From NCBI RefSeq assembly GCF_900103825.1, contig NZ_FNIF01000026.1, positions 1-64,000 of the forward strand: a stretch of 64,000 bases of DNA. Direction: 5' to 3'. Below the pieces are notes generated by a model. It searched no databases. It had not been told where the DNA came from and saw only the letters and a list, made by a program, of their open reading frames with translations. Position numbers and translations under genes: made by a program. This document shows, piece by piece, positions 1-64,000 of the stretch (positions are counted from its first letter, which is position 1; every line of letters begins with the position of its first letter). This DNA is from Paenibacillus sp. yr247. GTDB lineage: Bacteria > Bacillota > Bacilli > Paenibacillales > NBRC-103111.

Positions 1-30
1 AGTATAATACCTTAATTATACAGAAAAAAA

Positions 31-67
31 GGTACAGCCTCCTCAAAAAATTGAGGAAATCTGTACC
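31..67. terminator. Hairpin, possible bidirectional terminator
   Basis: A nearly perfect inverted repeat: GGTACAG and TCCTCAA pair with TTGAGGA and CTGTACC around an A-rich loop. It is flanked by A-runs on the left and a short T-run on the right, so it could terminate in either direction. The sequence just after it (GGACTTTTTCAGTGG) looks like the end of an insertion sequence, which I cannot confirm. Confidence 0.5.
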
Positions 68-229
68 TTTGCTGGACTTTTTCAGTGGCCTCCTCAAGGG
101 TTTGCTAGTTTTTTCGTAAAAATAAAATGACAAATAAAGTCTTGAAGTAGTTTTAGGGCTAAATTGACTGATTTACAAAATAGTTTTGAAGTACTTCTGA
201 CAAATTAATTAGGATATTTATCTGAAGCA

Positions 230-590
230 AAGTAGCACAAAAGCAGCAACGATCCGTCGTCGGTTGGCGGCTCGATGTGTTTTCCTGACATTCTTTCAGC
301 CAAGTATAGTCCGGCTTTGCGCAACTACTCTTAAAGATTTACCTTCACCACTAGATCTTCAGTCTATGTCCGTTTCAGAGGTAATTACGAGTTGGAGAAG
401 GCATATGAAACGAGCGGGCGGTTCTACGGGTACTCAGAAAGCTGCACAGCTTATTTCACAAGCCAAGCAAGATTTAAAGCGGTTATATGTGAATGACTTC
501 ATTTTATTTTCCCGCGGGCGGAAATTAGAATTTAAAAGCCACCCATCAAATTCTATATATCAGTTGGACTTGCCGAGATTTCCAAAGTAA
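230..590 (+). pseudogene. IS110-type transposase remnant
   Basis: A 108-codon frame (264-590) contains a stretch like the C-terminal helix-rich part of IS110-family transposases: a Leu-Pro-Ser-Pro turn, then SVSEVITSW, an HMKRAGG-like basic patch and KAAQLISQAKQ. Upstream, another frame reads AKYSPALRNYS, which would join naturally to it, so at least one frameshift separates the pieces. After about residue 70 the frame no longer resembles a transposase. The N-terminal RuvC-like catalytic half is absent. I infer a dead fragment; the family assignment rests on pattern memory and is moderately sure. Confidence 0.5.
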
Positions 591-662
591 CTTTTGTATC
601 AGCCATGATTATCTGCTCCTCCTAACTTTATCTTAATGTTCATGCAATACATTAATGAGAAC

Positions 663-1667
663 TCATTTAATTGGAAGTGGGGCATTCTCAGCAACTAGTT
701 TCTGCTCCTTCATTTCTATCCAAAACTCTGATGGTATTACTTCCTTTAATGCAGCTACATCCTCCGCGATTCTTTCCGGCCTACTGGCTCCCGGAATAAC
801 AGCTGCGACAACAGGGTTAGCTAGCGAAAAGTGAATTGCAGCTGCCTTCACACTTACACCGAAACGTGATGCAATACTTTTTATTTTTTCCACTTTTGCG
901 ATGATTTCCGGAGATGCCTTCTGGTACTCGAAGTTTGCCCCTCCAGCTAGGATACCAGAACTGTAAGGCCCACCAACGACAATACCCATTTCCTCCCTTA
1001 AAGCGCTTGGCATCAATCGTTGTAAGGCCTTTTCATGATCTAATAACGTGTATCTTCCTGCTAATAAACTTAGATTTGGTTTTGCTTCCCCTAATTCAAG
1101 CGTAATTTCAATGGGTTCGACTCGATTTACACCTAGCCCCCAGTATTTAATGACACCTTCATCACGCAATTTTGTTAAAACTTTAAATGCACCTTTTCGT
1201 GCACTTTCAAAATGAGTCAGCCATTCGTCACCATAAAAATCCTGCGCAATATCGTGAACGAATACTATATCTAATCGATCGGTATTTAATCTTTTTAGGC
1301 TTTGTTCAATCGAACGCAAAGTTCCGTCTGCAGAATAATCAACGATAATTTTGTTTTTATTGCCGAATTCAAATACCCCACCTTTCTCACCAAGATCACG
1401 AGTGGACGGGTCTTCTATTTCATCTGAAATTACTCGACCAACTTTTGTACTTAGCATATATTCGTCATGATTTTGTTTAGATAACATTTGCCCGAGTCGA
1501 CTTTCGGCAAGACCAGCGCCATAGAATGGAGCTGTATCGAAATACCGAACTCCTTGTTCCCACGCCGCCTCTATTGTCGACATTGCCTCTTGTTCTGGTA
1601 TATTACGAAACATATTACCTAAAGGTGCTGTTCCAAAACCAAGTTTTTGTGTAAATAATGTTTTCAT
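663..1667 (-). CDS. Aldo/keto reductase (D-threo-aldose 1-dehydrogenase-like)
   Basis: Cytosolic NAD(P)-dependent oxidoreductase of the aldo/keto reductase superfamily, 334 residues, the usual length. The catalytic tetrad is visible: Asp44 and Tyr49 in DTAPFYG, Lys75 in STKVG and His138 in VFVHD. A C-terminal IPGASRPE segment is the usual cofactor phosphate-binding region. The long loop insertions and the overall look resemble D-threo-aldose (L-fucose) dehydrogenase-like members, but the sugar substrate cannot be read from sequence. The ATG follows AGGAG at good spacing. It stands alone, facing away from the ger operon; no sugar genes adjoin it. Confidence 0.85.
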   Translation of the reverse strand: MKTLFTQKLGFGTAPLGNMFRNIPEQEAMSTIEAAWEQGVRYFDTAPFYGAGLAESRLGQMLSKQNHDEYMLSTKVGRVISDEIEDPSTRDLGEKGGVFEFGNKNKIIVDYSADGTLRSIEQSLKRLNTDRLDIVFVHDIAQDFYGDEWLTHFESARKGAFKVLTKLRDEGVIKYWGLGVNRVEPIEITLELGEAKPNLSLLAGRYTLLDHEKALQRLMPSALREEMGIVVGGPYSSGILAGGANFEYQKASPEIIAKVEKIKSIASRFGVSVKAAAIHFSLANPVVAAVIPGASRPERIAEDVAALKEVIPSEFWIEMKEQKLVAENAPLPIK

Positions 1668-2257
1668 AAATGTTACTCCTGTTGTCTGTAAGAGTTAGTA
1701 TTTATTTGTTGCTAGGTATCGTTGTCTAGTTGCAGATATTGCACTTTGCACTTCTTTTGATAATAATTTATTATTACCAAAATTGTTATTAAATATCAAA
1801 ATCATTGACATACTTTCAAACCACTTGTTACTCCGCATATTTCCTCAGCCGTTGTTCGAACTATTATCTATGTTTTCGACATTTGAATATGCCTCAGTAA
1901 CCAAAGGAATTTTTGAGCTGCAAAACATATTCTATGCTTCGAAGCGATATTTAATAAATAACAAAAACTAAATTTGATCATAAATTTTTTTATTTATTTA
2001 TCAGCATAATCCGACAACTCCCTTAATAAGGCGACGTTGTTATACTATTGAACTCCATAGAAAAGAAGAATGAGCGACGGCTTAGTTGACCAGAACAATA
2101 AGAAGCGCATCCCTCTTGCACTTGGTTGTTTAAACCGTCTGTTAACTAATAGCAATTAGCCTAGCCCCTTTCACCAAAAAGCAAAGTTCTTGAAATGAAT
2201 AATAACGTGAGCTTTCATCCAAAATATAGGCAAATCGGATGATGGGAACGAACAACC
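1668..2257. other. Non-coding stretch between reductase and ger operon
   Basis: AT-rich, without a convincing gene. It contains an inverted repeat TAATAAT-TT-ATTATTA at 1764-1779, near the divergent start of the reductase, that could be an operator. A 29-codon frame at 2070-2159 starts with ATG after AAAAGAAGA and has no recognisable relatives; I do not call it a gene. Promoters for both the reductase and the ger operon must lie here, but I see no strong -35/-10 pair and no clean sigma-G site. Confidence 0.5.
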
Positions 2258-3754
2258 ATGCCAAATAAGCAATTAAAACCAACTTCAATGAAGGATTTCC
2301 TTGAGGCTTGTCAACAGTCAAGTGACTTCGTTACGATAGAACTCTCCTTTATGCTTACTGCACAAACAACCTTTAAGCTTTCCTACTATAAAACTTTAAT
2401 CAATAAAGAGATGTTGAACCTATCAATTCGATCACTTCAACAGGTAGAACCTTCACACTCCTTAATAACAATCGAAGAAATTGTCTCTCATATTCCAATT
2501 GAAGGAACTCATATTACCGATCAGATTGAAACTGCTCAATTAAGTGTGTTAAAGGGACTTGTCCTTGTACATAGTGATGAAGTGCCGGAGAGGTATGCTC
2601 TTGTTCCAATCACAAGCAATGAAGGTCTTCGTACAAGCAATGATGCGGATGAGGAATTTAGCGTCGTTGGGCCAAAGGTGGGCTTTGTCGAGGATATAGA
2701 TATTAACTTGAAACTTATCCGTCTGCAGTTAAATACCCCTGATTTAATTATTAAAGAAATTTCAGCTGGAAGCATTTCCAAGACCAAGGTATCTCTGCTG
2801 TACCTTAAAGACGCTGCAAATCAAGAAAATGTAGCCAAAATAGAAAAACGTATTAGCGCTCTGAATTTTGATGTTATTTTTGATACCACTCAGCTGGATC
2901 AATTAATTGCGGATAATTCATTCACTCCTTTCCCACTTTTTATAACAACGGAGCGTAGGGATCGGGTCGTATATTCTCTTGTATTGGGTCAAGTAGCCGT
3001 GATTTGTGATGGCTCCCCTTACTTTATCACCGGACCTACGAATTTATTTGACTTTTTTCTGTCCCCAGAAGACTACTATACACCTTGGCTGCTTGGATCT
3101 TTTTTTCGCTTAATTAGAATTTTCGGTGTTGCCTTCTCTCTTCTGGCCACTGCCATGTATGTCGCTGTCATCACATTTCATTATGATATTATTCCCAAAG
3201 AACTGCTTGGACGACTGATTTATTCCAGACAAAGTGTGCCCTTCCCGCCAATCATTGAAGCCCTATTCTTAGAAATTACTGTAGAACTACTAAGGGAAGC
3301 AGGGGCCCGCCTTCCTAGTCGTATTGGTCAAACACTCGGTATTGTTGGAGGGATTATATTAGGTCAAGCTGCAGTTGAAGCCTCATTAACGAGTAATGTG
3401 TTAATTATAATTATATCTCTGTCAGCTCTAGCTTCATTTGTTACTCCAATCTATAAAATGTCTAATGCCATTCGGTTTTTGAGATACCCAATCATCCTTC
3501 TCGCAGCCATCTGGGGTAGTCTAGGGATTGCGCTTGGTATTTGCTTCTTACTTGTGCATTTGTCCCAACTCCGTTCATTGGGATATCCATATATGTCCCC
3601 TTTTTTTCCCTTACACACAAAAGATCTTAATGACAGCATCGTCCGTTCCTCTTATACTCAGATCAATTCAAGACCAAGCTATCTCAAGCCTGTTACAAGT
3701 CTTCGTTATAAACCTAAAAAGGCAACGATTAAACGTGATTTTGATGAGGAGTGA
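2258..3754 (+). CDS. gerA: Spore germination protein, GerA family (A subunit)
   Basis: The A subunit of a nutrient germinant receptor in the inner membrane of the spore. The 498-residue length fits the family. The N-terminal half (about 1-235) is soluble and holds two alpha/beta subdomains; the rest carries several hydrophobic helices, with the family-typical stretches GPTNLFDFF, SPEDYYTPW and the RLP-RIG-LG-VGG-ILGQAAV region near residues 350-370. The tail after about residue 450 is short and basic. It is followed after 6 bases by gerC and then gerB, so the order is A-C-B as in gerK operons. The germinant is unknown. Such operons are normally transcribed in the forespore. Confidence 0.95.
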   Translation: MPNKQLKPTSMKDFLEACQQSSDFVTIELSFMLTAQTTFKLSYYKTLINKEMLNLSIRSLQQVEPSHSLITIEEIVSHIPIEGTHITDQIETAQLSVLKGLVLVHSDEVPERYALVPITSNEGLRTSNDADEEFSVVGPKVGFVEDIDINLKLIRLQLNTPDLIIKEISAGSISKTKVSLLYLKDAANQENVAKIEKRISALNFDVIFDTTQLDQLIADNSFTPFPLFITTERRDRVVYSLVLGQVAVICDGSPYFITGPTNLFDFFLSPEDYYTPWLLGSFFRLIRIFGVAFSLLATAMYVAVITFHYDIIPKELLGRLIYSRQSVPFPPIIEALFLEITVELLREAGARLPSRIGQTLGIVGGIILGQAAVEASLTSNVLIIIISLSALASFVTPIYKMSNAIRFLRYPIILLAAIWGSLGIALGICFLLVHLSQLRSLGYPYMSPFFPLHTKDLNDSIVRSSYTQINSRPSYLKPVTSLRYKPKKATIKRDFDEE

Positions 3755-3760
3755 CTGTCG

Positions 3761-4864
3761 TTGGGATTCAGAAAAAAGTGGAGCTGTTATTTGTTTTTCT
3801 TCGCTATGAGCATGCTTCTAACTTCCTGCAACAATAGTCAAGTCATCAATCAAATTGAACTCGTGCAAACCGCCGGCTTTGATTTGGATAACCAGACAGT
3901 ATTATCCAGTGCACTTATTGGAGAATATAAGGAGAAGGAAAAAACGAATGTTAAATTGCTAAAGACCATATCCAATAACAGCTATAACATGATCCCGCTT
4001 CTGAATCTCAAGTCTAATAATCCAATCAAATACGGCCAAATGAGAATGATGCTCTTCGGAGCGGATTATGCGACGCACAATATTGGTCCGATACTGAAAT
4101 TTCTCGCACAAGATGTATCCATTTCAGGTAACCTTAATTTAGCCGTGTCTAAAAATAAAGCTTCTGAGTTGTTAGCAGCAACGATTCCAGCGCATGATCC
4201 TTTATTTTTAATGAAAATGATCAACCAAAACTCGGATACGGCGAATTTGCCGTATACCGACCTGCAAACCACACTTTACAACTTCTTTGACGAAGGAAGA
4301 GATACCTATTTACCTCTTTTCTCCTGGGATGCGGATAAAAAACCACAGATAGATGGCATCGTTCTATTTAAGGATGATAAGGACGGAAAGCTGATTTCAC
4401 AAAAGAGTAACGAAGATGCTCTATGGCTCAAAATGCTTGTTGAAAACAGTAAAAACGGTAACTTCATGTTTCCTTTGGAAGACGCAAAGAACGATAACGA
4501 GAAGTATGCTTTTGTGCAAATTATAGAGTCTAAGACTAACTTCACACCCATTCCAACCAAGGCCGTTTCACAGCAATTATATGGTTTAGACATAAACATA
4601 AATGTGAAGCTACAAATAAAAGGTACACTTCCTATTACAGAGAACAATCAATTACAAACCATGCTCGAAACATACATATCCAAAGAATTGGAACATTTCA
4701 TCCAATCCTGCCTCAGTGCCAATATTGATCCGGTTGGGTTTGGCAGCTTCCTCCGGAGTAAAACCCGAGGCTGGAATGCCTCCGAATTTTACGAAGTCTA
4801 CCCTTCCATGAAGACAAATGTCATCACGAAAGTGCAAATTGTTAAGGCAGGTATACAAAAATAA
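3761..4864 (+). CDS. gerC: Spore germination lipoprotein, Ger(x)C family
   Basis: The C subunit of the receptor, a lipoprotein attached to the outer face of the spore inner membrane. A signal peptide ends in the lipobox LTSC (Cys23). The remainder is a soluble 340-residue domain with family-typical features, such as QVINQIELVQTAGFD after the lipid site and a C-terminal helix ending in a K-VQIVK segment. I use the TTG at 3761, which follows the GATGAGGAG that overlaps the end of gerA; no ATG near this point gives the signal peptide. Translation is therefore probably coupled to gerA. Confidence 0.93.
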   Translation: MGFRKKWSCYLFFFAMSMLLTSCNNSQVINQIELVQTAGFDLDNQTVLSSALIGEYKEKEKTNVKLLKTISNNSYNMIPLLNLKSNNPIKYGQMRMMLFGADYATHNIGPILKFLAQDVSISGNLNLAVSKNKASELLAATIPAHDPLFLMKMINQNSDTANLPYTDLQTTLYNFFDEGRDTYLPLFSWDADKKPQIDGIVLFKDDKDGKLISQKSNEDALWLKMLVENSKNGNFMFPLEDAKNDNEKYAFVQIIESKTNFTPIPTKAVSQQLYGLDININVKLQIKGTLPITENNQLQTMLETYISKELEHFIQSCLSANIDPVGFGSFLRSKTRGWNASEFYEVYPSMKTNVITKVQIVKAGIQK

Positions 4865-4884
4865 CAGAATGGGGACAAAATTAC

Positions 4885-5985
4885 GTGAATGGAGTAGTTA
4901 GCGATAAATTTTCTGTTTCACCTATCCATTTATTGTTTCTGATGTACGTAAGTTTGGTAAGTCCCGGGACAATGAGCTTCCAACATCATATCACTTTTGG
5001 CGCTGGGCATGATGCCTGGTTGTCGGTTATTCTGGCCACACTCTTTATCGCATTGCTGATTTGGATGATGTATTTTATTATTAATCGACAGAATCAGGGA
5101 CAAGCAAACCTAGTCGCCATTAACAACCGATATTTCGGTAAAATAATGGGGACCATCATCAATGTTATCATGGTTATGTTCTTCGTATTTGGTTCGTTTG
5201 TAGCCTTCAGATATTATCTTCAAATCATCCATATATGGGTATTGCCACATACGGCTATTTGGCCTATTGGATTATTCATTTTGTTTATTGTGTATTACGC
5301 TATTTCCGGAGGGTTTCAGTCCATCGCAGGCTTATGTATGGGGGGGACAATAAGCATTTTTATTTTCATACTGCCTCAAATCTTCGTTGCCGCCTTCTCT
5401 CGCCTTCATCCGGATAACTTTCTTCCCATTTTTGATCACTCCATAACACAAATCGCCCAGTCCTCCAGACAAATGACGCATGAATTTGCTAGATGCGCAA
5501 CTCTATTGGTCGTCTACCCCTTCATCAGAAGTCCAAAAAAAGCAACCCCATGGGCTTTTTGGGCGGTTTTGGTTAGCGGCCTATTGTATTTAACGTTATC
5601 TTGTATAGGTATCATGTATTTCAGTCAAGGTCAGCTCCAGCTAATTGCTTGGCCAACCTTGAGCTTGTATTCGACACTTGACTATCCAATTATGCAGCGA
5701 ATGGAAACCTTGTTGATTACCGTTTGGATAGTTAAGATCTTAGCCATTATCTCATTAGGATTATGGGCAGCCTGCCATAGTATGAAACAAACGACAAAAA
5801 TGAAGCAGCGAACTAGTTTAAAAATATTTATAGGTCTCATCTTAATTGTGTTTTTCCTTATTAGGAATGACGAACAAGTTCAAATCAGTTTCGATTTATA
5901 CTCGATGGCAGGTGAATATATGATGTTTCTCTACATCCCTCTGCTATTTGCTATCTCTTTATTTATTAAAAAAACAAGCACATAA
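4885..5985 (+). CDS. gerB: Spore germination permease, GerB family
   Basis: The B subunit of the receptor, an integral membrane protein of the amino acid/polyamine/organocation transporter superfamily with about ten predicted helices in 366 residues. Sequence such as FSVSPIHLLFL at the start, a GxGHDAW loop after helix 1, and the conserved charged pattern between helices 6 and 7 fit the family. In known receptors the B subunit binds the germinant amino acid. The start is the GTG at 4885, preceded by GGGGAC, 20 bases after the gerC stop. A terminator-like hairpin follows about 190 bases downstream. Confidence 0.93.
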   Translation: MNGVVSDKFSVSPIHLLFLMYVSLVSPGTMSFQHHITFGAGHDAWLSVILATLFIALLIWMMYFIINRQNQGQANLVAINNRYFGKIMGTIINVIMVMFFVFGSFVAFRYYLQIIHIWVLPHTAIWPIGLFILFIVYYAISGGFQSIAGLCMGGTISIFIFILPQIFVAAFSRLHPDNFLPIFDHSITQIAQSSRQMTHEFARCATLLVVYPFIRSPKKATPWAFWAVLVSGLLYLTLSCIGIMYFSQGQLQLIAWPTLSLYSTLDYPIMQRMETLLITVWIVKILAIISLGLWAACHSMKQTTKMKQRTSLKIFIGLILIVFFLIRNDEQVQISFDLYSMAGEYMMFLYIPLLFAISLFIKKTST

Positions 5986-6173
5986 CTGCTGACATAAAAG
6001 TTTTCAAGAAAATGGGCTGGCATTGTCGGAATCGGAAATGTCCTTTTTTAAATAATAATGACTATGTCCACCAAGATTTGTTAACGCTCCGAACACTTCA
6101 AAACCTTGTTTTTGTAACATGCTTCCGCACAAATTAAAACAGGGAGCAGCTGCCGCGGCTATCTTTTGAACGC

Positions 6174-6214
6174 AAAAAACGCATCTCTCCAACAAAGGGA
6201 AGAGTGCGTTTTAA
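6174..6214 (+). terminator. Terminator-like hairpin downstream of gerB
   Basis: AAAACGCA and CTCTCC pair, with one bulge, to GGGAAGAG and TGCGTTTT around an AACAAA loop. The T-run lies on the plus side, so it could end the ger operon, although 190 bases after the stop codon. Confidence 0.55.
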
Positions 6215-6345
6215 TTTAGCCTTTTTGTACCAGTTTTTTGGATAAATGTGATACGGCCGCTTCAGCCTCTTTATAGACTTTCTCAAGCTTGCTATAGGCG
6301 AAATCTCATATCTGGACATTCAAATCAAAGGCCTCAATCGGCAAT

Positions 6346-6372
6346 CAAAAAATCCGCAATTTCTGCGGATGC
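6346..6372 (-). terminator. Terminator of the ankyrin gene
   Basis: ATCCGCA and TGCGGAT form a 7-bp stem with a 5-base loop, followed on the minus strand by TTTTTT. It lies about 60 bases past the ankyrin stop codon. Confidence 0.65.
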
Positions 6373-6431
6373 TTATCGGTCTATTTTCTTGTTATTCGAC
6401 ATCCACTCAATCCCTCTCCGGTTTCTGGGAC

Positions 6432-6746
6432 TTAATTTTGCGCTATTCCGTAGGTTGATTGAATATAGGGGTCTGCTCCATTATCCAAAAGGAACTTTGC
6501 AATTTCCACGTTACCCTCCGAATAGAGATTAAGATTTGAATAAAGGGCCGTTTTAACGTTAATATCATAACTATTTACATTCGCTCTGTACTGAACCAGA
6601 AGTTTTACAATCTCAAAATTATTACTACTAGCAGCATCTATTATTAATGATCTTTTATCGCCAACTTCGAACACAATATTAGGATCTATCCCCTTATTTA
6701 GCAGAATAGCAACAATCCCATTTAATTCTTTTGATTGTCCTTTCAT
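6432..6746 (-). CDS. Ankyrin-repeat protein (short, possibly truncated)
   Basis: 104 residues with three recognisable ankyrin units: NGIVAILLNKGIDPN, NFEIVKLLVQYRANVN and NVEIAKFLLDNGADP, each with the helix-turn pattern and the Gly/Asn-Ala-Asp-Pro type end. Ankyrin repeats mediate protein binding; the partner is unknown. There is no signal peptide. No good ribosome binding site precedes the ATG, and transposase debris begins about 40 bases upstream, so the N terminus may have been cut off by insertion of a mobile element. A terminator follows, which suggests the 3' end is original. Confidence 0.55.
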   Translation of the reverse strand: MKGQSKELNGIVAILLNKGIDPNIVFEVGDKRSLIIDAASSNNFEIVKLLVQYRANVNSYDINVKTALYSNLNLYSEGNVEIAKFLLDNGADPYIQSTYGIAQN

Positions 6747-6789
6747 TTGGGATCTGTTAATAACTCAACTTTCGCACCTTGAAAAATCC

Positions 6790-7260
6790 TATAAACCCTT
6801 GATCTGACGAGGAATTGTCACGGAAAAGAACAGAAAAACACCCAATCCTTTGGTAAAATTAAGCTACCACACAAAACCACCAAGGAAGGATGTTTCTCTT
6901 GTCTATCGTATCAAATCCCTCGGCTTCTGAAAAGCAATTAACTTCAAAAGTAGATTCCTTTTTTGCCCAACATCGGATCAGTAAATTGTTGAACAATCTA
7001 ATTTTTTCAAGGAGTGCGGTTTTACATGCTTTGAACTGTTCAAATTCATTTTTTTGCTAGTTTTCAGCAACAAGAATCTATATCAAACGCTGAAAAAAGA
7101 AGATGAAGCTGCCCGGCCAGGAAAAGATAGTGTCAATCGCTTTCTGAATTCGAGCCAGTTCAATTGGCGTAAATTCTTGCTACTTTTAAGCAGTAGTCTC
7201 ATCGAAGCCAAGCTCAATCCCTTATCATCCAATGAATGTCAAACAACAAATAAGAGGCTT
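6790..7260 (+). pseudogene. IS4-family transposase, N-terminal fragment with frameshift
   Basis: A TTG at 6899 after AAGGAAGGA opens a frame that reads SIVSNPSASEKQL and SFFAQHRISKLLN, typical for the start of Bacillales IS4-type transposases. The frame then fails; another frame carries it on from about 7035 (LFKFIFLL) through NLYQTLK, EEDEAARPGKD-like sequence and FNWRKFLLLLSSSL, ending near KLNPLSSNE at about 7233. So one frameshift plus loss of everything after about residue 115. The catalytic DDE core is not on this strand. The left end of the element probably lies near 6790, where the ankyrin reading frame is lost. Confidence 0.75.
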
Positions 7261-7284
7261 GAACTCCAGCGGCAAGTTCCTGCT

Positions 7285-7533
7285 GCAAATGTCGGCGTTC
7301 ATTTCAACATAACGATTCTCTTGCTTATTTGAGCTGAGAAGCGAAAAACAAAGAGGAACAAACGTATTCCCATCGGACCATCCTAAGGTTAGCATACGAA
7401 ATCCTCGAACAAACTTGCCCTTTGTATGGTCATGTACGTTAGCAAGAAGTTCAACAGTTTTACTACGGGCACGTGAAAAGAGCGAATCATCAAGAATAAA
7501 TACCTTCACATCCTCAAACAAGGGATGTAGCAA
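7285..7533 (-). pseudogene. IS4-family transposase, central fragment in opposite orientation
   Basis: The minus strand encodes VKVFILDDSLFSRARSK, then a segment with ELLANVHDH and FVRGFRMLTLGWSDG, ending at NRYVEMNADI. This is the part with the first catalytic Asp of IS4-type transposases. It would follow the fragment on the plus strand in an intact protein, but it lies head to head with it. It begins with LHPLFED, which corresponds to KLNPLSSNE of the other fragment, so the two overlap in the alignment by about ten residues. That favours two separate element copies over simple inversion of one. No flanking inverted repeats are obvious. Confidence 0.75.
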
Positions 7534-7552
7534 CAGCTTCTTTCATAGCCCA

Positions 7553-7581
7553 TTGACATTTCTCAATCCACATAATAAAAT
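7553..7581 (+). promoter_or_regulatory. Sigma-A promoter of the regulator-orf95-clpP unit
   Basis: A perfect -35 TTGACA at 7553-7558, a 17-base spacer and a -10 TAAAAT at 7576-7581, about 35 bases before the ribosome binding site of the first gene. No CtsR heptads (GGTCAAA) are present here or directly before clpP. Confidence 0.75.
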
Positions 7582-7623
7582 ATTTTTACGTAACATATTC
7601 TTTGTATTGGAGGCAAATTCTCC

Positions 7624-8208
7624 ATGCTAAAAGATATTCAAGACAGTTATTACATCGAATCTCCTGAGCAAGCAACGGTCTTGCTGAACCCTCTTCGTGG
7701 GGAAATCATCGCTCAATTGATAGTGCCAGGGTCTGCCGCTGAAGTTGCTCGAACACTTGGTGAGACGGCCCAACGCATTAACTACCATCTCAAAGCATTG
7801 GAAAAAGCAGGCTTGGTTCAACGAGTAGGCACACGCCAGGTGCGTAATCTGGTGGAAGTTCTGTACAGAGCCATAGCCAAAACCTTTGTTTTAGCCGAAT
7901 CGCTCAGTATGAAGCCTGAAACCTTACAGAGGTTGAAAGACCAGAGCTCACTTGCTCATCTCGTGACCACATCCGAGCGGATTCGCAAAGATGCGATGCT
8001 GCTTATGGAGCAATCCGATGTCGGTGAAGTAATTCCTAGTGCTACGCTTCAACTACAGGTCCATTTGTCTGATGAACTGCAAAGGCAAAAGTTCGTTGAG
8101 GAGTACGCTGCCATGGTACAGCAATTAGTGGATCGATACTCTGGCAGCAAGGACGGCAATGAAGCGTATCAAGTCTTGTTAGCCGTATATCCTAATCCGA
8201 AAGAATGA
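7624..8208 (+). CDS. Winged-helix transcriptional regulator, ArsR-like
   Basis: 194 residues. Residues about 18-85 form a winged helix of the ArsR type: LLNPLRGEIIAQL, then AAEVARTLGETAQRINYHLKALEKAG as helix-turn-helix and LVQRVGTR as the wing. The remaining 100 residues are helical with a VQVHLSDELQRQKF-like strand and could be a sensor or dimer domain; I see no metal-binding CxC motif, so metal sensing is unlikely. The ATG follows TTGGAGGC. It is the first gene of a three-gene unit with orf95 (13-base gap) and clpP, and probably controls that unit from the promoter directly in front of it. Confidence 0.8.
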   Translation: MLKDIQDSYYIESPEQATVLLNPLRGEIIAQLIVPGSAAEVARTLGETAQRINYHLKALEKAGLVQRVGTRQVRNLVEVLYRAIAKTFVLAESLSMKPETLQRLKDQSSLAHLVTTSERIRKDAMLLMEQSDVGEVIPSATLQLQVHLSDELQRQKFVEEYAAMVQQLVDRYSGSKDGNEAYQVLLAVYPNPKE

Positions 8209-8221
8209 GGAGGCAAACGCC

Positions 8222-8509
8222 ATGAGCCAAGAACAACAAACAAGTAAGCCGAGTGAGAGTGAGGCAATACCTGTTATTGCTTGGGAGCAAGCAGTTGAAC
8301 GTACTCTTGAAACAACGGGCAGCAACGTGATTTCGATCGACTCTTATCGTCGTCAAGTTTCCTCGCCTTCTGAATCAGAAGCTACCGTCATCGTTCATGA
8401 ATTTCAAACTTCTCATGGCAAGGAACCGATTCGTCTTATCATGGTATCCTCCGGGTTTGGCCAGAAGCTATCTGTGCAAAGTCATACCGTTCAAAACAAA
8501 GCTGCATAA
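8222..8509 (+). CDS. Unknown 95-residue protein between regulator and ClpP
   Basis: No family is recognised. The gene has a perfect GAGGAGGC ribosome binding site, so it is real. The hexapeptide PSESEA occurs twice (residues 10-15 and 49-54), both times followed by a short hydrophobic strand (IPVIA and TVIVH), which hints at an internal duplication of about 40 residues. The rest is polar; there is no signal peptide or membrane segment. The C terminus is VQNKAA, an Ala-Ala end. Being translated between a DNA-binding regulator and a ClpP peptidase suggests a role with one of them, for example as a protease substrate or adaptor, but this is a guess. Confidence 0.7.
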   Translation: MSQEQQTSKPSESEAIPVIAWEQAVERTLETTGSNVISIDSYRRQVSSPSESEATVIVHEFQTSHGKEPIRLIMVSSGFGQKLSVQSHTVQNKAA

Positions 8510-8539
8510 TGCACACCTCAAATAGAAAGGATGATTCCT

Positions 8540-9121
8540 ATGAGTTTCATACCTATGGTTGTCGAACAAACTGCACGCGGTGAGCGCTCTTACGATATTT
8601 ATTCCAGATTGCTTAAAGATCGCATTGTATTTCTTGGCACTGAAGTAAACGATCAAGTAGCAAATGCAATTATTGCTCAGTTGTTGTTCCTTTCCGCTGA
8701 AGATCCTGAGAAAGATATTTCGCTCTACATTAATTCGCCCGGTGGTTCCACTTCTGCAGGACTGGCGATTTACGATACGATGCATTTCATTAAGCCCGAC
8801 GTTTCCACCATCTGTGTAGGTATGGCCGCATCAATGGGTGCCATTCTTCTGACTGCTGGTGCACCTGGCAAAAGATTTGCACTCCCTAATGCCGAGGTCA
8901 TGATTCACCAACCATGGGGAGGTGCCCAAGGTCAAGCCAGTGATATTCACATTCGTGCCCAGCACATTCTCAAAACACGGCGAACACTTAACCGTATTCT
9001 TGCGGAAACAAGTAAGCAACCGATCGAGAAGATTGAACAAGACACGGACCGTGATTACTTCCTATCCGCTGAAGATGCGAAAACATATGGATTAATCGAT
9101 AAGGTGATTGAGAAGATATAA
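8540..9121 (+). CDS. clpP: ATP-dependent Clp protease proteolytic subunit ClpP
   Basis: A complete 193-residue ClpP serine peptidase. With the start at 8540, the catalytic residues fall at the canonical numbers: Ser98 in GMAASMGA, His123 in MIHQPWGG and Asp172 in DTDRDYF. The N terminus [15 protein letters not shown] is the usual axial loop and the handle region is intact. I chose the ATG at 8540 because GAAAGG ends 9 bases before it; the ATG at 8531 touches the site. ClpP forms a tetradecamer and needs ClpC/ClpX-type unfoldases, none of which is encoded here. It is the third gene of a unit led by an ArsR-type regulator rather than a CtsR-controlled gene, so it may be a second copy with special use. 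Confidence 0.95.
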
Positions 9122-9273
9122 TAATTACTTCCATTGACAGGAAACCATTTGAAGGAATGAGAAGGCGTTATTTGGTAAAATCTCTTATATGGTTTTCCCC
9201 GAATAGGGGATTATAGTTCCGTTCGGAAGCTTTTCGGGTTTTATCGACAGAATGTTTGATGAACAATAAGATG

Positions 9274-9303
9274 TTTAGTTCAACATATTTTAGTTCAACA
9301 TAT
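9274..9303. repeat. Tandem direct repeat, 15 bp x 2
   Basis: TTTAGTTCAACATAT occurs twice in perfect tandem (9274-9288 and 9289-9303) in the gap between clpP and the M24 peptidase. Its meaning is unknown; it could be a replication-slippage duplication. Confidence 0.85.
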
Positions 9304-9316
9304 ATAGTTAAATTCA

Positions 9317-9359
9317 AAAAAAGACTACCATTGAGCGTGCCGCTCCCGGGTAGTCTTTT
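9317..9359. terminator. Bidirectional terminator between clpP and M24 peptidase
   Basis: AAAAGACTACC pairs with GGGTAGTCTTTT with an 18-base GC-rich loop that can itself fold. A-run and T-run flank it on both sides, so it serves both converging genes. Confidence 0.85.
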
Positions 9360-9386
9360 CGCATATTTGCTTTACATCTGCTAGCT

Positions 9387-10568
9387 TTAAATATGTATCA
9401 CTTTATCACGGGAAATTGTCAGTTTTTCGTATCCACTTTCGGTGATCAGATACGTATCCTCAATGCCAACCACTCCGCGACCGGGGAAGGTGAACTTGGG
9501 TTCAATCGCGATGACCATGCCAGGCGCCAGCGGGTATTTGAACCCTTTGGCGAGAACAGGCAGTTCGTCTATTTCGAGCCCAATGCCGTGACCAAGGAAT
9601 TTCACTTGGTCGGCGCCGTACCCCATGAAGTGGGCGCTTAGCCCCGCTTCGTGCACTTGATCCAGCGCGAGCAGATACAGATGCTCGGCGATAACACCAG
9701 GCTGCAGCCTGGATTCCGTAGCGCGGAGCACCTGCTCCGCCACGTCATAGGCCCGCTGCAGCTCAGGGTCTAAATCATCGATCACTAGCGTGCGCGTCTG
9801 ATCGATGAGATAACCGTCGATCGAGCAGCCGATATCGACGAGGATCGGTTCGCCGCGTCCGATCAGCGCGCGGCCAGAGCTTTGCGGGCTGGACGGGTGG
9901 AGCCCCGTGCCACCGGCCGGCCCGTCAAAATAGGTGGGCACCGCTGCCGCAGCTCCTGCCGCTACCATTCCGGTTATCAACTCGGAATTGTACGCGCGCA
10001 TGCGCATCAGCCCTTGGTGCCCGCGCAGGCGGAGCTGATGCTCGATGAGCGCCATCAGCTCAAACTCCGCCATCCCCTCACGAATGTGGGGGATGACCGC
10101 TTCCAAGGCTGCGTCGACGACACGCGCAGCCTTCCGAATCGCCGCGACTTCGTTCGGCGATTTGATCATCCGCTGCTCGCGCACGAGCAGCGAGCCGTCC
10201 TCCCAGACCGCGCCGGGCAGCGCGGCCTGCAAACGAAAGAACAGCTGGACGGGTAACACGTCCAGCTCGGTCGCGATCCGCAGCGGCGCAGCCGCGGATC
10301 CATCCGCGCATCGCGCCAGAAGACGCTCACCGAGCGTCTTCAAAGACCCCAGCGCTTCCACAGCCGCTGACGCTTCCTCCTCCGCTCGGACCAAACTTCG
10401 GCGTACGAGATAAAGCGCCTCGCCTTCCGCCGGAATAAACAGATACCCCGTCTGCATCGATCCGCAGTAATAATATATATCCACATTGTTGGCGACCAAG
10501 AAGCCGGACCATCCCCGCTGGATCATCTCACCCTGCAGCCACTGCTGTCTTTGCTGGAAAACATTCAT
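9387..10568 (-). CDS. M24 family metallopeptidase (Xaa-Pro dipeptidase-like)
   Basis: A cytosolic pita-bread-fold aminopeptidase, probably cleaving Xaa-Pro dipeptides, 393 residues. The N-terminal creatinase-like domain covers about 1-130. All five metal ligands of the catalytic domain are present: Asp245 (LVDIG), Asp256 (IDQTR), His327 (LGHGIG), Glu356 (AIEPK) and Glu370 (GIEDT). The ATG follows AAGGAGAGG. It lies 54 bases downstream of the Tad-like operon on the same strand and might be cotranscribed, though a TATAAT-like box at about 10614 may give it its own promoter. The central part (about 9750-10420) is much richer in GC than its neighbours. Confidence 0.92.
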   Translation of the reverse strand: MNVFQQRQQWLQGEMIQRGWSGFLVANNVDIYYYCGSMQTGYLFIPAEGEALYLVRRSLVRAEEEASAAVEALGSLKTLGERLLARCADGSAAAPLRIATELDVLPVQLFFRLQAALPGAVWEDGSLLVREQRMIKSPNEVAAIRKAARVVDAALEAVIPHIREGMAEFELMALIEHQLRLRGHQGLMRMRAYNSELITGMVAAGAAAAVPTYFDGPAGGTGLHPSSPQSSGRALIGRGEPILVDIGCSIDGYLIDQTRTLVIDDLDPELQRAYDVAEQVLRATESRLQPGVIAEHLYLLALDQVHEAGLSAHFMGYGADQVKFLGHGIGLEIDELPVLAKGFKYPLAPGMVIAIEPKFTFPGRGVVGIEDTYLITESGYEKLTISRDKVIHI

Positions 10569-10622
10569 ACGTACCTCTCCTTATGCAGCCCTGAATTTAC
10601 ACCTCACCTTCTTATTATACAT

Positions 10623-11105
10623 TCAAAATACCATCTCCGCAGAAGACTTAATCGTCCACGTAATCGGCTGCAAAACGGTATACGTTCGCGGAAATTCCAA
10701 ACGGATGAACATAATCACTCCAGGCCGATCAAGTGTAACCGAGTAACCATATCCCGCATCCAAATACGTATAAGGAAATACCTCATTATCATTAACAATC
10801 TTAAATAATTCCACCACAACCCGAGAGCGTAAAAACGTATTTGGCAGCGGATCATTCATCCCATTCAATCTTAAATTAGTTTGCAAATACTGCAGCGCTG
10901 CGTTTCTTGCCTTCGTCTCATCAATAGCGTGAATGCCGCCTGCCAGCTTCACTTGATCACTTTGCTGAGCAGCCGCATGTACCGCATTATTCAAAGCGTG
11001 CTTTCCGTGAAAAAGCGTATGCATCGCCAACTCCTCATCCGTTTGCAAAGCAAATAGCGATAGATAAACCACACTCATCAAAACGAACAAAAGCAGTTTA
11101 TACAA
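10623..11105 (-). CDS. Pseudopilin-like protein of the Tad-like operon (large)
   Basis: About 160 residues, no known family recognised. One N-terminal hydrophobic helix (KLLLFVLMSVVYLSLFAL) is followed by an extracellular-type domain with an amphipathic helix (HALNNAVHAAAQQSDQV), as in TadE/TadF-type minor pilins. A strand-rich C terminus follows. I choose the TTG at 11105, since GAGGTG stands just before it; a TTG at 11126 overlaps the stop of the previous gene but has no site. It is the last gene of the operon. There is no classical prepilin peptidase site (Gly-x4-Glu) before the hydrophobic helix. Confidence 0.65.
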   Translation of the reverse strand: MYKLLLFVLMSVVYLSLFALQTDEELAMHTLFHGKHALNNAVHAAAQQSDQVKLAGGIHAIDETKARNAALQYLQTNLRLNGMNDPLPNTFLRSRVVVELFKIVNDNEVFPYTYLDAGYGYSVTLDRPGVIMFIRLEFPRTYTVLQPITWTIKSSAEMVF

Positions 11106-11122
11106 GTCATCACCTCGGGCCC

Positions 11123-11548
11123 TCAAGGTACATATTCACTCATTTTCATGCCCGCAGCGCCCATGCGATCAGAAGCAGCGGGAACTGTAATTCCGACAAG
11201 CTGATCAATCACAAAAAGTCGATGATACGGATACGTCATTTTCAAACTTAAGCCTGTCCCTCTCCAAACAGGCAGACTTGCATCCATTCCCCCGCCCCCT
11301 GTGGTCGTTTCTACCGTATAAACAAGATCCCCGGATACGAAGCCTCTTTCCTCCATTCGATCCCTAGAATCCTGAATCATTACGCTATTAATATAACCGT
11401 GCCTGCCGTTGGCACCGATTTCTAGCAAGTAATCGACCTCTTTTTGCAAAACAGCCTGTCTAACAATAATGACATGCTTATACACTGGTGCGAACATGAA
11501 CCAGCAAAGCATCGTCGCAAACAAAATAAACACCAAAATCTGCTTCAT
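11123..11548 (-). CDS. Pseudopilin-like protein of the Tad-like operon (small)
   Basis: 141 residues, family not recognised. It has an N-terminal hydrophobic segment (ILVFILFATMLCWFMF) directly after MKQ, then RQAVLQKEVDYLLEIG as the helix that in TadE-like proteins continues the transmembrane helix. The remainder contains a VETTTGGGG loop and strands. Its ATG overlaps the stop codon of the 48-residue peptide gene (ATGA), so the two are translationally coupled. Likely anchored in the membrane with the domain outside, as a minor subunit of the fibre; this is inference from position and topology. Confidence 0.7.
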   Translation of the reverse strand: MKQILVFILFATMLCWFMFAPVYKHVIIVRQAVLQKEVDYLLEIGANGRHGYINSVMIQDSRDRMEERGFVSGDLVYTVETTTGGGGMDASLPVWRGTGLSLKMTYPYHRLFVIDQLVGITVPAASDRMGAAGMKMSEYVP

Positions 11549-11691
11549 GGGTTAATCCGCTCAATCGTCCCATTAATCCTTGCACCGCTGTTACTAACCT
11601 GCTGTCGGGTACCTGTGCTGCCCCCAACTACATTGTTATATATGACAATCACCACCATAATCAGCATCACCGTAACGAGGATCGATCTCAA
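11545..11691 (-). CDS. Small membrane peptide B, candidate pilin (48 aa)
   Basis: A 48-codon gene beginning with TTG after GAAGG and ending in a stop overlapping the next start. It begins RSILVTVM, continues as a hydrophobic helix to about residue 22, then GSTG, an Arg and a polar tail ending in Pro. It aligns along its full length with the neighbouring 49-residue peptide (RNILITVM, GSTG, Ser and Gly at matching spacing, final Pro), so the two are tandem duplicates. Their place in the operon, after TadC and before the pseudopilin-like proteins, suggests structural subunits. No Flp-type Gly-x4-Glu-Tyr processing site is visible. Confidence 0.6.
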   Translation of the reverse strand: MRSILVTVMLIMVVIVIYNNVVGGSTGTRQQVSNSGARINGTIERINP

Positions 11692-11707
11692 AGCAAGCCT
11701 TCTATCA

Positions 11708-11857
11708 TTAAGGCCTCAATGCCGTAATGTCTGTATTTGCTTGCGTTCCATGCGTTGAAATATTTCGTCTCATCCCTGTAGACCCATCATTTATAATCGA
11801 TGTAAAAAGTAAAGCCACCACAATTAGCATCATGACTGTAATCAATATGTTCCTCAT
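11708..11857 (-). CDS. Small membrane peptide A, candidate pilin (49 aa)
   Basis: A 49-codon gene starting with ATG 13 bases after AAGGAGAG. It starts RNILITVM, has one hydrophobic helix (to about residue 22), then DGSTG, a basic MRRN patch, and a polar tail. It lies 15 bases after tadC. It is a tandem paralog of the next gene, with matching residues from end to end. With one helix at the very N terminus and a 25-residue hydrophilic tail it has the shape of a Flp pilin but lacks a leader peptide. Function is inferred only from size, topology and place. Confidence 0.65.
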   Translation of the reverse strand: MRNILITVMMLIVVALLFTSIINDGSTGMRRNISTHGTQANTDITALRP

Positions 11858-11872
11858 AAGCTCGCACTCTCC

Positions 11873-12772
11873 TTAGTTAATCGCATCAAATAATCGCTGA
11901 CCTTCGGCAATCCACGGGTACATGAATACCCGAAAGGTGTTCAAAATCGGCAGTCCCGCTAACACAAAAAGCAAATAAGAAACGGTTTCTTTTTTACTGT
12001 CTCGGACCAGTTCCATTTTTTCTTTGTAGTCCTGAATTCGTTGCTTCATCAGTTCGTAATAACTGCCGTGTTCATTAAGCCTCAAAGCATTCAACGTTTC
12101 CCCAAAGCTATGCGCTTCATCCGTGCCTAATCTCGCTTTAAAATTCAAAATAGCTTCTTCCGAGCCTTGATACCATTCATTAAGCAGCAATTGAAAGTGT
12201 GTCCGGATCGAGCGCGTCTGCGTTACACATAAAGAAAGCTTGGCATGCAAATTCATATGAGAATCATTGTAATAGAGAAGGTGATGACTAATAACGTAAA
12301 TTTCTCGAACAATCCGATGTGCTCGTTTTTCCTTCAATTGAGCCAGCACTTTTTTATCAAAAAATAAAAAAATCAGCATACACGCCGCCCCGACCATGAC
12401 ATAAATGGGCTGTATATGAAAAGTAAACATAGGATAATCCAGAGCTAAGTATCCTGCCGCACCAATCAAAAGTGCCCCACCCATCAACATTCTTCTCACA
12501 CCTTCGTAAAGGTTGGCATTCATCCAAATACCGCACCCCAGCAATAGCTGCCGCTTTTCCTCCACTATTTTCGTACTCAATCCTAAACATGTGAACAACC
12601 ATAAGGGAAGCCTCGTTTCTTGCAGCGCTCTTTTGACATGAAGAGACCTCCACCTCTTCGTCCGGACAGGCACATGCATGAAGCCGTGATAAATAACTGT
12701 CATGAAGAGAAGGAAGAGTAGTAAATTAGAAGCCATCTGAATAATCACAAGTTGTGTGCTATCAATAATCAC
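11873..12772 (-). CDS. TadC-like membrane platform protein
   Basis: 299 residues with the T2SSF-type pattern of inner-membrane platform proteins: a hydrophobic segment near residues 8-30, a pair near 95-140, a long cytoplasmic helical region (about 145-260) and a final helix (VSYLLFVLAGLPILN). Paired TadB and TadC proteins form the assembly platform above the ATPase in Tad pilus systems. The gene starts with GTG at 12772 following GAGGGATTGG, 12 bases after tadB ends. Sequence similarity to standard TadC is low by eye; the call rests on topology and on the neighbouring tadB and cpaF. Confidence 0.75.
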   Translation of the reverse strand: MIIDSTQLVIIQMASNLLLFLLFMTVIYHGFMHVPVRTKRWRSLHVKRALQETRLPLWLFTCLGLSTKIVEEKRQLLLGCGIWMNANLYEGVRRMLMGGALLIGAAGYLALDYPMFTFHIQPIYVMVGAACMLIFLFFDKKVLAQLKEKRAHRIVREIYVISHHLLYYNDSHMNLHAKLSLCVTQTRSIRTHFQLLLNEWYQGSEEAILNFKARLGTDEAHSFGETLNALRLNEHGSYYELMKQRIQDYKEKMELVRDSKKETVSYLLFVLAGLPILNTFRVFMYPWIAEGQRLFDAIN

Positions 12773-12784
12773 AGAGCCAATCCC

Positions 12785-13717
12785 TCACATTCTTCGCATA
12801 GATAAGTACATTCCCATTAAAAACGAGATAAAAATAAGCAGAAGCGCATCTAAGATCATGTTTCGCCCACCAGGGTCAATAATATAGTACAAATAAGCAT
12901 TCTCTGTGTTTACCTTGAAATTAATAAATAAGAATAAGGCAAGAAACAAAATTGGCGTAAAATTGGCAATACGAATCTCCAAAAGCCGATTTCTTTCCAA
13001 CTGATCGAATCGCTGCGCTTTCCGCATATCGACGATTAACTCCTTTAGGCTTTCTCCAACAAAACTCCCTTCCGTCAAAGAAACACGCATAACGCCGACA
13101 AAATAATCGGCCCAGGTATGGCCTAAAGTGAGTGAGAAGATGCGCAAACTCTCCTCCGTATCCCGTTGTGTCATTAAATTACGATATAATTGTTCGAATA
13201 CAGGCTTGATCGGATATAAAATTCGGTTTTCTTCTAAACAATACTTAAGAGCAATTTTCATATTCTTGTTTGGATCCACCATATAGTACTGATAGAAAAC
13301 TTCAACGGCCGGAAGAAATTCCAATCGAGTTTGCAACCTGACACTAACCAGCTTCAATCGAAGCCGCATATACGGCAGCGAAACACAGATGGATGTAAGG
13401 ATAAAGACCCCTTTTAACGTCTGGAAAAACAAAGTACCCGCTAAAAGTCCAACTAAAAACAACACGAAACTTAGCGTCAGCATAGACCGCATGCTCATTT
13501 TGGATTCGACGGATTCCATCATTTCCTTTACAGGCTTAAATAAAAGGCTCCTATTCCCCAAATATTCGCTGAATCTAGTGCCGAACGTGGAGTTTTTGAC
13601 ATAATGCAGCCTAAATCTGGCTTTGCGTTGTCGGATGAGTAGCTTTAAAAGGGATTGAATGAGTATATATACGAGTACAAAAAGCAAGATTAGAAAGACA
13701 TATTTGGCGAAAATCAT
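12785..13717 (-). CDS. TadB-like membrane platform protein
   Basis: About 310 residues. An N-terminal helix, two close helices around residues 90-135, a cytoplasmic helical domain with the T2SSF-type stretch VMRVSLTEGSFVGESLKELI, and two C-terminal helices separated by a short NTENAYLYYIIDP loop. I start it at the ATG at 13717, 8 bases after GAAGGCGAG; a TTG at 13741 would overlap the cpaF end. It follows cpaF directly, as in other Tad operons, and is the platform subunit thought to couple the ATPase motor to pilin extraction. Confidence 0.8.
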   Translation of the reverse strand: MIFAKYVFLILLFVLVYILIQSLLKLLIRQRKARFRLHYVKNSTFGTRFSEYLGNRSLLFKPVKEMMESVESKMSMRSMLTLSFVLFLVGLLAGTLFFQTLKGVFILTSICVSLPYMRLRLKLVSVRLQTRLEFLPAVEVFYQYYMVDPNKNMKIALKYCLEENRILYPIKPVFEQLYRNLMTQRDTEESLRIFSLTLGHTWADYFVGVMRVSLTEGSFVGESLKELIVDMRKAQRFDQLERNRLLEIRIANFTPILFLALFLFINFKVNTENAYLYYIIDPGGRNMILDALLLIFISFLMGMYLSMRRM

Positions 13718-13721
13718 CCCA

Positions 13722-15254
13722 TTACTCGCCTTCTTTCTCAATAATACCGAGCTTCATCAACAATGCATGCCCCTCTTGGTCAACCTTAACTATTTTCCGC
13801 GATGCATGATGCGACAATTTCCCGGGAAATGTCCAATCATCTGTCGACTTGTCATAAACTGCGAGATCTGTGACGCAAACCTCCTCATTTTCATACCGAT
13901 ATTCGACGATTCGCACAATTTTTCTTTTCAGATGAACGATCTTCATCTCTATACCGATTTGAGTAACAAACTCTGTAATCCGTTTCGTTAAACGCAGAGG
14001 ATTCATCCCCCGGCCATCCAGCATGCACATATCCGTAATCGCATCAGGTACATCCTCAAGTTCACTAACATGGACTGAAGTAATACTGCCCTCGTGACCT
14101 CGCGTACAGGCCCTAACATAAAGGTTTGCATCATCATCCCTAATTTCGGCGTGACAAATGCGCTTTGGTGATTGCCTTAATGCCAGTTTAAAAGCTTGCA
14201 AACCGGAATGCCTCGGGTCCTCCTCGTCAATTTCGTATTCAACGATATTTTTGTGCGGAAAATCTCGCTTCAGATTTAACTCGAATCTCGATTCGATCGT
14301 AATAATTCTTTCGTTATCATCCATTTCGGCAATGATTGCTTTGATTAAATTGGTCTTCCCCGAGTTCGTTGGGCCAATAACGACCATGTTAAAATAAGAG
14401 CGAATCAAACAAAGAATCAGGTTTTCCATCCGGCTATCCATCGTGGCAAGTTCCGCAGCGGCAAGCGAAGCCAAATCAAACCTCTTTACGGTGTAAAAAC
14501 GAATCGTTAATGTTGGTTCAGCTGTGAATCCGAACCCTGTCATCGTAACACGCGACCCGTCCCGCAGAACGACCTCCGCCCATCGCTTCCTAGGATTCAA
14601 AGTATCATTGTTAAAAAGAACCAGATTTTGTTGAATCCGCTCTAATTCACGTACGGAAGGCAGCATATACGGAGACGGCAATGCCATCCCTCCACGCACT
14701 TCAAAAATCTGTCTCCCCACAACCTGAATCTCCTCAAGTCCCTCCCTCTGCTTCAATACGAGTTCAAGCACATTCAACCCAATAATCTCAGCAAAAATCG
14801 CTTCAGGCAAAGTCGTATATCCACTAGTCCGTGGAGGCACATCAGAAAGCCTTCTTTTCGATACAAGATCATGGATAATCGCAAGCAGCTTGCCTCGATC
14901 CTCCTCATAACCAAGAATTGCACGATTCAAAGTCTCGTTATAAAGCTGCTTTTCTGCCTCCGTCCTTCCTTTCATTGTAACAAGCTCACCACGTATGTCC
15001 TGAACCCACTGGTTAAAAGTGGCATCTACTCCGGCCCCTGTTCCATCTTTCACTCCTGAAGTACTTTCAAATTCTCCTGCCACTCCCAATGGCCGCCCAT
15101 TTTGCCCTGCTTCTATCCCCCCATTCCCAATTCTCTCCTGCCCATTACCAAGTCCAACTCCCTTTTCCGACTTACTTGTACCCGTACCTACCTCGGAAGC
15201 CTCTGTCTTGCGCTCATGCATGTAGGTTATAATCGAAAACCTTTCCTCATTCAC
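13722..15254 (-). CDS. CpaF/TadA-like secretion ATPase
   Basis: The hexameric motor ATPase of a Tad/type II secretion-like machine, about 510 residues. The first 100 residues are low-complexity and Gly/Glu-rich. The ATPase core has a Walker A GPTNSGKTN near residue 305 of the start used here, ITIESRFELNL as Asp/Glu box, a HAEIRDDDA segment where family members normally read GEIRG-EA, and HEGSITSVHVS as the His box. The loss of the usual Gly-Glu-x-Arg-Gly pattern is unusual. I use the GTG at 15254, which follows GAGGTG by 6 bases and lies past the cpaE stop; the frame is open up to 15332. Confidence 0.85.
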   Translation of the reverse strand: MNEERFSIITYMHERKTEASEVGTGTSKSEKGVGLGNGQERIGNGGIEAGQNGRPLGVAGEFESTSGVKDGTGAGVDATFNQWVQDIRGELVTMKGRTEAEKQLYNETLNRAILGYEEDRGKLLAIIHDLVSKRRLSDVPPRTSGYTTLPEAIFAEIIGLNVLELVLKQREGLEEIQVVGRQIFEVRGGMALPSPYMLPSVRELERIQQNLVLFNNDTLNPRKRWAEVVLRDGSRVTMTGFGFTAEPTLTIRFYTVKRFDLASLAAAELATMDSRMENLILCLIRSYFNMVVIGPTNSGKTNLIKAIIAEMDDNERIITIESRFELNLKRDFPHKNIVEYEIDEEDPRHSGLQAFKLALRQSPKRICHAEIRDDDANLYVRACTRGHEGSITSVHVSELEDVPDAITDMCMLDGRGMNPLRLTKRITEFVTQIGIEMKIVHLKRKIVRIVEYRYENEEVCVTDLAVYDKSTDDWTFPGKLSHHASRKIVKVDQEGHALLMKLGIIEKEGE

Positions 15255-15289
15255 TCCCTTCACCTCTTCCCTGCTTGATTTAGCTTGAT

Positions 15290-16525
15290 TTAAGTGGCCG
15301 TTCGTCTTCCTGTAATGATCTTCTGCAGCCACGTGACTTGTCGTAAGCTCACCTTCCTTGGCAGCTTGTAGTAATCAATGAATTTACGTGAAACCGCCTT
15401 AACCTCCTCATGCATAGCATGGCTTGGCGCAAACATGTCCAGCAGCTTTCCTTGATTACAACGAGAAAGCGCATCAGCATGTCTGGAAACTTGACCAATG
15501 AAATGCAGCTGTGTTTCCTTGCGAATATCTTTTATCGTGAACTCGTTAGGTTTGGCATGTCGATCTGTTTGAACAGCCATTAATTCAAAGCTATCCGGCT
15601 GAAGGCCAAAAACAGAGCCAACCTGCCTGATCCACCTCGAAAAATCCTCTTGAAAATGGGAGATATCGGCTGTCGTTACAACAATTTTGCTATCTGCTTC
15701 CAGCAGCCCACAAACCGTCGCCGCATTGTCCCAATAGGCGTTAACCTCTATGACGCAGACATCAAAAGCACTTCGAGCTACTCGCAACAAATGAACAATC
15801 TCGGATGGTGAAAAAAACTCCGCCTGCTCGCGAAGCATATTACCATACAAAACATGTAACCCATGTGCCTCTTTCGGTTTATCGCACACTTGCAGCAGCC
15901 TTTCCGGTGTGAGGCTTTGAGCCTTCAACTCCGCTCTCAGACCATCCAGCGTAAAAACATGCTCGTCCCGGCCTAAATAACGATGAAGCTTGGAGCTTTT
16001 TAAATTGAGACATAGATACCCAACTTTCTTAGACGACTCCAACGCTAGCGAGTAGGCCACTCCAAATGAAGCCAACGTCGTACCTATGTTTGGTGTAGAC
16101 CCGATGAATGTGATCAACTTTCCTTTAGGCTGTTGATTCCCCTGATCTCCCCCAGAACCATCCACCCAAGCCCGAATATCATCAGCAATAACAGCTGTGC
16201 TGCGCCCTGGCTGGATATAGTCAAGCCTCATCAACTTGCACATTTTCACATATTTTTCATTGATGGGAGCATCATGATAATTCGAAAGCAGAACAATTAT
16301 TTTTATATCTGAGTACTGTTGCTGTAACCCCTCAAGGAACTCTACCAAATCTCCAAAATCTAGCTCCCTATCCGATATAATCACATGTGAAAAAGGTAGG
16401 TCATTTAATTTATTAGCGAGATCAACCGCAGCCGAGGAAATAACCCAGTTTAACGGTTTCATATAAACCACATTAATAATTTCATCAGTTAATCGTTGAT
16501 CCGTTGAAAGCAAACCGATATGCAT
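15290..16525 (-). CDS. CpaE/TadZ-like protein, receiver plus degenerate MinD-type domain
   Basis: 411 residues. The first 120 resemble a pseudo-receiver domain (VIISDRELDFGDL, IKIIVLLS). From about residue 135 there is a MinD/ParA-type fold with a deviant nucleotide loop, IGSTPNIGTTLASFG, lacking the signature lysines of KGGxGKT; CpaE and TadZ proteins are known for such deviation. Further family-like parts are DVCVIEVNAYWDNAAT and KIVVTTADISHFQEDFSRWI. These proteins position pilus machinery at the membrane or pole. An AAAGGAGGT site precedes the ATG. It lies between the SAF protein and the CpaF ATPase. Confidence 0.85.
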   Translation of the reverse strand: MHIGLLSTDQRLTDEIINVVYMKPLNWVISSAAVDLANKLNDLPFSHVIISDRELDFGDLVEFLEGLQQQYSDIKIIVLLSNYHDAPINEKYVKMCKLMRLDYIQPGRSTAVIADDIRAWVDGSGGDQGNQQPKGKLITFIGSTPNIGTTLASFGVAYSLALESSKKVGYLCLNLKSSKLHRYLGRDEHVFTLDGLRAELKAQSLTPERLLQVCDKPKEAHGLHVLYGNMLREQAEFFSPSEIVHLLRVARSAFDVCVIEVNAYWDNAATVCGLLEADSKIVVTTADISHFQEDFSRWIRQVGSVFGLQPDSFELMAVQTDRHAKPNEFTIKDIRKETQLHFIGQVSRHADALSRCNQGKLLDMFAPSHAMHEEVKAVSRKFIDYYKLPRKVSLRQVTWLQKIITGRRTAT

Positions 16526-16569
16526 ACCTCAGACCTCCTTTCATTCTCCTGCCGACCCTATGCTCCCAT

Positions 16570-17277
16570 TCATTCTCCTGCCAAAATAGAAGAGGAACTG
16601 AACGCAATGACCAACTTTGCTTTCTTCATACTGCATAGTTGATCGATTTGGAGCCACTCACTCTCCGCTAAATTAAGGTTGATCTGGTCGATAGCCCCAT
16701 TCGATTCCAACCGGGAAGCATACATCTTTTCCTTATCCCCGTCCACTTTGGACAGCAGATTAGAGTTCTTTGGATTGTCCACCTCGACATTGGCCGATGA
16801 CTTCACAGAAGCAACCGTAATTTCCTTCTCATCAAAAAGCCTCCGCGAGCTGCCATCCGCCCCAGACATATAAATGCGCACTCGATCACCGGCACGAATA
16901 CCATTCGAAACGGATAGCAAATACTCTTTGGGAATTTGAAAAGTAGCCTGCTGCTCATTAGGGAGCAGATGATATCGATTCACCTTCCATTTCAAAATAG
17001 GTTCATGTGTACCTAGCGGAATCAACGTCTCCTGCCCAATGACCTCCTTCAGGTTAGTCAGCATATTGCTTGTGTAGCTTCCCTTTTGAACAGCTCTGAA
17101 CTCCACCATATCCTCACGAATCAAGACACCAGAACGGATAAAATCTTTCGGAACAACAACCTGAACCGTCTGCTGCAGCTCAACCTGATTCACTTGCAGC
17201 ACATATACCCCATACACCAGCAGCGCCGCCATAACCGCAGCAACCAAACTAATAAGCAGGCTTCTCCTGCGATTCAA
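16570..17277 (-). CDS. SAF-domain protein, CpaB/RcpC-like
   Basis: 235 residues: a short basic start (NRRRSLL), one membrane helix (about 6-28), then an external SAF-type domain with VPKDFIRSGVLIREDMVEF near residues 40-60 and IRAGDRVRIYM near 125-135. CpaB/RcpC proteins act at the cell surface in Tad assembly; in Gram-positives they probably sit in the wall zone. I start it at the TTG at 17277, which follows AAAGGGGGTGAG by 5-7 bases; an ATG at 17307 overlaps the T-run of the hairpin in front. It is the first gene of the operon. Confidence 0.82.
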   Translation of the reverse strand: MNRRRSLLISLVAAVMAALLVYGVYVLQVNQVELQQTVQVVVPKDFIRSGVLIREDMVEFRAVQKGSYTSNMLTNLKEVIGQETLIPLGTHEPILKWKVNRYHLLPNEQQATFQIPKEYLLSVSNGIRAGDRVRIYMSGADGSSRRLFDEKEITVASVKSSANVEVDNPKNSNLLSKVDGDKEKMYASRLESNGAIDQINLNLAESEWLQIDQLCSMKKAKLVIAFSSSSILAGE

Positions 17278-17310
17278 TATCTCACCCCCTTTTCTTAACC
17301 AAAACAAAAA

Positions 17311-17352
17311 AAGAACGCAAACCCCGGAATTAAATCCGAAATCTGCGTTCTT
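17311..17352 (-). terminator. Terminator-like hairpin in the leader of the Tad-like operon
   Basis: AAGAACGCA and TGCGTTCTT form a 9-bp stem with an inner CGGA/TCCG stem, followed on the minus strand by TTTTTTT and then the ribosome binding site of the SAF gene. It may end the fructokinase transcript from 17572, but it also lies between the likely promoter at 17398-17426 and the first tad gene, so it could act as an attenuator. Confidence 0.75.
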
Positions 17353-17397
17353 CGCAAATCAAAACAATCTTGATATAAGTTCAAAAGCTACAATCTA

Positions 17398-17426
17398 AAA
17401 GTATCACATAAACTTCCATTTTTCAA
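17398..17426 (-). promoter_or_regulatory. Probable promoter of the Tad-like operon
   Basis: On the minus strand TTGAAA (17426-17421), a 17-base spacer and TACTTT (17403-17398), with TGTGATACT overlapping as an extended -10 variant. It gives a leader of about 110 bases that contains the hairpin at 17311-17352. Confidence 0.5.
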
Positions 17427-17571
17427 CAATTATTTACAAGGTATTTTGCATACTATCGTTACTATCGATCCCATCCATCTCGAATTGTAGATACCACAGA
17501 AAATAGTCTAGGAACAATTATGAGCAAATTGGCATGACAGGGATTGTAACCAATAAGTGACTCCGTCACCC

Positions 17572-18537
17572 CTATTGCACTTCGGTGAGGGTAGGGAGCG
17601 CGGGAATTGCTCCCCTGCGGGTTGTCGTGATGGCGCCTACACGGTTAGCGAAGGCGAATACGCGCTCAGCGACTCCCGCTTCGGCGAGCGCATCAACGAT
17701 GCCCTCTGGCGTCACGCCCAGCAACGCCAACTGAAAGAGCATGCCGCCGACGAAGCTGTCGCCGGCGCCAGTTGTATCCACGGCTGCCACAGGCGTGCCG
17801 GGGATGACGACATCCTGCCGTGCGGTCACGACACGGCATCCCTGCGGGCCTAAAGTGATGATAATCACTTTAGGTCCGCACTGCAGCAGCTGCTGCGCCC
17901 CTGTGGTCGCGTCCACGCCGAGGAGGAATTCGATTTCCTCCTCGCTGACTTTGACCACATCCGCAAGCGGTAGCTGCGCAAGGATTTCTGCCCGAGCTGC
18001 GTCAGCGCTCGGCCACAGAGCCAAGCGAACATTGGGGTCGTACGACACCAATGCCCCAAGTTCTTTCGCTCGGCGCGCTGCGTCCAGCGTCGCGGTGCGG
18101 CACGGCTCGGCGATCAACGATACCGAGCCGAAGTGATAGACCGCTGCGTCTTCCAGCCACTGCGACTTGACTTCGTCTGCGCGCAGCAGCATGTCCGCCG
18201 CCGGGTCGCGAAAAAACAGGAAGTCGCGCTCACCATCCGCGCGCAGCGAAACAAACGCCAGACCTGTCTTTGCCTCGTCGGTCTGGACTACAGCCGTATC
18301 CACGCCGACTTCCTCCAGCGTGCGAACCAAGAAATCGCCGAACGGGTCGCGGCCGATTTTGCCAATGAACCTTGCGTCGCCTCCCAACTTGGCGACCGCC
18401 GCAGCGACATTGGCCGGCGCTCCGCCCGCCGCCCGTTGGAAGCCCGTAACGTCTGCCAAAGCCTGGCCGTTCACCTCAGGCACGAAATCAATCAATAACT
18501 CGCCCAAACAAACGATATAGCGTTTATCCATTCTCAC
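17572..18537 (-). CDS. scrK: Fructokinase, PfkB family
   Basis: A ribokinase-fold sugar kinase of 321 residues, probably phosphorylating fructose to fructose 6-phosphate. Signature 1 is visible at GGAPANVAAAVAKLGG (about 38-53), the GKIGRDPFG turn follows, and signature 2 DTTGAGDSFVGG near residues 254-265 has the catalytic Asp260. FRDPAADMLL matches the bacterial fructokinase lid region. The GTG at 18537 follows AAAGGAG by 6 bases. The gene stands alone between the peptide transporter and the Tad-like operon and is strikingly GC-rich, with long open frames on the other strand as a result. Confidence 0.88.
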   Translation of the reverse strand: MRMDKRYIVCLGELLIDFVPEVNGQALADVTGFQRAAGGAPANVAAAVAKLGGDARFIGKIGRDPFGDFLVRTLEEVGVDTAVVQTDEAKTGLAFVSLRADGERDFLFFRDPAADMLLRADEVKSQWLEDAAVYHFGSVSLIAEPCRTATLDAARRAKELGALVSYDPNVRLALWPSADAARAEILAQLPLADVVKVSEEEIEFLLGVDATTGAQQLLQCGPKVIIITLGPQGCRVVTARQDVVIPGTPVAAVDTTGAGDSFVGGMLFQLALLGVTPEGIVDALAEAGVAERVFAFANRVGAITTTRRGAIPALPTLTEVQ

Positions 18538-18766
18538 ATCAATCTCCTTTGGTATGATAACCTAACGCGTTCATCACATAGGTTGTGATTTGATTAATAC
18601 GACACCAATTGCAAGGACAACATCGCGATGTTAAATAGCATACCTACGTTCCCAAACAATGTCAAAAACATTTGTGCTGCCATTTGGAAGCATTTGATTC
18701 GGCATATCCTTCGGCCGAGATATGCATCACCATCTGAACTTCACGATTTTAAAATCTATTACAACA

Positions 18767-18797
18767 GAAAAACCGTCCGGAAGCTCCGAACGGTTCT
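18767..18797 (-). terminator. Terminator of the peptide transporter operon
   Basis: GAACCGTTCGGA and TCCGGACGGTTTTTC form a stem with a 3-base loop and a T-run on the minus strand, 30 bases after the last permease gene. The rest of the 290-base gap before fructokinase shows nothing clear. Confidence 0.85.
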
Positions 18798-18826
18798 CGC
18801 TGTACGCGTTCAATTGGCACATCACC

Positions 18827-19720
18827 TTATTGTTTCATCCTCGGGTCCAAGGCATCCCTCAGACCGTCGCCTATCAGATTAAATCCTAGCACCGTAAACA
18901 TAATGGATAACCCCGGGAAAATTACAGTCCAAGGCGCATTTTGAATAAACTGTCTCGAATCAGACAGCATTTTCCCCCATTCCGGCGTGGGCGGCTGTGC
19001 ACCTAAACCGAGAAATCCCAGTGCCGCACACTCGATAATGGCGGTAGCGATGCTAAGCGTTCCCTGAACGATTATGGGAGTAAGACTGTTTGGTAAGATA
19101 TGATGAAATAAGATGCGTCCGTCCTTCATCCCGAGCGCCTTGGCTGCCATGATGTATTCCTCATTCTTGAGGCTAAGCACCTTTGAACGAACCAACCTGC
19201 CAAATAGCGGGATATTTACAATAGCAATGGCCAGCAAGGCATTTTGAAGCGACGGACCGAGGACCGCAACGATCGCAATCGCAAGAAGAATGCCGGGAAA
19301 AGCGAGCAAAATATCGAATAGTCGGGAGATGAGCACATCTGCCCATTTACCATAAAATCCGGCTAATATACCAAGTAACGTTCCCGCCACCATAGAACCC
19401 AGTACGGACACGATGCCGACCCATAAGGAGATACGGGCACCATAAACGATTCTTGTGAAAATGTCCCTGCCCAGATCGTCTGTACCAAACCAGTGAGTCC
19501 CGCTTGGGGGCTGTAATCTGTCGACCAAAACAGGCTCTTTGAAATCATAATGCGTAATCCATGGAGCGATGAAGGCAATAATTACGAAAAATAGTAAAAT
19601 AACGAATCCAGTCATAGCTATCTTGTTTTTGGAAAAGCTCCTCCAAGCGTCAAACCAGGGGTTCGATGAGCCGTCGGCCACGTTGTTATTCGTCTCTAGG
19701 CTCGTTACCACTTGCGACAT
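18827..19720 (-). CDS. Peptide ABC transporter permease, OppC/DppC-like
   Basis: 297 residues with six helices typical for the C permease of peptide importers. The N-terminal part has the family-typical PPSGTHWFGTDDLGRDIFTR loop (shown here over residues about 70-88), and the EAA loop is at EEYIMAAKALGMKDGRILFHHILPN, which docks on the ATPases. The start codon ATG follows AAGGGGGG. It is the last gene of a six-gene unit on the minus strand and pairs with the next permease upstream. Confidence 0.93.
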   Translation of the reverse strand: MSQVVTSLETNNNVADGSSNPWFDAWRSFSKNKIAMTGFVILLFFVIIAFIAPWITHYDFKEPVLVDRLQPPSGTHWFGTDDLGRDIFTRIVYGARISLWVGIVSVLGSMVAGTLLGILAGFYGKWADVLISRLFDILLAFPGILLAIAIVAVLGPSLQNALLAIAIVNIPLFGRLVRSKVLSLKNEEYIMAAKALGMKDGRILFHHILPNSLTPIIVQGTLSIATAIIECAALGFLGLGAQPPTPEWGKMLSDSRQFIQNAPWTVIFPGLSIMFTVLGFNLIGDGLRDALDPRMKQ

Positions 19721-19732
19721 GCCGTTCCCCCC

Positions 19733-20737
19733 TTATTTATAACTTATTCTAGAATCGATCTTCGCATAAAGCAGATCCACTAACAAATTAATCAAAACAA
19801 AGATAAAGGCAATAACCAGAATCCCTGATTGTATGACCGGATAGTCACGCGAACTAATAGCGTCGAAAATATATCTTCCTATACCCGGCCAAGCAAAAAT
19901 GGTCTCCGTTAACACCGCTCCTCCGAGAAGCAGTCCGATTTGCAAACCAATTACGGTGGTAACGGGAATTAGCGCATTTCGCAGGGCATGTTTATAGACC
20001 ACAAAAAACTGCGACAACCCTTTGGCCTTAGCTGTCCGGATGTAGTCGGAACGAAGCACCTCCAACATACTGGCGCGAGTCATTCGGGCGATGATAGCCA
20101 TCGGAATGGTTCCAAGTGCAATCCCAGGTAATATTAAATGTTTGATAACTGTCCATAATTGATCCCAACGCCCAGCAAGCATTGCATCCAGTAAATATAG
20201 ATTGGTGATCGCATTAAGCGGCTCCCGCGCATCCATTCGTCCAATGGAAGGTAACCATTGTAATTTTAAGGCAAAGACCCATTGCTCCATCAGTCCCAGC
20301 CAAAATACCGGCATCGACACGCCAGCCAGTGCAACCAGCATACTTGTGTAATCAAACCAAGAATTCTGCCTCCAGGCGCTGAAAATCCCGGCATTGACCC
20401 CCACGACAACGGCAATGAATATACTGGCGAATGTTAATTCCGCTGTAGCCGCCAAGTAAGGGAATATTTCTTTGGAAATCGCCTCTTTTGTACGAATCGA
20501 CATTCCCAAGTCTCCGGTGGCCAGTTTCTTAACATAGTCAAAGTATTGGATATAAGCAGGTTTATCCAGCCCCAGCTCAAGTCTTAATGCGGCTACAGCC
20601 TCATTGCTTGCCTTTTCTCCAAGAATGGTTTCTGCGGGATCACCTGGAATGGCGTGAATGATGCTAAAAACGATAATTGTCATCCCTATCAAGACGGGAA
20701 TCAACTGCAGCAATCGCCGGATTGTGTAAGTTAACAT
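19733..20737 (-). CDS. Peptide ABC transporter permease, OppB/DppB-like
   Basis: 334 residues with six predicted helices. It starts with the family-typical YTIRRLLQLIPVLIGMT helix and IPGDPAE loop, and the EAA loop is at SDYIRTAKAKGLSQFFV followed by LRNALIPVTTVIG. It lies 12 bases before the OppC-like gene and after the binding protein. Together they form the membrane channel for short peptides or related compounds. Confidence 0.93.
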   Translation of the reverse strand: MLTYTIRRLLQLIPVLIGMTIIVFSIIHAIPGDPAETILGEKASNEAVAALRLELGLDKPAYIQYFDYVKKLATGDLGMSIRTKEAISKEIFPYLAATAELTFASIFIAVVVGVNAGIFSAWRQNSWFDYTSMLVALAGVSMPVFWLGLMEQWVFALKLQWLPSIGRMDAREPLNAITNLYLLDAMLAGRWDQLWTVIKHLILPGIALGTIPMAIIARMTRASMLEVLRSDYIRTAKAKGLSQFFVVYKHALRNALIPVTTVIGLQIGLLLGGAVLTETIFAWPGIGRYIFDAISSRDYPVIQSGILVIAFIFVLINLLVDLLYAKIDSRISYK

Positions 20738-20763
20738 AATGTATCACCCGCTTCAAATAAAAT

Positions 20764-20790
20764 AGGGCGGCAGTCAGAGACCACCGCCCT
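20764..20790 (-). terminator. Intercistronic hairpin after the binding protein
   Basis: AGGGCGG and CCGCCCT form a 7-bp stem, followed on the minus strand by ATTTTATTT. Between binding protein and permease genes such hairpins usually act as partial terminators or RNA-stabilising ends that leave the binding protein in excess. Confidence 0.65.
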
Positions 20791-20803
20791 GCTTCAACCT
20801 ATC

Positions 20804-22444
20804 TTACTTAAAAAATACTTCCGTGAACGCTTCAGAACCTGTCGGAGAAGGCACATAACCGGATAAGCCTGCTTTCGCTCCAATCAATTGGTTGGAGTGA
20901 GCGATCGGAACCCACGGTGCGTCTTTTTTGATGATAACTTGGGATTTTTTGTATAAATCTTCGCGTTTCGCTTTATCAGTAGCCGATTGTGCCTCTACAA
21001 GCAGACTATGAACTTCCTCATTTACATAGCGGCTGCGATTGTTTCCTGGGATGTTCGTTTTATCTAACAGAGTGTATAAGAAGTTATCAGGGTCTCCGTT
21101 ATCGCCAGTCCAACCCAGCATGAACAAATCATCCTTTTCACCTTTTTTCACGTCATCCAAATAAGTTGCCCATTCTGGAGATGCAATTTTGGTTTTTACG
21201 CCAATTTTGGCAAAATCAGCTTGAATGGCTTCCGCCACTTTTTTACCGTCAGGCATGTATGGACGAGAAACAGGCATCGCATAGAATGTGTATTCTCCAG
21301 GAAGTCCGTTAGCATAACCCGCTTCAGCCAACAGAGACTTCGCTTTTTCCAGATCGTAAGGATAATCTTGAATGTCCTTGTTGTAACCCCAAAGTGACGG
21401 AGGAAGCGGATTAACCGCTGGTTCAGCAAGTCCTCCGAAGAAAGCGGAGATGATTGCTTTCTTGTTAACCGCATAATTCAAAGCTTGTCGCACTTTCGGA
21501 TCGTCGAAAGGTTTCTTTGTCACATTAAACCCAAGATAGCCTACGTTGAAAGAAGGACGAAGAATTTTTTGCAAATTTTTATTCGCTTCAAGATTTTTCA
21601 GATCGTCCGGATTAATGCCTTCGGCTAAGTCAAGTTCGCCGTTTTGCAAAGCAGTGAAACGTGCGGAATTGTCCGGAATTGCGCGTACAATCACTTTGTT
21701 CAACTTAGGAAATCCTTGTCTCCAATAGCTCGCGTTTTTCTCTAAAGTAATAGAGTCGTTGCGTTTCCACTCTTTAAATACAAACGGCCCTGTTCCGACC
21801 GGCTCCGATTTAAACTTCTCTTTTTTCTCTTGAACAGCCTTCGGGCTGGCAATACTGAAAGGAGGCATAGCAATGTTTTGCAAGAACGGAGCTTGCGGCT
21901 TATTAAGCGTAAATTGAACCGTATTGGCATCTACGGCCTTTACCTCTTTGATAATGCTGGCCCCTTCGGCTCCAAACATGGAAGTGTAATAGTCGAAGGA
22001 GTCCCCTTGGAACTTATAAGGGCTTTTCGGGTCGCTCCAACGACTGAAATTAAATACAACCGCTTCTGCATTAAAGTCTGTACCGTCATGGAATTTGACG
22101 CCTTTTCTTAGCGAAAACGTATAAACTAATCCGTCATTCGACACTTTCCAGCTTTCTGCAAGCATAGGCTGCACTTCTGTCGTGCCCGCTTTGTATTCCA
22201 ACAGCTTATCGAATACTTGCTGGGCGATTTTAATCGACTCCCCGTCCGTTACAATCGCAGGATCAAGCGATGCCGAGTCTCCACCGCGACCTACAATTAA
22301 AGTGTCTTGCACCTTCTTTTGAGGTTCTTGCTTTGTTTCCGATTTCGGCTGTTCCACCGTTTTCGTGTCCTTCGTGCATCCGGACAATGCGAACGACGCG
22401 GCCAAAATCAACACCATACCAGTAGCTGCCCATTTTCTCAACAA
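20804..22444 (-). CDS. Peptide ABC transporter substrate-binding lipoprotein
   Basis: 546 residues, family 5 extracellular solute-binding protein. A signal peptide ends at ASFALSGC, with lipidation at the Cys near residue 23. Mature parts show LIVGRGGDSASLDPA and the family stretch TDGESIKIAQQVFDKL, VYTFSLRKGVKFHDG, and DNSARFTALQNGELDL. Start is TTG at 22444, eight bases after GGAGG. The fold is of the DppA/OppA group; ligands may be di- or oligopeptides, glutathione-like compounds or nickel chelates and cannot be told apart here. The adjoining gamma-glutamyl-hydrolase-type gene hints at gamma-glutamyl compounds. Confidence 0.93.
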   Translation of the reverse strand: MLRKWAATGMVLILAASFALSGCTKDTKTVEQPKSETKQEPQKKVQDTLIVGRGGDSASLDPAIVTDGESIKIAQQVFDKLLEYKAGTTEVQPMLAESWKVSNDGLVYTFSLRKGVKFHDGTDFNAEAVVFNFSRWSDPKSPYKFQGDSFDYYTSMFGAEGASIIKEVKAVDANTVQFTLNKPQAPFLQNIAMPPFSIASPKAVQEKKEKFKSEPVGTGPFVFKEWKRNDSITLEKNASYWRQGFPKLNKVIVRAIPDNSARFTALQNGELDLAEGINPDDLKNLEANKNLQKILRPSFNVGYLGFNVTKKPFDDPKVRQALNYAVNKKAIISAFFGGLAEPAVNPLPPSLWGYNKDIQDYPYDLEKAKSLLAEAGYANGLPGEYTFYAMPVSRPYMPDGKKVAEAIQADFAKIGVKTKIASPEWATYLDDVKKGEKDDLFMLGWTGDNGDPDNFLYTLLDKTNIPGNNRSRYVNEEVHSLLVEAQSATDKAKREDLYKKSQVIIKKDAPWVPIAHSNQLIGAKAGLSGYVPSPTGSEAFTEVFFK

Positions 22445-22503
22445 TAACGCCTCCCTTAATCATCTTATTGTTTTATATATGAAATCTCTTCCCGATCACT
22501 AGA

Positions 22504-23472
22504 TCAAGAATAGAGATGACACGCGACGTGATGATGTTCATTTGTTGAAAGCAGCTTAGGTCGCTCCAATATACACCGCTCCATAGCTGCAGGACAGCGG
22601 GTATGAAACGCACAGCCCTGAGGTGCGTTGGCCGGACTCGGCACGTCGCCCTCCAAGATAATTCTCTCATTTTTCACAAAAGGGTCTGGCGCGGGCACGG
22701 CGGAAAGCAGGGCTTGCGTGTACGGATGCTGTGGGTTTCGGTATAACTCGTGTTTGTCGGTAAGCTCCACAATACGCCCTAAATACATGACCGCAACTCG
22801 ATCACAAAAATGCTTCACCACGCTTAAATCATGCGCGATAAAAATATATGTAAGCTGAAAGTCCCTCTGTAACTGTTTAAGCAAATTCAGAATTTGCGAT
22901 TGAATGGACACATCCAGCGCGGAAACCGGCTCATCTGCTACGATAAGCTTTGGATTTAAAGCAAGCGCCCTGGCAATAGCGATACGTTGTCGTTGTCCAC
23001 CCGAAAATTGATGAGGGTACCGGTCCAGCTGCGACCGATTCAAGCCTACGTGCTCCATCAATTGCAGTACCTGATCCAGCCGATCCTTAGAGTTTCCAAT
23101 TCCATGGACGATAAAAGGCTCCTCTAATATTTTTCGTACCGTGTGCCTAGGGTTCAAGGAAGCAAACGGGTCCTGGAAAATAATTTGCATGTCTTTGCGA
23201 ATGCCTCTTAACTGCTCTTTGGGCATGGAACTGATTTCTTTGCCTTCAAACAAAACTTTTCCTTCCGTAGGCTCGATAAGCCTAAGAATGGACCTTCCGG
23301 TAGTCGACTTTCCACAACCGCTCTCTCCCACCAGTCCGAAGGATTCTCCCTTCTTGACATAGAAAGAAATATCGTCCACCGCTTTGACGCTGCCGCTTTC
23401 CCGCCTCAACAGTCCGGAGTGAATGGGAAAATAAGTTTTTAAGCCTTGGACTTCAAGCAGATTTGAATTCAT
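22504..23472 (-). CDS. Peptide ABC transporter ATPase, OppF/DppF-like
   Basis: 322 residues. Walker A GESGCGKS, Q-loop at IIFQDPFASLNPR, signature FSGGQRQRIAIA, Walker B LIVADEPVSALD and H-loop IFIAHDLS are all intact. The C-terminal extension has the family's cysteine pattern CAFHTRCPAAMERC, which in related ATPases binds an iron-sulfur cluster. It follows the OppD-like gene by 13 bases; the two act as a heterodimer. Confidence 0.94.
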   Translation of the reverse strand: MNSNLLEVQGLKTYFPIHSGLLRRESGSVKAVDDISFYVKKGESFGLVGESGCGKSTTGRSILRLIEPTEGKVLFEGKEISSMPKEQLRGIRKDMQIIFQDPFASLNPRHTVRKILEEPFIVHGIGNSKDRLDQVLQLMEHVGLNRSQLDRYPHQFSGGQRQRIAIARALALNPKLIVADEPVSALDVSIQSQILNLLKQLQRDFQLTYIFIAHDLSVVKHFCDRVAVMYLGRIVELTDKHELYRNPQHPYTQALLSAVPAPDPFVKNERIILEGDVPSPANAPQGCAFHTRCPAAMERCILERPKLLSTNEHHHVACHLYS

Positions 23473-23485
23473 GATTTCATCCCCT

Positions 23486-24451
23486 TCATTGAGCCAGCCA
23501 GCATCTGCTGTAATGCCCCTTTTCCTTTTCCGTTAAATGCGGCATTTCAACATGGCAGCGGTCCATCACGTATTCGCAGCGGGGCGCAAAACGGCATCCG
23601 CTCTTAATCGATCCCGGAGAAGGCACGTTGCCCGGAATGGCGTACAAAACCTCGGTTTCAACATCCATTCGAGGGATGGATTGAATCAATCCCTTGGTGT
23701 AAGGATGCTGCGGATTCCGATATATATCGGCCACACTGCCTTCTTCCACCACCTTCCCCGAATACATGACGGCCACGCGGTCACACATTTCCGCCACCAC
23801 TCCCAGATCATGCGTAATCAACATGATTGCGGTTCCAGTTTCTTTATTCAGCTTTTTCATTAGCTCCAATATTTGAGCTTGAATCGTCACATCCAACGCC
23901 GTCGTAGGCTCGTCGGCGATCAGCAGCTGCGGCTCACAGCTTAATGCCATGGCTATCATGACTCTTTGTCTCATGCCCCCGGATAATTTATGGGGATGCT
24001 CATTCACAATCGCTTCCGCACGGGGAATGCCTACTTTCTTCAGCATGGCGATTGAAAGCTGAGTCGCCTCTTTTCTGCTTAAGCCTTGATGAAGCTTAAT
24101 CGCCTCCGAGATTTGATCACCAATGGTCAATAAAGGGTTAAGAGAGGTCATCGGCTCTTGGAAGATCATAGAAATCTCATTGCCACGCAGCTTTTGCATT
24201 CTTTTTTCTTTTGCCTGCACCAGATCCTCATCTTTAAAAAGAATGGAGCCCTTCACAATTTTACCAGGCGGCTGCGGGATGAGCCCCATGATCGATAATG
24301 ACGTCACGCTCTTGCCACAGCCGGATTCCCCTACGACTCCAAGCACCTCGCCTTGTTTTATATACAGATCTATCCCATCCACCGCCGGCACTACACCGCG
24401 ATCCGTAATAAAATGGGTATGCAGCCCTTTAATCTCCAGTATCTTTTGCAT
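23486..24451 (-). CDS. Peptide ABC transporter ATPase, OppD/DppD-like
   Basis: 321 residues. Walker A GESGCGKS, Q-loop IFQEPMTSLNPL, signature LSGGMRQRVMIA, Walker B LLIADEPTTALD and H-loop LITHDLG are intact, and the C terminus has the cysteine pattern CRFAPRCEYVMDRC. It is the second gene of the operon, 34 bases after the amidotransferase-like gene, and its dimer partner OppF-like follows. Confidence 0.94.
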   Translation of the reverse strand: MQKILEIKGLHTHFITDRGVVPAVDGIDLYIKQGEVLGVVGESGCGKSVTSLSIMGLIPQPPGKIVKGSILFKDEDLVQAKEKRMQKLRGNEISMIFQEPMTSLNPLLTIGDQISEAIKLHQGLSRKEATQLSIAMLKKVGIPRAEAIVNEHPHKLSGGMRQRVMIAMALSCEPQLLIADEPTTALDVTIQAQILELMKKLNKETGTAIMLITHDLGVVAEMCDRVAVMYSGKVVEEGSVADIYRNPQHPYTKGLIQSIPRMDVETEVLYAIPGNVPSPGSIKSGCRFAPRCEYVMDRCHVEMPHLTEKEKGHYSRCWLAQ

Positions 24452-24485
24452 TAACCAACAGCCCCTTTGTAGATTACGAAATGAG

Positions 24486-25229
24486 TCATTTGGTATTCAC
24501 GTAAGAAATAAAATCGTTAAACAATGACTGTTGCATTGTTTCTTTTTCGGTCATCATTTCAGGATGCCATTGAACTGCGACTACATAACTATGATCTGTC
24601 GATTCAACTGCCTCAACTAAGCCGTCTTTTGACCTAGCCGTAACCTTTAGGCTTCGGCCCAAGTTTTTCACGGCTTGATGATGATAGGAATTGACCCAAA
24701 GCTCCTCCTGGCCAACCAATCGATAAAGTTTTGAATCCTCTACGATGTGTACTGGATGCGTAGCCTGCCATTTACGGAACTGGCGATGGGAATGACAATA
24801 CTCAATCCCCAAATCTTTCTCCAAATCTTGATACAAGCTTCCTCCGAGTGCCACATTTATTATTTGCAGCCCTCTGCATATGCCGAACACCGGCATATCC
24901 CGTTCCAAGGCACTATTGATCAGTGCCAATTCAAAGGCATCTCTCTCCGGCTCCAATTTGCCAAGGTAACCTTTGGGCTGCTCCCCATAAAGAATTGGAT
25001 TTACGTCCGAGCCCCCCGTAAGAAGCAAGCCATCCAGTCGGTCAAGCAGTTTTTCGACTCCTATCGTTTCGAGTACCGGAAGGAGTACGGGAATAGCTCC
25101 GGCCCGCTCCAAGGATCTTGAATAATCATAGGACATCATGGCCATATCTCGCCCTAATGTTCCAAGTAAACCGTTACTTCCTGCCTCTGATTTATCCAAA
25201 TAGTACCCAGTGAGCCCGATTAACGGCAT
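24486..25229 (-). CDS. Gamma-glutamyl-gamma-aminobutyrate hydrolase family protein (peptidase C26)
   Basis: A class I glutamine-amidotransferase-fold hydrolase of about 247 residues, related to PuuD. The oxyanion region DGLLLTGGSDVNP, the nucleophile elbow FGICRGLQ (Cys) and the His-Glu pair in AVQWHPEM are all present, so the triad is complete. Family members hydrolyse gamma-glutamyl bonds. I start it at the ATG at 25229, 9 bases after GAGGG; a TTG at 25250 has no site. As first gene of the peptide transporter operon it probably acts on what the transporter brings in, so a gamma-glutamyl peptide or amine is a reasonable guess. Confidence 0.88.
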   Translation of the reverse strand: MPLIGLTGYYLDKSEAGSNGLLGTLGRDMAMMSYDYSRSLERAGAIPVLLPVLETIGVEKLLDRLDGLLLTGGSDVNPILYGEQPKGYLGKLEPERDAFELALINSALERDMPVFGICRGLQIINVALGGSLYQDLEKDLGIEYCHSHRQFRKWQATHPVHIVEDSKLYRLVGQEELWVNSYHHQAVKNLGRSLKVTARSKDGLVEAVESTDHSYVVAVQWHPEMMTEKETMQQSLFNDFISYVNTK

Positions 25230-25673
25230 AAATAGCAGCCCTCTTTTCAATTCTCATTGTTTAATACTGTAAATAATCGGAAATTTAAAACTTTAATAGG
25301 TTTGAAGTTACGGAGTTTAAAAGTATGGAAAGGAAAGGATTGTTTGCTCCAGATCATCATAAAAAAAGCTCTGGAGCAGACATGTACTGCAACATGCCGA
25401 AGACGGTGGACGTGAGAATATCCTGCTGTTTGGATGTCCGAGGGAAATCTATTAAATGGATTCGAAATACAAAAACTCATTCCATATTATGTATTCGTGA
25501 AGAATTACATATATCCTTTACCTCTTTATAGAAAGTTTGTTATTGAGCTAATCTGCTAGTTACTTAAATAAACAAAAGAGGAGCTGCCGCGAAGCAAGCC
25601 CCTCAAATATAGTTAAATTGTTGAGACTCACGGATTGTAACCTGTGGTCAATTTCGTCCGATGGTCTTCCTGG
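25230..25673. other. Gap upstream of the peptide transporter operon
   Basis: AT-rich, without a convincing gene. It should hold the operon promoter, but no strong box stands out. It contains the terminator of the psiE gene listed separately at 25578-25604. A 68-codon plus-strand frame here has no ribosome binding site or similarity. Confidence 0.5.
25578..25604 (-). terminator. Terminator of psiE-like gene
   Basis: GAGGGGCT pairs with AGCTCCTC (one G-U pair) on the minus strand, followed by TTTTGTTTATTT, about 70 bases after the psiE-like stop codon. Confidence 0.7.
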
Positions 25674-26069
25674 TTAAGCATCTGAATGCTTATGCATCTT
25701 GGTTTCTAATAAAAAACTAACCAAGAGAACAAAGATAACAATTGACAATAATAAATTCTCTTGCGGTTTTCCCTGGTTTACAATAATAAATCGAATTGTT
25801 GCCGTAATCCCGACATAAAGAAGATATCGTATAGGGAAATGGTAGTTCTCTTTGAAATATTTTAAAACCATCGAAATAAACGCGAAATAAAGAAAAAAAA
25901 CTAATATATCCTGCAAAATATCATGAACGTTTAACATAGGATTAAAAAAAAATTGAATGATTTTGACAAGTTCACGGAGCATAAAAAAGGTCAGTATGAA
26001 TCCAAGCAGGATTAAAGATCCACTTAGAATAAATTGAAACCCTTTAATGACAATTTTGTTGACTTCCAT
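25674..26069 (-). CDS. psiE: PsiE family membrane protein
   Basis: 131 residues with four predicted membrane helices, matching the phosphate-starvation-inducible PsiE family: ISGSLILLGFILTFF-like first helix, then HDILQDILVFFLYFAF, YFKENYHFPIRYLLYVGITATIRFI and a final helix. The polar signature HFPIRYLLYVGITA is typical. Its function is unknown in any organism. I start it at the ATG at 26069, 7 bases after GAGGAG; a GTG at 26084 lies inside the binding site. Confidence 0.88.
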   Translation of the reverse strand: MEVNKIVIKGFQFILSGSLILLGFILTFFMLRELVKIIQFFFNPMLNVHDILQDILVFFLYFAFISMVLKYFKENYHFPIRYLLYVGITATIRFIIVNQGKPQENLLLSIVIFVLLVSFLLETKMHKHSDA

Positions 26070-26164
26070 ATAAATACTCCTCACTCGCTTAAGTTGAGCC
26101 CACCGTTGGGCTCGTAATCGTTATTCATCTTTTAATCCCTCGCCCATGGATTTTAATGACAGTG

Positions 26165-27679
26165 TTACCCTCTTTGCATAACTTTTTGAAGCATCGTCCC
26201 GGACTGCACATAATTCGTATGCCACGTTAACGCCTTCTCCAAAACGTGAGGGGTTTGCCCTCCCCTGGTCAGGGCTTCTTTATAGTAGTCCATTAATTGC
26301 ATGCGGTACATTGGATGCGCACAGCGTTCAATAATTAGATCCGCACGTTCTCTCGGCGCTAACCCCCGCAAATCAGCGTATCCTTGCTCCGTGACTACCA
26401 CATCCACATCGTGCTCCGTATGGTCTACATGAGAAACAAATGGCACAATACTTGAGATCTTCCCGTCTTTCGCAATCGATTTCGTGACGAAAATTGAGAT
26501 TCGGGAGTTACGTGCAAAATCACCCGAGCCACCAATGCCATTCATCATTTGTGTTCCCAATACATGTGTAGAGTTCACGTTGCCATAAATATCGAATTCC
26601 AACGCCGTATTTATCGCAATCAACCCCATGCGTCGAATGACCTCCGGGTGATTCGAAATCTCTTGAGGCCTTAGAATGAGTTTATCGCGGTATTTCTCCA
26701 AGTTCTGGAAAACCTGTTTCATCTTCGAGCCCGAAAGCGTAATGGAAGAACTGGAGGCATAGCAGACTTTCCCTGCATCCATTAAGTCGAACACAGCATC
26801 CTGTAGTACTTCAGAATATACCTCCAGATCAGTAAATTCCGAATTTAATAATCCGTGAAAGACTGCATTGGATACCGATCCGATGCCGGACTGGAGAGGG
26901 GCCAGGCGGTTCGTTAAACGTCCCTTTTGAACCTCCCGGCGTAGAAATGCAATTAAATGCTGCGCAATCGTTTCCGTTTCCTTGTCAGGTGCCGTAATGG
27001 TTGAAGGGGAATCTGCCTGGTTCGTGAACACAATGCCCCGTACTTTTCCTATGTCTACGGGAATTCCCAAGGTTCCGATCCGATCATTCGGCTTCGTTAT
27101 TTGAATGGGAGAACGTTCCCCCTGTTTACTCGGTTCGTACAAATCATGAAGTCCTTCTAATAATTGCGGTTGGGCCAAGTTGATTTCAACAATAATGGAC
27201 TTCGCATGTTTAGCGAACACCATTGAGTTCCCAACGGAGGTCGAAGGGATGATCATGTTGTCTTCCGTTATTGCGATCGCTTCCACAATGGCAAAATCAA
27301 TAGGCTCCAGCACTTGAGCGCGTACCAATTCCGACGTTTTGGATAAATGCTGATCTATAAAATAAAATTCGCCTTGGTTAATTTTCTTTCGCATTGTAGG
27401 ATCCGCTTGAAAAGGAAGACGCTTATGCAGCAAGCCGACTTCAGCAAACAATCTATCAATATCTGAACCAAGAGAAGCCCCAGTATATACATTAACTTTC
27501 ATTTTTTCAGTTTTCGCACGCTCAGCGAGCGCCATGGGAACCGCTTTTGCATCTCCGGCTCGAGTAAACCCGCTTAGTCCCAGCGTCATTCCGTTTTTAA
27601 TCCAGGAAGCAGCTTCTTGTGCAGAAACGACCTTCTCATGAAGGTGGTAGTTTCGAATACGATCGAAAATGTTTTCCAA
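26165..27679 (-). CDS. Acetyl-CoA hydrolase/transferase (succinyl-CoA:acetate CoA-transferase-like)
   Basis: A cytosolic class I CoA-transferase. Family marks include NGMTLGLSGFTRAGDAKAV, PLQSGIGSVSNAVFHGL, the catalytic Glu in EVYSEVLQDA and the Gly-rich oxyanion/CoA loop NGIGGSGDFARN. With the TTG start at 27679 (six bases after GGGGGA) it has 504 residues, the length of AarC/Cat1-type enzymes; the frame is open back to 27802 but without any site. It moves CoA between succinate and acetate or hydrolyses acetyl-CoA. The LytTR regulator lies 131 bases upstream on the same strand and likely controls it. Confidence 0.88.
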   Translation of the reverse strand: MENIFDRIRNYHLHEKVVSAQEAASWIKNGMTLGLSGFTRAGDAKAVPMALAERAKTEKMKVNVYTGASLGSDIDRLFAEVGLLHKRLPFQADPTMRKKINQGEFYFIDQHLSKTSELVRAQVLEPIDFAIVEAIAITEDNMIIPSTSVGNSMVFAKHAKSIIVEINLAQPQLLEGLHDLYEPSKQGERSPIQITKPNDRIGTLGIPVDIGKVRGIVFTNQADSPSTITAPDKETETIAQHLIAFLRREVQKGRLTNRLAPLQSGIGSVSNAVFHGLLNSEFTDLEVYSEVLQDAVFDLMDAGKVCYASSSSITLSGSKMKQVFQNLEKYRDKLILRPQEISNHPEVIRRMGLIAINTALEFDIYGNVNSTHVLGTQMMNGIGGSGDFARNSRISIFVTKSIAKDGKISSIVPFVSHVDHTEHDVDVVVTEQGYADLRGLAPRERADLIIERCAHPMYRMQLMDYYKEALTRGGQTPHVLEKALTWHTNYVQSGTMLQKVMQRG

Positions 27680-27810
27680 AGGGCTTTCCCCCAATTTATT
27701 TATCGTTTTCACCATTTTAACAAACGACAAAGAGGAGGAATGATTTTTCGGATGAAAATGAGGATAATCAGGACGGATCATGAATATTTTGGCCTGAAAC
27801 AATGAACTAT

Positions 27811-28455
27811 TCAGAAGCCAAGTAATTTCCGAAAATAACTGGTATATGATTGACTGACCGTAATTTTGGTTTCGTTTTTCATAATTAAGACCAATGTTGA
27901 GTGTGTATCGGGGTAGATCTCCTTTATATAGTTAACGTTAACGATAAAGGAACGGTGGCAGCGCACAAAGTAATCTTTCGGCAAAAGAAAATCGAACTCA
28001 TTTAACGTATATTTATGCGTGCCGGTCAGTTTTTCGGTAATCACATGCGTCTTACGGTCACTTGCTTCCAGATACATCACTTCCGGAAAAGGAACTGGAA
28101 CCCATCCCTCATGGTATTTTACCGTTACAACGGATTTGCCAGTCGTCAGAGTGGGAAAAATTGCAGAAACACATCCCCCCAGTTTCCCTTCATGGATCAG
28201 CGGAACCGCCATACCGTAATAGGGGACACCAAATAAATCCCGATCAATAAATTCGGAAATCTTTTGTTCTCCGGTTAGCGCTTTATGTGTAATCGTCCCT
28301 TCCTTGACGGGATCGCCTTTCTTAATTTTCAGATCGATTCTTTTACTTGGCCGATAATAAATATATTCCTCCGTATTTGAAACCGCGATGGAGACCTCAT
28401 CCGAAAATAACTCACCGATAGCATCAAACATAGAATTCATTGTAAATTGTGTCAT
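27811..28455 (-). CDS. LytTR-type transcriptional regulator
   Basis: 214 residues. The N-terminal 100 form a PAS- or GAF-like sensor (SNTEEYIYYRPSKRIDLKIKKGD, FGVPYYGMAVPLIHEGKLGG shown in part), without a phosphorylated receiver domain. The C-terminal LytTR domain (about 115-214) is clear: IMYLEASDRKTHVIT-like strand, FVRCHRSFIVNVNYI and an exposed final segment. It binds direct repeats of about 9 bp spaced by a turn in known relatives. The ATG at 28455 lies eight bases after GGAGG. Linked to a CoA-transferase gene, it may sense an acid metabolite. Confidence 0.87.
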   Translation of the reverse strand: MTQFTMNSMFDAIGELFSDEVSIAVSNTEEYIYYRPSKRIDLKIKKGDPVKEGTITHKALTGEQKISEFIDRDLFGVPYYGMAVPLIHEGKLGGCVSAIFPTLTTGKSVVTVKYHEGWVPVPFPEVMYLEASDRKTHVITEKLTGTHKYTLNEFDFLLPKDYFVRCHRSFIVNVNYIKEIYPDTHSTLVLIMKNETKITVSQSYTSYFRKLLGF

Positions 28456-28536
28456 TCTCTGCACCTCCCCTCCATTTTAAAATAACTTCATGTCTGATTA
28501 CAACGTTAAGGACATCTGTTTCCATGAAATAATGGC

Positions 28537-28572
28537 AAAAAAACGGCTTCGCATCGTTACGAAGCCGTTCTT
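28537..28572 (-). terminator. Terminator of the MDR reductase gene
   Basis: AACGGCTTCG pairs with CGAAGCCGTT, with an 8-base loop and seven Ts on the minus strand. Confidence 0.9.
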
Positions 28573-28585
28573 CGCTTTTCTACTA

Positions 28586-29605
28586 TCAGATTCCGTTCAC
28601 TTTGACGAGCATTTTCCCAAGATTCTTGCCTTCAAACAATTGCAAGAATGCTTGCGGAACTTGGTCGAAGCCCTCCATAATCGTCTCTTCGTATTTCAAC
28701 TTGCCCTCTGTAAGCCATTTCCCCAGAGCCTGAATGCCTTCGTTGGATCGGTCTGCGTAATCGAAGTAAATAAAACCTTTCATTAAGGAACGAGTTTTGA
28801 TTAATTTCCTTTGAACACGCGGGCCGTAGTCTCCATCTGTGCTGTTGTACGAAGAAATTGCTCCGCACACGGCAATTCGGGCATGAGTGTTCAGCAGGTT
28901 CATAACCTCATCGGATATGGTTCCGCCCACATTATCAAAATAAATGTCGACCCCGTCCGGACAGGCTTGTTCAAGTGCCTGACTCAGATTACCAACTGTT
29001 TTATAGTTGATCGTCTCGTCAAAACCTAGCTCGTTCTCCAAAAATTGTGTTTTTTCATCCGAGCCCGCTATGCCGACAACACGTGCCCCTTTAATTTTTG
29101 CTATCTGGCCGACAATCATGCCAACTGCTCCTGCTGCACCCGATACAACAACCGTTTCCCCTTCTTTGGGTTGTCCAATATCCAGCAAACCAAAATATGC
29201 AGTGAGCCCTGTTAGACCAAGAACGCTTAGATAAGCAGACAGAGGGGCGATCTTTTCGTCGACTTTTCGCAGCAAAGCTGCATCCACCACATTGTACAGT
29301 TGCCAGCCCAGCATGCCAATAACCTTATCTCCAACGACATACTGGTCTGATTTAGACTTCACAATTTCACCAACGACACCGCCTACAATCGGCTCGCCCA
29401 AACGGTACGGTTCGGTATACGATTTACTGTCATTCATTCTGCCCCTCATATAAGGATCTACAGATAGATAGATGGAGCGGACAACAACCTGATTTTCTCC
29501 AGGCTCTGCAAAAGGCGCCTCTCTGATTTCAAAATTTTGCTCTGTCGGCATCCCTTCGGGGCGCGATAACAATACAATCATTCGGTTAATTGTAAGGCTT
29601 TTCAT
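28586..29605 (-). CDS. NADP-dependent medium-chain reductase (YfmJ / leukotriene B4 dehydrogenase-like)
   Basis: 339 residues of the zinc-free MDR superfamily, similar to Bacillus YfmJ and to 2-alkenal/curcumin reductases. Marks: LSVDPYMRGRM near residue 50, nucleotide loop SGAAGAVGMIVGQIAK near 155-170, FDNVGGTISD, and a C-terminal FEGKNLGKMLVKV. No structural or catalytic zinc ligands are present. It reduces activated C=C bonds with NADPH, likely for detoxification. ATG at 29605 after GGGAGG. It ends with its own terminator and is 22 bases downstream of the GH130 gene, so readthrough from the sugar operon is possible. Confidence 0.9.
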   Translation of the reverse strand: MKSLTINRMIVLLSRPEGMPTEQNFEIREAPFAEPGENQVVVRSIYLSVDPYMRGRMNDSKSYTEPYRLGEPIVGGVVGEIVKSKSDQYVVGDKVIGMLGWQLYNVVDAALLRKVDEKIAPLSAYLSVLGLTGLTAYFGLLDIGQPKEGETVVVSGAAGAVGMIVGQIAKIKGARVVGIAGSDEKTQFLENELGFDETINYKTVGNLSQALEQACPDGVDIYFDNVGGTISDEVMNLLNTHARIAVCGAISSYNSTDGDYGPRVQRKLIKTRSLMKGFIYFDYADRSNEGIQALGKWLTEGKLKYEETIMEGFDQVPQAFLQLFEGKNLGKMLVKVNGI

Positions 29606-29627
29606 ATATAATCCCTCCCACTATTCA

Positions 29628-30689
29628 CTAAACGTATTCCAAGCTGTCCAGAATTTCTTTCAGACTTAACTCCGCACAAGCCATTGATGTATCTGCCACA
29701 CCGTAATACATTTTGACGATACCGCCTTCTATAATCGCTCCACAGGAGAAGACGACATCTCCGAAGAAGCCATTCTTCTCATAGTCAGCTTCCGGTTCCA
29801 TTACTGGCTTGCCCGAGCGGGCAATCACTTTCGACGGATCGTTCAAATCGAGCAGCACAGCTCCCATACAATAGCGGTGATCTAGTGTCGCACCATGATA
29901 CAATTCCAACCACCCTTTCTCCGTCTTAAAGGGAACCGCTCCTCCACCAATTCTGCCGCTATCCCACATTCCCTCCCGAAGTCCAAGGAGATGCTTATGA
30001 TTTCCCCAGTACAGCAGATTATCCGATTCTGCGATCCAGATGTTCGGATTTCCGATGCTCTTCATCGTAGGACGGTGTAAGGCGTAATATTTGCCGTTTA
30101 TTTTCTCAGGGAAGATTAGAACATCCTTATTGTCAGGTCCAAAAATCATACCATGATGCTTCGTTGTGACGAAGTCGGTTGTCGAAACCATAGACTCCCC
30201 TATACCCACCGGTGATACTACAGAGAAGTAAATGTAGTACGTATCCCCCATCTGAGTTACCCGCGGATCTTCGATTCCAAAGGTTTCCTGAATGTTGGAT
30301 GGATAGATGAAGGGCTTCTCATCCACTGTAAACTGGTGACCGTCTTTACTTCTTGCGATACGAATATAAGACAAGGAAGTCAGATATTCGAACGTCCCAC
30401 TCTTAGACTTATTCCGGATAACGCGCGGATCAGTGAAGTCATAAAGATCATCGTCCTTGCGGAACTCTATAAGTTCCAATGCATTTGTTTCCGGGTTGTA
30501 TACAGGGGCTTTCACAATATTAGGATCTTCACTTATAGGACGCTCTGCCACTCGCAGCAGCATCAGCACTTCATCCTTATAGGTGGCAATTCCCGCGTTG
30601 AAAGCTCCAATCACCTCAAAGTCTTTCCGGTGCGGTTTCACATCATACGGCGTAATCAACGGGTTCTCAGCATATCTTTGTATATTCAT
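29628..30689 (-). CDS. GH130 mannoside phosphorylase
   Basis: 353 residues, five-bladed propeller of glycoside hydrolase family 130. Family marks: YAENPLITPYDVKPH at the start, FNAGIATYKDEVLMLLRVAE, DFTDPRVI with the catalytic Asp region, FGIEDPRVT, and a phosphate-binding basic set (LHRPTMK, HHG). Enzymes of this family split beta-mannosides with phosphate to give mannose 1-phosphate. The beginning and the VIGAFNAG segment look like the Listeria beta-1,2-mannobiose phosphorylase I remember, so a beta-1,2 specificity is plausible but unproved. ATG follows AAGGAG. It lies in an operon with DUF1861 and a sugar importer. Confidence 0.9.
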   Translation of the reverse strand: MNIQRYAENPLITPYDVKPHRKDFEVIGAFNAGIATYKDEVLMLLRVAERPISEDPNIVKAPVYNPETNALELIEFRKDDDLYDFTDPRVIRNKSKSGTFEYLTSLSYIRIARSKDGHQFTVDEKPFIYPSNIQETFGIEDPRVTQMGDTYYIYFSVVSPVGIGESMVSTTDFVTTKHHGMIFGPDNKDVLIFPEKINGKYYALHRPTMKSIGNPNIWIAESDNLLYWGNHKHLLGLREGMWDSGRIGGGAVPFKTEKGWLELYHGATLDHRYCMGAVLLDLNDPSKVIARSGKPVMEPEADYEKNGFFGDVVFSCGAIIEGGIVKMYYGVADTSMACAELSLKEILDSLEYV

Positions 30690-30715
30690 TGACGTAAACT
30701 CCTTAGATGTAAAGA

Positions 30716-31660
30716 CTATTTTTCAAACCGGATAAAAGGATCCACAATCGTAATCCGATGTGCTTCTGCATCGCTTATTCCTGCATATAGGGTAGCCATC
30801 CCATCTCCATGGCGAAGGAGTCCTCCGCTAAATACTACATCCTGCAGATCAGGGCGCTTGGAAGGGCCTGGAACAAAATTGGCACGGCTTGCGATGAGCT
30901 CAATGTCTGTGCGCTCACCCGTCTTCGGATCCAAGGTGAACACCATAGGGTAATAATGACGGTCCTGATTCTGATCGTAACAAGCGATATGACCTAACAC
31001 ACCGATCTGTCCACCTGTCAGAAGGTGTGCCTCATTGGCTCCGCCCCACTCTTCATCCGAAAACTGATGATCAAAAAGGGGCGCTGCCTCAACTGCTTCC
31101 TTCGTTAACTTATCCAAAGAAGACACTTGGAAAAAGCCGATCTTACCCCGTCCACCCTTCTTCCCTTGAGGACGAGTAAACACCCCGATCTGTCCATCAT
31201 GAAGCTCGACTAACCGAAGGTCCTTCATCCCGTCGGGTCCCACAAAGAAAGGTTTCAAGCTGGAAATATCCTTACCTTTGTAAAAAGCGGTTCTCCACAT
31301 TAACGCATTTTCTTGTTCAGGATGAGGATAAATCTGTACGCCACCCACTACAAGCTCTTGACCAATCCGTGTATGGAATGGATCCTGCAGCTCCAGCACG
31401 GGTGCGCCTTTACGAGGCAGCCATTCTCCGTCTTTTTCGACAAAAAAATACACTTCAGAGTGTTCACTGTCTCGCGACTCGACCCTGCCTGCAATGACCC
31501 ATTCCCCTCCATCTTCGAAGGGAGCGGAAATATTGTATACGTCTTTGTTCCCTACACCGGTGAATGAAAGCTTCTGGGCATTCTTGATGTCCGCATCTTT
31601 TAACAGAAATTCCAGTAATAATTGTTCACAGTTTTTTAAACTAGGTTGATTAAGATCCAC
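30716..31660 (-). CDS. DUF1861 family protein, propeller fold
   Basis: 314 residues, recognised as DUF1861 by KLSFTGVGNKDVYNISAPF, VIAGRVESRDSEHSE, PFHTRIGQELVVGGV and DVVFSGGLLRHGDG. The pattern of repeated strands with short Asp-Gly turns fits a five-bladed propeller like GH130. The start is probably GTG at 31660, ten bases after AAAGGGG; a TTG at 31681 covers that site. It lies between the importer genes and the GH130 gene (26 bases). Related proteins occur in Leishmania, where to my recollection mannan-turnover enzymes belong near this fold. A second mannoside-active enzyme is a fair guess; the biochemical role is not established from this sequence. Confidence 0.85.
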   Translation of the reverse strand: MDLNQPSLKNCEQLLLEFLLKDADIKNAQKLSFTGVGNKDVYNISAPFEDGGEWVIAGRVESRDSEHSEVYFFVEKDGEWLPRKGAPVLELQDPFHTRIGQELVVGGVQIYPHPEQENALMWRTAFYKGKDISSLKPFFVGPDGMKDLRLVELHDGQIGVFTRPQGKKGGRGKIGFFQVSSLDKLTKEAVEAAPLFDHQFSDEEWGGANEAHLLTGGQIGVLGHIACYDQNQDRHYYPMVFTLDPKTGERTDIELIASRANFVPGPSKRPDLQDVVFSGGLLRHGDGMATLYAGISDAEAHRITIVDPFIRFEK

Positions 31661-31703
31661 GGAAAATTTCCCCTTTTTCAAGCAATCTCGCAGTACAGTT
31701 TGT

Positions 31704-32543
31704 TTACTTCAAGCTGACCTGCATACCCTGTTGGAAGTTCTTACCGAAAATGATAAACAGGATAATGATCGGAATGGATAACAGTACCGAACCGGCATAC
31801 AAAGGACCTGGATAAGTACCGTAAGGTCCGAACATCTGGGATAACAACACATTCAGCGTCAGCATGTCGTCACTGCGAACCATAATCATATCCCATAACA
31901 ATTCCGTCCAACGTTCCATCAGCAGGAATAAGAAAATGACACTCGTAATCGATTTGGACATTGGCATCATAATTTTGTACAGAATCTGGAGATCTTTAGC
32001 TCCATCCAACTTTGCCGCTTCAATGAACACCGTCGGAACCGCCTTGAAGAAGTTAGTGTACATGAAAATCGCCCATAAGCTGACCCCTTTTGGAATAATC
32101 AGCGCCCAATATGTATCATACCAACCGAGCTTCTGAATAATCAAGAAGCTCGGAATGAGCAGGATAATGGACGGAAAGAACATGTGAAACAGAATAAAGT
32201 TATTCACTGTATCGCGTCCACGGAATTTAAGCTTGGATAGCGCGTAAGCCACCATCACCCCAAATATCATCATGAGTACTGTAGAGCTGATTGACACAAT
32301 CACACTGTTAAGAAAAGAACCAAGCCAAGGTCGGGCTATTCCGGATTCTCCACCTGAAAACAACCAGGAGTAAGATTTTAACGAATAGGATGTAGGAATT
32401 AACTTACGATCAACTTGAGCCCAATCTGCAAATGAATTAAGCACCATATACAAGTAAGGGTATACCATAACGAGCAGAAGAACGGCCGCTATAACGTAAC
32501 GCAGGATTAGCCTGTTTTTATTATTGCCTTTAGACCCAACCAT
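31704..32543 (-). CDS. Sugar ABC transporter permease, MalG-like
   Basis: 279 residues, six helices. The EAA loop is EAAKLDGAKDLQILYKIMMPMSKS, and the family-typical first helix and MVYPYLYMVLNSF follow the basic start. I use the ATG at 32543, six bases after GGGGTG, which overlaps the preceding permease gene by 14 bases. It pairs with the MalF-like permease; no dedicated ATPase is present, so a shared MsmX-type ATPase probably powers the importer. Confidence 0.92.
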   Translation of the reverse strand: MVGSKGNNKNRLILRYVIAAVLLLVMVYPYLYMVLNSFADWAQVDRKLIPTSYSLKSYSWLFSGGESGIARPWLGSFLNSVIVSISSTVLMMIFGVMVAYALSKLKFRGRDTVNNFILFHMFFPSIILLIPSFLIIQKLGWYDTYWALIIPKGVSLWAIFMYTNFFKAVPTVFIEAAKLDGAKDLQILYKIMMPMSKSITSVIFLFLLMERWTELLWDMIMVRSDDMLTLNVLLSQMFGPYGTYPGPLYAGSVLLSIPIIILFIIFGKNFQQGMQVSLK

Positions 32544-33405
32544 TTCGAGCACCCCACTTTTCAAGCAGTTTTCTAATGATATAGATCGAGATAAAGGTAA
32601 CTATAGAAGCCAGCAGAGCCACAGCAGAAGCATAACCTGCCTGCAAGTTCTTGAAGGCTTGGCTGTAAATTTCCATCTGCCATGTATTTGTCGCGAATTT
32701 CGGTCCGCCTCCTGTCAGCTGGTAGACCTCTGTGAATATCCCGAAGGTTACACCAAATGCCAGAATAAGCGTTGTATAGAATCCCGGATACAATAACGGC
32801 AGTGTAATCTTCCAGAAGCGCTGCTTGCCGGTAACCCCATCGATTGCCGCGGCTTCATACACTTCTTGATCTATACTCTCCAGAGCAGAGGTTAAAATAA
32901 GAGCGTAATAACCCGTGAATTTCCAAGCCATGATCAGTCCGACAATGAATAACGCGGACCAGGGTGTACCTAACCAGTTAATATGAATTCCGATCTTCCT
33001 AAGGCTCATGTTCAATGGGCTGTTATAGGACAGGAAACCTTTTACAATCAAGGAAGAAACAACACCGGAAGACAGATAAGGCAAGAAAAATCCTACTAGA
33101 AACAGACTTTTGTAACGTGGAAGACTGTGTACCAATATGGATACAATTAACGCCATTATAGAGACCAATGGTACGAAGACCATCATGAATTTATACGTCA
33201 CCCAGAAAGCAGCATGAACGCCCGGTGATTTTATGGCTTTCATAAAATTATCTAGGCCGACATGTTGAAAGTCTGGAGCAATCAAATCCCAGTTCGTAAA
33301 GGATAGATAGAAGGACCACACTAACGGGATAAGGAAAAAGACGATCGAATAAAGAAGGTAAGGACTGGTGAATAACCAGCCCAACCCATTGTTGTTTTCT
33401 TTCAA
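32530..33405 (-). CDS. Sugar ABC transporter permease, MalF-like
   Basis: 291 residues, six helices, starting with LGWLFTSPYLLYSIVFFLIPL. The EAA loop is EAAAIDGVTGKQRFWKITLPLL. The start is TTG at 33405, nine bases after AGGGGG. Together with the MalG-like protein it forms the membrane pore for a saccharide, delivered by the lipoprotein encoded upstream. Confidence 0.92.
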   Translation of the reverse strand: MKENNNGLGWLFTSPYLLYSIVFFLIPLVWSFYLSFTNWDLIAPDFQHVGLDNFMKAIKSPGVHAAFWVTYKFMMVFVPLVSIMALIVSILVHSLPRYKSLFLVGFFLPYLSSGVVSSLIVKGFLSYNSPLNMSLRKIGIHINWLGTPWSALFIVGLIMAWKFTGYYALILTSALESIDQEVYEAAAIDGVTGKQRFWKITLPLLYPGFYTTLILAFGVTFGIFTEVYQLTGGGPKFATNTWQMEIYSQAFKNLQAGYASAVALLASIVTFISIYIIRKLLEKWGARNGWV

Positions 33406-33420
33406 ATTGAAGAGCCCCCT

Positions 33421-34734
33421 TTATTTTAGTGCCCCTTCAATGGCTTTCTTCATATTAGCCCAACCTGTCGCAGGATCAATTTCACCGCGGACGACCTTAT
33501 TCCAAGCTTCTTGTCCGATAATGGTCTGCAGATCGTTAAACTTAGGATTATCCATCGGAGGAACGGCATTAGGAACATTCTCCGCATAAGGTTTCAATTG
33601 TGCGTTCTTATCCAAGATAGCTTTAAAGGAGTCATTCGTTGTCAAGTCGTCACGCGCAGGCGGCAGCTTGGTTTGATCGAACCATTGTGCATCATTCTTA
33701 GGATCGGAATAAACCCATTTGACGAAATCTAGCGCTGCTGCTTGCTGTTCCTTCGTAGCGGAAGCATAAATAACTAACCCTTTTGTATCCGCAAAAGTCT
33801 TGGAAGTTTTCGGATCTGCACCATCCGGTACCGGAGGCATGGACAAGGTATAGTTCTCGTTGTATTTCATGTTAGGGAATTTCTCTGCCCAGTTCGTGAA
33901 AGTCCAAGGTCCCAAGTCAATAAACAAGCTGGTTCCTGTCTCAAAAGGATCGGCAACGTTCTGTGCCAGAATCCCTTTATTCTTACGAAGATCATCGATG
34001 AATTTAAGAGTGGCTACACCCGCGTTGTCATCTCCAACGAATTTGTTTCCTTCAATAAACTTATTTCCGTTTGAAGCGGCATCATAGATCATAAAAAAGT
34101 CAAACCATCTCTTCCAAGCGGTAGGATCCGCCAAATCAGCCTTGGCCCAGAAAAATTTATCCGGGTATTTCGCCTTCAACTTCGCATTCACGGCCATAAT
34201 TTCACTGTACGTCTGTGGCGGAGTAGTGTATCCCAGCTCTTTCAGAATATCTAATCTCCAGCCGAACAGCATTGCATTGGAGTAGATCGGAAGAACATAT
34301 TGATGACCATCGGCAAATTGCCAAGGCTTGATGGTACTTGACATCATACGTGCAGTAACGATGTCATTAAAGCCAGTTAAAGTATCTAAAGGTACCAATG
34401 CCTTACTTGCAGCTAATTGAGCACCAAAGCCACGGTTGATATTCTCTGAAATTGTAGGTGCGCTTCCACCGGCAATAGCAGCTTGGATCGTAGCCTCTGA
34501 GCTTGGGGACTCTTTAATGACACTAACATTAATCTTGACCTTTGGATTTGTCTGCTCATACGCTTTGGCCGTCTTCTGCCAAAAGGCTTGTTGAGTAGGA
34601 TTGGTTGCCGCCCAGAATTCAATCGTGGTAACTCCGTTTACTGTTGAGGGTGTATTGCCCTTCTTCGAAGCGCAAGCGGTTAGCAAGGAGAATACCATTA
34701 TGACGGCAATCAGCCCGCAAATATTTCTTTTCAT
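33421..34734 (-). CDS. Sugar-binding lipoprotein of ABC transporter
   Basis: 437 residues, family 1 extracellular solute-binding protein. The signal peptide MKRNICGLIAVIMVFSLLTAC ends in a lipobox LTAC. Mature sequence shows ITEFWAATNPTQQAFW-like binding strands and a C-terminal IGQEAWNKVVRGEIDPATGW segment common to this group. Start at 34734 after GAGGAG; the frame is open 36 codons further but has no site. First gene of the GH130 operon: binding protein, two permeases, DUF1861, GH130. No regulator is linked. Confidence 0.92.
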   Translation of the reverse strand: MKRNICGLIAVIMVFSLLTACASKKGNTPSTVNGVTTIEFWAATNPTQQAFWQKTAKAYEQTNPKVKINVSVIKESPSSEATIQAAIAGGSAPTISENINRGFGAQLAASKALVPLDTLTGFNDIVTARMMSSTIKPWQFADGHQYVLPIYSNAMLFGWRLDILKELGYTTPPQTYSEIMAVNAKLKAKYPDKFFWAKADLADPTAWKRWFDFFMIYDAASNGNKFIEGNKFVGDDNAGVATLKFIDDLRKNKGILAQNVADPFETGTSLFIDLGPWTFTNWAEKFPNMKYNENYTLSMPPVPDGADPKTSKTFADTKGLVIYASATKEQQAAALDFVKWVYSDPKNDAQWFDQTKLPPARDDLTTNDSFKAILDKNAQLKPYAENVPNAVPPMDNPKFNDLQTIIGQEAWNKVVRGEIDPATGWANMKKAIEGALK

Positions 34735-34900
34735 CAATTTAGATCTCCTCTTTCTGTTGCTGTTGTTGTTCAAAACTTTGAAACTTGAAGCATTGATACT
34801 GGAATTTGTAATGTGATTAAAATTTATACGTAGTTTCTGCATTCATTGATTTTTTATGCTCTTTAGATTTGCGAATGCTTTATTCTTCACAACAAACAAA

Positions 34901-34949
34901 AAAAGCAACCCAATCCGGTCAAGAATCTCCGAAGTGAGTTACTTTTTTT
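34901..34949. terminator. Terminator between Met-Pro protein and sugar operon
   Basis: GCAACCCAATCCGG pairs over about 14 bp, with G-U pairs, to CCGAAGTGAGTTAC. Seven or more Ts follow on each strand. It ends the Met-Pro repeat gene on the minus strand. Confidence 0.85.
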
Positions 34950-34964
34950 ATAGCGATTAACCAA

Positions 34965-35282
34965 CTAACATTTCGCAATAAATCCACGTGTAATAATGAC
35001 AAGCAAGATGAACAGAACAAGAATACTACCTGCTGATGAAGTGTAAGAACAGACAGCTACGGGCTTCGGGGCAACTGGTTTTGGAAAAACAAACGATGTT
35101 TGTTGGTAGGATGCGTGTAAATGAATATCATTGTGGACCGGGTGTTGCATAATAGGAGCTGGCGGCTGAACGGCTGGTAACGGCATAGGCATTGGCATTG
35201 GCATTGGCATTGGCATAGGCGTTGGCATTGGCATTGGCATTGGAGCTGGCATCGGATACGTTGGAGTTTTTACATATTCCAT
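34965..35282 (-). CDS. Met-Pro dipeptide-repeat protein with C-terminal membrane helix
   Basis: 105 residues. Residues about 9-34 are a nearly pure Met-Pro dipeptide repeat, encoded by tandem GGCATT-type hexamers. A His/Pro-rich middle (HPVHNDIHLHASY) follows and the protein ends with one hydrophobic helix, SAGSILVLFILLVIITRGF. That final helix resembles the YjcZ-type sporulation membrane peptides of Bacillales, so a spore-surface role is likely but unproved. The ATG follows AAGGAGGTG, an excellent site. Met, His and two Cys residues could also bind copper. It is monocistronic with its own terminator. Confidence 0.8.
   Translation of the reverse strand: MEYVKTPTYPMPAPMPMPMPTPMPMPMPMPMPMPLPAVQPPAPIMQHPVHNDIHLHASYQQTSFVFPKPVAPKPVAVCSYTSSAGSILVLFILLVIITRGFIAKC
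35178..35256. repeat. Hexamer tandem repeat inside the Met-Pro gene
   Basis: GGCATT, with GGCATA, GGCGTT and GGAGCT variants, repeats in tandem about a dozen times. It keeps the reading frame because the unit is 6 bp, so changes in copy number would shorten or lengthen the Met-Pro tract without frameshift. Confidence 0.85.
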
Positions 35283-35456
35283 GAAAGAGCACCTCCTTAT
35301 GTCTCGAACTAAGTTGTTATTGTTAAGGGTGGGTGAATAACTTACAACATCAGTCTATGGGGAAGCACCTACCTTGAACACGGTAAATACCCAGATCATC
35401 CAAAAATGGTTAGGTATCATGGGCGAACGAGCATACGAGCTGCTAACAAACGACAA

Positions 35457-35493
35457 AAAGGACTGTCCCTCATATCAGGGGCAGTCCTTTCGT
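35457..35493 (-). terminator. Terminator of the thioredoxin / MBL unit
   Basis: AAGGACTG-CCC pairs with GGG-CAGTCCTT around TCATATCA, with a T-run on the minus strand, just past the metallo-beta-lactamase gene stop. Confidence 0.9.
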
Positions 35494-35495
35494 TA

Positions 35496-36119
35496 TTACA
35501 CATATGGGTTGTTGTCTCGTTCGAAACCAATGGTTGTTTTGGCGCCATGCCCAGGATACACAACGACGTCGTCTTCGAGTACAAACAGTTTTTCTTGAAT
35601 GGAGTCGAGCAGCTCGTTGTTATCCCCGCCGGGCAGATCGGTTCGACCTACAGACAGTTTAAATAGGACATCACCGCTAAACAGGTGTTTGTCGTATAAG
35701 AAGCTCACACTTCCGGGTGAATGCCCGGGGGTATGGAATACCTTGAGTTTAATGCCTAGGAATTCGAGCGTTTGCCCTTCATCCAGCGCATATTCAGCCG
35801 GTTCCGTTTCAATCAGAGCACCGAGATCAGGCCAGCGCGCTGAGCCGTTTTTCTTCGGACTCGTCAGCCAATCGGCTTCCAGATCGTGAATATACACAGG
35901 ACAGCGTTTCAGCTTACGAATTTCATCGACACCACCAATGTGGTCAAAATGAGCATGCGTAAGGAGAATCGCTAAAATATCCAAATCGGCAATCTTTTTG
36001 ATAAGGGACTTAGGGTTCATACCGGGATCTATGATAATGCCCTTTTTCGTTTCCGGATCAGATAATAAATACGCATTCGTGCTTACTGGTCCTAATACGA
36101 ACGATTCTATGTTAATCAT
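35496..36119 (-). CDS. Metallo-beta-lactamase-fold hydrolase (YqgX/glyoxalase II-like)
   Basis: 207 residues. The metal motif THAHFDHIGG (about residues 54-63) is intact, followed by FHTPGHSPGS and a FSGDVLF Asp ligand, with the terminal VYPGHG His. This is the small hydroxyacylglutathione-hydrolase-like group (YqgX in Bacillus). Substrates are probably thioesters such as those of bacillithiol, which is inference. It lies 12 bases after the thioredoxin-like gene in the same unit. Confidence 0.9.
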   Translation of the reverse strand: MINIESFVLGPVSTNAYLLSDPETKKGIIIDPGMNPKSLIKKIADLDILAILLTHAHFDHIGGVDEIRKLKRCPVYIHDLEADWLTSPKKNGSARWPDLGALIETEPAEYALDEGQTLEFLGIKLKVFHTPGHSPGSVSFLYDKHLFSGDVLFKLSVGRTDLPGGDNNELLDSIQEKLFVLEDDVVVYPGHGAKTTIGFERDNNPYV

Positions 36120-36131
36120 CTAAATTCACCC

Positions 36132-36698
36132 TTAGAACGACTCGATTAATTCACGAAGTTCCTTCACAATAACAGCATGATATCCGTTACCTTCACCATA
36201 TTGACGGCCCATTTCGGCTCTGGCTAGTTGAATTTTTTCGTTATAATCTGCGGCTTCACGATCAGGATTTTCTTTCTTGAATTGTGTCATAATAGCTTGC
36301 ACATTTTGGGGACGAGGACCCCAGTGTCCTAGAACAAAACCACCCGTATCTGTAAACACAATGATAGGAATGGATCGACCGCCGCCAGTCAGAAACTGGT
36401 CAATAACGTCGTAGTTTTGCTCCATAATCAACACTTCCACAGGAATACCGCTGTTCTCCAGCGCTTTGAAGACGACAGGTACGTTGCGAACAACGTCGCC
36501 GCACCAATCTGCAGCAATAATCAGACAGCGCAGATCATCGCGGTTGTTCAGAGCATCGAAATACGCCTTATCCTCTTCATTATCCCATTCAAATCCATTG
36601 TAATAAGCTAAAAATTGCTCTTTATTTTTCTCCATGCTGTCAATGAATTGTTGCGGCTTTAAGCCTGTGCGCAGTTTGTTTGCAAGATTCGTACTCAT
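36132..36698 (-). CDS. Thioredoxin-fold protein with single active-site Cys
   Basis: 188 residues. A thioredoxin fold is suggested by LRCLIIAADWCGD, VPVVFKALENSGIPVEVLIM and the cis-Pro site RSIPIIVFTDTGG. In place of CxxC it reads CGDV, so only one Cys remains and it cannot form the classical internal disulfide; it may act as a monothiol or chaperone-like member of the thioredoxin_9 group. The ATG follows AGGAGGATG. It forms a unit with the metallo-hydrolase. Confidence 0.85.
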   Translation of the reverse strand: MSTNLANKLRTGLKPQQFIDSMEKNKEQFLAYYNGFEWDNEEDKAYFDALNNRDDLRCLIIAADWCGDVVRNVPVVFKALENSGIPVEVLIMEQNYDVIDQFLTGGGRSIPIIVFTDTGGFVLGHWGPRPQNVQAIMTQFKKENPDREAADYNEKIQLARAEMGRQYGEGNGYHAVIVKELRELIESF

Positions 36699-36816
36699 CG
36701 CTGCTCATCCTCCTAATATAGAGATCTTTGAACGTAGATCAAAGTCTCTCCTTTTTCGTGATTCTTCCTTTTTATTGTAACAAATTGAAACGTAAGCTCC
36801 AAATTATGGGACCGGC

Positions 36817-37416
36817 TTACGCTTTCCCTTTTCTTTTCAAATATAATTGATAACCCACATACGCAAGTGTCAAAATAATAGCTGCAATAATTAATGGTTT
36901 AATGAACGGCCCTGCTTTTTCATCAATCGTTTGCCAGTTATCTTTGAGCAGCATACCTAAGTAAACATATAGAATGGAGTATGGAATTAAGGCTAAACCC
37001 GTGTAGAGTGTAAACTTACCTAGGGGCATTTTGGCCATACCGCCGGGAAGGGATATCGCATGACGTACAATCGGAATAAATCTAGCTGTGAAGATCATCC
37101 CTGTTCCATAGCGGTTAAACCAACTCTCTGCTACATCAATATGATGCTTGCTGATGAGTAAATATTTGCCGTACTTCTCCAAGAAGGGTCTGCCTCCGTA
37201 GCGTCCGATCCAATAGAGCACAATTTGTGCTAATGTCCCGCCGATTACAGCACAAATAATAGCACCGATAAAGTTAATTTCACCTTTGGATACAAGATAG
37301 CCTGCATAAGCCAATAGCAGTTCGTTAGGGATTACTTCCAACATTAGTCCGAGGAAAATCCCCCAATACCCAAGCCCTTCCAAATAAAGCAAAACATTAT
37401 GAATAAATCCACTCAT
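36817..37416 (-). CDS. DedA family membrane protein
   Basis: 199 residues. Family marks: EVIPNELLLAYAGYLVSKG, GGTLAQIVLYWIGRYGGRPFLEKYGKYL, and the amphipathic TGMIFTARFIPIVRHAISLPGGMAKM. DedA proteins are polyprenyl- or phospholipid-flippase candidates of the VTT group in the cytoplasmic membrane, needed for undecaprenyl phosphate recycling and resistance to cationic peptides in other species. No partner gene is nearby. Confidence 0.92.
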   Translation of the reverse strand: MSGFIHNVLLYLEGLGYWGIFLGLMLEVIPNELLLAYAGYLVSKGEINFIGAIICAVIGGTLAQIVLYWIGRYGGRPFLEKYGKYLLISKHHIDVAESWFNRYGTGMIFTARFIPIVRHAISLPGGMAKMPLGKFTLYTGLALIPYSILYVYLGMLLKDNWQTIDEKAGPFIKPLIIAAIILTLAYVGYQLYLKRKGKA

Positions 37417-37602
37417 CCATAAACCCTCTCTTCACATTAATAAAAACATTCTATCACAGACGAGCTCTTAACAACCAGTTTACAGCTTCCTATGGGCTAA
37501 AAAGAAAGAAATGATATGCTCTTTGCAGGCGATTCATAATCATGCGCTGACAAGCCTCTGCATAAGATGTACAAGTATGTATGTACAGGAGGCGGAACCC
37601 CA

Positions 37603-38049
37603 ATGTCCCAAGTATGGATTGTTAAACGCAAGCATCTCTACCTAGCAGCCGCAGTACTGATCCTTCTCCTTTCCGGTGTGCTGTTTTTGAGCCGTGGGAA
37701 GATCCTTCCCACTCTGGCGGAACCCACTGCCGAAAGAACCATTCACATGGTTGTAGGTGAGTTCAAATCTACCACCAAAGACGGGAAAACGATCGAAGCC
37801 TATCGCTGGGATCCAGGCACCATCGTCATCCAAAAAGGCGAGAAAATCAAACTAAGCATCTACGGTGTAAACGGCGAGAGTCATCCTTTTCTTATTGAAG
37901 GAATGAACATTAGCGGGGAAGTCCAGAAGGGAAAAGAAACGGTTATCCATTTTACGGCCAATCAGGAAGGCACCTATCGCATTATTTGCTTGACGCACGC
38001 GGATATTGCTCACGGCGGCCCAATGATCGGTTATCTTGTGGTAGATTAG
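37603..38049 (+). CDS. Membrane-anchored cupredoxin-domain protein
   Basis: 148 residues. A single N-terminal helix anchors an external cupredoxin domain (about residues 45-148). The copper ligands are visible: His in GESHPFLIEG, then Cys, His and Met in IICLTHADIAHGGPMIGY. This resembles the copper-binding domain of cytochrome oxidase subunit II or nitrous oxide reductase-like proteins, but with a type 1-like single-Cys set. A role in copper handling or electron transfer at the membrane is likely. I start it at the ATG at 37603, 7 bases after AGGAGG. Confidence 0.85.
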   Translation: MSQVWIVKRKHLYLAAAVLILLLSGVLFLSRGKILPTLAEPTAERTIHMVVGEFKSTTKDGKTIEAYRWDPGTIVIQKGEKIKLSIYGVNGESHPFLIEGMNISGEVQKGKETVIHFTANQEGTYRIICLTHADIAHGGPMIGYLVVD

Positions 38050-38146
38050 TAAACTCTTAGAATCAACCTCCTCAATTGGGCACCTTAGGTTCTAGTCTTC
38101 AGTGGCTCCGCGCCCGCTCCATGCATACAAATAGCATAGAGGGAGT

Positions 38147-38473
38147 GTGGATACCGTTATGAACAATAAGCAGAGTGAAAAACATAAGCAGCAGTTCCCC
38201 AGCGCACGTGGAATTCGAAGGGCTTGCAGCAAGGAATTATATCGTACAGTGAAGCGTTTGAAAATATGGATATCCCCGGCGCAACTCAAGGCCGCTGAGG
38301 AGCTTTACGTGAAAAAGGTCATGCTAAATCTTCCTTTTATCGTCGAGAACGGCAGTAACCGCAAAGCGCTTTCCGACTGGTTTGACGAAAACGTAGGACC
38401 GGAAATTGCTCCGATTTGGAACGTTGAGCTCGAGGTATTGAACCATGCGTTTCGCGACGCATTCGGCGGGTAA
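38147..38473 (+). CDS. Unknown small Paenibacillus-type protein
   Basis: 104-108 residues, family not recognised. It has a basic N-terminal part (SARGIRRACSKELYRTVKRLKIW) and then an acidic helix-rich region with a conserved-looking FIVENGSNRKALSDWFDENVGPEI. No membrane segment or known catalytic motif. The start is either GTG at 38147 or ATG at 38159; GAGGGAG ends one base before the first and 13 before the second. It ends before a clear terminator and stands alone. Confidence 0.75.
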   Translation: MDTVMNNKQSEKHKQQFPSARGIRRACSKELYRTVKRLKIWISPAQLKAAEELYVKKVMLNLPFIVENGSNRKALSDWFDENVGPEIAPIWNVELEVLNHAFRDAFGG

Positions 38474-38476
38474 AGC

Positions 38477-38520
38477 AAAGAAGGCCATGGGTATGTTAGA
38501 CATACGCCACGACCTTCTTT
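38477..38520. terminator. Bidirectional terminator
   Basis: AAAGAAGG and CCTTCTTT form the base of a hairpin with an inner GTATG/CATAC stem. It serves both the small plus-strand gene and the alpha-galactosidase gene on the minus strand. Confidence 0.85.
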
Positions 38521-38533
38521 TTCATATGAAAAC

Positions 38534-39832
38534 TTAAGAGTATTCAGGCAGCCATTTGCCGTGTGCTTCAATTAACTCATCACACATTGATTTGATATCA
38601 TCTATCGACAGCTCTGCTGCTGTATGTGGATCCAACATTGCCGCATGATAAATGTGCTCACGTTTACGTGTGATTGCAGCTTCAATTGTCAGCAGCTGCG
38701 TATTGATGTTCGTACGGTTAAGCGCTGCAAGCTGCGGTGGTAGATCTCCTACATAGGTAGGCGTAACACCGTTGCGATCTACTAGACAAGGAACTTCAAC
38801 GCAGGCTTCGCGTGGCAAGTTCGTAATTAAGCCGGTATTCATAACGTTACCGCCGATTTTGAACGGAATATCCGTCTCGATCGCTTCGAATATGTACGAT
38901 GCATACTCATGGGAACGTACATGCGTTAAACTCGCATCGTTCACAAGGTCCTCGCGCATTTGTTTCCATCTGCTAATTTGCTCGATACACCGGCGCGGAT
39001 ACTCGTCGAGCGGAATGTTAAAGCGCTCAACCAGCTCTGGATAATTTCGTTTGATGAAGTACGGATGGTACTCGGCGTTATGCTCGGAAGATTCCGTAAT
39101 ATAATAACCGAAATTCAGCATCATTTCGTAACGAACCATATCTGAGTGCTTCTCTTTCTGTTTCTCAGCTGCCCGCTTCTTAATCTCCGGATAGAGGTCG
39201 ACGCCGTCCTTCGTCACTTCAAGCAGCCACGCCATATGGTTAATACCTGCGATTTTGGCTTTAACCCCTTCTCGATCAATGCCCAAACTCTTGAATAGCT
39301 CTGGCACACAAGACTGCACGCTATGACACAAGCCAACTGTACGAACACCGCCATAAGTGTTCATCACATTCGTTAAAACAGCCATTGGATTCGTGTAATT
39401 TAGGAACAAAGCATCTGGGCATACCTCACGAACATCCGCAGCAAAATCCAGCATCACAGGAATCGTTCGGAGATTACGGAAAATCCCCCCAATGCCGACC
39501 GTATCAGCAATCGTTTGACGCAGACCATACTTTTTAGGAATTTCAAAATCGGTAATCGTACATGGATCATAACCACCAACTTGGATGGCGTTCACGACAT
39601 ATTTGGCTCCGCTCAGAGCTTCCTTACGATCCGTATACGCTTTCACAACAGACGTGCTGCCGCTTGTTTTTTTGATGTTATTCAGCATGTTGGCTGAATC
39701 CTGCAGACGTTCATGATCAATATCAAAGAGAGCGATTTCAAAGCCTTGCAGCGCGGGTGTGAGCAAGCAATCCCCAAGGACATTTTTTGCAAAAACCGTA
39801 CTGCCGGCACCTAGAAAAGTAATCTTGGACAT
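38534..39832 (-). CDS. melA: Alpha-galactosidase / glycosidase, GH4 family
   Basis: 432 residues. N-terminal dinucleotide site FLGAGSTVFAKN, the family's Mn2+-binding residues in LCHSVQSC and INHMAW, and NYTNPMAVL are present. GH4 enzymes use NAD+ and Mn2+ with redox-assisted hydrolysis; the sequence suggests the MelA (alpha-galactosidase) branch. I start it at the ATG at 39832, nine bases after GGAGGAG; the ATG at 39850 overlaps the site. Its divergent neighbour is an AraC regulator. The sugar importer for its substrate is not nearby. Confidence 0.92.
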   Translation of the reverse strand: MSKITFLGAGSTVFAKNVLGDCLLTPALQGFEIALFDIDHERLQDSANMLNNIKKTSGSTSVVKAYTDRKEALSGAKYVVNAIQVGGYDPCTITDFEIPKKYGLRQTIADTVGIGGIFRNLRTIPVMLDFAADVREVCPDALFLNYTNPMAVLTNVMNTYGGVRTVGLCHSVQSCVPELFKSLGIDREGVKAKIAGINHMAWLLEVTKDGVDLYPEIKKRAAEKQKEKHSDMVRYEMMLNFGYYITESSEHNAEYHPYFIKRNYPELVERFNIPLDEYPRRCIEQISRWKQMREDLVNDASLTHVRSHEYASYIFEAIETDIPFKIGGNVMNTGLITNLPREACVEVPCLVDRNGVTPTYVGDLPPQLAALNRTNINTQLLTIEAAITRKREHIYHAAMLDPHTAAELSIDDIKSMCDELIEAHGKWLPEYS

Positions 39833-39899
39833 GTTATGAATCTCCTCCATTATGTGGTTTTTTTCATATCTTCACTATATCGCAGGACGCCTCGGAAGC

Positions 39900-39927
39900 A
39901 TATGGATTGAACGAACTCCAATATGGA
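39900..39927. promoter_or_regulatory. Likely AraC-type operator, 21-bp-spaced direct repeat
   Basis: ATATGGA occurs at 39900-39906 and again at 39921-39927, exactly 21 bp apart, i.e. two helical turns. It lies between the divergent alpha-galactosidase gene and the AraC regulator, immediately upstream of the -35 position for a -10-like TATAGT on the minus strand (39874-39879). No good -35 box is seen, as expected for an activator-dependent promoter. Confidence 0.5.
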
Positions 39928-39978
39928 CATTTGTAGTTTATTGATGTACCCTAAAAGCAAAAACAAAAAGAGGTTTCT

Positions 39979-40836
39979 ATGAATCCGGATCATTCCTATT
40001 TCACCGTCAATATTAATCCACATCATAGTAACAGTGAGCTGTCCGTACTTTTCAGCGGAGAAGGCAAGCCCATTCCTCTACATAAAATGGGACCCGCTGT
40101 GCATGATTATTATCTTATTCATACGGTGCTTTCGGGTGAAGGTACTTTCGAGATGCACAATCGTACTTATCAATGCGCCGCTGGGGACACCTTTGTCATT
40201 TATCCTGGGGAGTTGTTCAGCTATACGGCAGACAGTCGTCATCCTTGGCACTATACTTGGGCTGCCTTTTCCGGTCGAGCAGCAGGAACGATGCTTTCGC
40301 AAATCGGCGTCTCACCGCAGCAGGCCGTCATTTCAGGGAGTAACCCCCGCTCCGTACGTCATCATTACCGCCGCATCCGCTCCTGCTTTCAGCAGTCTAC
40401 TTTCCCTGTACTTGAAGACATGGAAGCTACAGGTTGGCTTCGCTTATTGATCCGAGAACTCGGGCGGACAAATGCCCATAGGATGACAGTTAAACCTACC
40501 TCCGAAACGGATATCGAGCGTCAAGTCGGGCAAGCGGTCCGCTACTTAGAGCTGCAATACACCCAAGCCGTCTCTATTGAGGAGCTCGCACGCACACTTG
40601 GCTACCATCGCACGTATTTATGCAAAATGTTCAAACTATCCACGGGCTTCGCCCCGATGCAGTATTTATTCAAAATTCGCATGGAACGCGCCAAACAGCT
40701 ATTGGAGACGTCAATGACTATTGATCAAGTCGCCTCTTCGGTCGGCTTCAATGATGCACTATATTTCTCCAAGCAATTCCACAAATGGAGTGGTAGCGCA
40801 CCTTCGGTGTATCGCAAAGAACAGAAATCGTTGTAG
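39979..40836 (+). CDS. AraC-family transcriptional regulator
   Basis: 285 residues. An N-terminal cupin-type sugar-sensing domain (residues about 18-110, with HTVLSGEGTFE and GDTFVIYPGE) is followed by two AraC helix-turn-helix motifs (about 185-285: IEELARTLGYHRTYLCKMFK and TIDQVASSVGFNDALYFSKQFHKWSG). Start after AGAGG. It is divergent to the alpha-galactosidase gene; control of that gene in response to its sugar is likely. Confidence 0.92.
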   Translation: MNPDHSYFTVNINPHHSNSELSVLFSGEGKPIPLHKMGPAVHDYYLIHTVLSGEGTFEMHNRTYQCAAGDTFVIYPGELFSYTADSRHPWHYTWAAFSGRAAGTMLSQIGVSPQQAVISGSNPRSVRHHYRRIRSCFQQSTFPVLEDMEATGWLRLLIRELGRTNAHRMTVKPTSETDIERQVGQAVRYLELQYTQAVSIEELARTLGYHRTYLCKMFKLSTGFAPMQYLFKIRMERAKQLLETSMTIDQVASSVGFNDALYFSKQFHKWSGSAPSVYRKEQKSL

Positions 40837-40895
40837 ATGACTATAACGCACTCACGTTCCGTTTGGAACAGTCCAAGAGCTGCTCGGATTCAATA

Positions 40896-40938
40896 GAAAA
40901 AGCCTCCAACCCTAAAAATCGCATTGGGGCTGGAGGCT
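40896..40938 (-). terminator. Terminator upstream of NAD-binding gene tail
   Basis: AGCCTCCA-CCC and GGG-TGGAGGCT pair; a T-run follows on the minus strand only. Confidence 0.8.
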
Positions 40939-40945
40939 CATTCCA

Positions 40946-41044
40946 TTAAATTTCGATATCCACAATTAAACTATCAACTCTGCCTACTTCTCTAATATAC
41001 GCAGCAACCGCTTGGTGCTCCGGGTTAGGACCATAAGCGTACGT
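40946..41044 (-). pseudogene. C-terminal gene remnant
   Basis: A 32-codon minus-strand frame reads TYAYGPNPEHQAVAAYIREV and ends VDIEI before a stop and the terminator at 40896-40938. A stop codon lies two codons upstream and no start codon is present, so it looks like the last part of a lost gene that kept its terminator. The family is not recognised. Confidence 0.35.
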
Positions 41045-41081
41045 TAATTATAATGGAATAAGATTCATTCCAACTGCCTTT

Positions 41082-41762
41082 TTATTTCGCCGCCAGCTCA
41101 GCAATCTGAGCGGATAGTAGCACATGTGCGCCGGCTTGGCCTGACTTTGCGGATTTAATTAATCCAGTGGCGATTATTTTCGCATGAATGGGTCGGTAAG
41201 TCCTTAGTCTTCCAATCAAAAGTGGGGAAATTGCTCGTGATACAAGGCTTCCCAGCTTCTCACCTACTCGGACTTCATCTCGATCCCCTAGAATAAGAGA
41301 AGGACGCAGCATATATAGCGCACGGAGGTTAAGCGCCTTGAGTCCTTGCTCTACTTCTCCTTTTACCCGATTGTAGAAAATCGAGGATGTGCGGCTCGCT
41401 CCCATCGCAGTCACAATGGCAAAAGCATCTGCCTTACCTTGACTAGCGATTTCGCCCAGTTTAATGGGGTATTCCAAGTCCACTTTTCGAAATTGCTCTT
41501 GGGATCCGGCCTTCTTGATCGTTGTCCCCAGTGTACAAAACACATGAGCATGTTCCATGACAGAGGGTTCAATAATAGCATCTAGATTGCTGTAATCCGT
41601 TACGATTTGAACCAACTTCTCATTTCCACGGAGATGACTGACTTGTATGTTTTTACGAACCAGCGCAATTACTTGATCATAGGCACTGTCTTCCAAAAGC
41701 AGCCCGATCAGCTCACGACCAACTAATCCGGTGCCGCCTGCTACAATAGCTGTCATTCCCAT
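41082..41762 (-). CDS. NAD(P)-binding Rossmann protein, HTATIP2-like
   Basis: 226 residues of the atypical short-chain dehydrogenase group. Nucleotide motif VAGGTGLVGRELIGL near residue 10; HVFCTLGTTIKKAGSQE and FRKVDLEYPIKLGEIA typical of the Tip30/oxidoreductase HTATIP2-like group; ASRTSSIFYNRVKGEVEQ with a Tyr-x3-Lys-like pair (Tyr and Lys spaced four apart). Start after GGAGG with eight bases spacing. Substrate unknown. It follows the RDD gene on the same strand by 24 bases. Confidence 0.88.
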   Translation of the reverse strand: MGMTAIVAGGTGLVGRELIGLLLEDSAYDQVIALVRKNIQVSHLRGNEKLVQIVTDYSNLDAIIEPSVMEHAHVFCTLGTTIKKAGSQEQFRKVDLEYPIKLGEIASQGKADAFAIVTAMGASRTSSIFYNRVKGEVEQGLKALNLRALYMLRPSLILGDRDEVRVGEKLGSLVSRAISPLLIGRLRTYRPIHAKIIATGLIKSAKSGQAGAHVLLSAQIAELAAK

Positions 41763-41786
41763 AATGTGAGCCTCCTAGAGCTGTAT

Positions 41787-42584
41787 TTAGACTTCCCAGT
41801 CGTTTCTCAGCTTCTCATAAAGCTGGGCTGCGTAAGCGGCAGGATCTTGCGTAAACCCGAGGTCATGTTCTAATTTCTTCGCAAAATAGTGAGCGATCGG
41901 TACCGCTAACTCCGCTAATCTTACATTAGGCATCGTAGGTATTCGCTCGACCCAGGCCTGCAGAAGCTGCCAATCCTTTGCAGAGATCTCTTGTCTTTTA
42001 CTTTCCTCAATCTCCAATGCAAGAACGGGATAGTTCTTTTTGTAGATCGCTTTTTCCAACTGTTTACGACGTTTCATCCGTTCAAAACGGGCTTCAATCA
42101 CAACAATAGTTCCGGCTACCATATCGCCGATGCGCTTATCTTTCGAGCTTAAGAAGATACTGACTGCACCTAAAAAGTAGAACGTTGGCATGATATCAAG
42201 CAAACGGAACAGGTTGCGAATCAAGATTGATAATAACGTAGCTGATTGACCGTTGTTTTGAAGCACTCGAAGCCCGAGCATTCTCTTGCCAGGTGTTTGC
42301 CCACCCATGAAAGCTTCCGTGCAAACGAAGTAGCCCAAGTTCAATACAATCCATAGAACAATGGAAATTGCGATTAAATAATCGGCAATGGCAGGCAGCC
42401 AGTCCCCCGAATATAACCTGCTCACCAAAATAACGAACAAAAATAGAATGCCATTGATCACAAGTAAAATCAAACTATCAATCAAATGCGCTAACGTCCT
42501 GCTGCCAATTCCTGCGGTATGAAATTGTAATTGCACCTGCTCAGGTGTAATAATCGTTATTTCTTTATCCAGAGACTCGTTCAT
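41787..42584 (-). CDS. RDD family membrane protein
   Basis: 265 residues. The RDD domain (about 20-170) has three helices with the conserved AHLIDSLILLVINGILFLF, GGQTPGKRMLGLRVL and KDKRIGDMVAGTIVVIE parts. The C-terminal 100 residues are soluble and include a LEIEESKRQEISAKDWQLLQAW helix. It is divergent to the SpoIIM-like gene; RDD and SpoIIM-like proteins are commonly encoded together with MoxR and DUF58 genes, as here. ATG after AAGGAG. Confidence 0.9.
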   Translation of the reverse strand: MNESLDKEITIITPEQVQLQFHTAGIGSRTLAHLIDSLILLVINGILFLFVILVSRLYSGDWLPAIADYLIAISIVLWIVLNLGYFVCTEAFMGGQTPGKRMLGLRVLQNNGQSATLLSILIRNLFRLLDIMPTFYFLGAVSIFLSSKDKRIGDMVAGTIVVIEARFERMKRRKQLEKAIYKKNYPVLALEIEESKRQEISAKDWQLLQAWVERIPTMPNVRLAELAVPIAHYFAKKLEHDLGFTQDPAAYAAQLYEKLRNDWEV

Positions 42585-42687
42585 AGTATCTCCTTACGAT
42601 TTCAAAATTATGGTAAATGAACTCCATGATATGATAAAATGAACAAGCAAAACTGGAAGAGTACTACGAAAACTCAGGAGGCACCCC

Positions 42688-43659
42688 ATGGATATCTCGC
42701 GCTTTATTCGAGAACATAAACCGCAATGGACGGAGCTTGAAGAGCTGCTGATTCAGCTTAGTAAGCGGACGAGCAGCCTGCAAGCTGGCCATGTGAATAG
42801 ATTTACTGAGCTTTACAAAGTCGCATCTGCTCATTTGGCTACCTTACAAACTCATTTACCTGCGGATGAAACAACGATATATTTGAATCATCTTGTGTCC
42901 CAAGCCCACAATGCGATGTATAAGGAAAGTAATAAAAGCAGCACCCAGCTGAAGGAGTTCTTCCTTCACTACTTTCCATCACTTATCCAAGCAAGAAGCC
43001 TCTTCATCGGCTTTGCCCTTATCCTATTCCTGCTGGGAGGGCTGCTGGGCTTCCTGTCCGTTTGGAACGACCCGCTAAATCTATCGATGATCATGCCTGG
43101 CGCAATGGCCGATAGCATTGATCCTTCCAAAACGGCCGGTTCACGTGGGGACTTACATTCCCCCCTCGTTTCTACAGCCATTATGACGAATAACATTCGG
43201 GTCGCTGTCCTTGCCTTTATTAGCGGTATGACGCTTGGTCTCGGCACCGTCTATTTAATGATTAGCAACGGCCTTATCGTTGGAGCACTTGCTGCCGTCT
43301 TCATGCAATCAGGTAAGAGCTATGTATTTTGGGCCTACATACTGCCGCATGGGATTATTGAGCTTACCGCTATATTTATCGCAGGCGGAGCCGGTTTATA
43401 TATGGGCTATCGCTTTTTCGTTCCGGGACCCTATCCGCGCAAGCTGCGCTTTCTGGAATCGGCCAAGGAATCGGCCCAACTTCTGATCGGCACCATTCCT
43501 TTATTCATCATTGCAGGGATTATTGAAGGATACATTACACCATCCACTTTGTCGCTAGAGGTTAAATATCTCATAGCCGGAGTCACATTGTTCATCCTCG
43601 CCCTTTATTACGGATATGGCATTAGTAAACGATCTAAAAACAAACAATTAACGCTATAA
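42688..43659 (+). CDS. Stage II sporulation protein M-like membrane protein
   Basis: 323 residues. An N-terminal soluble helical domain (about 1-100) precedes five or six helices. The SpoIIM-like core has NNIRVAVLAFISGMTLGLGTVYLM, then ALAAVFMQ, and FWAYILPHGIIELTAIFIAGGAGLYMG, which is the family's most conserved part. In sporulation SpoIIM belongs to the DMP peptidoglycan hydrolase complex; the SpoIIM-like proteins near MoxR genes have unknown roles. Start follows AGGAGGCACC. It converges with the DUF58 gene with a 6-base overlap. Confidence 0.9.
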   Translation: MDISRFIREHKPQWTELEELLIQLSKRTSSLQAGHVNRFTELYKVASAHLATLQTHLPADETTIYLNHLVSQAHNAMYKESNKSSTQLKEFFLHYFPSLIQARSLFIGFALILFLLGGLLGFLSVWNDPLNLSMIMPGAMADSIDPSKTAGSRGDLHSPLVSTAIMTNNIRVAVLAFISGMTLGLGTVYLMISNGLIVGALAAVFMQSGKSYVFWAYILPHGIIELTAIFIAGGAGLYMGYRFFVPGPYPRKLRFLESAKESAQLLIGTIPLFIIAGIIEGYITPSTLSLEVKYLIAGVTLFILALYYGYGISKRSKNKQLTL

Positions 43660-45027
43660 ATGATCTCTCGATTTCAAATCTAAATAAGCATTAACGGCGC
43701 TTAGTGTCAGTTGGTCGGCAGGGACATCCATCACGGGGATGCCTTTGCCGGCCATTTTGGTTACGTAGGCGTAACGATCCGTAGTAAATTTGTGGGCAAT
43801 ACTTTGCCGGTAAGCCTGCTGGCTATCCTCTGCACGAATACGCACCCACTGATGGATAAGCGGATCCTGCAACGATAAGAGCAGCACATGATGACTTCTG
43901 CGCAGCCGCTGTACATAGGGCAGCATCTCTTGATCATACAGATAGCTCTCCATATCGGAAAATAGCACAACAAGCGAGCGTTTTTTCAGAAAACGCAGCA
44001 CATGGGAGAAGGCGATCTGTGTACTCGATTCAACAAAATCGGTGCGAAGATCATAAACAGCCTTCGTTAACACCTGCAGATGAGGAAGTCCTTTTCCAGC
44101 TGGGACGTATACTTTCACTTGATTGGAGTAAGCGATTAGCGCAACTTGATCCCCTTGTTTAAGTGCTACAGCTGCTAGTGTTAAGGCGGCTTCCAGCGAC
44201 CGATCCAGCTTCACTTGACCTTCAAGCTCAATGGCCATTTGACGACCGCAATCCAGCACTAACGTTACAATCTTTCCTTTTTCCGGCTGAAAAAGGTTCG
44301 TCATCAGCTTCGTCGTGCGAGCAGACGCTTTCCAATTGATATGCCGGATGTCGTCGCCTTGCACATAATCACGGATATAGTGAAACTCTGATCCGCTGCG
44401 CTGCTTTTTGAATAGTCGATGGCCTTCTAGAATTAAAGCGTCTTGAACGGCGCCAAGGACACCTCGTACCTGAGATAAGTCCGGATAGATCTCAATGGTA
44501 TCTTCTTGCTCCAAGCGCACTTGTTTCTTCCAAAGCCCCATGCCTCCAGAGTAACGCAAGTATACGTGTTCGAATACGTATTTCCCTCTTTCAAGAGCCA
44601 TGATTGTATAGAAGAAGGAAGCAGATGTTCCACGGAACGCGCCGCTTAATTGGTTGCGTACCATACGAAATGGAGGAGGCAAATGATCCGTTACCTCCAC
44701 TTGAACAGATTGCAGTTCCTTGGATTCAAGTTCAAGAGTCACCTCAAAACTGCTTCTGACATCCATTTGCTGCGGAAGTTTGCGACGGATAACCCAGCTG
44801 CTGCGTTTAGGAAGGAGCAAAAGATCAATAACGCTAAGCACGATAAGCAGCCCGTTGCAGCTCCAGAATACAGGTTGGACTGCATCAAAAACGGAGGCAA
44901 TTAATGTGACTACGGCACCTACTACTACAAGAGCAATGAAACGGAAAGTTGGCAGGATAAAATCCTGAAACAGAAATTTATCGAGGAACCGGAATAGAGC
45001 CGAGCGTCTCTTGGATGATGTGGTCAC
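43654..45027 (-). CDS. DUF58 domain protein
   Basis: 457 residues. Two N-terminal helices, then a beta-rich middle, and from about residue 210 the DUF58 core with RDYVQGDDIRHINWKASART, followed by a VWA-like VLDCGRQMA segment. DUF58 proteins are linked to MoxR AAA+ ATPases and may act as their effectors. The GTG at 45027 follows GGAGGGCGG, so the gene overlaps the moxR gene by 50 bases; the overlap implies translational coupling. Its 3' end overlaps the converging SpoIIM-like gene. Confidence 0.9.
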   Translation of the reverse strand: MTTSSKRRSALFRFLDKFLFQDFILPTFRFIALVVVGAVVTLIASVFDAVQPVFWSCNGLLIVLSVIDLLLLPKRSSWVIRRKLPQQMDVRSSFEVTLELESKELQSVQVEVTDHLPPPFRMVRNQLSGAFRGTSASFFYTIMALERGKYVFEHVYLRYSGGMGLWKKQVRLEQEDTIEIYPDLSQVRGVLGAVQDALILEGHRLFKKQRSGSEFHYIRDYVQGDDIRHINWKASARTTKLMTNLFQPEKGKIVTLVLDCGRQMAIELEGQVKLDRSLEAALTLAAVALKQGDQVALIAYSNQVKVYVPAGKGLPHLQVLTKAVYDLRTDFVESSTQIAFSHVLRFLKKRSLVVLFSDMESYLYDQEMLPYVQRLRRSHHVLLLSLQDPLIHQWVRIRAEDSQQAYRQSIAHKFTTDRYAYVTKMAGKGIPVMDVPADQLTLSAVNAYLDLKSRDHL

Positions 45028-45898
45028 TTGTTCCGCCCTCCAATTCCGCTTGCGGTGTGAGCAGCAGCCTGTGCCGCAGCGCAGGCCGCGCTACAAGCTT
45101 GATATCGTCTGGCGTGACATACATTCGACCATCCAGTAGGGCCCAAGCCTTACTTGCCATCAGCACGGCAATACCTGCGCGCGGACTCGCTCCCAGCTGT
45201 ACCCGTTTGGACTCGCGTGTTTTGCGAATGATTGTGGCGATGTAGGTGTATAAGGACTCTTCTACAACAACATCGGACAGCTGCTGCTGCAGCTCGGTGA
45301 TCCGCTCAGGGGTCAATATGGCCTCAAGCGACTCCTCATAATGCTGCTGAAACGGTACGTGATTACGGAGAATGGCGACTTCGGCTTCTTCACCGGGATA
45401 GTCAAGCACCAGCTTGAACAAGAAGCGATCGAGCTGTGCTTCCGGAAGTGGATAGGTGCCTTCGTACTCAACGGGATTCTGGGTGGCTACGACAAAGAAC
45501 GGATTAGGCAGCTTGTACGTATTCCCTTGGATCGTCACCTGCCGCTCTTCCATTGCTTCGAGCAGAGCCGCTTGTGTCTTCGGTCCGGAACGGTTAATTT
45601 CATCTGCCAATAACACATTAGTGAAAATAGGACCTTGAATCGTCGTAAACGAATGATCCTGCATATGATAAATGACGCTGCCAGTAATATCACCAGGCAT
45701 CAAATCTGGGGTAAATTGAATTCGGCGGTAGCCGCCGCCTGATAATTCCGCAAGGGTGCGCGCCATCTTCGTTTTCCCTAGGCCCGGCACACCTTCAAGC
45801 AGTACATGACCGCCGGCTAATAAGGCGGTGACGAGCAGCCTTATATTCAGCTTTTGGCCGAACAAGCGCCGCTCCATTTCTTGAATGATTTCATTCAT
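44978..45898 (-). CDS. MoxR-type AAA+ ATPase
   Basis: 306 residues. Walker A GVPGLGKTKMA, Walker B VLLADEINRS with GPKTQAALLEAMEE, sensor-1 FVVATQNPVEYEGTYPLPEAQLDRF and Arg finger all intact. The ATG at 45898 lies eight bases after AAGGAG, which is inside the end of the DUF4350 gene. MoxR ATPases are molecular chaperones acting on VWA/DUF58 partners; here the partner overlaps downstream. Confidence 0.94.
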   Translation of the reverse strand: MNEIIQEMERRLFGQKLNIRLLVTALLAGGHVLLEGVPGLGKTKMARTLAELSGGGYRRIQFTPDLMPGDITGSVIYHMQDHSFTTIQGPIFTNVLLADEINRSGPKTQAALLEAMEERQVTIQGNTYKLPNPFFVVATQNPVEYEGTYPLPEAQLDRFLFKLVLDYPGEEAEVAILRNHVPFQQHYEESLEAILTPERITELQQQLSDVVVEESLYTYIATIIRKTRESKRVQLGASPRAGIAVLMASKAWALLDGRMYVTPDDIKLVARPALRHRLLLTPQAELEGGTSDHIIQETLGSIPVPR

Positions 45899-45903
45899 TA
45901 CGC

Positions 45904-47109
45904 TCACTCCTTCTCCAAGTAGGCGATCATTTCGCCCATCTCCCGCGTTCGCTGCACGAACGCTTTGGTGCTTACGCCCCGCTGCTTCGCAGCGCGGGGC
46001 TTCGCAATGCCGCCGCTAGCTGCCGGCGGCTCCTCCAGCAGGCGCGCGAGCTGCGCCGCCTGCGCCTCAGACATGCGGCCGCGCGCAGCTTCAGCGGCCT
46101 GCAAAGCACTTGCGCTGGGGCTGAGCCCCCAGCGCTGATGCAGCAGCTGCCGCAGGAACAGCTGCTGGTGGGCAAGCGCCTCGCGCTGGTAGCTGAGGCG
46201 CTCGTACCAAGCGGCGACGGCGTGCACGCCCTCGTCGCCGCGGCGAACCGTCCACGCCCGCGGCGTGTGGACGGGGCCAAAGCGCTTGCCGCGCAGCCAG
46301 AGCCACAACAGCAGCGCGAGACCAAGCTGTACGCTGGCGAGCACGAGCCACGCGGGGTAGACGGCCAACAGTCCGGGCTTCGTCCCGAAGCCGTGATGAG
46401 TCTCATCGACCCACACGGCGTCCCAGGACTTCGCGAACAGTGGCCAGATCAATTCAAAATGGGACGCTTGATCAATCCTCCCATTCTGCATCCAGTTCGG
46501 GGTCAGCACCACGGTGATGCTGCCCAATCCTTCCTGGGTGCGGCTGGCGAGCACGCCGCGTTCATCTTCGAACAGCGCCCGCCCGCTTCCACCGGGCTTA
46601 ATCCGGTAGGGAGTATCCACCTTACCCGTCAACAAGCCCTCAGTTGGTGTAAAGTCCGACAAGACCCTTATGGTCGAGACAACTTCCGTACCGTCTATCG
46701 CTCTCTCCCCAGCACCATTCTTCTCTTCCCCGCCACCCACAAACACAGTCCCCCAAGGCTCCCACCCTTCGGGATTGCGATCAAACAGTACAACATCATT
46801 TCCCTTCCGGACCCAGCTCAGCAGCTGCTCTCGATCTGCCTTCGTCACACCCAACGGCTGTATGGCAACAAGCAGCATCTTTTCTCCATTAGGCAAATAC
46901 TTCCAACCTAACCGCCATTCCTTTATTGCATGCTGTTTCGTACTCAACAGCTCTTTCCAAGCTTTCGTACCGTCTACATCCGCCGAGAAGGACAGATTTG
47001 GAGGTTGGTCAGGGAGCTTCGGCTTTACCAGCCAGTAGCCTAACCCGAGAAACAGCAGGATACTGAGTGCTAGTCCCACATGCAGCTTATTCAGCCCTTT
47101 CATGTGCAT
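45904..47109 (-). CDS. DUF4350 domain membrane protein
   Basis: About 401 residues. One N-terminal helix, then an external DUF4350 domain (about residues 35-240, with FSADVDGTKAWKELL and DFTPTEGLLTG), a second helix and a cytoplasmic Ala/Arg-rich tail with a RTREMGEMIAYLEKE end. The second half is strikingly GC-rich compared with the first. I choose the ATG at 47109 after GGGAGGGG, though an ATG two codons later is as good. It overlaps the preceding DUF4129 gene by 23 bases. Function unknown; always near MoxR. Confidence 0.82.
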   Translation of the reverse strand: MHMKGLNKLHVGLALSILLFLGLGYWLVKPKLPDQPPNLSFSADVDGTKAWKELLSTKQHAIKEWRLGWKYLPNGEKMLLVAIQPLGVTKADREQLLSWVRKGNDVVLFDRNPEGWEPWGTVFVGGGEEKNGAGERAIDGTEVVSTIRVLSDFTPTEGLLTGKVDTPYRIKPGGSGRALFEDERGVLASRTQEGLGSITVVLTPNWMQNGRIDQASHFELIWPLFAKSWDAVWVDETHHGFGTKPGLLAVYPAWLVLASVQLGLALLLWLWLRGKRFGPVHTPRAWTVRRGDEGVHAVAAWYERLSYQREALAHQQLFLRQLLHQRWGLSPSASALQAAEAARGRMSEAQAAQLARLLEEPPAASGGIAKPRAAKQRGVSTKAFVQRTREMGEMIAYLEKE

Positions 47110-47740
47110 AGCCCCCCTCCCTGCCGATAACACGGGCAACTTGTTCATACATCCATGTAAACTGTTCTTCCGTCACAACTTCCTTGCCATACCAAATACG
47201 CTCAAAGAGCAGCGAGCTATCCTGAAACAATGGGACTAGCAAAGAAGCTGTACCTTCGAGCTCCGCCGCATACTCCCAGTTCGTCTTCCATTTTTCCACA
47301 CGAATCATACGCTGCGCTTCCAAAAAGAACAGAAGAGACAGAAAGACGGAACGCACACCCTCTCTCCAGTCACCTGCCCCTCTAAGTTCCGCTGCTTGCT
47401 GCCAATAAAAACGGTAAGAACGGCTAATTTCTCCTATCGGCAAGTAAGCCTCAGAACGGATGCGCTTTTGCCAAATAATTTGCTTCAAGAACCAATAGAT
47501 CGCAAATGCCGCAATCCCAAGAAGCGAGATGACAACACCGATGGTAAGCCAGTCTGTTACCGACTCGGATACTTGAAAATCGGGGAGCCAGCTCCGTATT
47601 TTGCGAAATGCTGGCTCCAACCATGCCCAGAAGGAGCCATTCTCTTTGACAGCATAAGCGGTGTATTCATCTTGCTTTAAAATTTGTTGTAATTTCTCTT
47701 TATCCTCTTGCAAGGAAGTCGCTAAAGCAGCATTAATCAT
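47087..47740 (-). CDS. DUF4129 domain membrane protein
   Basis: About 217 residues. One membrane helix (about residues 70-90) separates an N-terminal external part from the cytoplasmic DUF4129 domain, with YRFYWQQAAELRGAGDWREGVRSVFLSLL and WYGKEVVTEEQF near the C terminus. The start at 47740 overlaps the stop of the previous membrane protein gene. DUF4129 appears with MoxR clusters widely and may relate to transglutaminase-like parts of other family members. Confidence 0.85.
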   Translation of the reverse strand: MINAALATSLQEDKEKLQQILKQDEYTAYAVKENGSFWAWLEPAFRKIRSWLPDFQVSESVTDWLTIGVVISLLGIAAFAIYWFLKQIIWQKRIRSEAYLPIGEISRSYRFYWQQAAELRGAGDWREGVRSVFLSLLFFLEAQRMIRVEKWKTNWEYAAELEGTASLLVPLFQDSSLLFERIWYGKEVVTEEQFTWMYEQVARVIGREGGYAHERAE

Positions 47741-48731
47741 TCTTTTTATCCAAATCAATCGGTATCGTACTTTCTATCAACGATTCAAGTCCCAATCCTT
47801 CATTACGCACCTTCAGATCGAAAAAGCTAACCGCATACGGCAAAAACCATAGGGACAAAACTAAGATTGAAATTAAGCTTTGTAACAACTGAGCCCATAA
47901 TCCTAAACCAAAGACAGCAGCAATAATTAGTTGAATAACGAAGAGAAAAAGATACAAAATGAGAGTCAGCACAACATACATCCAAAATAAACGCCAGAAG
48001 CTGCGTCGGGTTAATTTCCAACTGCGTCCTAGACCAATGGACTCTTCTCCCAGTGCAACAAAAGGCAAATAATAGCACCAACGAATGAAAAAATAAGTAA
48101 AGGTGAAGATTGCACCTAGACCAAGAATGACGAAAAAAATAATGGTTAGTGCCATCGCACCTCCACCCAAACCTCCTATCGCACTTGAGAAGCTTCCTCC
48201 TATTGCGAAAACGATAGCAAAAATAACAATAACAATAGCAAGACCTATATATAATCCAAACATAATGAGTGCATCCAAGAACGTACTTCCCGCTAACGGC
48301 CAAAATCGACGGAACGATTTCTTCAATAGCTGCCCGACTCCAGGTATTTCTTCGCCAAAGAGGCTGGCTTTAACAAGATGAACGACGGAAGCTGCCGAGG
48401 CTGGCATGAGACCAAGAATCATGATGGGAACTAGAACCAACACTAAAAGGAGGGTTTTCCATATGTCTCCTGCTTGCATTGCAGTATTCTTTTGTAGGAA
48501 AGAACCAGGTCCAAACATATCCTGCAAGGATCCACCGTTGCGAATCTGATCAAGAATAGATGCCGATGTACTTGCCGTCTCTTGATACGTAAGCAAATGC
48601 TGCAGTAAATAAAATGGACCGAATAAAATCAGCATAATCAATGTTAATTTCACGAAATGCCTGCGATACAATTGGAAGCTGCGATCTAATATTCTTCCAA
48701 TACCCATTGGTCTTAATGGTACGTTTTGCAT
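47733..48731 (-). CDS. Multi-pass membrane protein at head of the MoxR operon
   Basis: 332 residues with six predicted helices; two extremely hydrophobic Gly/Ile-rich ones lie near residues 160-220. The sequence LGRSWKLTRRSFWRLFWMYVVL is typical of the glycerophosphodiester-phosphodiesterase-like membrane domain (GPDPase_memb/DUF975-like) proteins. Start at 48731, after AGGGGGTTCTCC; the frame extends 17 codons further without a site. It probably begins the operon of five genes. Role unknown. Confidence 0.8.
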   Translation of the reverse strand: MQNVPLRPMGIGRILDRSFQLYRRHFVKLTLIMLILFGPFYLLQHLLTYQETASTSASILDQIRNGGSLQDMFGPGSFLQKNTAMQAGDIWKTLLLVLVLVPIMILGLMPASAASVVHLVKASLFGEEIPGVGQLLKKSFRRFWPLAGSTFLDALIMFGLYIGLAIVIVIFAIVFAIGGSFSSAIGGLGGGAMALTIIFFVILGLGAIFTFTYFFIRWCYYLPFVALGEESIGLGRSWKLTRRSFWRLFWMYVVLTLILYLFLFVIQLIIAAVFGLGLWAQLLQSLISILVLSLWFLPYAVSFFDLKVRNEGLGLESLIESTIPIDLDKKND

Positions 48732-48839
48732 GGAGAACCCCCTAAATGTTGGTAATTCATATACTACCTGACTATTATACACTAAACCCTCAAATTTCTG
48801 ACCATCAAATTGTACACAAAAAACTAGATCAATTTGAAA

Positions 48840-48902
48840 TCATCGATCTAGTTCTACTCTGTTTCGTCCACCGGATTTCACACGATAAAGTGCGTGTTTA
48901 TA
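48840..48902 (-). pseudogene. GGDEF-domain C-terminal fossil
   Basis: A 20-codon minus-strand frame reads HALYRVKSGGRNRVEL before its stop. This is the signature end of GGDEF diguanylate cyclase domains (ALYxAKxxGRNRV). Nothing upstream resembles the rest of the domain, and topB starts 60 bases away in the other direction, so only the tail of a lost gene remains. Confidence 0.65.
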
Positions 48903-48963
48903 TTTGAAAATAGGGCTTGTTTCGCTTATGCTAATTTGTAATTAGAAATGAGGTTGTTTTCAT

Positions 48964-51111
48964 ATGAAAATTCTTGTACTTACCGAAAAACCGAGTGTCG
49001 CCAAAGAAATTGCCCGTGTCCTCGGCTGTAACCAAAAGCAAAAACACCATTATGAAGGTGCCAAATATGTCGTTACTTGGGCGCTCGGCCATCTCGTCAC
49101 CCTTGCAGAGCCCGATGATTACGATCCCAAGTACAAAACCTGGAACCTGGAAGATCTCCCCATCATCCCTGAGCGCATGAAGCTTAAGGTGATGAAGGAA
49201 ACATCGCAGCAGTACCGTGCGATCGAACAGCTCAGCCGCCGGGGTGACCTTGCAGAGCTGGTCATTGCGACGGATGCGGGGCGCGAAGGCGAGCTCGTCG
49301 CGCGCTGGATTATGGAGCTGATCCGCTGGAAGAAGCCGTTCAAACGGCTTTGGATCTCGTCGCAGACGGATCAGGCGATTCGCGAAGGCTTCGCACAGCT
49401 GAAGCCGGGCACAGACTACAACCGGCTGTATCAAGCAGCCGTCTGCCGTTCCGAGGCCGATTGGTTGATCGGCCTGAATGTGACCCGCGCGCTGACGAGC
49501 AAGTTCGGCGCGTCCTTGTCTGCTGGGCGTGTGCAGACGCCCACGCTGGCTATGATGATCAACCGCGAGGCGGAAATCCGGGATTTCCGGTCCGTCGACT
49601 ATTGGTTGATCGAGGCCGATCTGGGCTCTTTCCGCGCGGTGTGGCGAGACCCCAAAACAGGCGATACGCGCATTTTTGACCGCGAGCGCGCAGATGCCTT
49701 AAAAGCGAAGCTGCAGGGCCAGAGCGGCAAAATCCTGCACGTGCAAAAAACGGAGAAGCAGATTCCGCATCCGCTTGCTTATGATCTAACCGAATTGCAG
49801 CGCGATGCCAACCGCAAATTTGGTTTCTCAGCCAAACAGACTTCGAATGTGCTGCAAAGATTGTATGAGCAGTACAAGTTGGTCACCTATCCGCGTACCG
49901 ATTCACGTTACTTGACCTCGGACATGGTGCCGACCCTGCTTGGCAGGCTCAAGGGCGCAGCTATTGGCCCTTATGCAGCGCTAGCGGCTCCTTTTATACG
50001 CAAACCGTTAACGATTACGAAACGCATAGTCGACGATACCAAGGTAAGCGACCACCATGCAATTATTCCAACCGGTGAAGCCATTTCGCTCGCCACCTTA
50101 AGCGCTGACGAACGCCGTCTCTATGATCTCATTTTACGGAGATTCCTAGCCTTATTCTGCGGTCCTTGCCGCTATGATGAAACCAAGCTGACTGTGGAAA
50201 TAGCTGGAGAGAAGCTGTATGCATCGGGTAAAGTGGTTAAACAAGCCGGTTGGAAAGACGTGTACGGAGCCACTGATTTCACTGATCCAGATCGGGAAGA
50301 AACCGAGTCTGATGACGACTCGGCTCAATTGCTGCCCCAAGCTGCCGAAAAAGACGCCGTAACCGTCCGTAACGCCCGTCAATTAAGCCGCCAGACGAAA
50401 CCGCCTGCCAGATACAACGAGGCCTCCTTGCTTTCTCAAATGGAAAAATGGGGCCTCGGCACGCCTGCTACACGCGCTGACATTATTGAGAAGCTTGTGT
50501 CTTCCGACACTATTGAACGTCAGGGCTCCTTACTCGTTCCGACAGGTAAAGGCACTCAGCTCATCGAGCTCGCTTCAGAGGAGCTTCGCTCTCCTGAACT
50601 AACGGCCCGCTGGGAGCTGGAGCTTGAACGTATATCCAAAGGCAAAGGAAGCATGGAGCATTTTCTAAGTGGTATTCGCAAAAAAACTGCGGAGCTGGTC
50701 GATGAGGTTAAGAAAAGCTCTGCAGCCTATAAACCGCATAACTTAACAGGCAGCAAATGTCCGGATTGCGGGGAATACCTTCAGGAAGTAAAGGGAAAAC
50801 GCGGCCGTTACCTCGTCTGTTCCAGCCGGGAGTGCTCCTATAAGCGCGAAGCAGACGGACAGCTAACCAACCACCGTTGCCCCCAGTGTCATAAAAAGAT
50901 GGAGATCCACACCGGCAAATCCGGTAAGTATTTTCAATGCCGTCCTTGCAACGTGGTTGAAAAAGTAGACAACGAGTCCACCGGCGGCGGCCGACGCGCC
51001 TCAGCGAAAGCAAACCGACAGCTGATCGAGAAGTTTTCCGATCAATCCCAACTAGGGAACTCTCTCGCTGACAAATTACTAGCTGCGCTGCAGCAGAAGA
51101 AGGACGAGTAA
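48964..51111 (+). CDS. topB: DNA topoisomerase III
   Basis: 715 residues, type IA topoisomerase. The Toprim domain starts at TEKPSVAKEIARVLG with DAGREGELVARWIM as acidic motif; the active-site Tyr309 is in YPRTDSRYLT; SYPRT-like and HHAIIPTG boxes follow. Two C-terminal zinc ribbons lie at about residues 599-690 (CPDCGEY and CPQCHKK). It relaxes and decatenates DNA. Start follows GAGG. Part of the gene around 49210-49700 is very GC-rich compared with flanks. Monocistronic with terminator. Confidence 0.96.
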   Translation: MKILVLTEKPSVAKEIARVLGCNQKQKHHYEGAKYVVTWALGHLVTLAEPDDYDPKYKTWNLEDLPIIPERMKLKVMKETSQQYRAIEQLSRRGDLAELVIATDAGREGELVARWIMELIRWKKPFKRLWISSQTDQAIREGFAQLKPGTDYNRLYQAAVCRSEADWLIGLNVTRALTSKFGASLSAGRVQTPTLAMMINREAEIRDFRSVDYWLIEADLGSFRAVWRDPKTGDTRIFDRERADALKAKLQGQSGKILHVQKTEKQIPHPLAYDLTELQRDANRKFGFSAKQTSNVLQRLYEQYKLVTYPRTDSRYLTSDMVPTLLGRLKGAAIGPYAALAAPFIRKPLTITKRIVDDTKVSDHHAIIPTGEAISLATLSADERRLYDLILRRFLALFCGPCRYDETKLTVEIAGEKLYASGKVVKQAGWKDVYGATDFTDPDREETESDDDSAQLLPQAAEKDAVTVRNARQLSRQTKPPARYNEASLLSQMEKWGLGTPATRADIIEKLVSSDTIERQGSLLVPTGKGTQLIELASEELRSPELTARWELELERISKGKGSMEHFLSGIRKKTAELVDEVKKSSAAYKPHNLTGSKCPDCGEYLQEVKGKRGRYLVCSSRECSYKREADGQLTNHRCPQCHKKMEIHTGKSGKYFQCRPCNVVEKVDNESTGGGRRASAKANRQLIEKFSDQSQLGNSLADKLLAALQQKKDE

Positions 51112-51128
51112 ACTCACTTTCTACAAAA

Positions 51129-51162
51129 AAACCAAGCGGTGACTTTCGCCATCGCTTGGTTT
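51129..51162. terminator. Terminator after topB
   Basis: AAACCAAGCG pairs with CGCTTGGTTT, 14-base loop. A T-run follows on the plus strand; an A-run precedes it, so it can serve both converging genes. Confidence 0.85.
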
Positions 51163-51505
51163 ATCCTTCTATTGCATGCACATTCACTTTACCCTTTACC
51201 GCTAGTTGCAGCTGTTCCAACGTTGTTATTCCCAGACTTATCAGCGCTTCTCCAGCTTCCATATGGACATTCGCTAGTATATGCATACTTGTATTGGGTA
51301 CAAGTGATTTCCGAAATTCATGAAACAAGACGGCATTGTAGGTTTTAAGGACCGTCATAAATTCAACCGTTGGAGGAATAAAGGCACGATTTTCGGAAGA
51401 TTTCCAGAAAAATTCCCTCACATGCATAATATCAGCACCCGTACGATTCAATTTACGAATCATCACAAAAAATTCATCGATTAGTAACTGTTTATCCGCC
51501 CTCAT
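51161..51505 (-). CDS. Unknown protein, about 114 residues
   Basis: No family recognised. The protein is helical (LLIDEFFVMIRKLNR, EFMTVLKTYNAVLFHEF) and ends in a stretch like a helix-hairpin (LISLGITTLEQLQLAVKGK), which resembles the helix-hairpin-helix fold of nucleic-acid-binding or polymerase-associated proteins. The ATG at 51505 lies seven bases after GGGGGATG. It converges with topB. DNA or RNA binding is possible but unproved. Confidence 0.6.
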   Translation of the reverse strand: MRADKQLLIDEFFVMIRKLNRTGADIMHVREFFWKSSENRAFIPPTVEFMTVLKTYNAVLFHEFRKSLVPNTSMHILANVHMEAGEALISLGITTLEQLQLAVKGKVNVHAIEG

Positions 51506-51609
51506 ACTTTCATCCCCCAATCTAACGTCAACTCAGTCTAAAACCGACTAATTGAAGGATATCACAAATGGTACTTTCGATCTAGACGAATAGTTAAATA
51601 TACCTACTT

Positions 51610-52077
51610 TTAGTGAACTATTTTTTTTCGTAATAAGTTATGCCTATACGAGAAAAACATATCCAGCACAAAAAATACCACACCCAAATTAATAGCTAAG
51701 TCTGCCAAATTCATCACCCCATTGCCAGAGCGAAACACGATAAAATCGGTTACTTTGCCAAATAACAATCGTTCAATCCCGTTACCAATAGCCCCACCCA
51801 CGAAAAAAGCGGCTCCACACTGCTTGAAGATTCCTTGGATGCGTCCTTTTTTCCAATAATATAAAATACCAATAACAATCAAAACAGCAAGAATGCCTAA
51901 ATAACGAGCCCATCCTTGTAGCGTACTGCCTGCTGCACCACTATTTTGATAATACGTAAACGAAATAATGTCTTTATAGAACGGCATGGATTCGCCAACC
52001 TTCAGTATAGACCGTATCCAATACTTCGAAATTTGATCAACGGCTGTCACCATAACGATAATGAGATAAAATAACAT
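51610..52077 (-). CDS. lspA: Lipoprotein signal peptidase (signal peptidase II)
   Basis: 155 residues, four helices. The two catalytic Asp motifs are visible: GNGIERLLFGKVTDFI and MNLADLAIN. NSGAAGS fits the family NxGAAFS box with Phe replaced by Gly. I start at 52077, after TAGGAGGAGTGTC, although an open frame extends to 52221. It cleaves signal peptides of lipoproteins such as GerC and the binding proteins in this window. Usually lspA precedes an rluD gene; here it does not, so this may be a second copy. Confidence 0.93.
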   Translation of the reverse strand: MLFYLIIVMVTAVDQISKYWIRSILKVGESMPFYKDIISFTYYQNSGAAGSTLQGWARYLGILAVLIVIGILYYWKKGRIQGIFKQCGAAFFVGGAIGNGIERLLFGKVTDFIVFRSGNGVMNLADLAINLGVVFFVLDMFFSYRHNLLRKKIVH

Positions 52078-52233
52078 GACACTCCTCCTACGTAAATACC
52101 ACTTTAATATACCTATTTTACATGATGAGAGCAGTAAACTGCGAATGTTGCGAATGTCATGAAAAAATGAAACACAAATAACTACCTCAGATCCTGTCTG
52201 CGGCAGCTTTATGGACTGCATTTGTACCAGCTA

Positions 52234-52869
52234 TCAGATTAGGGTCATAAGCGTTTTCAACAGTTCTCCCGGAGAGTTTACTAGGTAATCAGGATTTCCA
52301 CTGAGCAGTAGGCGCGGAGAGTCGTAGCCCCATGTAACAGCAACGATAGGAACGCCTAATTTCCTACATGCCTCTATATCCCTTAATTCATCGCCGACAT
52401 AAATCATCCGTGAGGGGGAAGTCCCCCATTGTTTCATGACTTTGCGAATAGAATGATGTTTACCGAATATATGTTTGGCCGAAATGATCTCCTTGAACGC
52501 GTCGTCCAGCTTGTTGTTTTTAAGGAACAGACGAATGTTCTCTTCAGAATTGGAGGAGAGAATAGAGCTTCTCACTCCTTGAGCGGACATTCTGGCAATG
52601 ACCTCTTTCATCCCCGGCACCACATGGAGCATACGAATATTTTCTTGATACAGCTGTCTTCCGGCGATGATGAGCTGTGGAATTTGTAGAACCGGGACAC
52701 CCAGCCGATTTACCCTTTCAGAGATTGAAAGTGAACGTAGAAGTGCAAGGTCCTGATCACGAATCCTGCGAAATTGATACTGCGCAGCCAATTCATTATA
52801 AAGCTTTACAAGTAATGCTCTAGAATCGACCAGTGTCCCGTCAAAATCAAAAAGGATGTGTTTTACCAT
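52234..52869 (-). CDS. HAD family hydrolase, phosphoglycolate-phosphatase-like
   Basis: 211 residues. Motif I FDFDGTLVDS with nucleophile Asp, motif II SILSSNSEENI, a Lys region near SAKHIFGKHHS and motif IV YVGDELRDIEAC are all present, with a helical cap between I and II. A phosphatase of small phosphorylated compounds, specificity unknown. It overlaps the Cys-rich gene stop by a few bases and lies after it in the same unit. Confidence 0.9.
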   Translation of the reverse strand: MVKHILFDFDGTLVDSRALLVKLYNELAAQYQFRRIRDQDLALLRSLSISERVNRLGVPVLQIPQLIIAGRQLYQENIRMLHVVPGMKEVIARMSAQGVRSSILSSNSEENIRLFLKNNKLDDAFKEIISAKHIFGKHHSIRKVMKQWGTSPSRMIYVGDELRDIEACRKLGVPIVAVTWGYDSPRLLLSGNPDYLVNSPGELLKTLMTLI

Positions 52870-53159
52870 TCGGTTGTAAATAGAAATAAGGCCGGCCCCT
52901 CGGGCGGCACTTCTTTTATTTGATTATTGGTAAATTCCTCAAGCGGATCTACAGCGATATGTGGATTGTTAACGAGCCGCAGATCTTCCCATATACAGGT
53001 TACGCCACGTTCATAACCATCCGCATCACAAGCAAACATTTTACAGCCTTGACAGAATTGCTCCTTCTGCTGTGCATCAAGCTTCACAATTTTATTACGA
53101 AGACAGCAGTAAATTTCATTGTCTGCATTACATACATTAACATGAGTAATTAGAGCCAT
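52863..53159 (-). CDS. Cysteine-rich small protein of unknown function
   Basis: 98 residues. Seven cysteines: CNADNEIYCC, FCQGCKMFACDADGYERGVTC (given here in part). The pattern C-x6/7-CC, C-x2-C-x5-C-x10-C suggests a metal site or disulfides; with no signal peptide a zinc or iron-sulfur site is more likely. No family recognised. Start at 53159 has AAGGAG 11 bases upstream. It is followed by the HAD phosphatase with overlap, so the two work together in a unit of unknown purpose. Confidence 0.7.
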   Translation of the reverse strand: MALITHVNVCNADNEIYCCLRNKIVKLDAQQKEQFCQGCKMFACDADGYERGVTCIWEDLRLVNNPHIAVDPLEEFTNNQIKEVPPEGPALFLFTTEW

Positions 53160-53321
53160 TTGCCAGTCAACTCCTTGCGGCACATTTTGTGTGTAATAGT
53201 AAGTTTATAGCGCTACTATTAAGTGTATGACAGTTTTTTGTAAATGGAATAACATTTATCATGACAAGCTCCAAAATTTGTTACAATAAGAAAAAGCTAC
53301 AGTCCGATTGGAGGAACTCCT

Positions 53322-53894
53322 TTGCAAATTTGGTTACATTATGCCATACCTTTTCTATTCATTGGCTTCTTTATTTATCGGCGAACAAAGCGTACCATTG
53401 GTTTTCAAAAGCTTTCCCGAGGCCGACTCAAGTTCCGTCTTACCCTCTTCAGTATCCTTGGACTCATCATCTTCCTGCTGGGCTTTGTTCATCCCATCCA
53501 CTTTATTGGTTATATCATCGGCCTAGCGGCTGGTATCGGTCTCGGACTCACCGCGATTCGCCACACCCGCTTCGAGCATCGAGCGGACGGCTGGTACTAT
53601 CGCACCCACTTGTGGATCGAAATTGCTGTCCTCGTGCTGTTTCTTAGCCGAATTGTTTACAGATTGGCCTTTATCACCCTTTCAGCCGACCCAGCTAACA
53701 TGAATCCGGCAGATCCAACCCAATTTACGAAAGACCCCGTGACAGCAGGTGTCTTCTTTATCATCGTGTCTTACTATATTTTATTTTTCGGCTACTTACT
53801 TCGCGAAGAGGCCAAATTGGATACAGCTGCTTTGACTGCGGACAATACAAGTGAAGGCTCAAATCCTCAGGCAAACGTGGATATCGTCAAGTAA
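53322..53894 (+). CDS. CcdC-like membrane protein (DUF1453)
   Basis: 190 residues with five predicted helices. The family is the CcdC/DUF1453 group, with YRRTKRTIGFQKLSRGRLKFRLTLF early on and TRFEHRADGWYYRTHLWIEIAVLVLFLSRIVYR in the second half. Start is TTG at 53322, seven bases after GGAGG. Bacillus CcdC is linked to cytochrome c synthesis, but its precise role is unknown. It ends before a strong hairpin. Confidence 0.8.
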   Translation: MQIWLHYAIPFLFIGFFIYRRTKRTIGFQKLSRGRLKFRLTLFSILGLIIFLLGFVHPIHFIGYIIGLAAGIGLGLTAIRHTRFEHRADGWYYRTHLWIEIAVLVLFLSRIVYRLAFITLSADPANMNPADPTQFTKDPVTAGVFFIIVSYYILFFGYLLREEAKLDTAALTADNTSEGSNPQANVDIVK

Positions 53895-53905
53895 TAGGCA
53901 AAATA

Positions 53906-53939
53906 ATGCAGCCCGCTCTCATAAGAGAGCGGGCTGCAT
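53906..53939. terminator. Perfect 15-bp hairpin, probable terminator
   Basis: ATGCAGCCCGCTCTC and GAGAGCGGGCTGCAT with an ATAA loop, perfectly complementary. There is little T-run on the plus side; on the minus side ATTATTTTG follows. It separates two converging genes. Confidence 0.7.
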
Positions 53940-54032
53940 ATCCTCGGTCATTACCATCAAATTGAAAAGGCTATGACGCAACATCAATCCAGGAAGTCCG
54001 TCTTTACCCACTTAGAAAACGCCGCGTTCCGC

Positions 54033-55832
54033 CTACGCCTCGGCGGCTTTGGCAAATTGTGTGCTGTACAGCCGCGCGTACAGCCCATCAAGTGCGAGCA
54101 GCTCGCGGTGCGTGCCCCGCTCAACGACGCCGCCCGCTTCGATCACCAGAATGTGATCGGCGGCCAGCACCGTGGAGAGCCGGTGCGCGATCACGAGCGT
54201 CGTGCGCCCTTGCATCAGCTCCTCGAGCGCCGCCTGCACATAGGACTCGGATTCCGAGTCCAAGTGCGAGGTCGCCTCATCGAGGATGAGGATGCGCGGG
54301 CGCTTTAGGATCGCGCGAGCAATCGCGATCCGTTGGCGCTCGCCGCCGGAGAGCCGGTGGCCGCGCTCTCCAACCATCGTGTCGTACCCTTCGGGGAGCG
54401 ACATGATAAAGTCGTGGATGTAGGCCTGCCGGCATGCGGCCTCCATCTCCTCACGCGTAGCGTCCTCCCGCGCGAAGCGCAGGTTTTCGCCAATCGTCGC
54501 GTGGAACAGAAACGACTCCTGCGTCACGTACGCGATTTGCGCGCGCAGCGAAGCTAGTTGAACGTCGCGGACGTTCACGCCATCGACCTCGACGATTCCT
54601 TCCGTCGGGTCATAAAGCCGCGCGATCATCCCGATCAGCGTCGATTTCCCCGCGCCGCTAGGTCCGACGAGCGCGACCATTTCACCCGGCTGCGCGTCAA
54701 ACGTCACGTCCTGCAGCGCATACTGCCCAGGCCTATAAGCAAAGGAAACCTGCTTATAAGTCACTCGACCCGCGACCGCCCCCAGTGGTCGCGCATCCGA
54801 ATGATCCAGGACATCTGGTACCATGTCCTGGTATTCGAAGATGCGCTGGAACACGCCCAGCGCAGTGCCCACCTCCACTTGCAGGTTCAGCAGTGTACCT
54901 ACAGGCATGTATAACCGGCCCAGATACGCCGCGAAGGCGACGATCGAGCCCAGCGTCATGCTTCCGGATATGACGGAGAAGCCGCCATACAAATAAATAA
55001 TCGCTGTGCCTAGCGGCCCCAGCGTACTCGTCGCCATCCCGAACCAGCGGCCGGCGAGATTCAGCCGCAGCTCCAGATCCATCACCTTCTGGTTCATCGC
55101 AGTGAACTCGATCTCCTGCTGCCTCTCTCTACCGAATATACGCGTCAACAGAGCACCAGAAATCCCGAAGTTTTCACTCAGCTGCGAAGTTATATCCGAG
55201 CGCACCTTTTGCGTTTGCAAACGCAGCTCTTTTCGAAGCTTGGATACTTTTTTCACAGGCAGGATAAACAGCGGAAGAATAAGCACAGAGATAATAGCCA
55301 GCTTCCAATCAAGTGCAAACAAAATGCCAATCGTCGAAACAACAATAACGATCTGTGTTATCGTGGACACAACCAGCGAGGTCACTACACTCTGCACGGC
55401 CTGCACGTCTCCCGTGATCCGCTGAACAATTTCGCCCGACCGAGCATCTGTAAAGAAGGACATGGATTGCCGCTGCAAATTATGAAACAGCGACTGTCCC
55501 AAATCCCGAATAACCCCCTGGGTTACTTTCGTATTGAGGTGATTTTGCCATACCCCAAGCACTCCGCTCAATATAGGAAGTAGAAGCATCAACATCGCCA
55601 TCTCTGCCAGAAGTTTCATACCGCCCTGCGGGATCGCTTTATCAATAATTTCTTTCATCACCAAAGGAGGGATTAAGCCAATAACAGCTGCAAGCAGCGC
55701 CAAACCTATTATTACCAGCAGCTGTCCCCAATACCCCCGGAACAGCCGCCAAATCCTTTTCACCGAAACATCCTTCAGCATCGCTTTAGGCCGATTCCTA
55801 TCGGATAGTCGCCCCATGCCACCTGGTCCCAT
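54033..55832 (-). CDS. ABC exporter, fused membrane and ATPase domains
   Basis: 599 residues. Six helices in the N-terminal half (about 40-330) and an ATPase domain with Walker A GPSGAGKSTLIGMIA, signature LSGGERQRIAIARA, Walker B ILILDEATSHLDSES and the His loop. It is a half-transporter of the MsbA/LmrA-like type and would act as a homodimer to export lipids or drugs. Start at 55832, 7 bases after GGAGAG. The ATPase half (about 54050-54800) is far richer in GC than the membrane half. Confidence 0.93.
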   Translation of the reverse strand: MGPGGMGRLSDRNRPKAMLKDVSVKRIWRLFRGYWGQLLVIIGLALLAAVIGLIPPLVMKEIIDKAIPQGGMKLLAEMAMLMLLLPILSGVLGVWQNHLNTKVTQGVIRDLGQSLFHNLQRQSMSFFTDARSGEIVQRITGDVQAVQSVVTSLVVSTITQIVIVVSTIGILFALDWKLAIISVLILPLFILPVKKVSKLRKELRLQTQKVRSDITSQLSENFGISGALLTRIFGRERQQEIEFTAMNQKVMDLELRLNLAGRWFGMATSTLGPLGTAIIYLYGGFSVISGSMTLGSIVAFAAYLGRLYMPVGTLLNLQVEVGTALGVFQRIFEYQDMVPDVLDHSDARPLGAVAGRVTYKQVSFAYRPGQYALQDVTFDAQPGEMVALVGPSGAGKSTLIGMIARLYDPTEGIVEVDGVNVRDVQLASLRAQIAYVTQESFLFHATIGENLRFAREDATREEMEAACRQAYIHDFIMSLPEGYDTMVGERGHRLSGGERQRIAIARAILKRPRILILDEATSHLDSESESYVQAALEELMQGRTTLVIAHRLSTVLAADHILVIEAGGVVERGTHRELLALDGLYARLYSTQFAKAAEA

Positions 55833-55862
55833 CACTCATCTCTCCGTTCTATCCTAAGTTGT

Positions 55863-56399
55863 CTATGATATGGGAAACGCATACCTAATAGCTTTCGTCA
55901 CTTCATCTGCCATCTTCAATACGCTAAAAAGCGATGTCGTTTGAAGGACATTATACTGTCTAGGCCCATCTGCATTTACAATAGCTGCGATCGTATAATC
56001 TCCAACTTGGGGCAGCACTTTCCCTACAGATTTCCCCGGAGCCAAAGGCTGATTAGATACTTGGTACATCCCCACAGACAGCTTTTGTCCCAAACAAGCA
56101 TCGATCGCAATGACTATACATCCTTGTGGAATTTCATGCAAACGTACCGCCAAGTTACTAGCATCACATGGCGCTTCCAGCGTCCCAATCACATTCGGAT
56201 ACCCCAGTTCCACAAGTCTGCTTCCCACAAGCGGGCCGAGTGAATCACCTGTTGATCGATCTGTCCCTATACATACGAAAGCCACCCTATTCGGCTTCAT
56301 TTCCAGCTTTTTCTCAATACCTTTAAGAAATAAGGCCAAGCGCTCGCCATTCATCTTTTTCCAATACTGCTCCCGCGGTTCAATCCGTTCTTCCCCCAT
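55863..56399 (-). CDS. yyaC: Spore protease-like protein YyaC
   Basis: 178 residues, GPR-like fold of the sporulation protein YyaC group. CIGTDRSTGDSLGPLVG, GTLEAPCDASNL and VIAIDACLGQKLSVG are the hallmark motifs. YyaC acts in the spore-forming line and is often found in spore-formers only; the substrate is not settled. Start at ATG 56399 (second of two ATGs after GGAGG). Divergent to the glycosyltransferase gene. Confidence 0.92.
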   Translation of the reverse strand: MGEERIEPREQYWKKMNGERLALFLKGIEKKLEMKPNRVAFVCIGTDRSTGDSLGPLVGSRLVELGYPNVIGTLEAPCDASNLAVRLHEIPQGCIVIAIDACLGQKLSVGMYQVSNQPLAPGKSVGKVLPQVGDYTIAAIVNADGPRQYNVLQTTSLFSVLKMADEVTKAIRYAFPIS

Positions 56400-56495
56400 C
56401 ATTTCCTCCCTTACACGCATTCAGCAAAATTTCCCCTCACTCCTGATGAATGATATAATGCGGTCAACTTCTATTCTTTCATAAGGAGGTACACC

Positions 56496-57665
56496 ATGTC
56501 CACCATAGGTATTATCGCTATCCTGACCCTCCTCTACTGGCTTTATATCACTTTCGATGTGCATAAAGGCATACATTTGCTACATACACTGCCCAAATCC
56601 ACGAAGCTCCCGGACAAGCCTCCACTCGTTTCGGTCATTATAGCAGCCAAAGAAGAGGAGCGTACCATCTTAGAAACGGTCCAACATCTTCTCTCGCAAA
56701 ATTACCCGCGCCTCGAGATCATCGCCGTTAATGACCGCTCCCAGGACGCAACCGGCGTCCGGCTTGAAGAGCTGCGTAAGTGGTCACAGCACAAAACAGA
56801 TATTCACACACCCCTGCAAATCATTCATATCACCCATCTTCCAGAAGGCTGGTTAGGCAAAAACCATGCCCTCTACCAAGGGTATCAGCAAGCGAGAGGC
56901 CAGTATTTACTTTTTACAGATGCGGATATCATTTTTGCACCAGGAACGATATCCGATGCTGTTACTTATATGAAGGAACATGACGTCCAGCATCTCACGT
57001 TGACCCCGAACATGATCGTACGAGGCGCTCTACTCCAAGGGTTCGTTCATTTCTTCCTCTTCTCGTTTTCCTTATTCGTTCGACCTTGGCGAGCTAATGA
57101 CGATAATGCCCGTGGACAAGGAATCGGAATTGGAGCTTTCAACATGGTCAGCCGCAGCGCTTATGAAGCGATAGGAACGCACAAAGCGATCGCACTAAGA
57201 CCTGATGATGACCTACAATTAGGCATTTTCCTCAAACGGGCTGGATTCCGACAAAAGGTTTTGTCCGGCAAACACATCCTTCAAGTTGAATGGTACCGCT
57301 CCCTCAAGGAAGCGATCGTTGGATTGGAGAAAAACCTTTTTTCCGGCTTTCGCTACAGCTATGCCATTGCTTTACTCGCTTGCCTAGGACAACTCGTATT
57401 TTTTATCACCCCTTGGCTTGGCCTTGCTTTCCTATGGGATTGGCGAGGAGCCATTTATGCAGTCGTTGTCTTATTACAAATTTGGCTATACCGCAAGCTA
57501 ATGTCCCGTCTCATGAGCAAACGCGGTGATGAAGCCTACCTGCTTCCGATCAGCGCTTCCTTACTCCTCTACACTATCGCCCGCTCGGTTTGGCTAACTT
57601 GGAAACAAGGTGGCATCTATTGGAGAGGAACGTTCTACTCCCTGCGCGAATTAAAAAAGAAATAA
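56496..57665 (+). CDS. Glycosyltransferase family 2 membrane protein
   Basis: 389 residues. An N-terminal helix, a GT-A domain (about 40-260) with VSVIIAAKEEERTI, DRSQDATG, FTDADIIF (the DxD-like acid motif) and PDDDLQLG, then three C-terminal helices. It resembles the CrtQ/HpnB-like family that moves sugars onto lipids such as carotenoids or hopanoids; the acceptor is unknown. Start follows AAGGAGG. Confidence 0.9.
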   Translation: MSTIGIIAILTLLYWLYITFDVHKGIHLLHTLPKSTKLPDKPPLVSVIIAAKEEERTILETVQHLLSQNYPRLEIIAVNDRSQDATGVRLEELRKWSQHKTDIHTPLQIIHITHLPEGWLGKNHALYQGYQQARGQYLLFTDADIIFAPGTISDAVTYMKEHDVQHLTLTPNMIVRGALLQGFVHFFLFSFSLFVRPWRANDDNARGQGIGIGAFNMVSRSAYEAIGTHKAIALRPDDDLQLGIFLKRAGFRQKVLSGKHILQVEWYRSLKEAIVGLEKNLFSGFRYSYAIALLACLGQLVFFITPWLGLAFLWDWRGAIYAVVVLLQIWLYRKLMSRLMSKRGDEAYLLPISASLLLYTIARSVWLTWKQGGIYWRGTFYSLRELKKK

Positions 57666-57687
57666 GTTCAGAAAGGATGTAGCTTTT

Positions 57688-58935
57688 ATGCGTCTTAGGC
57701 GTTTCCGTACTTTTACTCACATCGCGATGCTAAGCTGTCTGCTCTCGGCAGCCGTTATTATCCCTGCTTCTACTTCTGCTCAATGTACTGTTCAAACACA
57801 GAGCCGGACGATTACCGATAACGGCAAATCCTTTACCGCCCAGTGGGTCACCGTTGATCTCACCGACCCCTATTTACGCGTTAAGCCCGTAACCGCATAG
57901 GGCGGCATTGGTCACGACGAGTCATTCACTTCCATGTTAACGAGAAATCATGCGATTGCCGGGATCAATGGAACTTTTTTTGACGCTTATGAAAAAGATG
58001 ATACCCAACGTTACCCGAATGGTCTACTCATTGGCTCCGGCAAAATCATGCACTCGGGCATTAACCCTGCCTTTCTCGTTTACGCCGACAAAACCGCCAG
58101 CTTGCAGCGGATCCAAACCGAACACCAAATAAGCGTTACTCATCAGAGCAAAGCCTACACATTCACAGCTTGGGGTGTGAACAAATATTACGGAGATTCG
58201 GTGAATGATCAAGTCGTCTGGTACACCCGCGATTTTGGGCCGACGATCGACTTTCCTAACTCAACCAAAGTTGTCCTCCGTGAGGGCAAAGTCACTGCTA
58301 TTACAACGGAGAGGGTCAATATTCCTGAAGATGGACAATTATTTTTAATCGGAAATAGTTCCAACAATAAGACCTATGTACTGCCAAATATCCATATTGG
58401 CGATACGGTAAAGCTTACATCATCTCTCCAAAATCAAGATTCAGGAGCTAGCTCCCTGCTTCCAACGGTGGATGCTGCGATTGGCGCAGGCCCGCATTTA
58501 CTCACCAATGGCGTTGTAGATTTAGATGTTAAGCGAGATGGATTTACCGATCCCAAAATCACAACGGGTGCGAACATCCGCAGCTTTATTGGGTTAGACG
58601 CTTCACATCAGCTTGTTATGGGTACACTCTCAGCTGCAAGCTATTTATTGCAGGAGACAAGTATGGTGCCTTTTCGCGGCATTCTGGAAAGAATCGGAGC
58701 CAAGTTTGAATGGAACGGTACATCTCGTACATTAACCGTCCAGCATGGTTCCAACCAATTTCAGCTTCAACCTGATCATTCCGTTATGATATGGAATGGA
58801 AAGTCGGTTGTACTTCCGAAAGCTCCTACGATCATAGACGGTCATATCTATATGCCACTTCGGGCCATCATCGAGTCCTTGGGTGGACACATACAGTGGG
58901 ATCCACAGCTTTACCGAGCATCTCTCACTTTCTAA
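57688..58935 (+). pseudogene. Phosphodiester glycosidase gene broken by an amber codon
   Basis: A 415-codon frame interrupted by TAG at 57898-57900. Before it, residues 1-70 give a signal peptide (LLSAAVIIPASTSAQ) and the start of an NAGPA-type domain. Reading past the stop, the same frame continues (GGIGHDESFTSML, AIAGINGTFFDAYE, RSFIGLDASHQLVMGTLS), then passes directly into a copper-amine-oxidase-N domain (MVPFRGILERIGAKFEW, YMPLRAIIESLGGHIQWDP). The Asp-Gly-Gly-Ala-Ser active-site segment of this family, normally after VMGT, is missing, so a piece of about 50 residues seems deleted too. The amber codon fits a CAG to TAG change. Confidence 0.85.
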
Positions 58936-59591
58936 TGAACACGATTCATGCGAACAATACGATAATACAGTTGGCTGCTCACCTCTTGCTCCACTTCCAG
59001 GTAACCTTCCACATGCACATAATCACCCAATACAAAGGTGGATGCATCGGCAGACCCAGAGTGCGTCAGAAACAGGAGAGTGGCTTTTTCATTACCTATT
59101 ACGAAGCCTGTCTGCTCCTTCACTTGAAATTTATCAAGAACTGTCCCGTGGTGAGACCTCGCGATATGATGAAACCGCCAAGACTGGTCTTCTTTTATAA
59201 TAAAATAAAGTACACGATTTCTCTGATTATTACTGAATTCCCTCGTCACACCAATCATGCAAACCTTCTCGCCTAACCTAAGAAACTCATCGATTTCATA
59301 GGATTTCAATCGCAAGCGGAGCACATTTTTATGTTGGATGTAGGATTCCATCTCTTCTATCGTTATTTGATCTTTCGGATCTTGCTTCGTTGCGTAAAAT
59401 ACTTCTTTAATAAACGTATCTGTTTGCAGGCTTCGTGCCCCTTTGAAATGGTTATACGTGCGGAAAAATTGATGAATGACTTCACGTATCTCTTCTGGTA
59501 TGGCAGGACCCTTATCCACGGTATACATGCTATCTGCTCTATCCGAATGTCTTCTTTTATGAAACCAGCTTTTCCAGACACTTAATTGCAT
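58932..59591 (-). CDS. Unknown protein with possible OB-like end
   Basis: 219 residues, no recognised family. Polar, no membrane segment or signal peptide. The N terminus is basic, the middle helical and strand-rich (VCMIGVTREF, RVLYFIIKED, SWRFHHIA), and the C terminus (TFVLGDYVHVEGYLEVE) resembles a short OB-like strand pattern. The start has only AGGTGA 12 bases upstream. It overlaps the preceding broken gene by 4 bases, tail to tail. Function unknown. Confidence 0.6.
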   Translation of the reverse strand: MQLSVWKSWFHKRRHSDRADSMYTVDKGPAIPEEIREVIHQFFRTYNHFKGARSLQTDTFIKEVFYATKQDPKDQITIEEMESYIQHKNVLRLRLKSYEIDEFLRLGEKVCMIGVTREFSNNQRNRVLYFIIKEDQSWRFHHIARSHHGTVLDKFQVKEQTGFVIGNEKATLLFLTHSGSADASTFVLGDYVHVEGYLEVEQEVSSQLYYRIVRMNRVH

Positions 59592-59694
59592 GCGTTCGTG
59601 TCACCTGCTCTTTCTTTCTTCCAAACATTTCTTCATTATAGGCTAAAAGCCATAAAATTTCGATAAAAATCGCAAAATTTCGCGCAAAAAAAAG

Positions 59695-59747
59695 AAACAC
59701 CTGTCTTCTATGCTTTCTTTCGAAAGATACATAGAAAACAGGTGTTC
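59695..59747 (-). terminator. Terminator of the NlpC/P60 gene
   Basis: AACACCTGT and ACAGGTGTT pair at the base of a longer imperfect stem, followed on the minus strand by TTTCTTTTTTTT. Confidence 0.85.
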
Positions 59748-59760
59748 GTCGATACCTTTG

Positions 59761-60645
59761 TTACAGAACTCTTTTAGCTCCTACATACCTTGCGCTCCAA
59801 TAAGAGCTGGAAAGACTCTCCACAGCCACGCCTCTAGAAGAAGTAGCAGAAATAAATTGATCATTGCCGAGATAAATGCCCACGTGATTAACGGTTTTTG
59901 CAGCGAAGAAAACCAAATCCCCGACTTTCAAATCTTTCACGGAGGTTCCTACTTCACTATGCATCTCAGCCGATGTGCGGGGCAAATCAATGCCTTTGGC
60001 TTGAAAGACGTAGCGCACAAAACCCGAGCAATCGAACCCTCTCGGTGTCGTACCTCCCCAAGCATAAGGCACTCCCATGTAGGCATTTGCCGTTTGAACA
60101 ATTTGTTCCGTCATGGACGGAAGTACCGGGGCGGCGACTTTGGGTGCTGGCGGGGGAGCGATCCAAGCTGGCTTGTGCGATTTCCCATCCACATCCACAA
60201 TCGCAATCTGGTTAGCCTCGTTCCACTCAATCGGGGAACCGAAGGTTTCGGTTATGAAACGCAGCGGAACGTAAGTATTACCTTGATTGATGGTTGGGCT
60301 GCTTTCCATACTGATCTTCTTGCTGTTCACAATCGCTTGCTGCTGATCCGTGATCAATAAGATCGACTGCTGCTTATTCACCAGCGTGACCACGATTTCG
60401 TCTGCTTGCTTCGTCCAGCTTACTTGATAGCCTAGCTTCTCCGATAGCACACGCAGCGGCACTTGCATGATGCCTTTGTCATCAATGTAAGGCTGCACTT
60501 CCGGAAACTTCAGCAGCTCATCATTGACCTGCACTTTTACAGGATGATCAGCGGGTGATGCGTGAACAGCGGGTGCTGTGAACAAGGGTACTGCTGCGCA
60601 TATTAATGCGCATGAACAAATAAGACGTTTAGAAAAAGATTTCAA
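59761..60645 (-). CDS. NlpC/P60 cell-wall hydrolase with copper-amine-oxidase-N domain
   Basis: 294 residues. Signal peptide with AAVPLFTAPAVHA, then a copper-amine-oxidase-N domain (about 30-130: PYIDDKGIMQVPLRVLSE and NTYVPLRFITETFG), a Pro-rich linker and a C-terminal NlpC/P60 domain with the catalytic Cys in RGFDCSGFVRYVF, His in NHVGIYLGN and third residue in GNDQFI. It cuts peptide bonds in peptidoglycan stems (endopeptidase). Start is TTG at 60645 after AAGGAGG. A ydaO-type riboswitch lies directly upstream, tying it to c-di-AMP, which fits the known link to cell-wall lysis genes. Confidence 0.92.
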   Translation of the reverse strand: MKSFSKRLICSCALICAAVPLFTAPAVHASPADHPVKVQVNDELLKFPEVQPYIDDKGIMQVPLRVLSEKLGYQVSWTKQADEIVVTLVNKQQSILLITDQQQAIVNSKKISMESSPTINQGNTYVPLRFITETFGSPIEWNEANQIAIVDVDGKSHKPAWIAPPPAPKVAAPVLPSMTEQIVQTANAYMGVPYAWGGTTPRGFDCSGFVRYVFQAKGIDLPRTSAEMHSEVGTSVKDLKVGDLVFFAAKTVNHVGIYLGNDQFISATSSRGVAVESLSSSYWSARYVGAKRVL

Positions 60646-60659
60646 AGCTTTGCCTCCTT

Positions 60660-60800
60660 GAAGCCTCCGAGGTTAGTTGACGGGTTCGGGAAGAGGTTTT
60701 CCCTAGCTCGCTCAGTTAACTAAAGTAGCTGAGCATTCATTCACCCCAAGTAAAGAAGTCCCCCGTACCGGAGCTATCGCTGCTCCGAGATTCGGCATTT
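60660..60800 (-). promoter_or_regulatory. ydaO/yuaA-type c-di-AMP riboswitch
   Basis: On the minus strand the order GCCGAAT, CTCGGAGC, GGGGGACTT, TTGGGGTGAAT, AGGGAAAACCTC, TTCCCGAACCCGTCA, CTAACCTCGGAGGC matches the conserved blocks of the ydaO aptamer. It ends about 15 bases before the start of the NlpC/P60 gene, and the last block (GGAGGC) is followed by AAGGAGG, so binding may affect translation as no terminator lies between. The remaining gap up to 61001 on the other strand holds no gene. Confidence 0.9.
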
Positions 60801-61001
60801 TTTGTCTATTTTAGACTAGCATAATTCAATTCGTAGTTACAACCTTTTCGCAATGGTAAGTGTTTCCATAGAAAGGAAAACGACCGTTTCCTTTTAGGGA
60901 AAGGCCGTTTTAACAAGAAAAAAATGGTTCGTTATTTAACGAATAAAGCAATTGCTTTTAAACAAAATAGTACTATGTATGTTTATCCTTGGAGGATATG
61001 T

Positions 61002-61463
61002 ATGAAAAAAACTCTGCTCATCTTATTTATCTTCTTAGTATGCTTTCAGATGAAAAGCGTATTGAGTAAAGCAAATGCCGCTATTGAAGAAGATTCATCC
61101 ATTCAAGAACAAAGTTCGCCACAAGTTGAATCCTATTCTTCCGGTAGAGGAAGCTACAGGTCACCATCTGGATCATTTTCTGGAGGCACCAAAGGCGGCG
61201 GCTATACGACCGGTCCGCGATCCCCTTCTTCGAATGTGACACGGAATCCGCAATACCAGCAGCCCTATCAACCAACAAACCGTTTTGGAGGTTTCTTTGG
61301 CGGATTAGCGGCAGGAACTCTGATTGGGCACTTTTTAAACCCTTTTAGTGGATTAGGACAAGGTTATGGCATGGGGGGAGTCTCGATACTTGGGATATTG
61401 TTTTGGATCGTTATTATATATTTAGGTTATAAATTTTTCAAAAGTCTCAGGAGAAAACAATGA
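61002..61463 (+). CDS. Secreted Gly/Ser-rich small membrane protein
   Basis: 153 residues. N-terminal signal peptide (TLLILFIFLVCF), a Ser/Gly/Pro-rich middle (SSGRGSYRSPSGSFSGG) and a C-terminal helix (ILGILFWIVIIYLGYKFF) after a GLGQGYGMGG turn. The type resembles B. subtilis neighbours of yxcD-like genes. The ATG lies 6 bases after GGAGG. Its stop overlaps the next start by a few bases, so the pair is coupled. Function unknown. Confidence 0.75.
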   Translation: MKKTLLILFIFLVCFQMKSVLSKANAAIEEDSSIQEQSSPQVESYSSGRGSYRSPSGSFSGGTKGGGYTTGPRSPSSNVTRNPQYQQPYQPTNRFGGFFGGLAAGTLIGHFLNPFSGLGQGYGMGGVSILGILFWIVIIYLGYKFFKSLRRKQ

Positions 61464-61762
61464 AAATAATATTCAATGAGCAAGATCTAATCGATTCGGC
61501 CTGTATATTTGCTGCTGATCGATATAACCAAATGATTCATCAGCTTCAAGCAGAAATCCAGCATGAGAATGGGAACGGAATTACAGCAGTAGTCGCCTTG
61601 CAAAACAGCAGGGAAGTTTATCATCTTACCGAACAGGATCTTATTGACGGATCAGCTATTTACTTAGAGAAATATCATAATTTCAATCCGAATCAGCTTT
61701 CAGTTGAACTAATATTTGAACCAGATCAAGGATTTTCGGTAATCATTGAAAAAAATGATTAA
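61460..61762 (+). CDS. YxcD-like protein (DUF2653)
   Basis: 100 residues, soluble. The DUF2653 family is suggested by FNEQDLIDSACIFAADRY at the start and again LTEQDLIDGSAIYLEKYHNF, two copies of a similar helix, so the domain may be an internal duplication. Start ATG overlaps the preceding stop. The cellular role is unknown. The gene follows a small membrane protein with which it is presumably cotranslated. Confidence 0.85.
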   Translation: MKIIFNEQDLIDSACIFAADRYNQMIHQLQAEIQHENGNGITAVVALQNSREVYHLTEQDLIDGSAIYLEKYHNFNPNQLSVELIFEPDQGFSVIIEKND

Positions 61763-61852
61763 TAACCCTTAGCAAAGAATAGGGAATATTGCTTGAGCTA
61801 TTTACGAAATAATAAAGTGGTAAAATGAATCCGAAAAAATCGGGGTGAATAT

Positions 61853-62026
61853 ATGACAAATAATAAACCGAAGGGGCACGTTGAATTCCGACAGCCTGCC
61901 GCTAAGCTTGTTGCCGATATACCGGGAGATGAAGTGATGCGTGCGCATTTGGATGAAATGATTCAAAATGATGGCTATCCGGGAAGCTGCTCCATTATCG
62001 ATACCAAAAATAAGGATCAAGAGTAA
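61853..62026 (+). CDS. Unknown 57-residue protein
   Basis: 57 codons from ATG at 61853, with CGGGGTGA as site. It is acidic and soluble; VEFRQPAAKLVADIPGDEV and EMIQNDGYPGSCSI are its notable segments. No family is recognised. It precedes a terminator. Confidence 0.65.
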   Translation: MTNNKPKGHVEFRQPAAKLVADIPGDEVMRAHLDEMIQNDGYPGSCSIIDTKNKDQE

Positions 62027-62072
62027 AACAAACGAGCTGAGCTGTCGTTATCTTTTCCCTTACCCGTTCAAA

Positions 62073-62107
62073 AAGAAAAAAAGATCACCCGAAGGTGATC
62101 TTTTTTC
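62073..62107. terminator. Bidirectional terminator next to tRNA genes
   Basis: AAAAGATCACC and GGTGATCTTTT with a CGAA loop and T-runs on both sides. It ends the tRNA transcript on the minus strand and the 57-codon gene on the plus strand. Confidence 0.9.
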
Positions 62108-62121
62108 TTTTAAGCGCGTTA

Positions 62122-62192
62122 AGCGGGCGGCGGGAATCGAACCCGCGCGATCAGCTTGGAAGGCTGAAGTTCTACCATTAAACTACGCCCGC
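62122..62192 (-). tRNA. tRNA-Gly (anticodon UCC)
   Basis: 71 bases. Acceptor GCGGGCG pairs with CGCCCGC; the D arm, the TCAGC-CTTCCAA-GCTGA anticodon arm and the GGTTCGATTCC T loop are intact. CCA is not encoded. Confidence 0.95.
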
Positions 62193-62210
62193 GTCTTATT
62201 AAATTGATGG

Positions 62211-62284
62211 TCGGGACGACACGATTTGAACATGCGACCCCCTGCTCCCAAAGCAGGTGCTCTACCAAGCTGAGCTACGTCCCG
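62211..62284 (-). tRNA. tRNA-Pro (anticodon UGG)
   Basis: 74 bases. Acceptor CGGGACG pairs with CGTCCCG; anticodon arm CTGCT-TTGGG-AGCAG with UGG; T loop GTTCAAATC. No CCA encoded. Confidence 0.95.
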
Positions 62285-62308
62285 AAGCGTTTTAGTGATG
62301 AAAAATGG

Positions 62309-62382
62309 CGCGCCCTGAGAGATTCGAACTCCCGACCTTTTGATTCGTAGTCAAATACTCTATCCAGCTGAGCTAAGGGCGC
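62309..62382 (-). tRNA. tRNA-Arg (anticodon ACG)
   Basis: 74 bases. Acceptor GCGCCCT pairs with AGGGCGC; anticodon loop CTACGAA with ACG, where A34 is normally changed to inosine by TadA deaminase. T loop GTTCGAATC. Confidence 0.95.
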
Positions 62383-62432
62383 TTAGATAAATGCGAAGCA
62401 TTTATAGCTTCGTAAGCCTAAACTTAATTTGG

Positions 62433-62504
62433 AGCGGAAGACGGGGATCGAACCCGCGACCCTCGCCTTGGCAAGGCGATGCTCTACCGCTGAGCCACTT
62501 CCGC
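62433..62504 (-). tRNA. tRNA-Gly (anticodon GCC)
   Basis: 72 bases. Acceptor GCGGAAG pairs with CTTCCGC; anticodon loop TTGCCAA with GCC; T loop GTTCGATCC. It is first in the direction of transcription of four tRNA genes. Confidence 0.95.
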
Positions 62505-62606
62505 ATCATGTTAATTGCTTGTCACTTGGATGATGTTTCTCCGAGGCGACAAGGAATAATATATCAGGATTTCAGGACAAATGCAAATGTTTTTTATTAC
62601 CTATTC

Positions 62607-63305
62607 TCATTTTATGAAAATACCACCGAACGGCAGCACTTCTTTGGCAATTCGACGCAACAAGCTATCACTTTTCATATGCTCATCTAATTTACGATCC
62701 GGCTTACAGGGCTGCATCAGTACATTCCCTAGCCCTGTCATTTCCCAGTGGTAATTCATATGCTGGCTGGCCAGCGTATTGCCGTAAACACACAACCGTA
62801 ACTGAGCATTCCGCGGATAAGCAACAAGGCAGCTAATATCGACATATAGGGGCTGCTTCGCATCCAAAGCCGTTTGATAAATGGGTCCTGTGGTCAGAAG
62901 TCCTAATGTGCCAGGTCCTTTGAACTGCATTTTCACGAGATCTTGCGTGATCAATGTATTTTTAACATTTTGCAAATGAGAAGTGAAGCTGACACCCTCC
63001 GTGTAAAATAAAACATGTCGGAACTCATACAAAAGATCATCGTCAGGACCGATAGGCACAACAGCCATGCTATATCCTTCAGGCAGCCCAAGCATCAAGT
63101 TGGCTGGACCATGTACACGTGACTGGATCAAACGCTTCTTCCTATACATACTGGGCAGCTTCATTAAAGAATCTTCTCTCTGCTCAGACTTCCCTTGAAA
63201 GGCTACGATTTGGTTCGGATGCAGCACATGAACGGACTCGTCCTGTTCTATGCGCAATGTGGCCATCCTTGCATGTGAGCTTGCTTTCTCGAAGCTTACC
63301 TCCAT
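62607..63305 (-). CDS. AIM24 family protein
   Basis: 232 residues, beta-helix-like AIM24 fold. FEKASSHARMATLRIEQDESVHVLHPNQIVAFQG opens it (given in short form: RIEQDESVHVLHPNQIV), and MQFKGPGTLGLLTTGPIY marks the conserved second half. AIM24 in mitochondria stabilises the inner-membrane scaffold; in bacteria the role is unknown. Start at 63305 after GGGGAGG (12 bases). Downstream partner of the coiled-coil membrane protein gene. Confidence 0.85.
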   Translation of the reverse strand: MEVSFEKASSHARMATLRIEQDESVHVLHPNQIVAFQGKSEQREDSLMKLPSMYRKKRLIQSRVHGPANLMLGLPEGYSMAVVPIGPDDDLLYEFRHVLFYTEGVSFTSHLQNVKNTLITQDLVKMQFKGPGTLGLLTTGPIYQTALDAKQPLYVDISCLVAYPRNAQLRLCVYGNTLASQHMNYHWEMTGLGNVLMQPCKPDRKLDEHMKSDSLLRRIAKEVLPFGGIFIK

Positions 63306-63338
63306 TGCATGCCGACCTCCCCACAAACTACACATCAT

Positions 63339-63794
63339 CTACTTCATTTGTCGCTTCTGTCTCCGCCATACGATAAAGCGAAACACACGTCCAAATACAA
63401 AATAAAACACAATCAGCAAAGCAGCGGTCACAACCATATAGGTTATTTTCCGATTTCGCTTCTCTTTATTGAGCGCCACCTGCTCCATTGCCTTCAAGCG
63501 TTCTTGTAATTGCTCATTTTCTTTTTTAAGTATTTCGTTTTGCCCGAGGAGTCGTTCTTCTGTTTCTTGCGAATGCCGTATCGTTTCCGAAAGCTTGTCC
63601 TTCTGTTCTTCTAATTGCTGTTTTGTTGCCTCATAGTCCTTCTGAATTTGCTGTACATTCTCTGGGAGTTGATAAATGTCTTTAACCCGATCCAACCAAG
63701 AGGCTTGGACTGCAGCAACAGGATACATAAAACCAATCAAGATCACAAGTATGCCTATAGCTTTTCCAATGCCAAGGATTTTACATATCCGCAT
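63339..63794 (-). CDS. Coiled-coil membrane protein
   Basis: 151 residues. A signal-peptide-like N-terminal helix (AIGILVILIGFMYPVAAV), an extended charged coiled coil of about 65 residues (rich in Glu, Gln, Lys), and a second helix (YMVVTAALLIVFYFVFGR) near the C terminus, ending in a basic tail. The start at 63794 follows GGAGGGG. It precedes the AIM24 gene by a short gap and is probably cotranscribed. Family not recognised. Confidence 0.75.
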   Translation of the reverse strand: MRICKILGIGKAIGILVILIGFMYPVAAVQASWLDRVKDIYQLPENVQQIQKDYEATKQQLEEQKDKLSETIRHSQETEERLLGQNEILKKENEQLQERLKAMEQVALNKEKRNRKITYMVVTAALLIVFYFVFGRVFRFIVWRRQKRQMK

Positions 63795-64000
63795 CTGCCG
63801 CCCCTCCCTGCGTTGTCTCGACATTTTCTATTTTACCGCAAAAATCACCCCGTCACCACTTCTGTCGACTGCACAGAATAGCAAAAATCGTCTTCATTTT
63901 CGAAGACTCCACCTTCCGAAGGAACGATATACTCTTCTCTCTATTCCTCCAAAGGGTTCTTTCCCCCACCACAAGCCTTCCAGCTTGGCAACAGTGAGGT

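Follow-up and report, generated by a model that had tools for sequence, protein, structure and literature searches.

The defining feature of type 4 pilins is a leader removed by prepilin peptidase (PMC10191384). The Tad or type IVc (Flp) pilus shares with the locus described here a CpaF/TadA ATPase, two platform-type membrane proteins, a CpaE/TadZ-like protein, a CpaB/RcpC-like SAF protein, small helical subunits and two proteins in the TadE/F position. It differs in that the locus includes no TadV, none of its subunits has a leader and none of its nine proteins matches a secretin. Gram-positive tad-like operons without a prepilin motif have been reported by Imam et al. 2011 (PMC3244431), but the clostridial and Desulfitobacterium loci described there reportedly contain tadV, whereas the present locus also lacks the peptidase. 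MSH loci have no peptidase gene of their own (PMC6668835), a pXO16 tip locus is described in a review (PMC9673590) and PMC8941779 treats a VirB4/VirD4 conjugation locus that has no bearing on the present one. A search of titles and the starts of abstracts in the open-access literature, with subscription papers mostly outside its reach, found no account of this operon or of a leaderless Tad system that lacks the peptidase.

The window analysed, a 64,000-nucleotide stretch of the Paenibacillus sp. yr247 genome, contains nine ORFs between positions 10623 and 17277. All are on the minus strand and either overlap or are separated by a few tens of bases, in agreement with the first-pass annotation, which had treated them as one unit. 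The order is CpaB, CpaE-like, CpaF, TadB, TadC, two tiny peptides (s1 and s2), E1 and E2. Conservation of this order in Paenibacillus genomes, proposed there as a test, was found: it was unbroken in 28 of the 29 other genomes of the genus, the exception having cpaF split by an insertion with phage-type genes, and nine distinct ORFs were present in order at 68 of 80 named Paenibacillus/Cohnella loci. In loci from other genera it was unbroken in 14 of 16. The nine genes are genuine, and the operon is not a chance arrangement because it is conserved, the tiny s1 having the highest mean pairwise identity of the nine (73%, 42 loci). A sequence resembling a ribosome-binding site was found upstream of s1 (70/79), s2 (55/77) and E2 (63/76), and of E1 in just 14 of 77; in the window copy the start of E1 and the stop codon of s2 overlap.

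The best-supported component is the CpaF/TadA-type ATPase (13722..15332, minus strand), which has a variable N-terminal stretch and matched PF00437 (T2SSE) above the cut-off at 5.6e-18 and the solved Caulobacter CpaF at 2.9e-33. It had been called diverged for its HAEIRDDDA motif, and the comparison upholds this, the motif AEIRDDDA standing where two other CpaF proteins of the same genome have GEVRGAEA and GEVRSGEA. The Walker A motif (GPTNSGKT) and the catalytic Glu are intact, so that, judged on sequence, divergence need not imply inactivity. The SAF-domain CpaB/RcpC-like protein (16570..17277, minus), which uses a TTG start at 17277 conserved throughout the genus alignment, matched NCBIfam CpaB at 1.1e-11 with 44.5 bits, below the curated cut-off of 71. 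Between these two genes is that for a CpaE/TadZ-like protein (15290..16525, minus), recognized from its translation, its position and a weak MinD match (7.7e-4). Its degenerate P-loop reads GSTPNIGTTL, without the Walker lysines, as already observed. The gene order and membrane segments of the TadB-like (12785..13741, minus) and TadC-like (11873..12772, minus) proteins fit a Tad platform. TadB reached 17.2 bits against a T2SSF cut-off of 25.2 (E-value 0.0052); TadC, assigned from position and membrane segments only, had no T2SSF match and no meaningful family match in the Pfam/NCBIfam profile search. The same searches matched none of the nine proteins to a secretin. The earlier description of a Tad/type II secretion-like machine is partly supported, by CpaF and, below the curated cut-off, by CpaB; TadB is sub-threshold, and no meaningful match exists for TadC, E1, E2 or either tiny peptide.

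The remaining four genes encode s1 (11708..11857, minus), a pilin-like peptide of 49 aa beginning MRNIL[IVM]TVM, the similar s2 of 48 aa (11545..11691, minus), E1 of 141 aa in the TadE position (11123..11548, minus) and the pseudopilin-like E2 (10623..11126, minus), for which the most likely start is at 11105 (MYKLLL), giving 160 aa. Each opens with a membrane helix that starts within its first 2–4 residues, and the most hydrophobic 15-residue window began at residue 3 or 4 in 77/77 s1, 73/77 s2 (six rows of this count being the s1 ORF taken again), 74/77 E1 and 73/75 E2 orthologues. No class III leader was found on any of the four. Neither an Flp pilin with a cleavable G-x4-E-Y leader nor a leader on the proteins in the TadE/F position was seen, and the absence of a canonical Flp pilin noted in the first pass holds, although a G-x4-E-Y string is present at the C-terminus of E1 (GMKMSEYVP). 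Residues ahead of the hydrophobic stretch include Ala or Gly in some orthologues (for example MAK in 11/76 E2, MRA in 7/77 s2), which is not a conserved site. Pfam/NCBIfam searches returned no meaningful family for the four proteins, and at E<=1 none of the 65 E1 sequences compared with the TadE Pfam matched it. An AlphaFold2 model of E1 (mean pLDDT 92.8) has a helix at residues 2–45 followed by a small alpha/beta head; among its best 50 fold matches the top ones were SPT16 peptidase-like domains, pantothenate synthetases and dipeptidases, with no Tad pilin or TadE. E2 had no match to solved structures at E<=1. By hhalign it shows homology (probability 97.8, E 7e-13) to an E2 from a plasmid that does carry a leader, and the E2 profile matched loci of both kinds, with and without leaders, reaching <=3.4e-8 in 24 of the 27 related ones.

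No PF01478 peptidase gene was present on the window's contig, consistent with the earlier remark that none is seen. Elsewhere in the genome, where a TadV/CpaA-type enzyme was to be sought, three PF01478 genes were found; they are on contigs C44 and C49, close to other ATPases of pilus type. The Tad locus on C44 has CpaF, CpaE-like, TadB and TadC as in the window operon but differs in that it also encodes a TadV-type peptidase and an Flp-like protein with a leader (EGLGTLEI). Over 14 Bacillota plasmids, a peptidase above the Pfam cut-off was found in 4 of the 5 that have leaders and in 0 of the 9 that do not (Fisher p=0.005), and a single branch of the CpaF tree (support 90/86; 88% of bootstrap trees) parted the two types. 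Within this plasmid set, the lack of leaders and the lack of a peptidase coincide. "Reduced", the term first applied to the operon, is therefore better replaced by "leaderless", as relatives with both leaders and peptidase exist.

Directly upstream of the first gene is a conserved RNA leader (17306..17361, minus; UGCGAAGAACGCA) in which a 5' hairpin overlaps an intrinsic terminator. The element is drawn from leader alignments and pair counts, and its two structures are mutually exclusive. The RNA model built from it (R1) scored 68.5 bits here, its sole strong match in the genome, and an Rfam search gave nothing close to a gathering score. The leader is linked to the locus and is not operon-specific, because six relatives in which no CpaF match reaches E<=1e-30, and which therefore count as lacking the operon, have it ahead of pepQ (five belong to g17 and one to g13). 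Some genomes contain extra copies, of which two weak examples (G103, G023) resemble plain terminators. In the window the PepQ-like Xaa-Pro peptidase gene (9387..10568, minus) lies 54 bases downstream of E2, and among the genes searched it was next after E2 in 66 of 80 loci; it possibly shares the operon's transcription unit.

We somewhat favour the reading that these nine genes specify a Tad-type (type IVc filament) assembly machine in which prepilin processing has been lost and the subunits are used uncut. Gene order, conservation, the absence of leaders, the 14-plasmid association and the homology of E2 in both states support it. CpaF would turn the TadB/TadC platform, and s1 and s2 would be the filament subunits, held N-in by their M-R/K start and single membrane helix and pulled from the membrane uncleaved to polymerise. 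E1 and E2 may be minor subunits. The SAF/CpaB protein may form an extracytoplasmic collar, and the CpaE-like protein, lacking normal P-loop chemistry, may act as a positional hub. The ancestors presumably had class III leaders and a prepilin peptidase and lost both jointly, and the product may be a short fibre or pseudopilus crossing the Gram-positive wall.

It seems unlikely that s1 and s2 make no fibre and stay in the membrane, as the short piston of a secretion or signalling pseudopilus or as regulatory small membrane proteins. Their length of just 48–49 aa, with a short tail, and the lack of an adhesin-like protein among the nine would suit such a role, but plasmid relatives have one to five tiny genes in the s1/s2 place, as expected of a bulk subunit, and several have large surface-type proteins downstream.

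These related modules are found on large Bacillota plasmids. They have the order SAF-CpaE-CpaF-TadB-TadC-tiny-E1-E2, for example in Planococcus, Halobacillus and Cytobacillus, with the tiny peptides placed as in the window, and several of the E1 proteins end in SEY-like motifs; the window copy differs in being chromosomal and genus-wide and in having no coupling protein. The modules are often near a VirD4/TraG-type coupling protein. Of the 18 plasmids (several of them near-duplicates) among the matches listed in both searches, 15 have one no more than 15 kb from CpaF, and one is also annotated next to the module of Brevibacillus pBbsI, in C. gottheilii and in a sister unit that this genome has on contig C52. 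A machine that moves DNA between cells, or a domesticated remnant of one, with the chromosomal copy descended from plasmid systems, is nevertheless quite improbable. Pfam/NCBIfam searches found no coupling protein, relaxase or VirB4 among the nine window proteins, VirD4-like proteins being found in sister units only. Several module plasmids (e.g. B. velezensis, most Alicyclobacillus) are absent among the coupling-protein matches listed. VirB4 cannot be called missing from the plasmids, as both of those tested have matches under the curated cut-off (77.7 and 24 bits), and the coupling protein may therefore serve an ordinary system. That the operon builds an ordinary Tad pilus, processed in trans by one of the three prepilin peptidases of the genome, would be in line with the MSH loci but is highly improbable and not preferred, as no leader is visible: in nearly all orthologues the hydrophobic stretch of s1, s2, E1 and E2 starts after just two or three residues, which leaves nothing to cut.

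A wider and doubtful extension of the uncut-subunit reading is that a single ancient loss of processing founded a clade comprising both a VirD4-coupled DNA-transfer apparatus on plasmids and a core chromosomal organelle of Paenibacillus/Cohnella under its own RNA attenuator. A clade missing both leaders and peptidase offers a natural way to test if polymerisation requires cleavage, and monoderm bacteria gain a nine-gene filament system for study. If the plasmid relatives do move DNA, plasmids typed as non-mobilizable would need re-assessment.

Proline is the last residue of s1, s2 and E1 (window 11123–11857), and the gene after E2, 54 bases beyond the operon, encodes a pepQ-like Xaa-Pro peptidase. 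The operon itself (window 10623–17277, minus strand) comprises nine ORFs encoding SAF/CpaB-like, CpaE-like, CpaF, TadB-like and TadC-like proteins, s1 (49 aa), s2 (48 aa), E1 (141 aa) and E2 (about 160 aa). The first-pass annotation had placed them with Tad/type II secretion families. Profile searches of each protein upheld this for CpaF, the only one of the nine above a curated cut-off (PF00437, 5.6e-18), while the matches to CpaB (1.1e-11) and, for the TadB-like protein, T2SSF (0.0052) fell under theirs. The best solved match of CpaF was to a Caulobacter-type CpaF (2.9e-33), the species name following the listing in PMC11300603. The divergent HAEIRDDDA motif reported for CpaF was confirmed in the translation, though the protein keeps both Walker A and its catalytic Glu, and the P-loop of the CpaE-like protein indeed lacks the Walker lysines.

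CpaF matches (E<=1e-40) were found in all 30 genus genomes, source included, one per genome but in two pieces in Paenibacillus oryzisoli (G011). Apart from the source, 28 of 29 genus genomes keep the complete nine-gene order, whose conservation in Paenibacillus the first-pass annotation had proposed testing; G011 is the exception. At family level, 74 of 104 genomes had CpaF matches (E<=1e-30), which on our reading of the match rows represent an orthologue (at least 51% identity) in 51 and only a 27–32% relative in 23. A class-wide sample yielded matches in 6 of 398 genomes, including the source genome. All nine genes were present at 14 of 16 loci in other genera; s2 was not found in L093, and L099 breaks off in cpaF. 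Among 80 named loci, a subset kept from 162 hits, 68 carry nine distinct ORFs in order and at six the s2 profile merely recovered the s1 ORF; the last six have a split cpaF (L141), no E2 (L142), no SAF (L156 and L175) or a broken s1 (L169 and L180). Mean pairwise identity across 42 loci was highest for s1 (73%), followed by SAF and E1 (70%) and CpaF (69%), and lowest for CpaE and TadC (57%), with s2 at 61%.

At several loci a gene of the operon is interrupted. The cpaF pieces of G011 (L077:5150–6640 and L078:7553–8030) lie about 41 kb apart; one end of the split is marked by an ORF that by eye resembles a serine recombinase, the opposite end by phage-type ORFs. In Cohnella sp. AR92 (L180:9658–10907), s1 is broken after about codon 12, adjoining ORFs named by eye as tyrosine-integrase-like and as phage-type repressor- and antirepressor-like. 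In G052 (L099:8000–11700), cpaF stops at about residue 449 and a reverse-transcriptase-like ORF follows about 2 kb further, while in a MAG (L169:5259–5405) s1 breaks close to the contig end.

Judged from their N-termini, s1, s2, E1 and E2 lack prepilin leaders. The start is MRN in 76/79 s1 orthologues, MKQ or MKS in 70/77 E1 and MYK, MHK, MAK or MNK in 73/76 E2. The most hydrophobic 15-residue window begins at residue 3–4 in s1 (77/77), s2 (73/77), E1 (74/77) and E2 (73/75), counts that exclude L169, L180 and one short E2 and in which six s2 rows are s1 again. An AlphaFold2 model of E1 (pLDDT 92.8, pTM 0.81) has an unbroken helix (2–45) and a small alpha/beta head. In contrast to the leaderless operon, a Tad locus on contig C44 of the same genome includes a leader-bearing Flp-like protein and a TadV-type peptidase, the enzyme that the first-pass annotation had proposed seeking elsewhere.

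The source genome carries a sister unit on contig C52, accompanied by a TraG/VirD4 protein above Pfam cut-offs. In this second Tad-like unit (L048, G000:C52:26000–42000), a transposase-like ORF lies between TadC and E1. Queried with the CpaF of this sister unit, tblastn retrieved 40 plasmids, of which 35 are typed as non-mobilizable. Of 14 module-bearing plasmid regions inspected, 11 have the order SAF, CpaE/ParA-like, CpaF, TadB, TadC, 1–5 tiny proteins, E1 and E2, with TadB and TadC named mostly from position; no E2 is seen in Alkaliphilus, and the Thermoanaerobacterium and Virgibacillus regions depart from this arrangement in gene order or content. The Metabacillus unit contains a transposon. 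CpaF and the coupling protein were no more than 15 kb apart in 15 of the 18 plasmids common to both searches among the matches listed, a count that includes several near-duplicate Cytobacillus plasmids and covers only module plasmids among the coupling-protein matches listed.

Leader presence and peptidase presence go together on the 14 plasmids. Called by eye, prepilin leaders are present on E1 and, where present, E2 in Thermoanaerobacterium, Alkaliphilus, Brevibacillus and P. rhizovicinus, and on tiny proteins in Virgibacillus; the Brevibacillus and P. rhizovicinus plasmids are mixed, with leaderless tiny peptides. The leaderless plasmids are those of Metabacillus, Planococcus, Alicyclobacillus (two), Halobacillus, Cytobacillus (pBO1), B. 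velezensis, Sutcliffiella and C. gottheilii. The prepilin peptidase family PF01478 was above cut-off in 4/5 leader-bearing versus 0/9 leaderless plasmids (Fisher p=0.005; p=0.0005 with the weak Virgibacillus hit of 14.8 bits included). Leader-bearing relatives also occur on chromosomes, with pepQ downstream in four cases (L100, L107, L108 and L112), and a peptidase was found in two such loci (L101 and L109) in the stretch read, using a home-made profile built from two sequences.

E2 is homologous across the two states. Window-type E2 aligned with that of Thermoanaerobacterium (hhalign probability 97.8, E 7e-13), and an E2 profile matched 24 of 27 related loci, two of which (L103 and L218) are one plasmid, at 3.4e-8 or better; L048 (1.1e-4) and L220 (0.21) matched more weakly and L206 gave no match. 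Profile comparison of E1 with Planococcus E1 gave a probability of 67.8. In a 39-row CpaF tree, which carries a long-branch warning, one branch parts leaderless from leader-bearing rows (support 90/86, 88% of bootstrap trees). We infer that the change was probably a loss of leaders and peptidase.

An RNA leader (window 17306–17361, minus strand) precedes the operon, with a terminator-like hairpin directly upstream of the SAF gene. The window also contains a c-di-AMP riboswitch (60647–60807) and a four-tRNA cluster (62122–62504). The 12-mer GCGAAGAACGCA is present in 101/194 loci, a count in which many loci repeat a single region, and occurs twice upstream of the operon in L135 (6082–6093 and 6949–6960, about 0.9 kb apart). 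Of 74 distinct leaders picked by the exact 12-mer, 71 were parsed and 60 aligned; its invariance in the alignment therefore reflects this selection. The flanking pair of the 5' hairpin UGCG-AAGAA-CGCA covaries (UA 25, CG 14, AU 7) and the terminator stem has 105 cells altered on both sides versus 49 in shuffles, both counts being inflated by kinship among the sequences. The hairpin and terminator use common bases and are mutually exclusive, as in attenuators. The upstream sequence can be read as containing a putative sigma-A-like promoter, one that the consensus scan did not pick up.

A model of the RNA leader, R1, recovered it from 24/26 orthologous loci without the exact 12-mer, the exceptions being L156 and L175, where SAF is also missing, and in the divergent locus L113. 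It gave no match in L046–L048 and L100–L112 save one chance-level hit (L105), and across the source genome one strong hit and one weak (28.9 bits) elsewhere. In the family, 54/103 genomes matched, two weak hits resembling plain terminators. Extra copies lie 2–11 kb away in G013, G006, G020 and G004, about 0.9 kb away in G024 and elsewhere in G057. In five genomes of group g17 and one of g13 (L225 and L227–L231), the RNA leader stands before pepQ and no gene of the operon was found in the stretch read, and in G089, G043 and G042 it precedes divergent operons. The RNA leader therefore belongs to the locus, in the arrangement leader-[operon]-pepQ.

Earlier work (PMC3244431) noted tad-like loci in Gram-positive bacteria that have tadV yet lack prepilin motifs, whereas here leader and peptidase are both absent. 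Relative to that account, the novelty therefore lies in this joint absence, in the relatives on plasmids and in the RNA leader. The evidence fits a putative Tad-type machine for uncut subunits.
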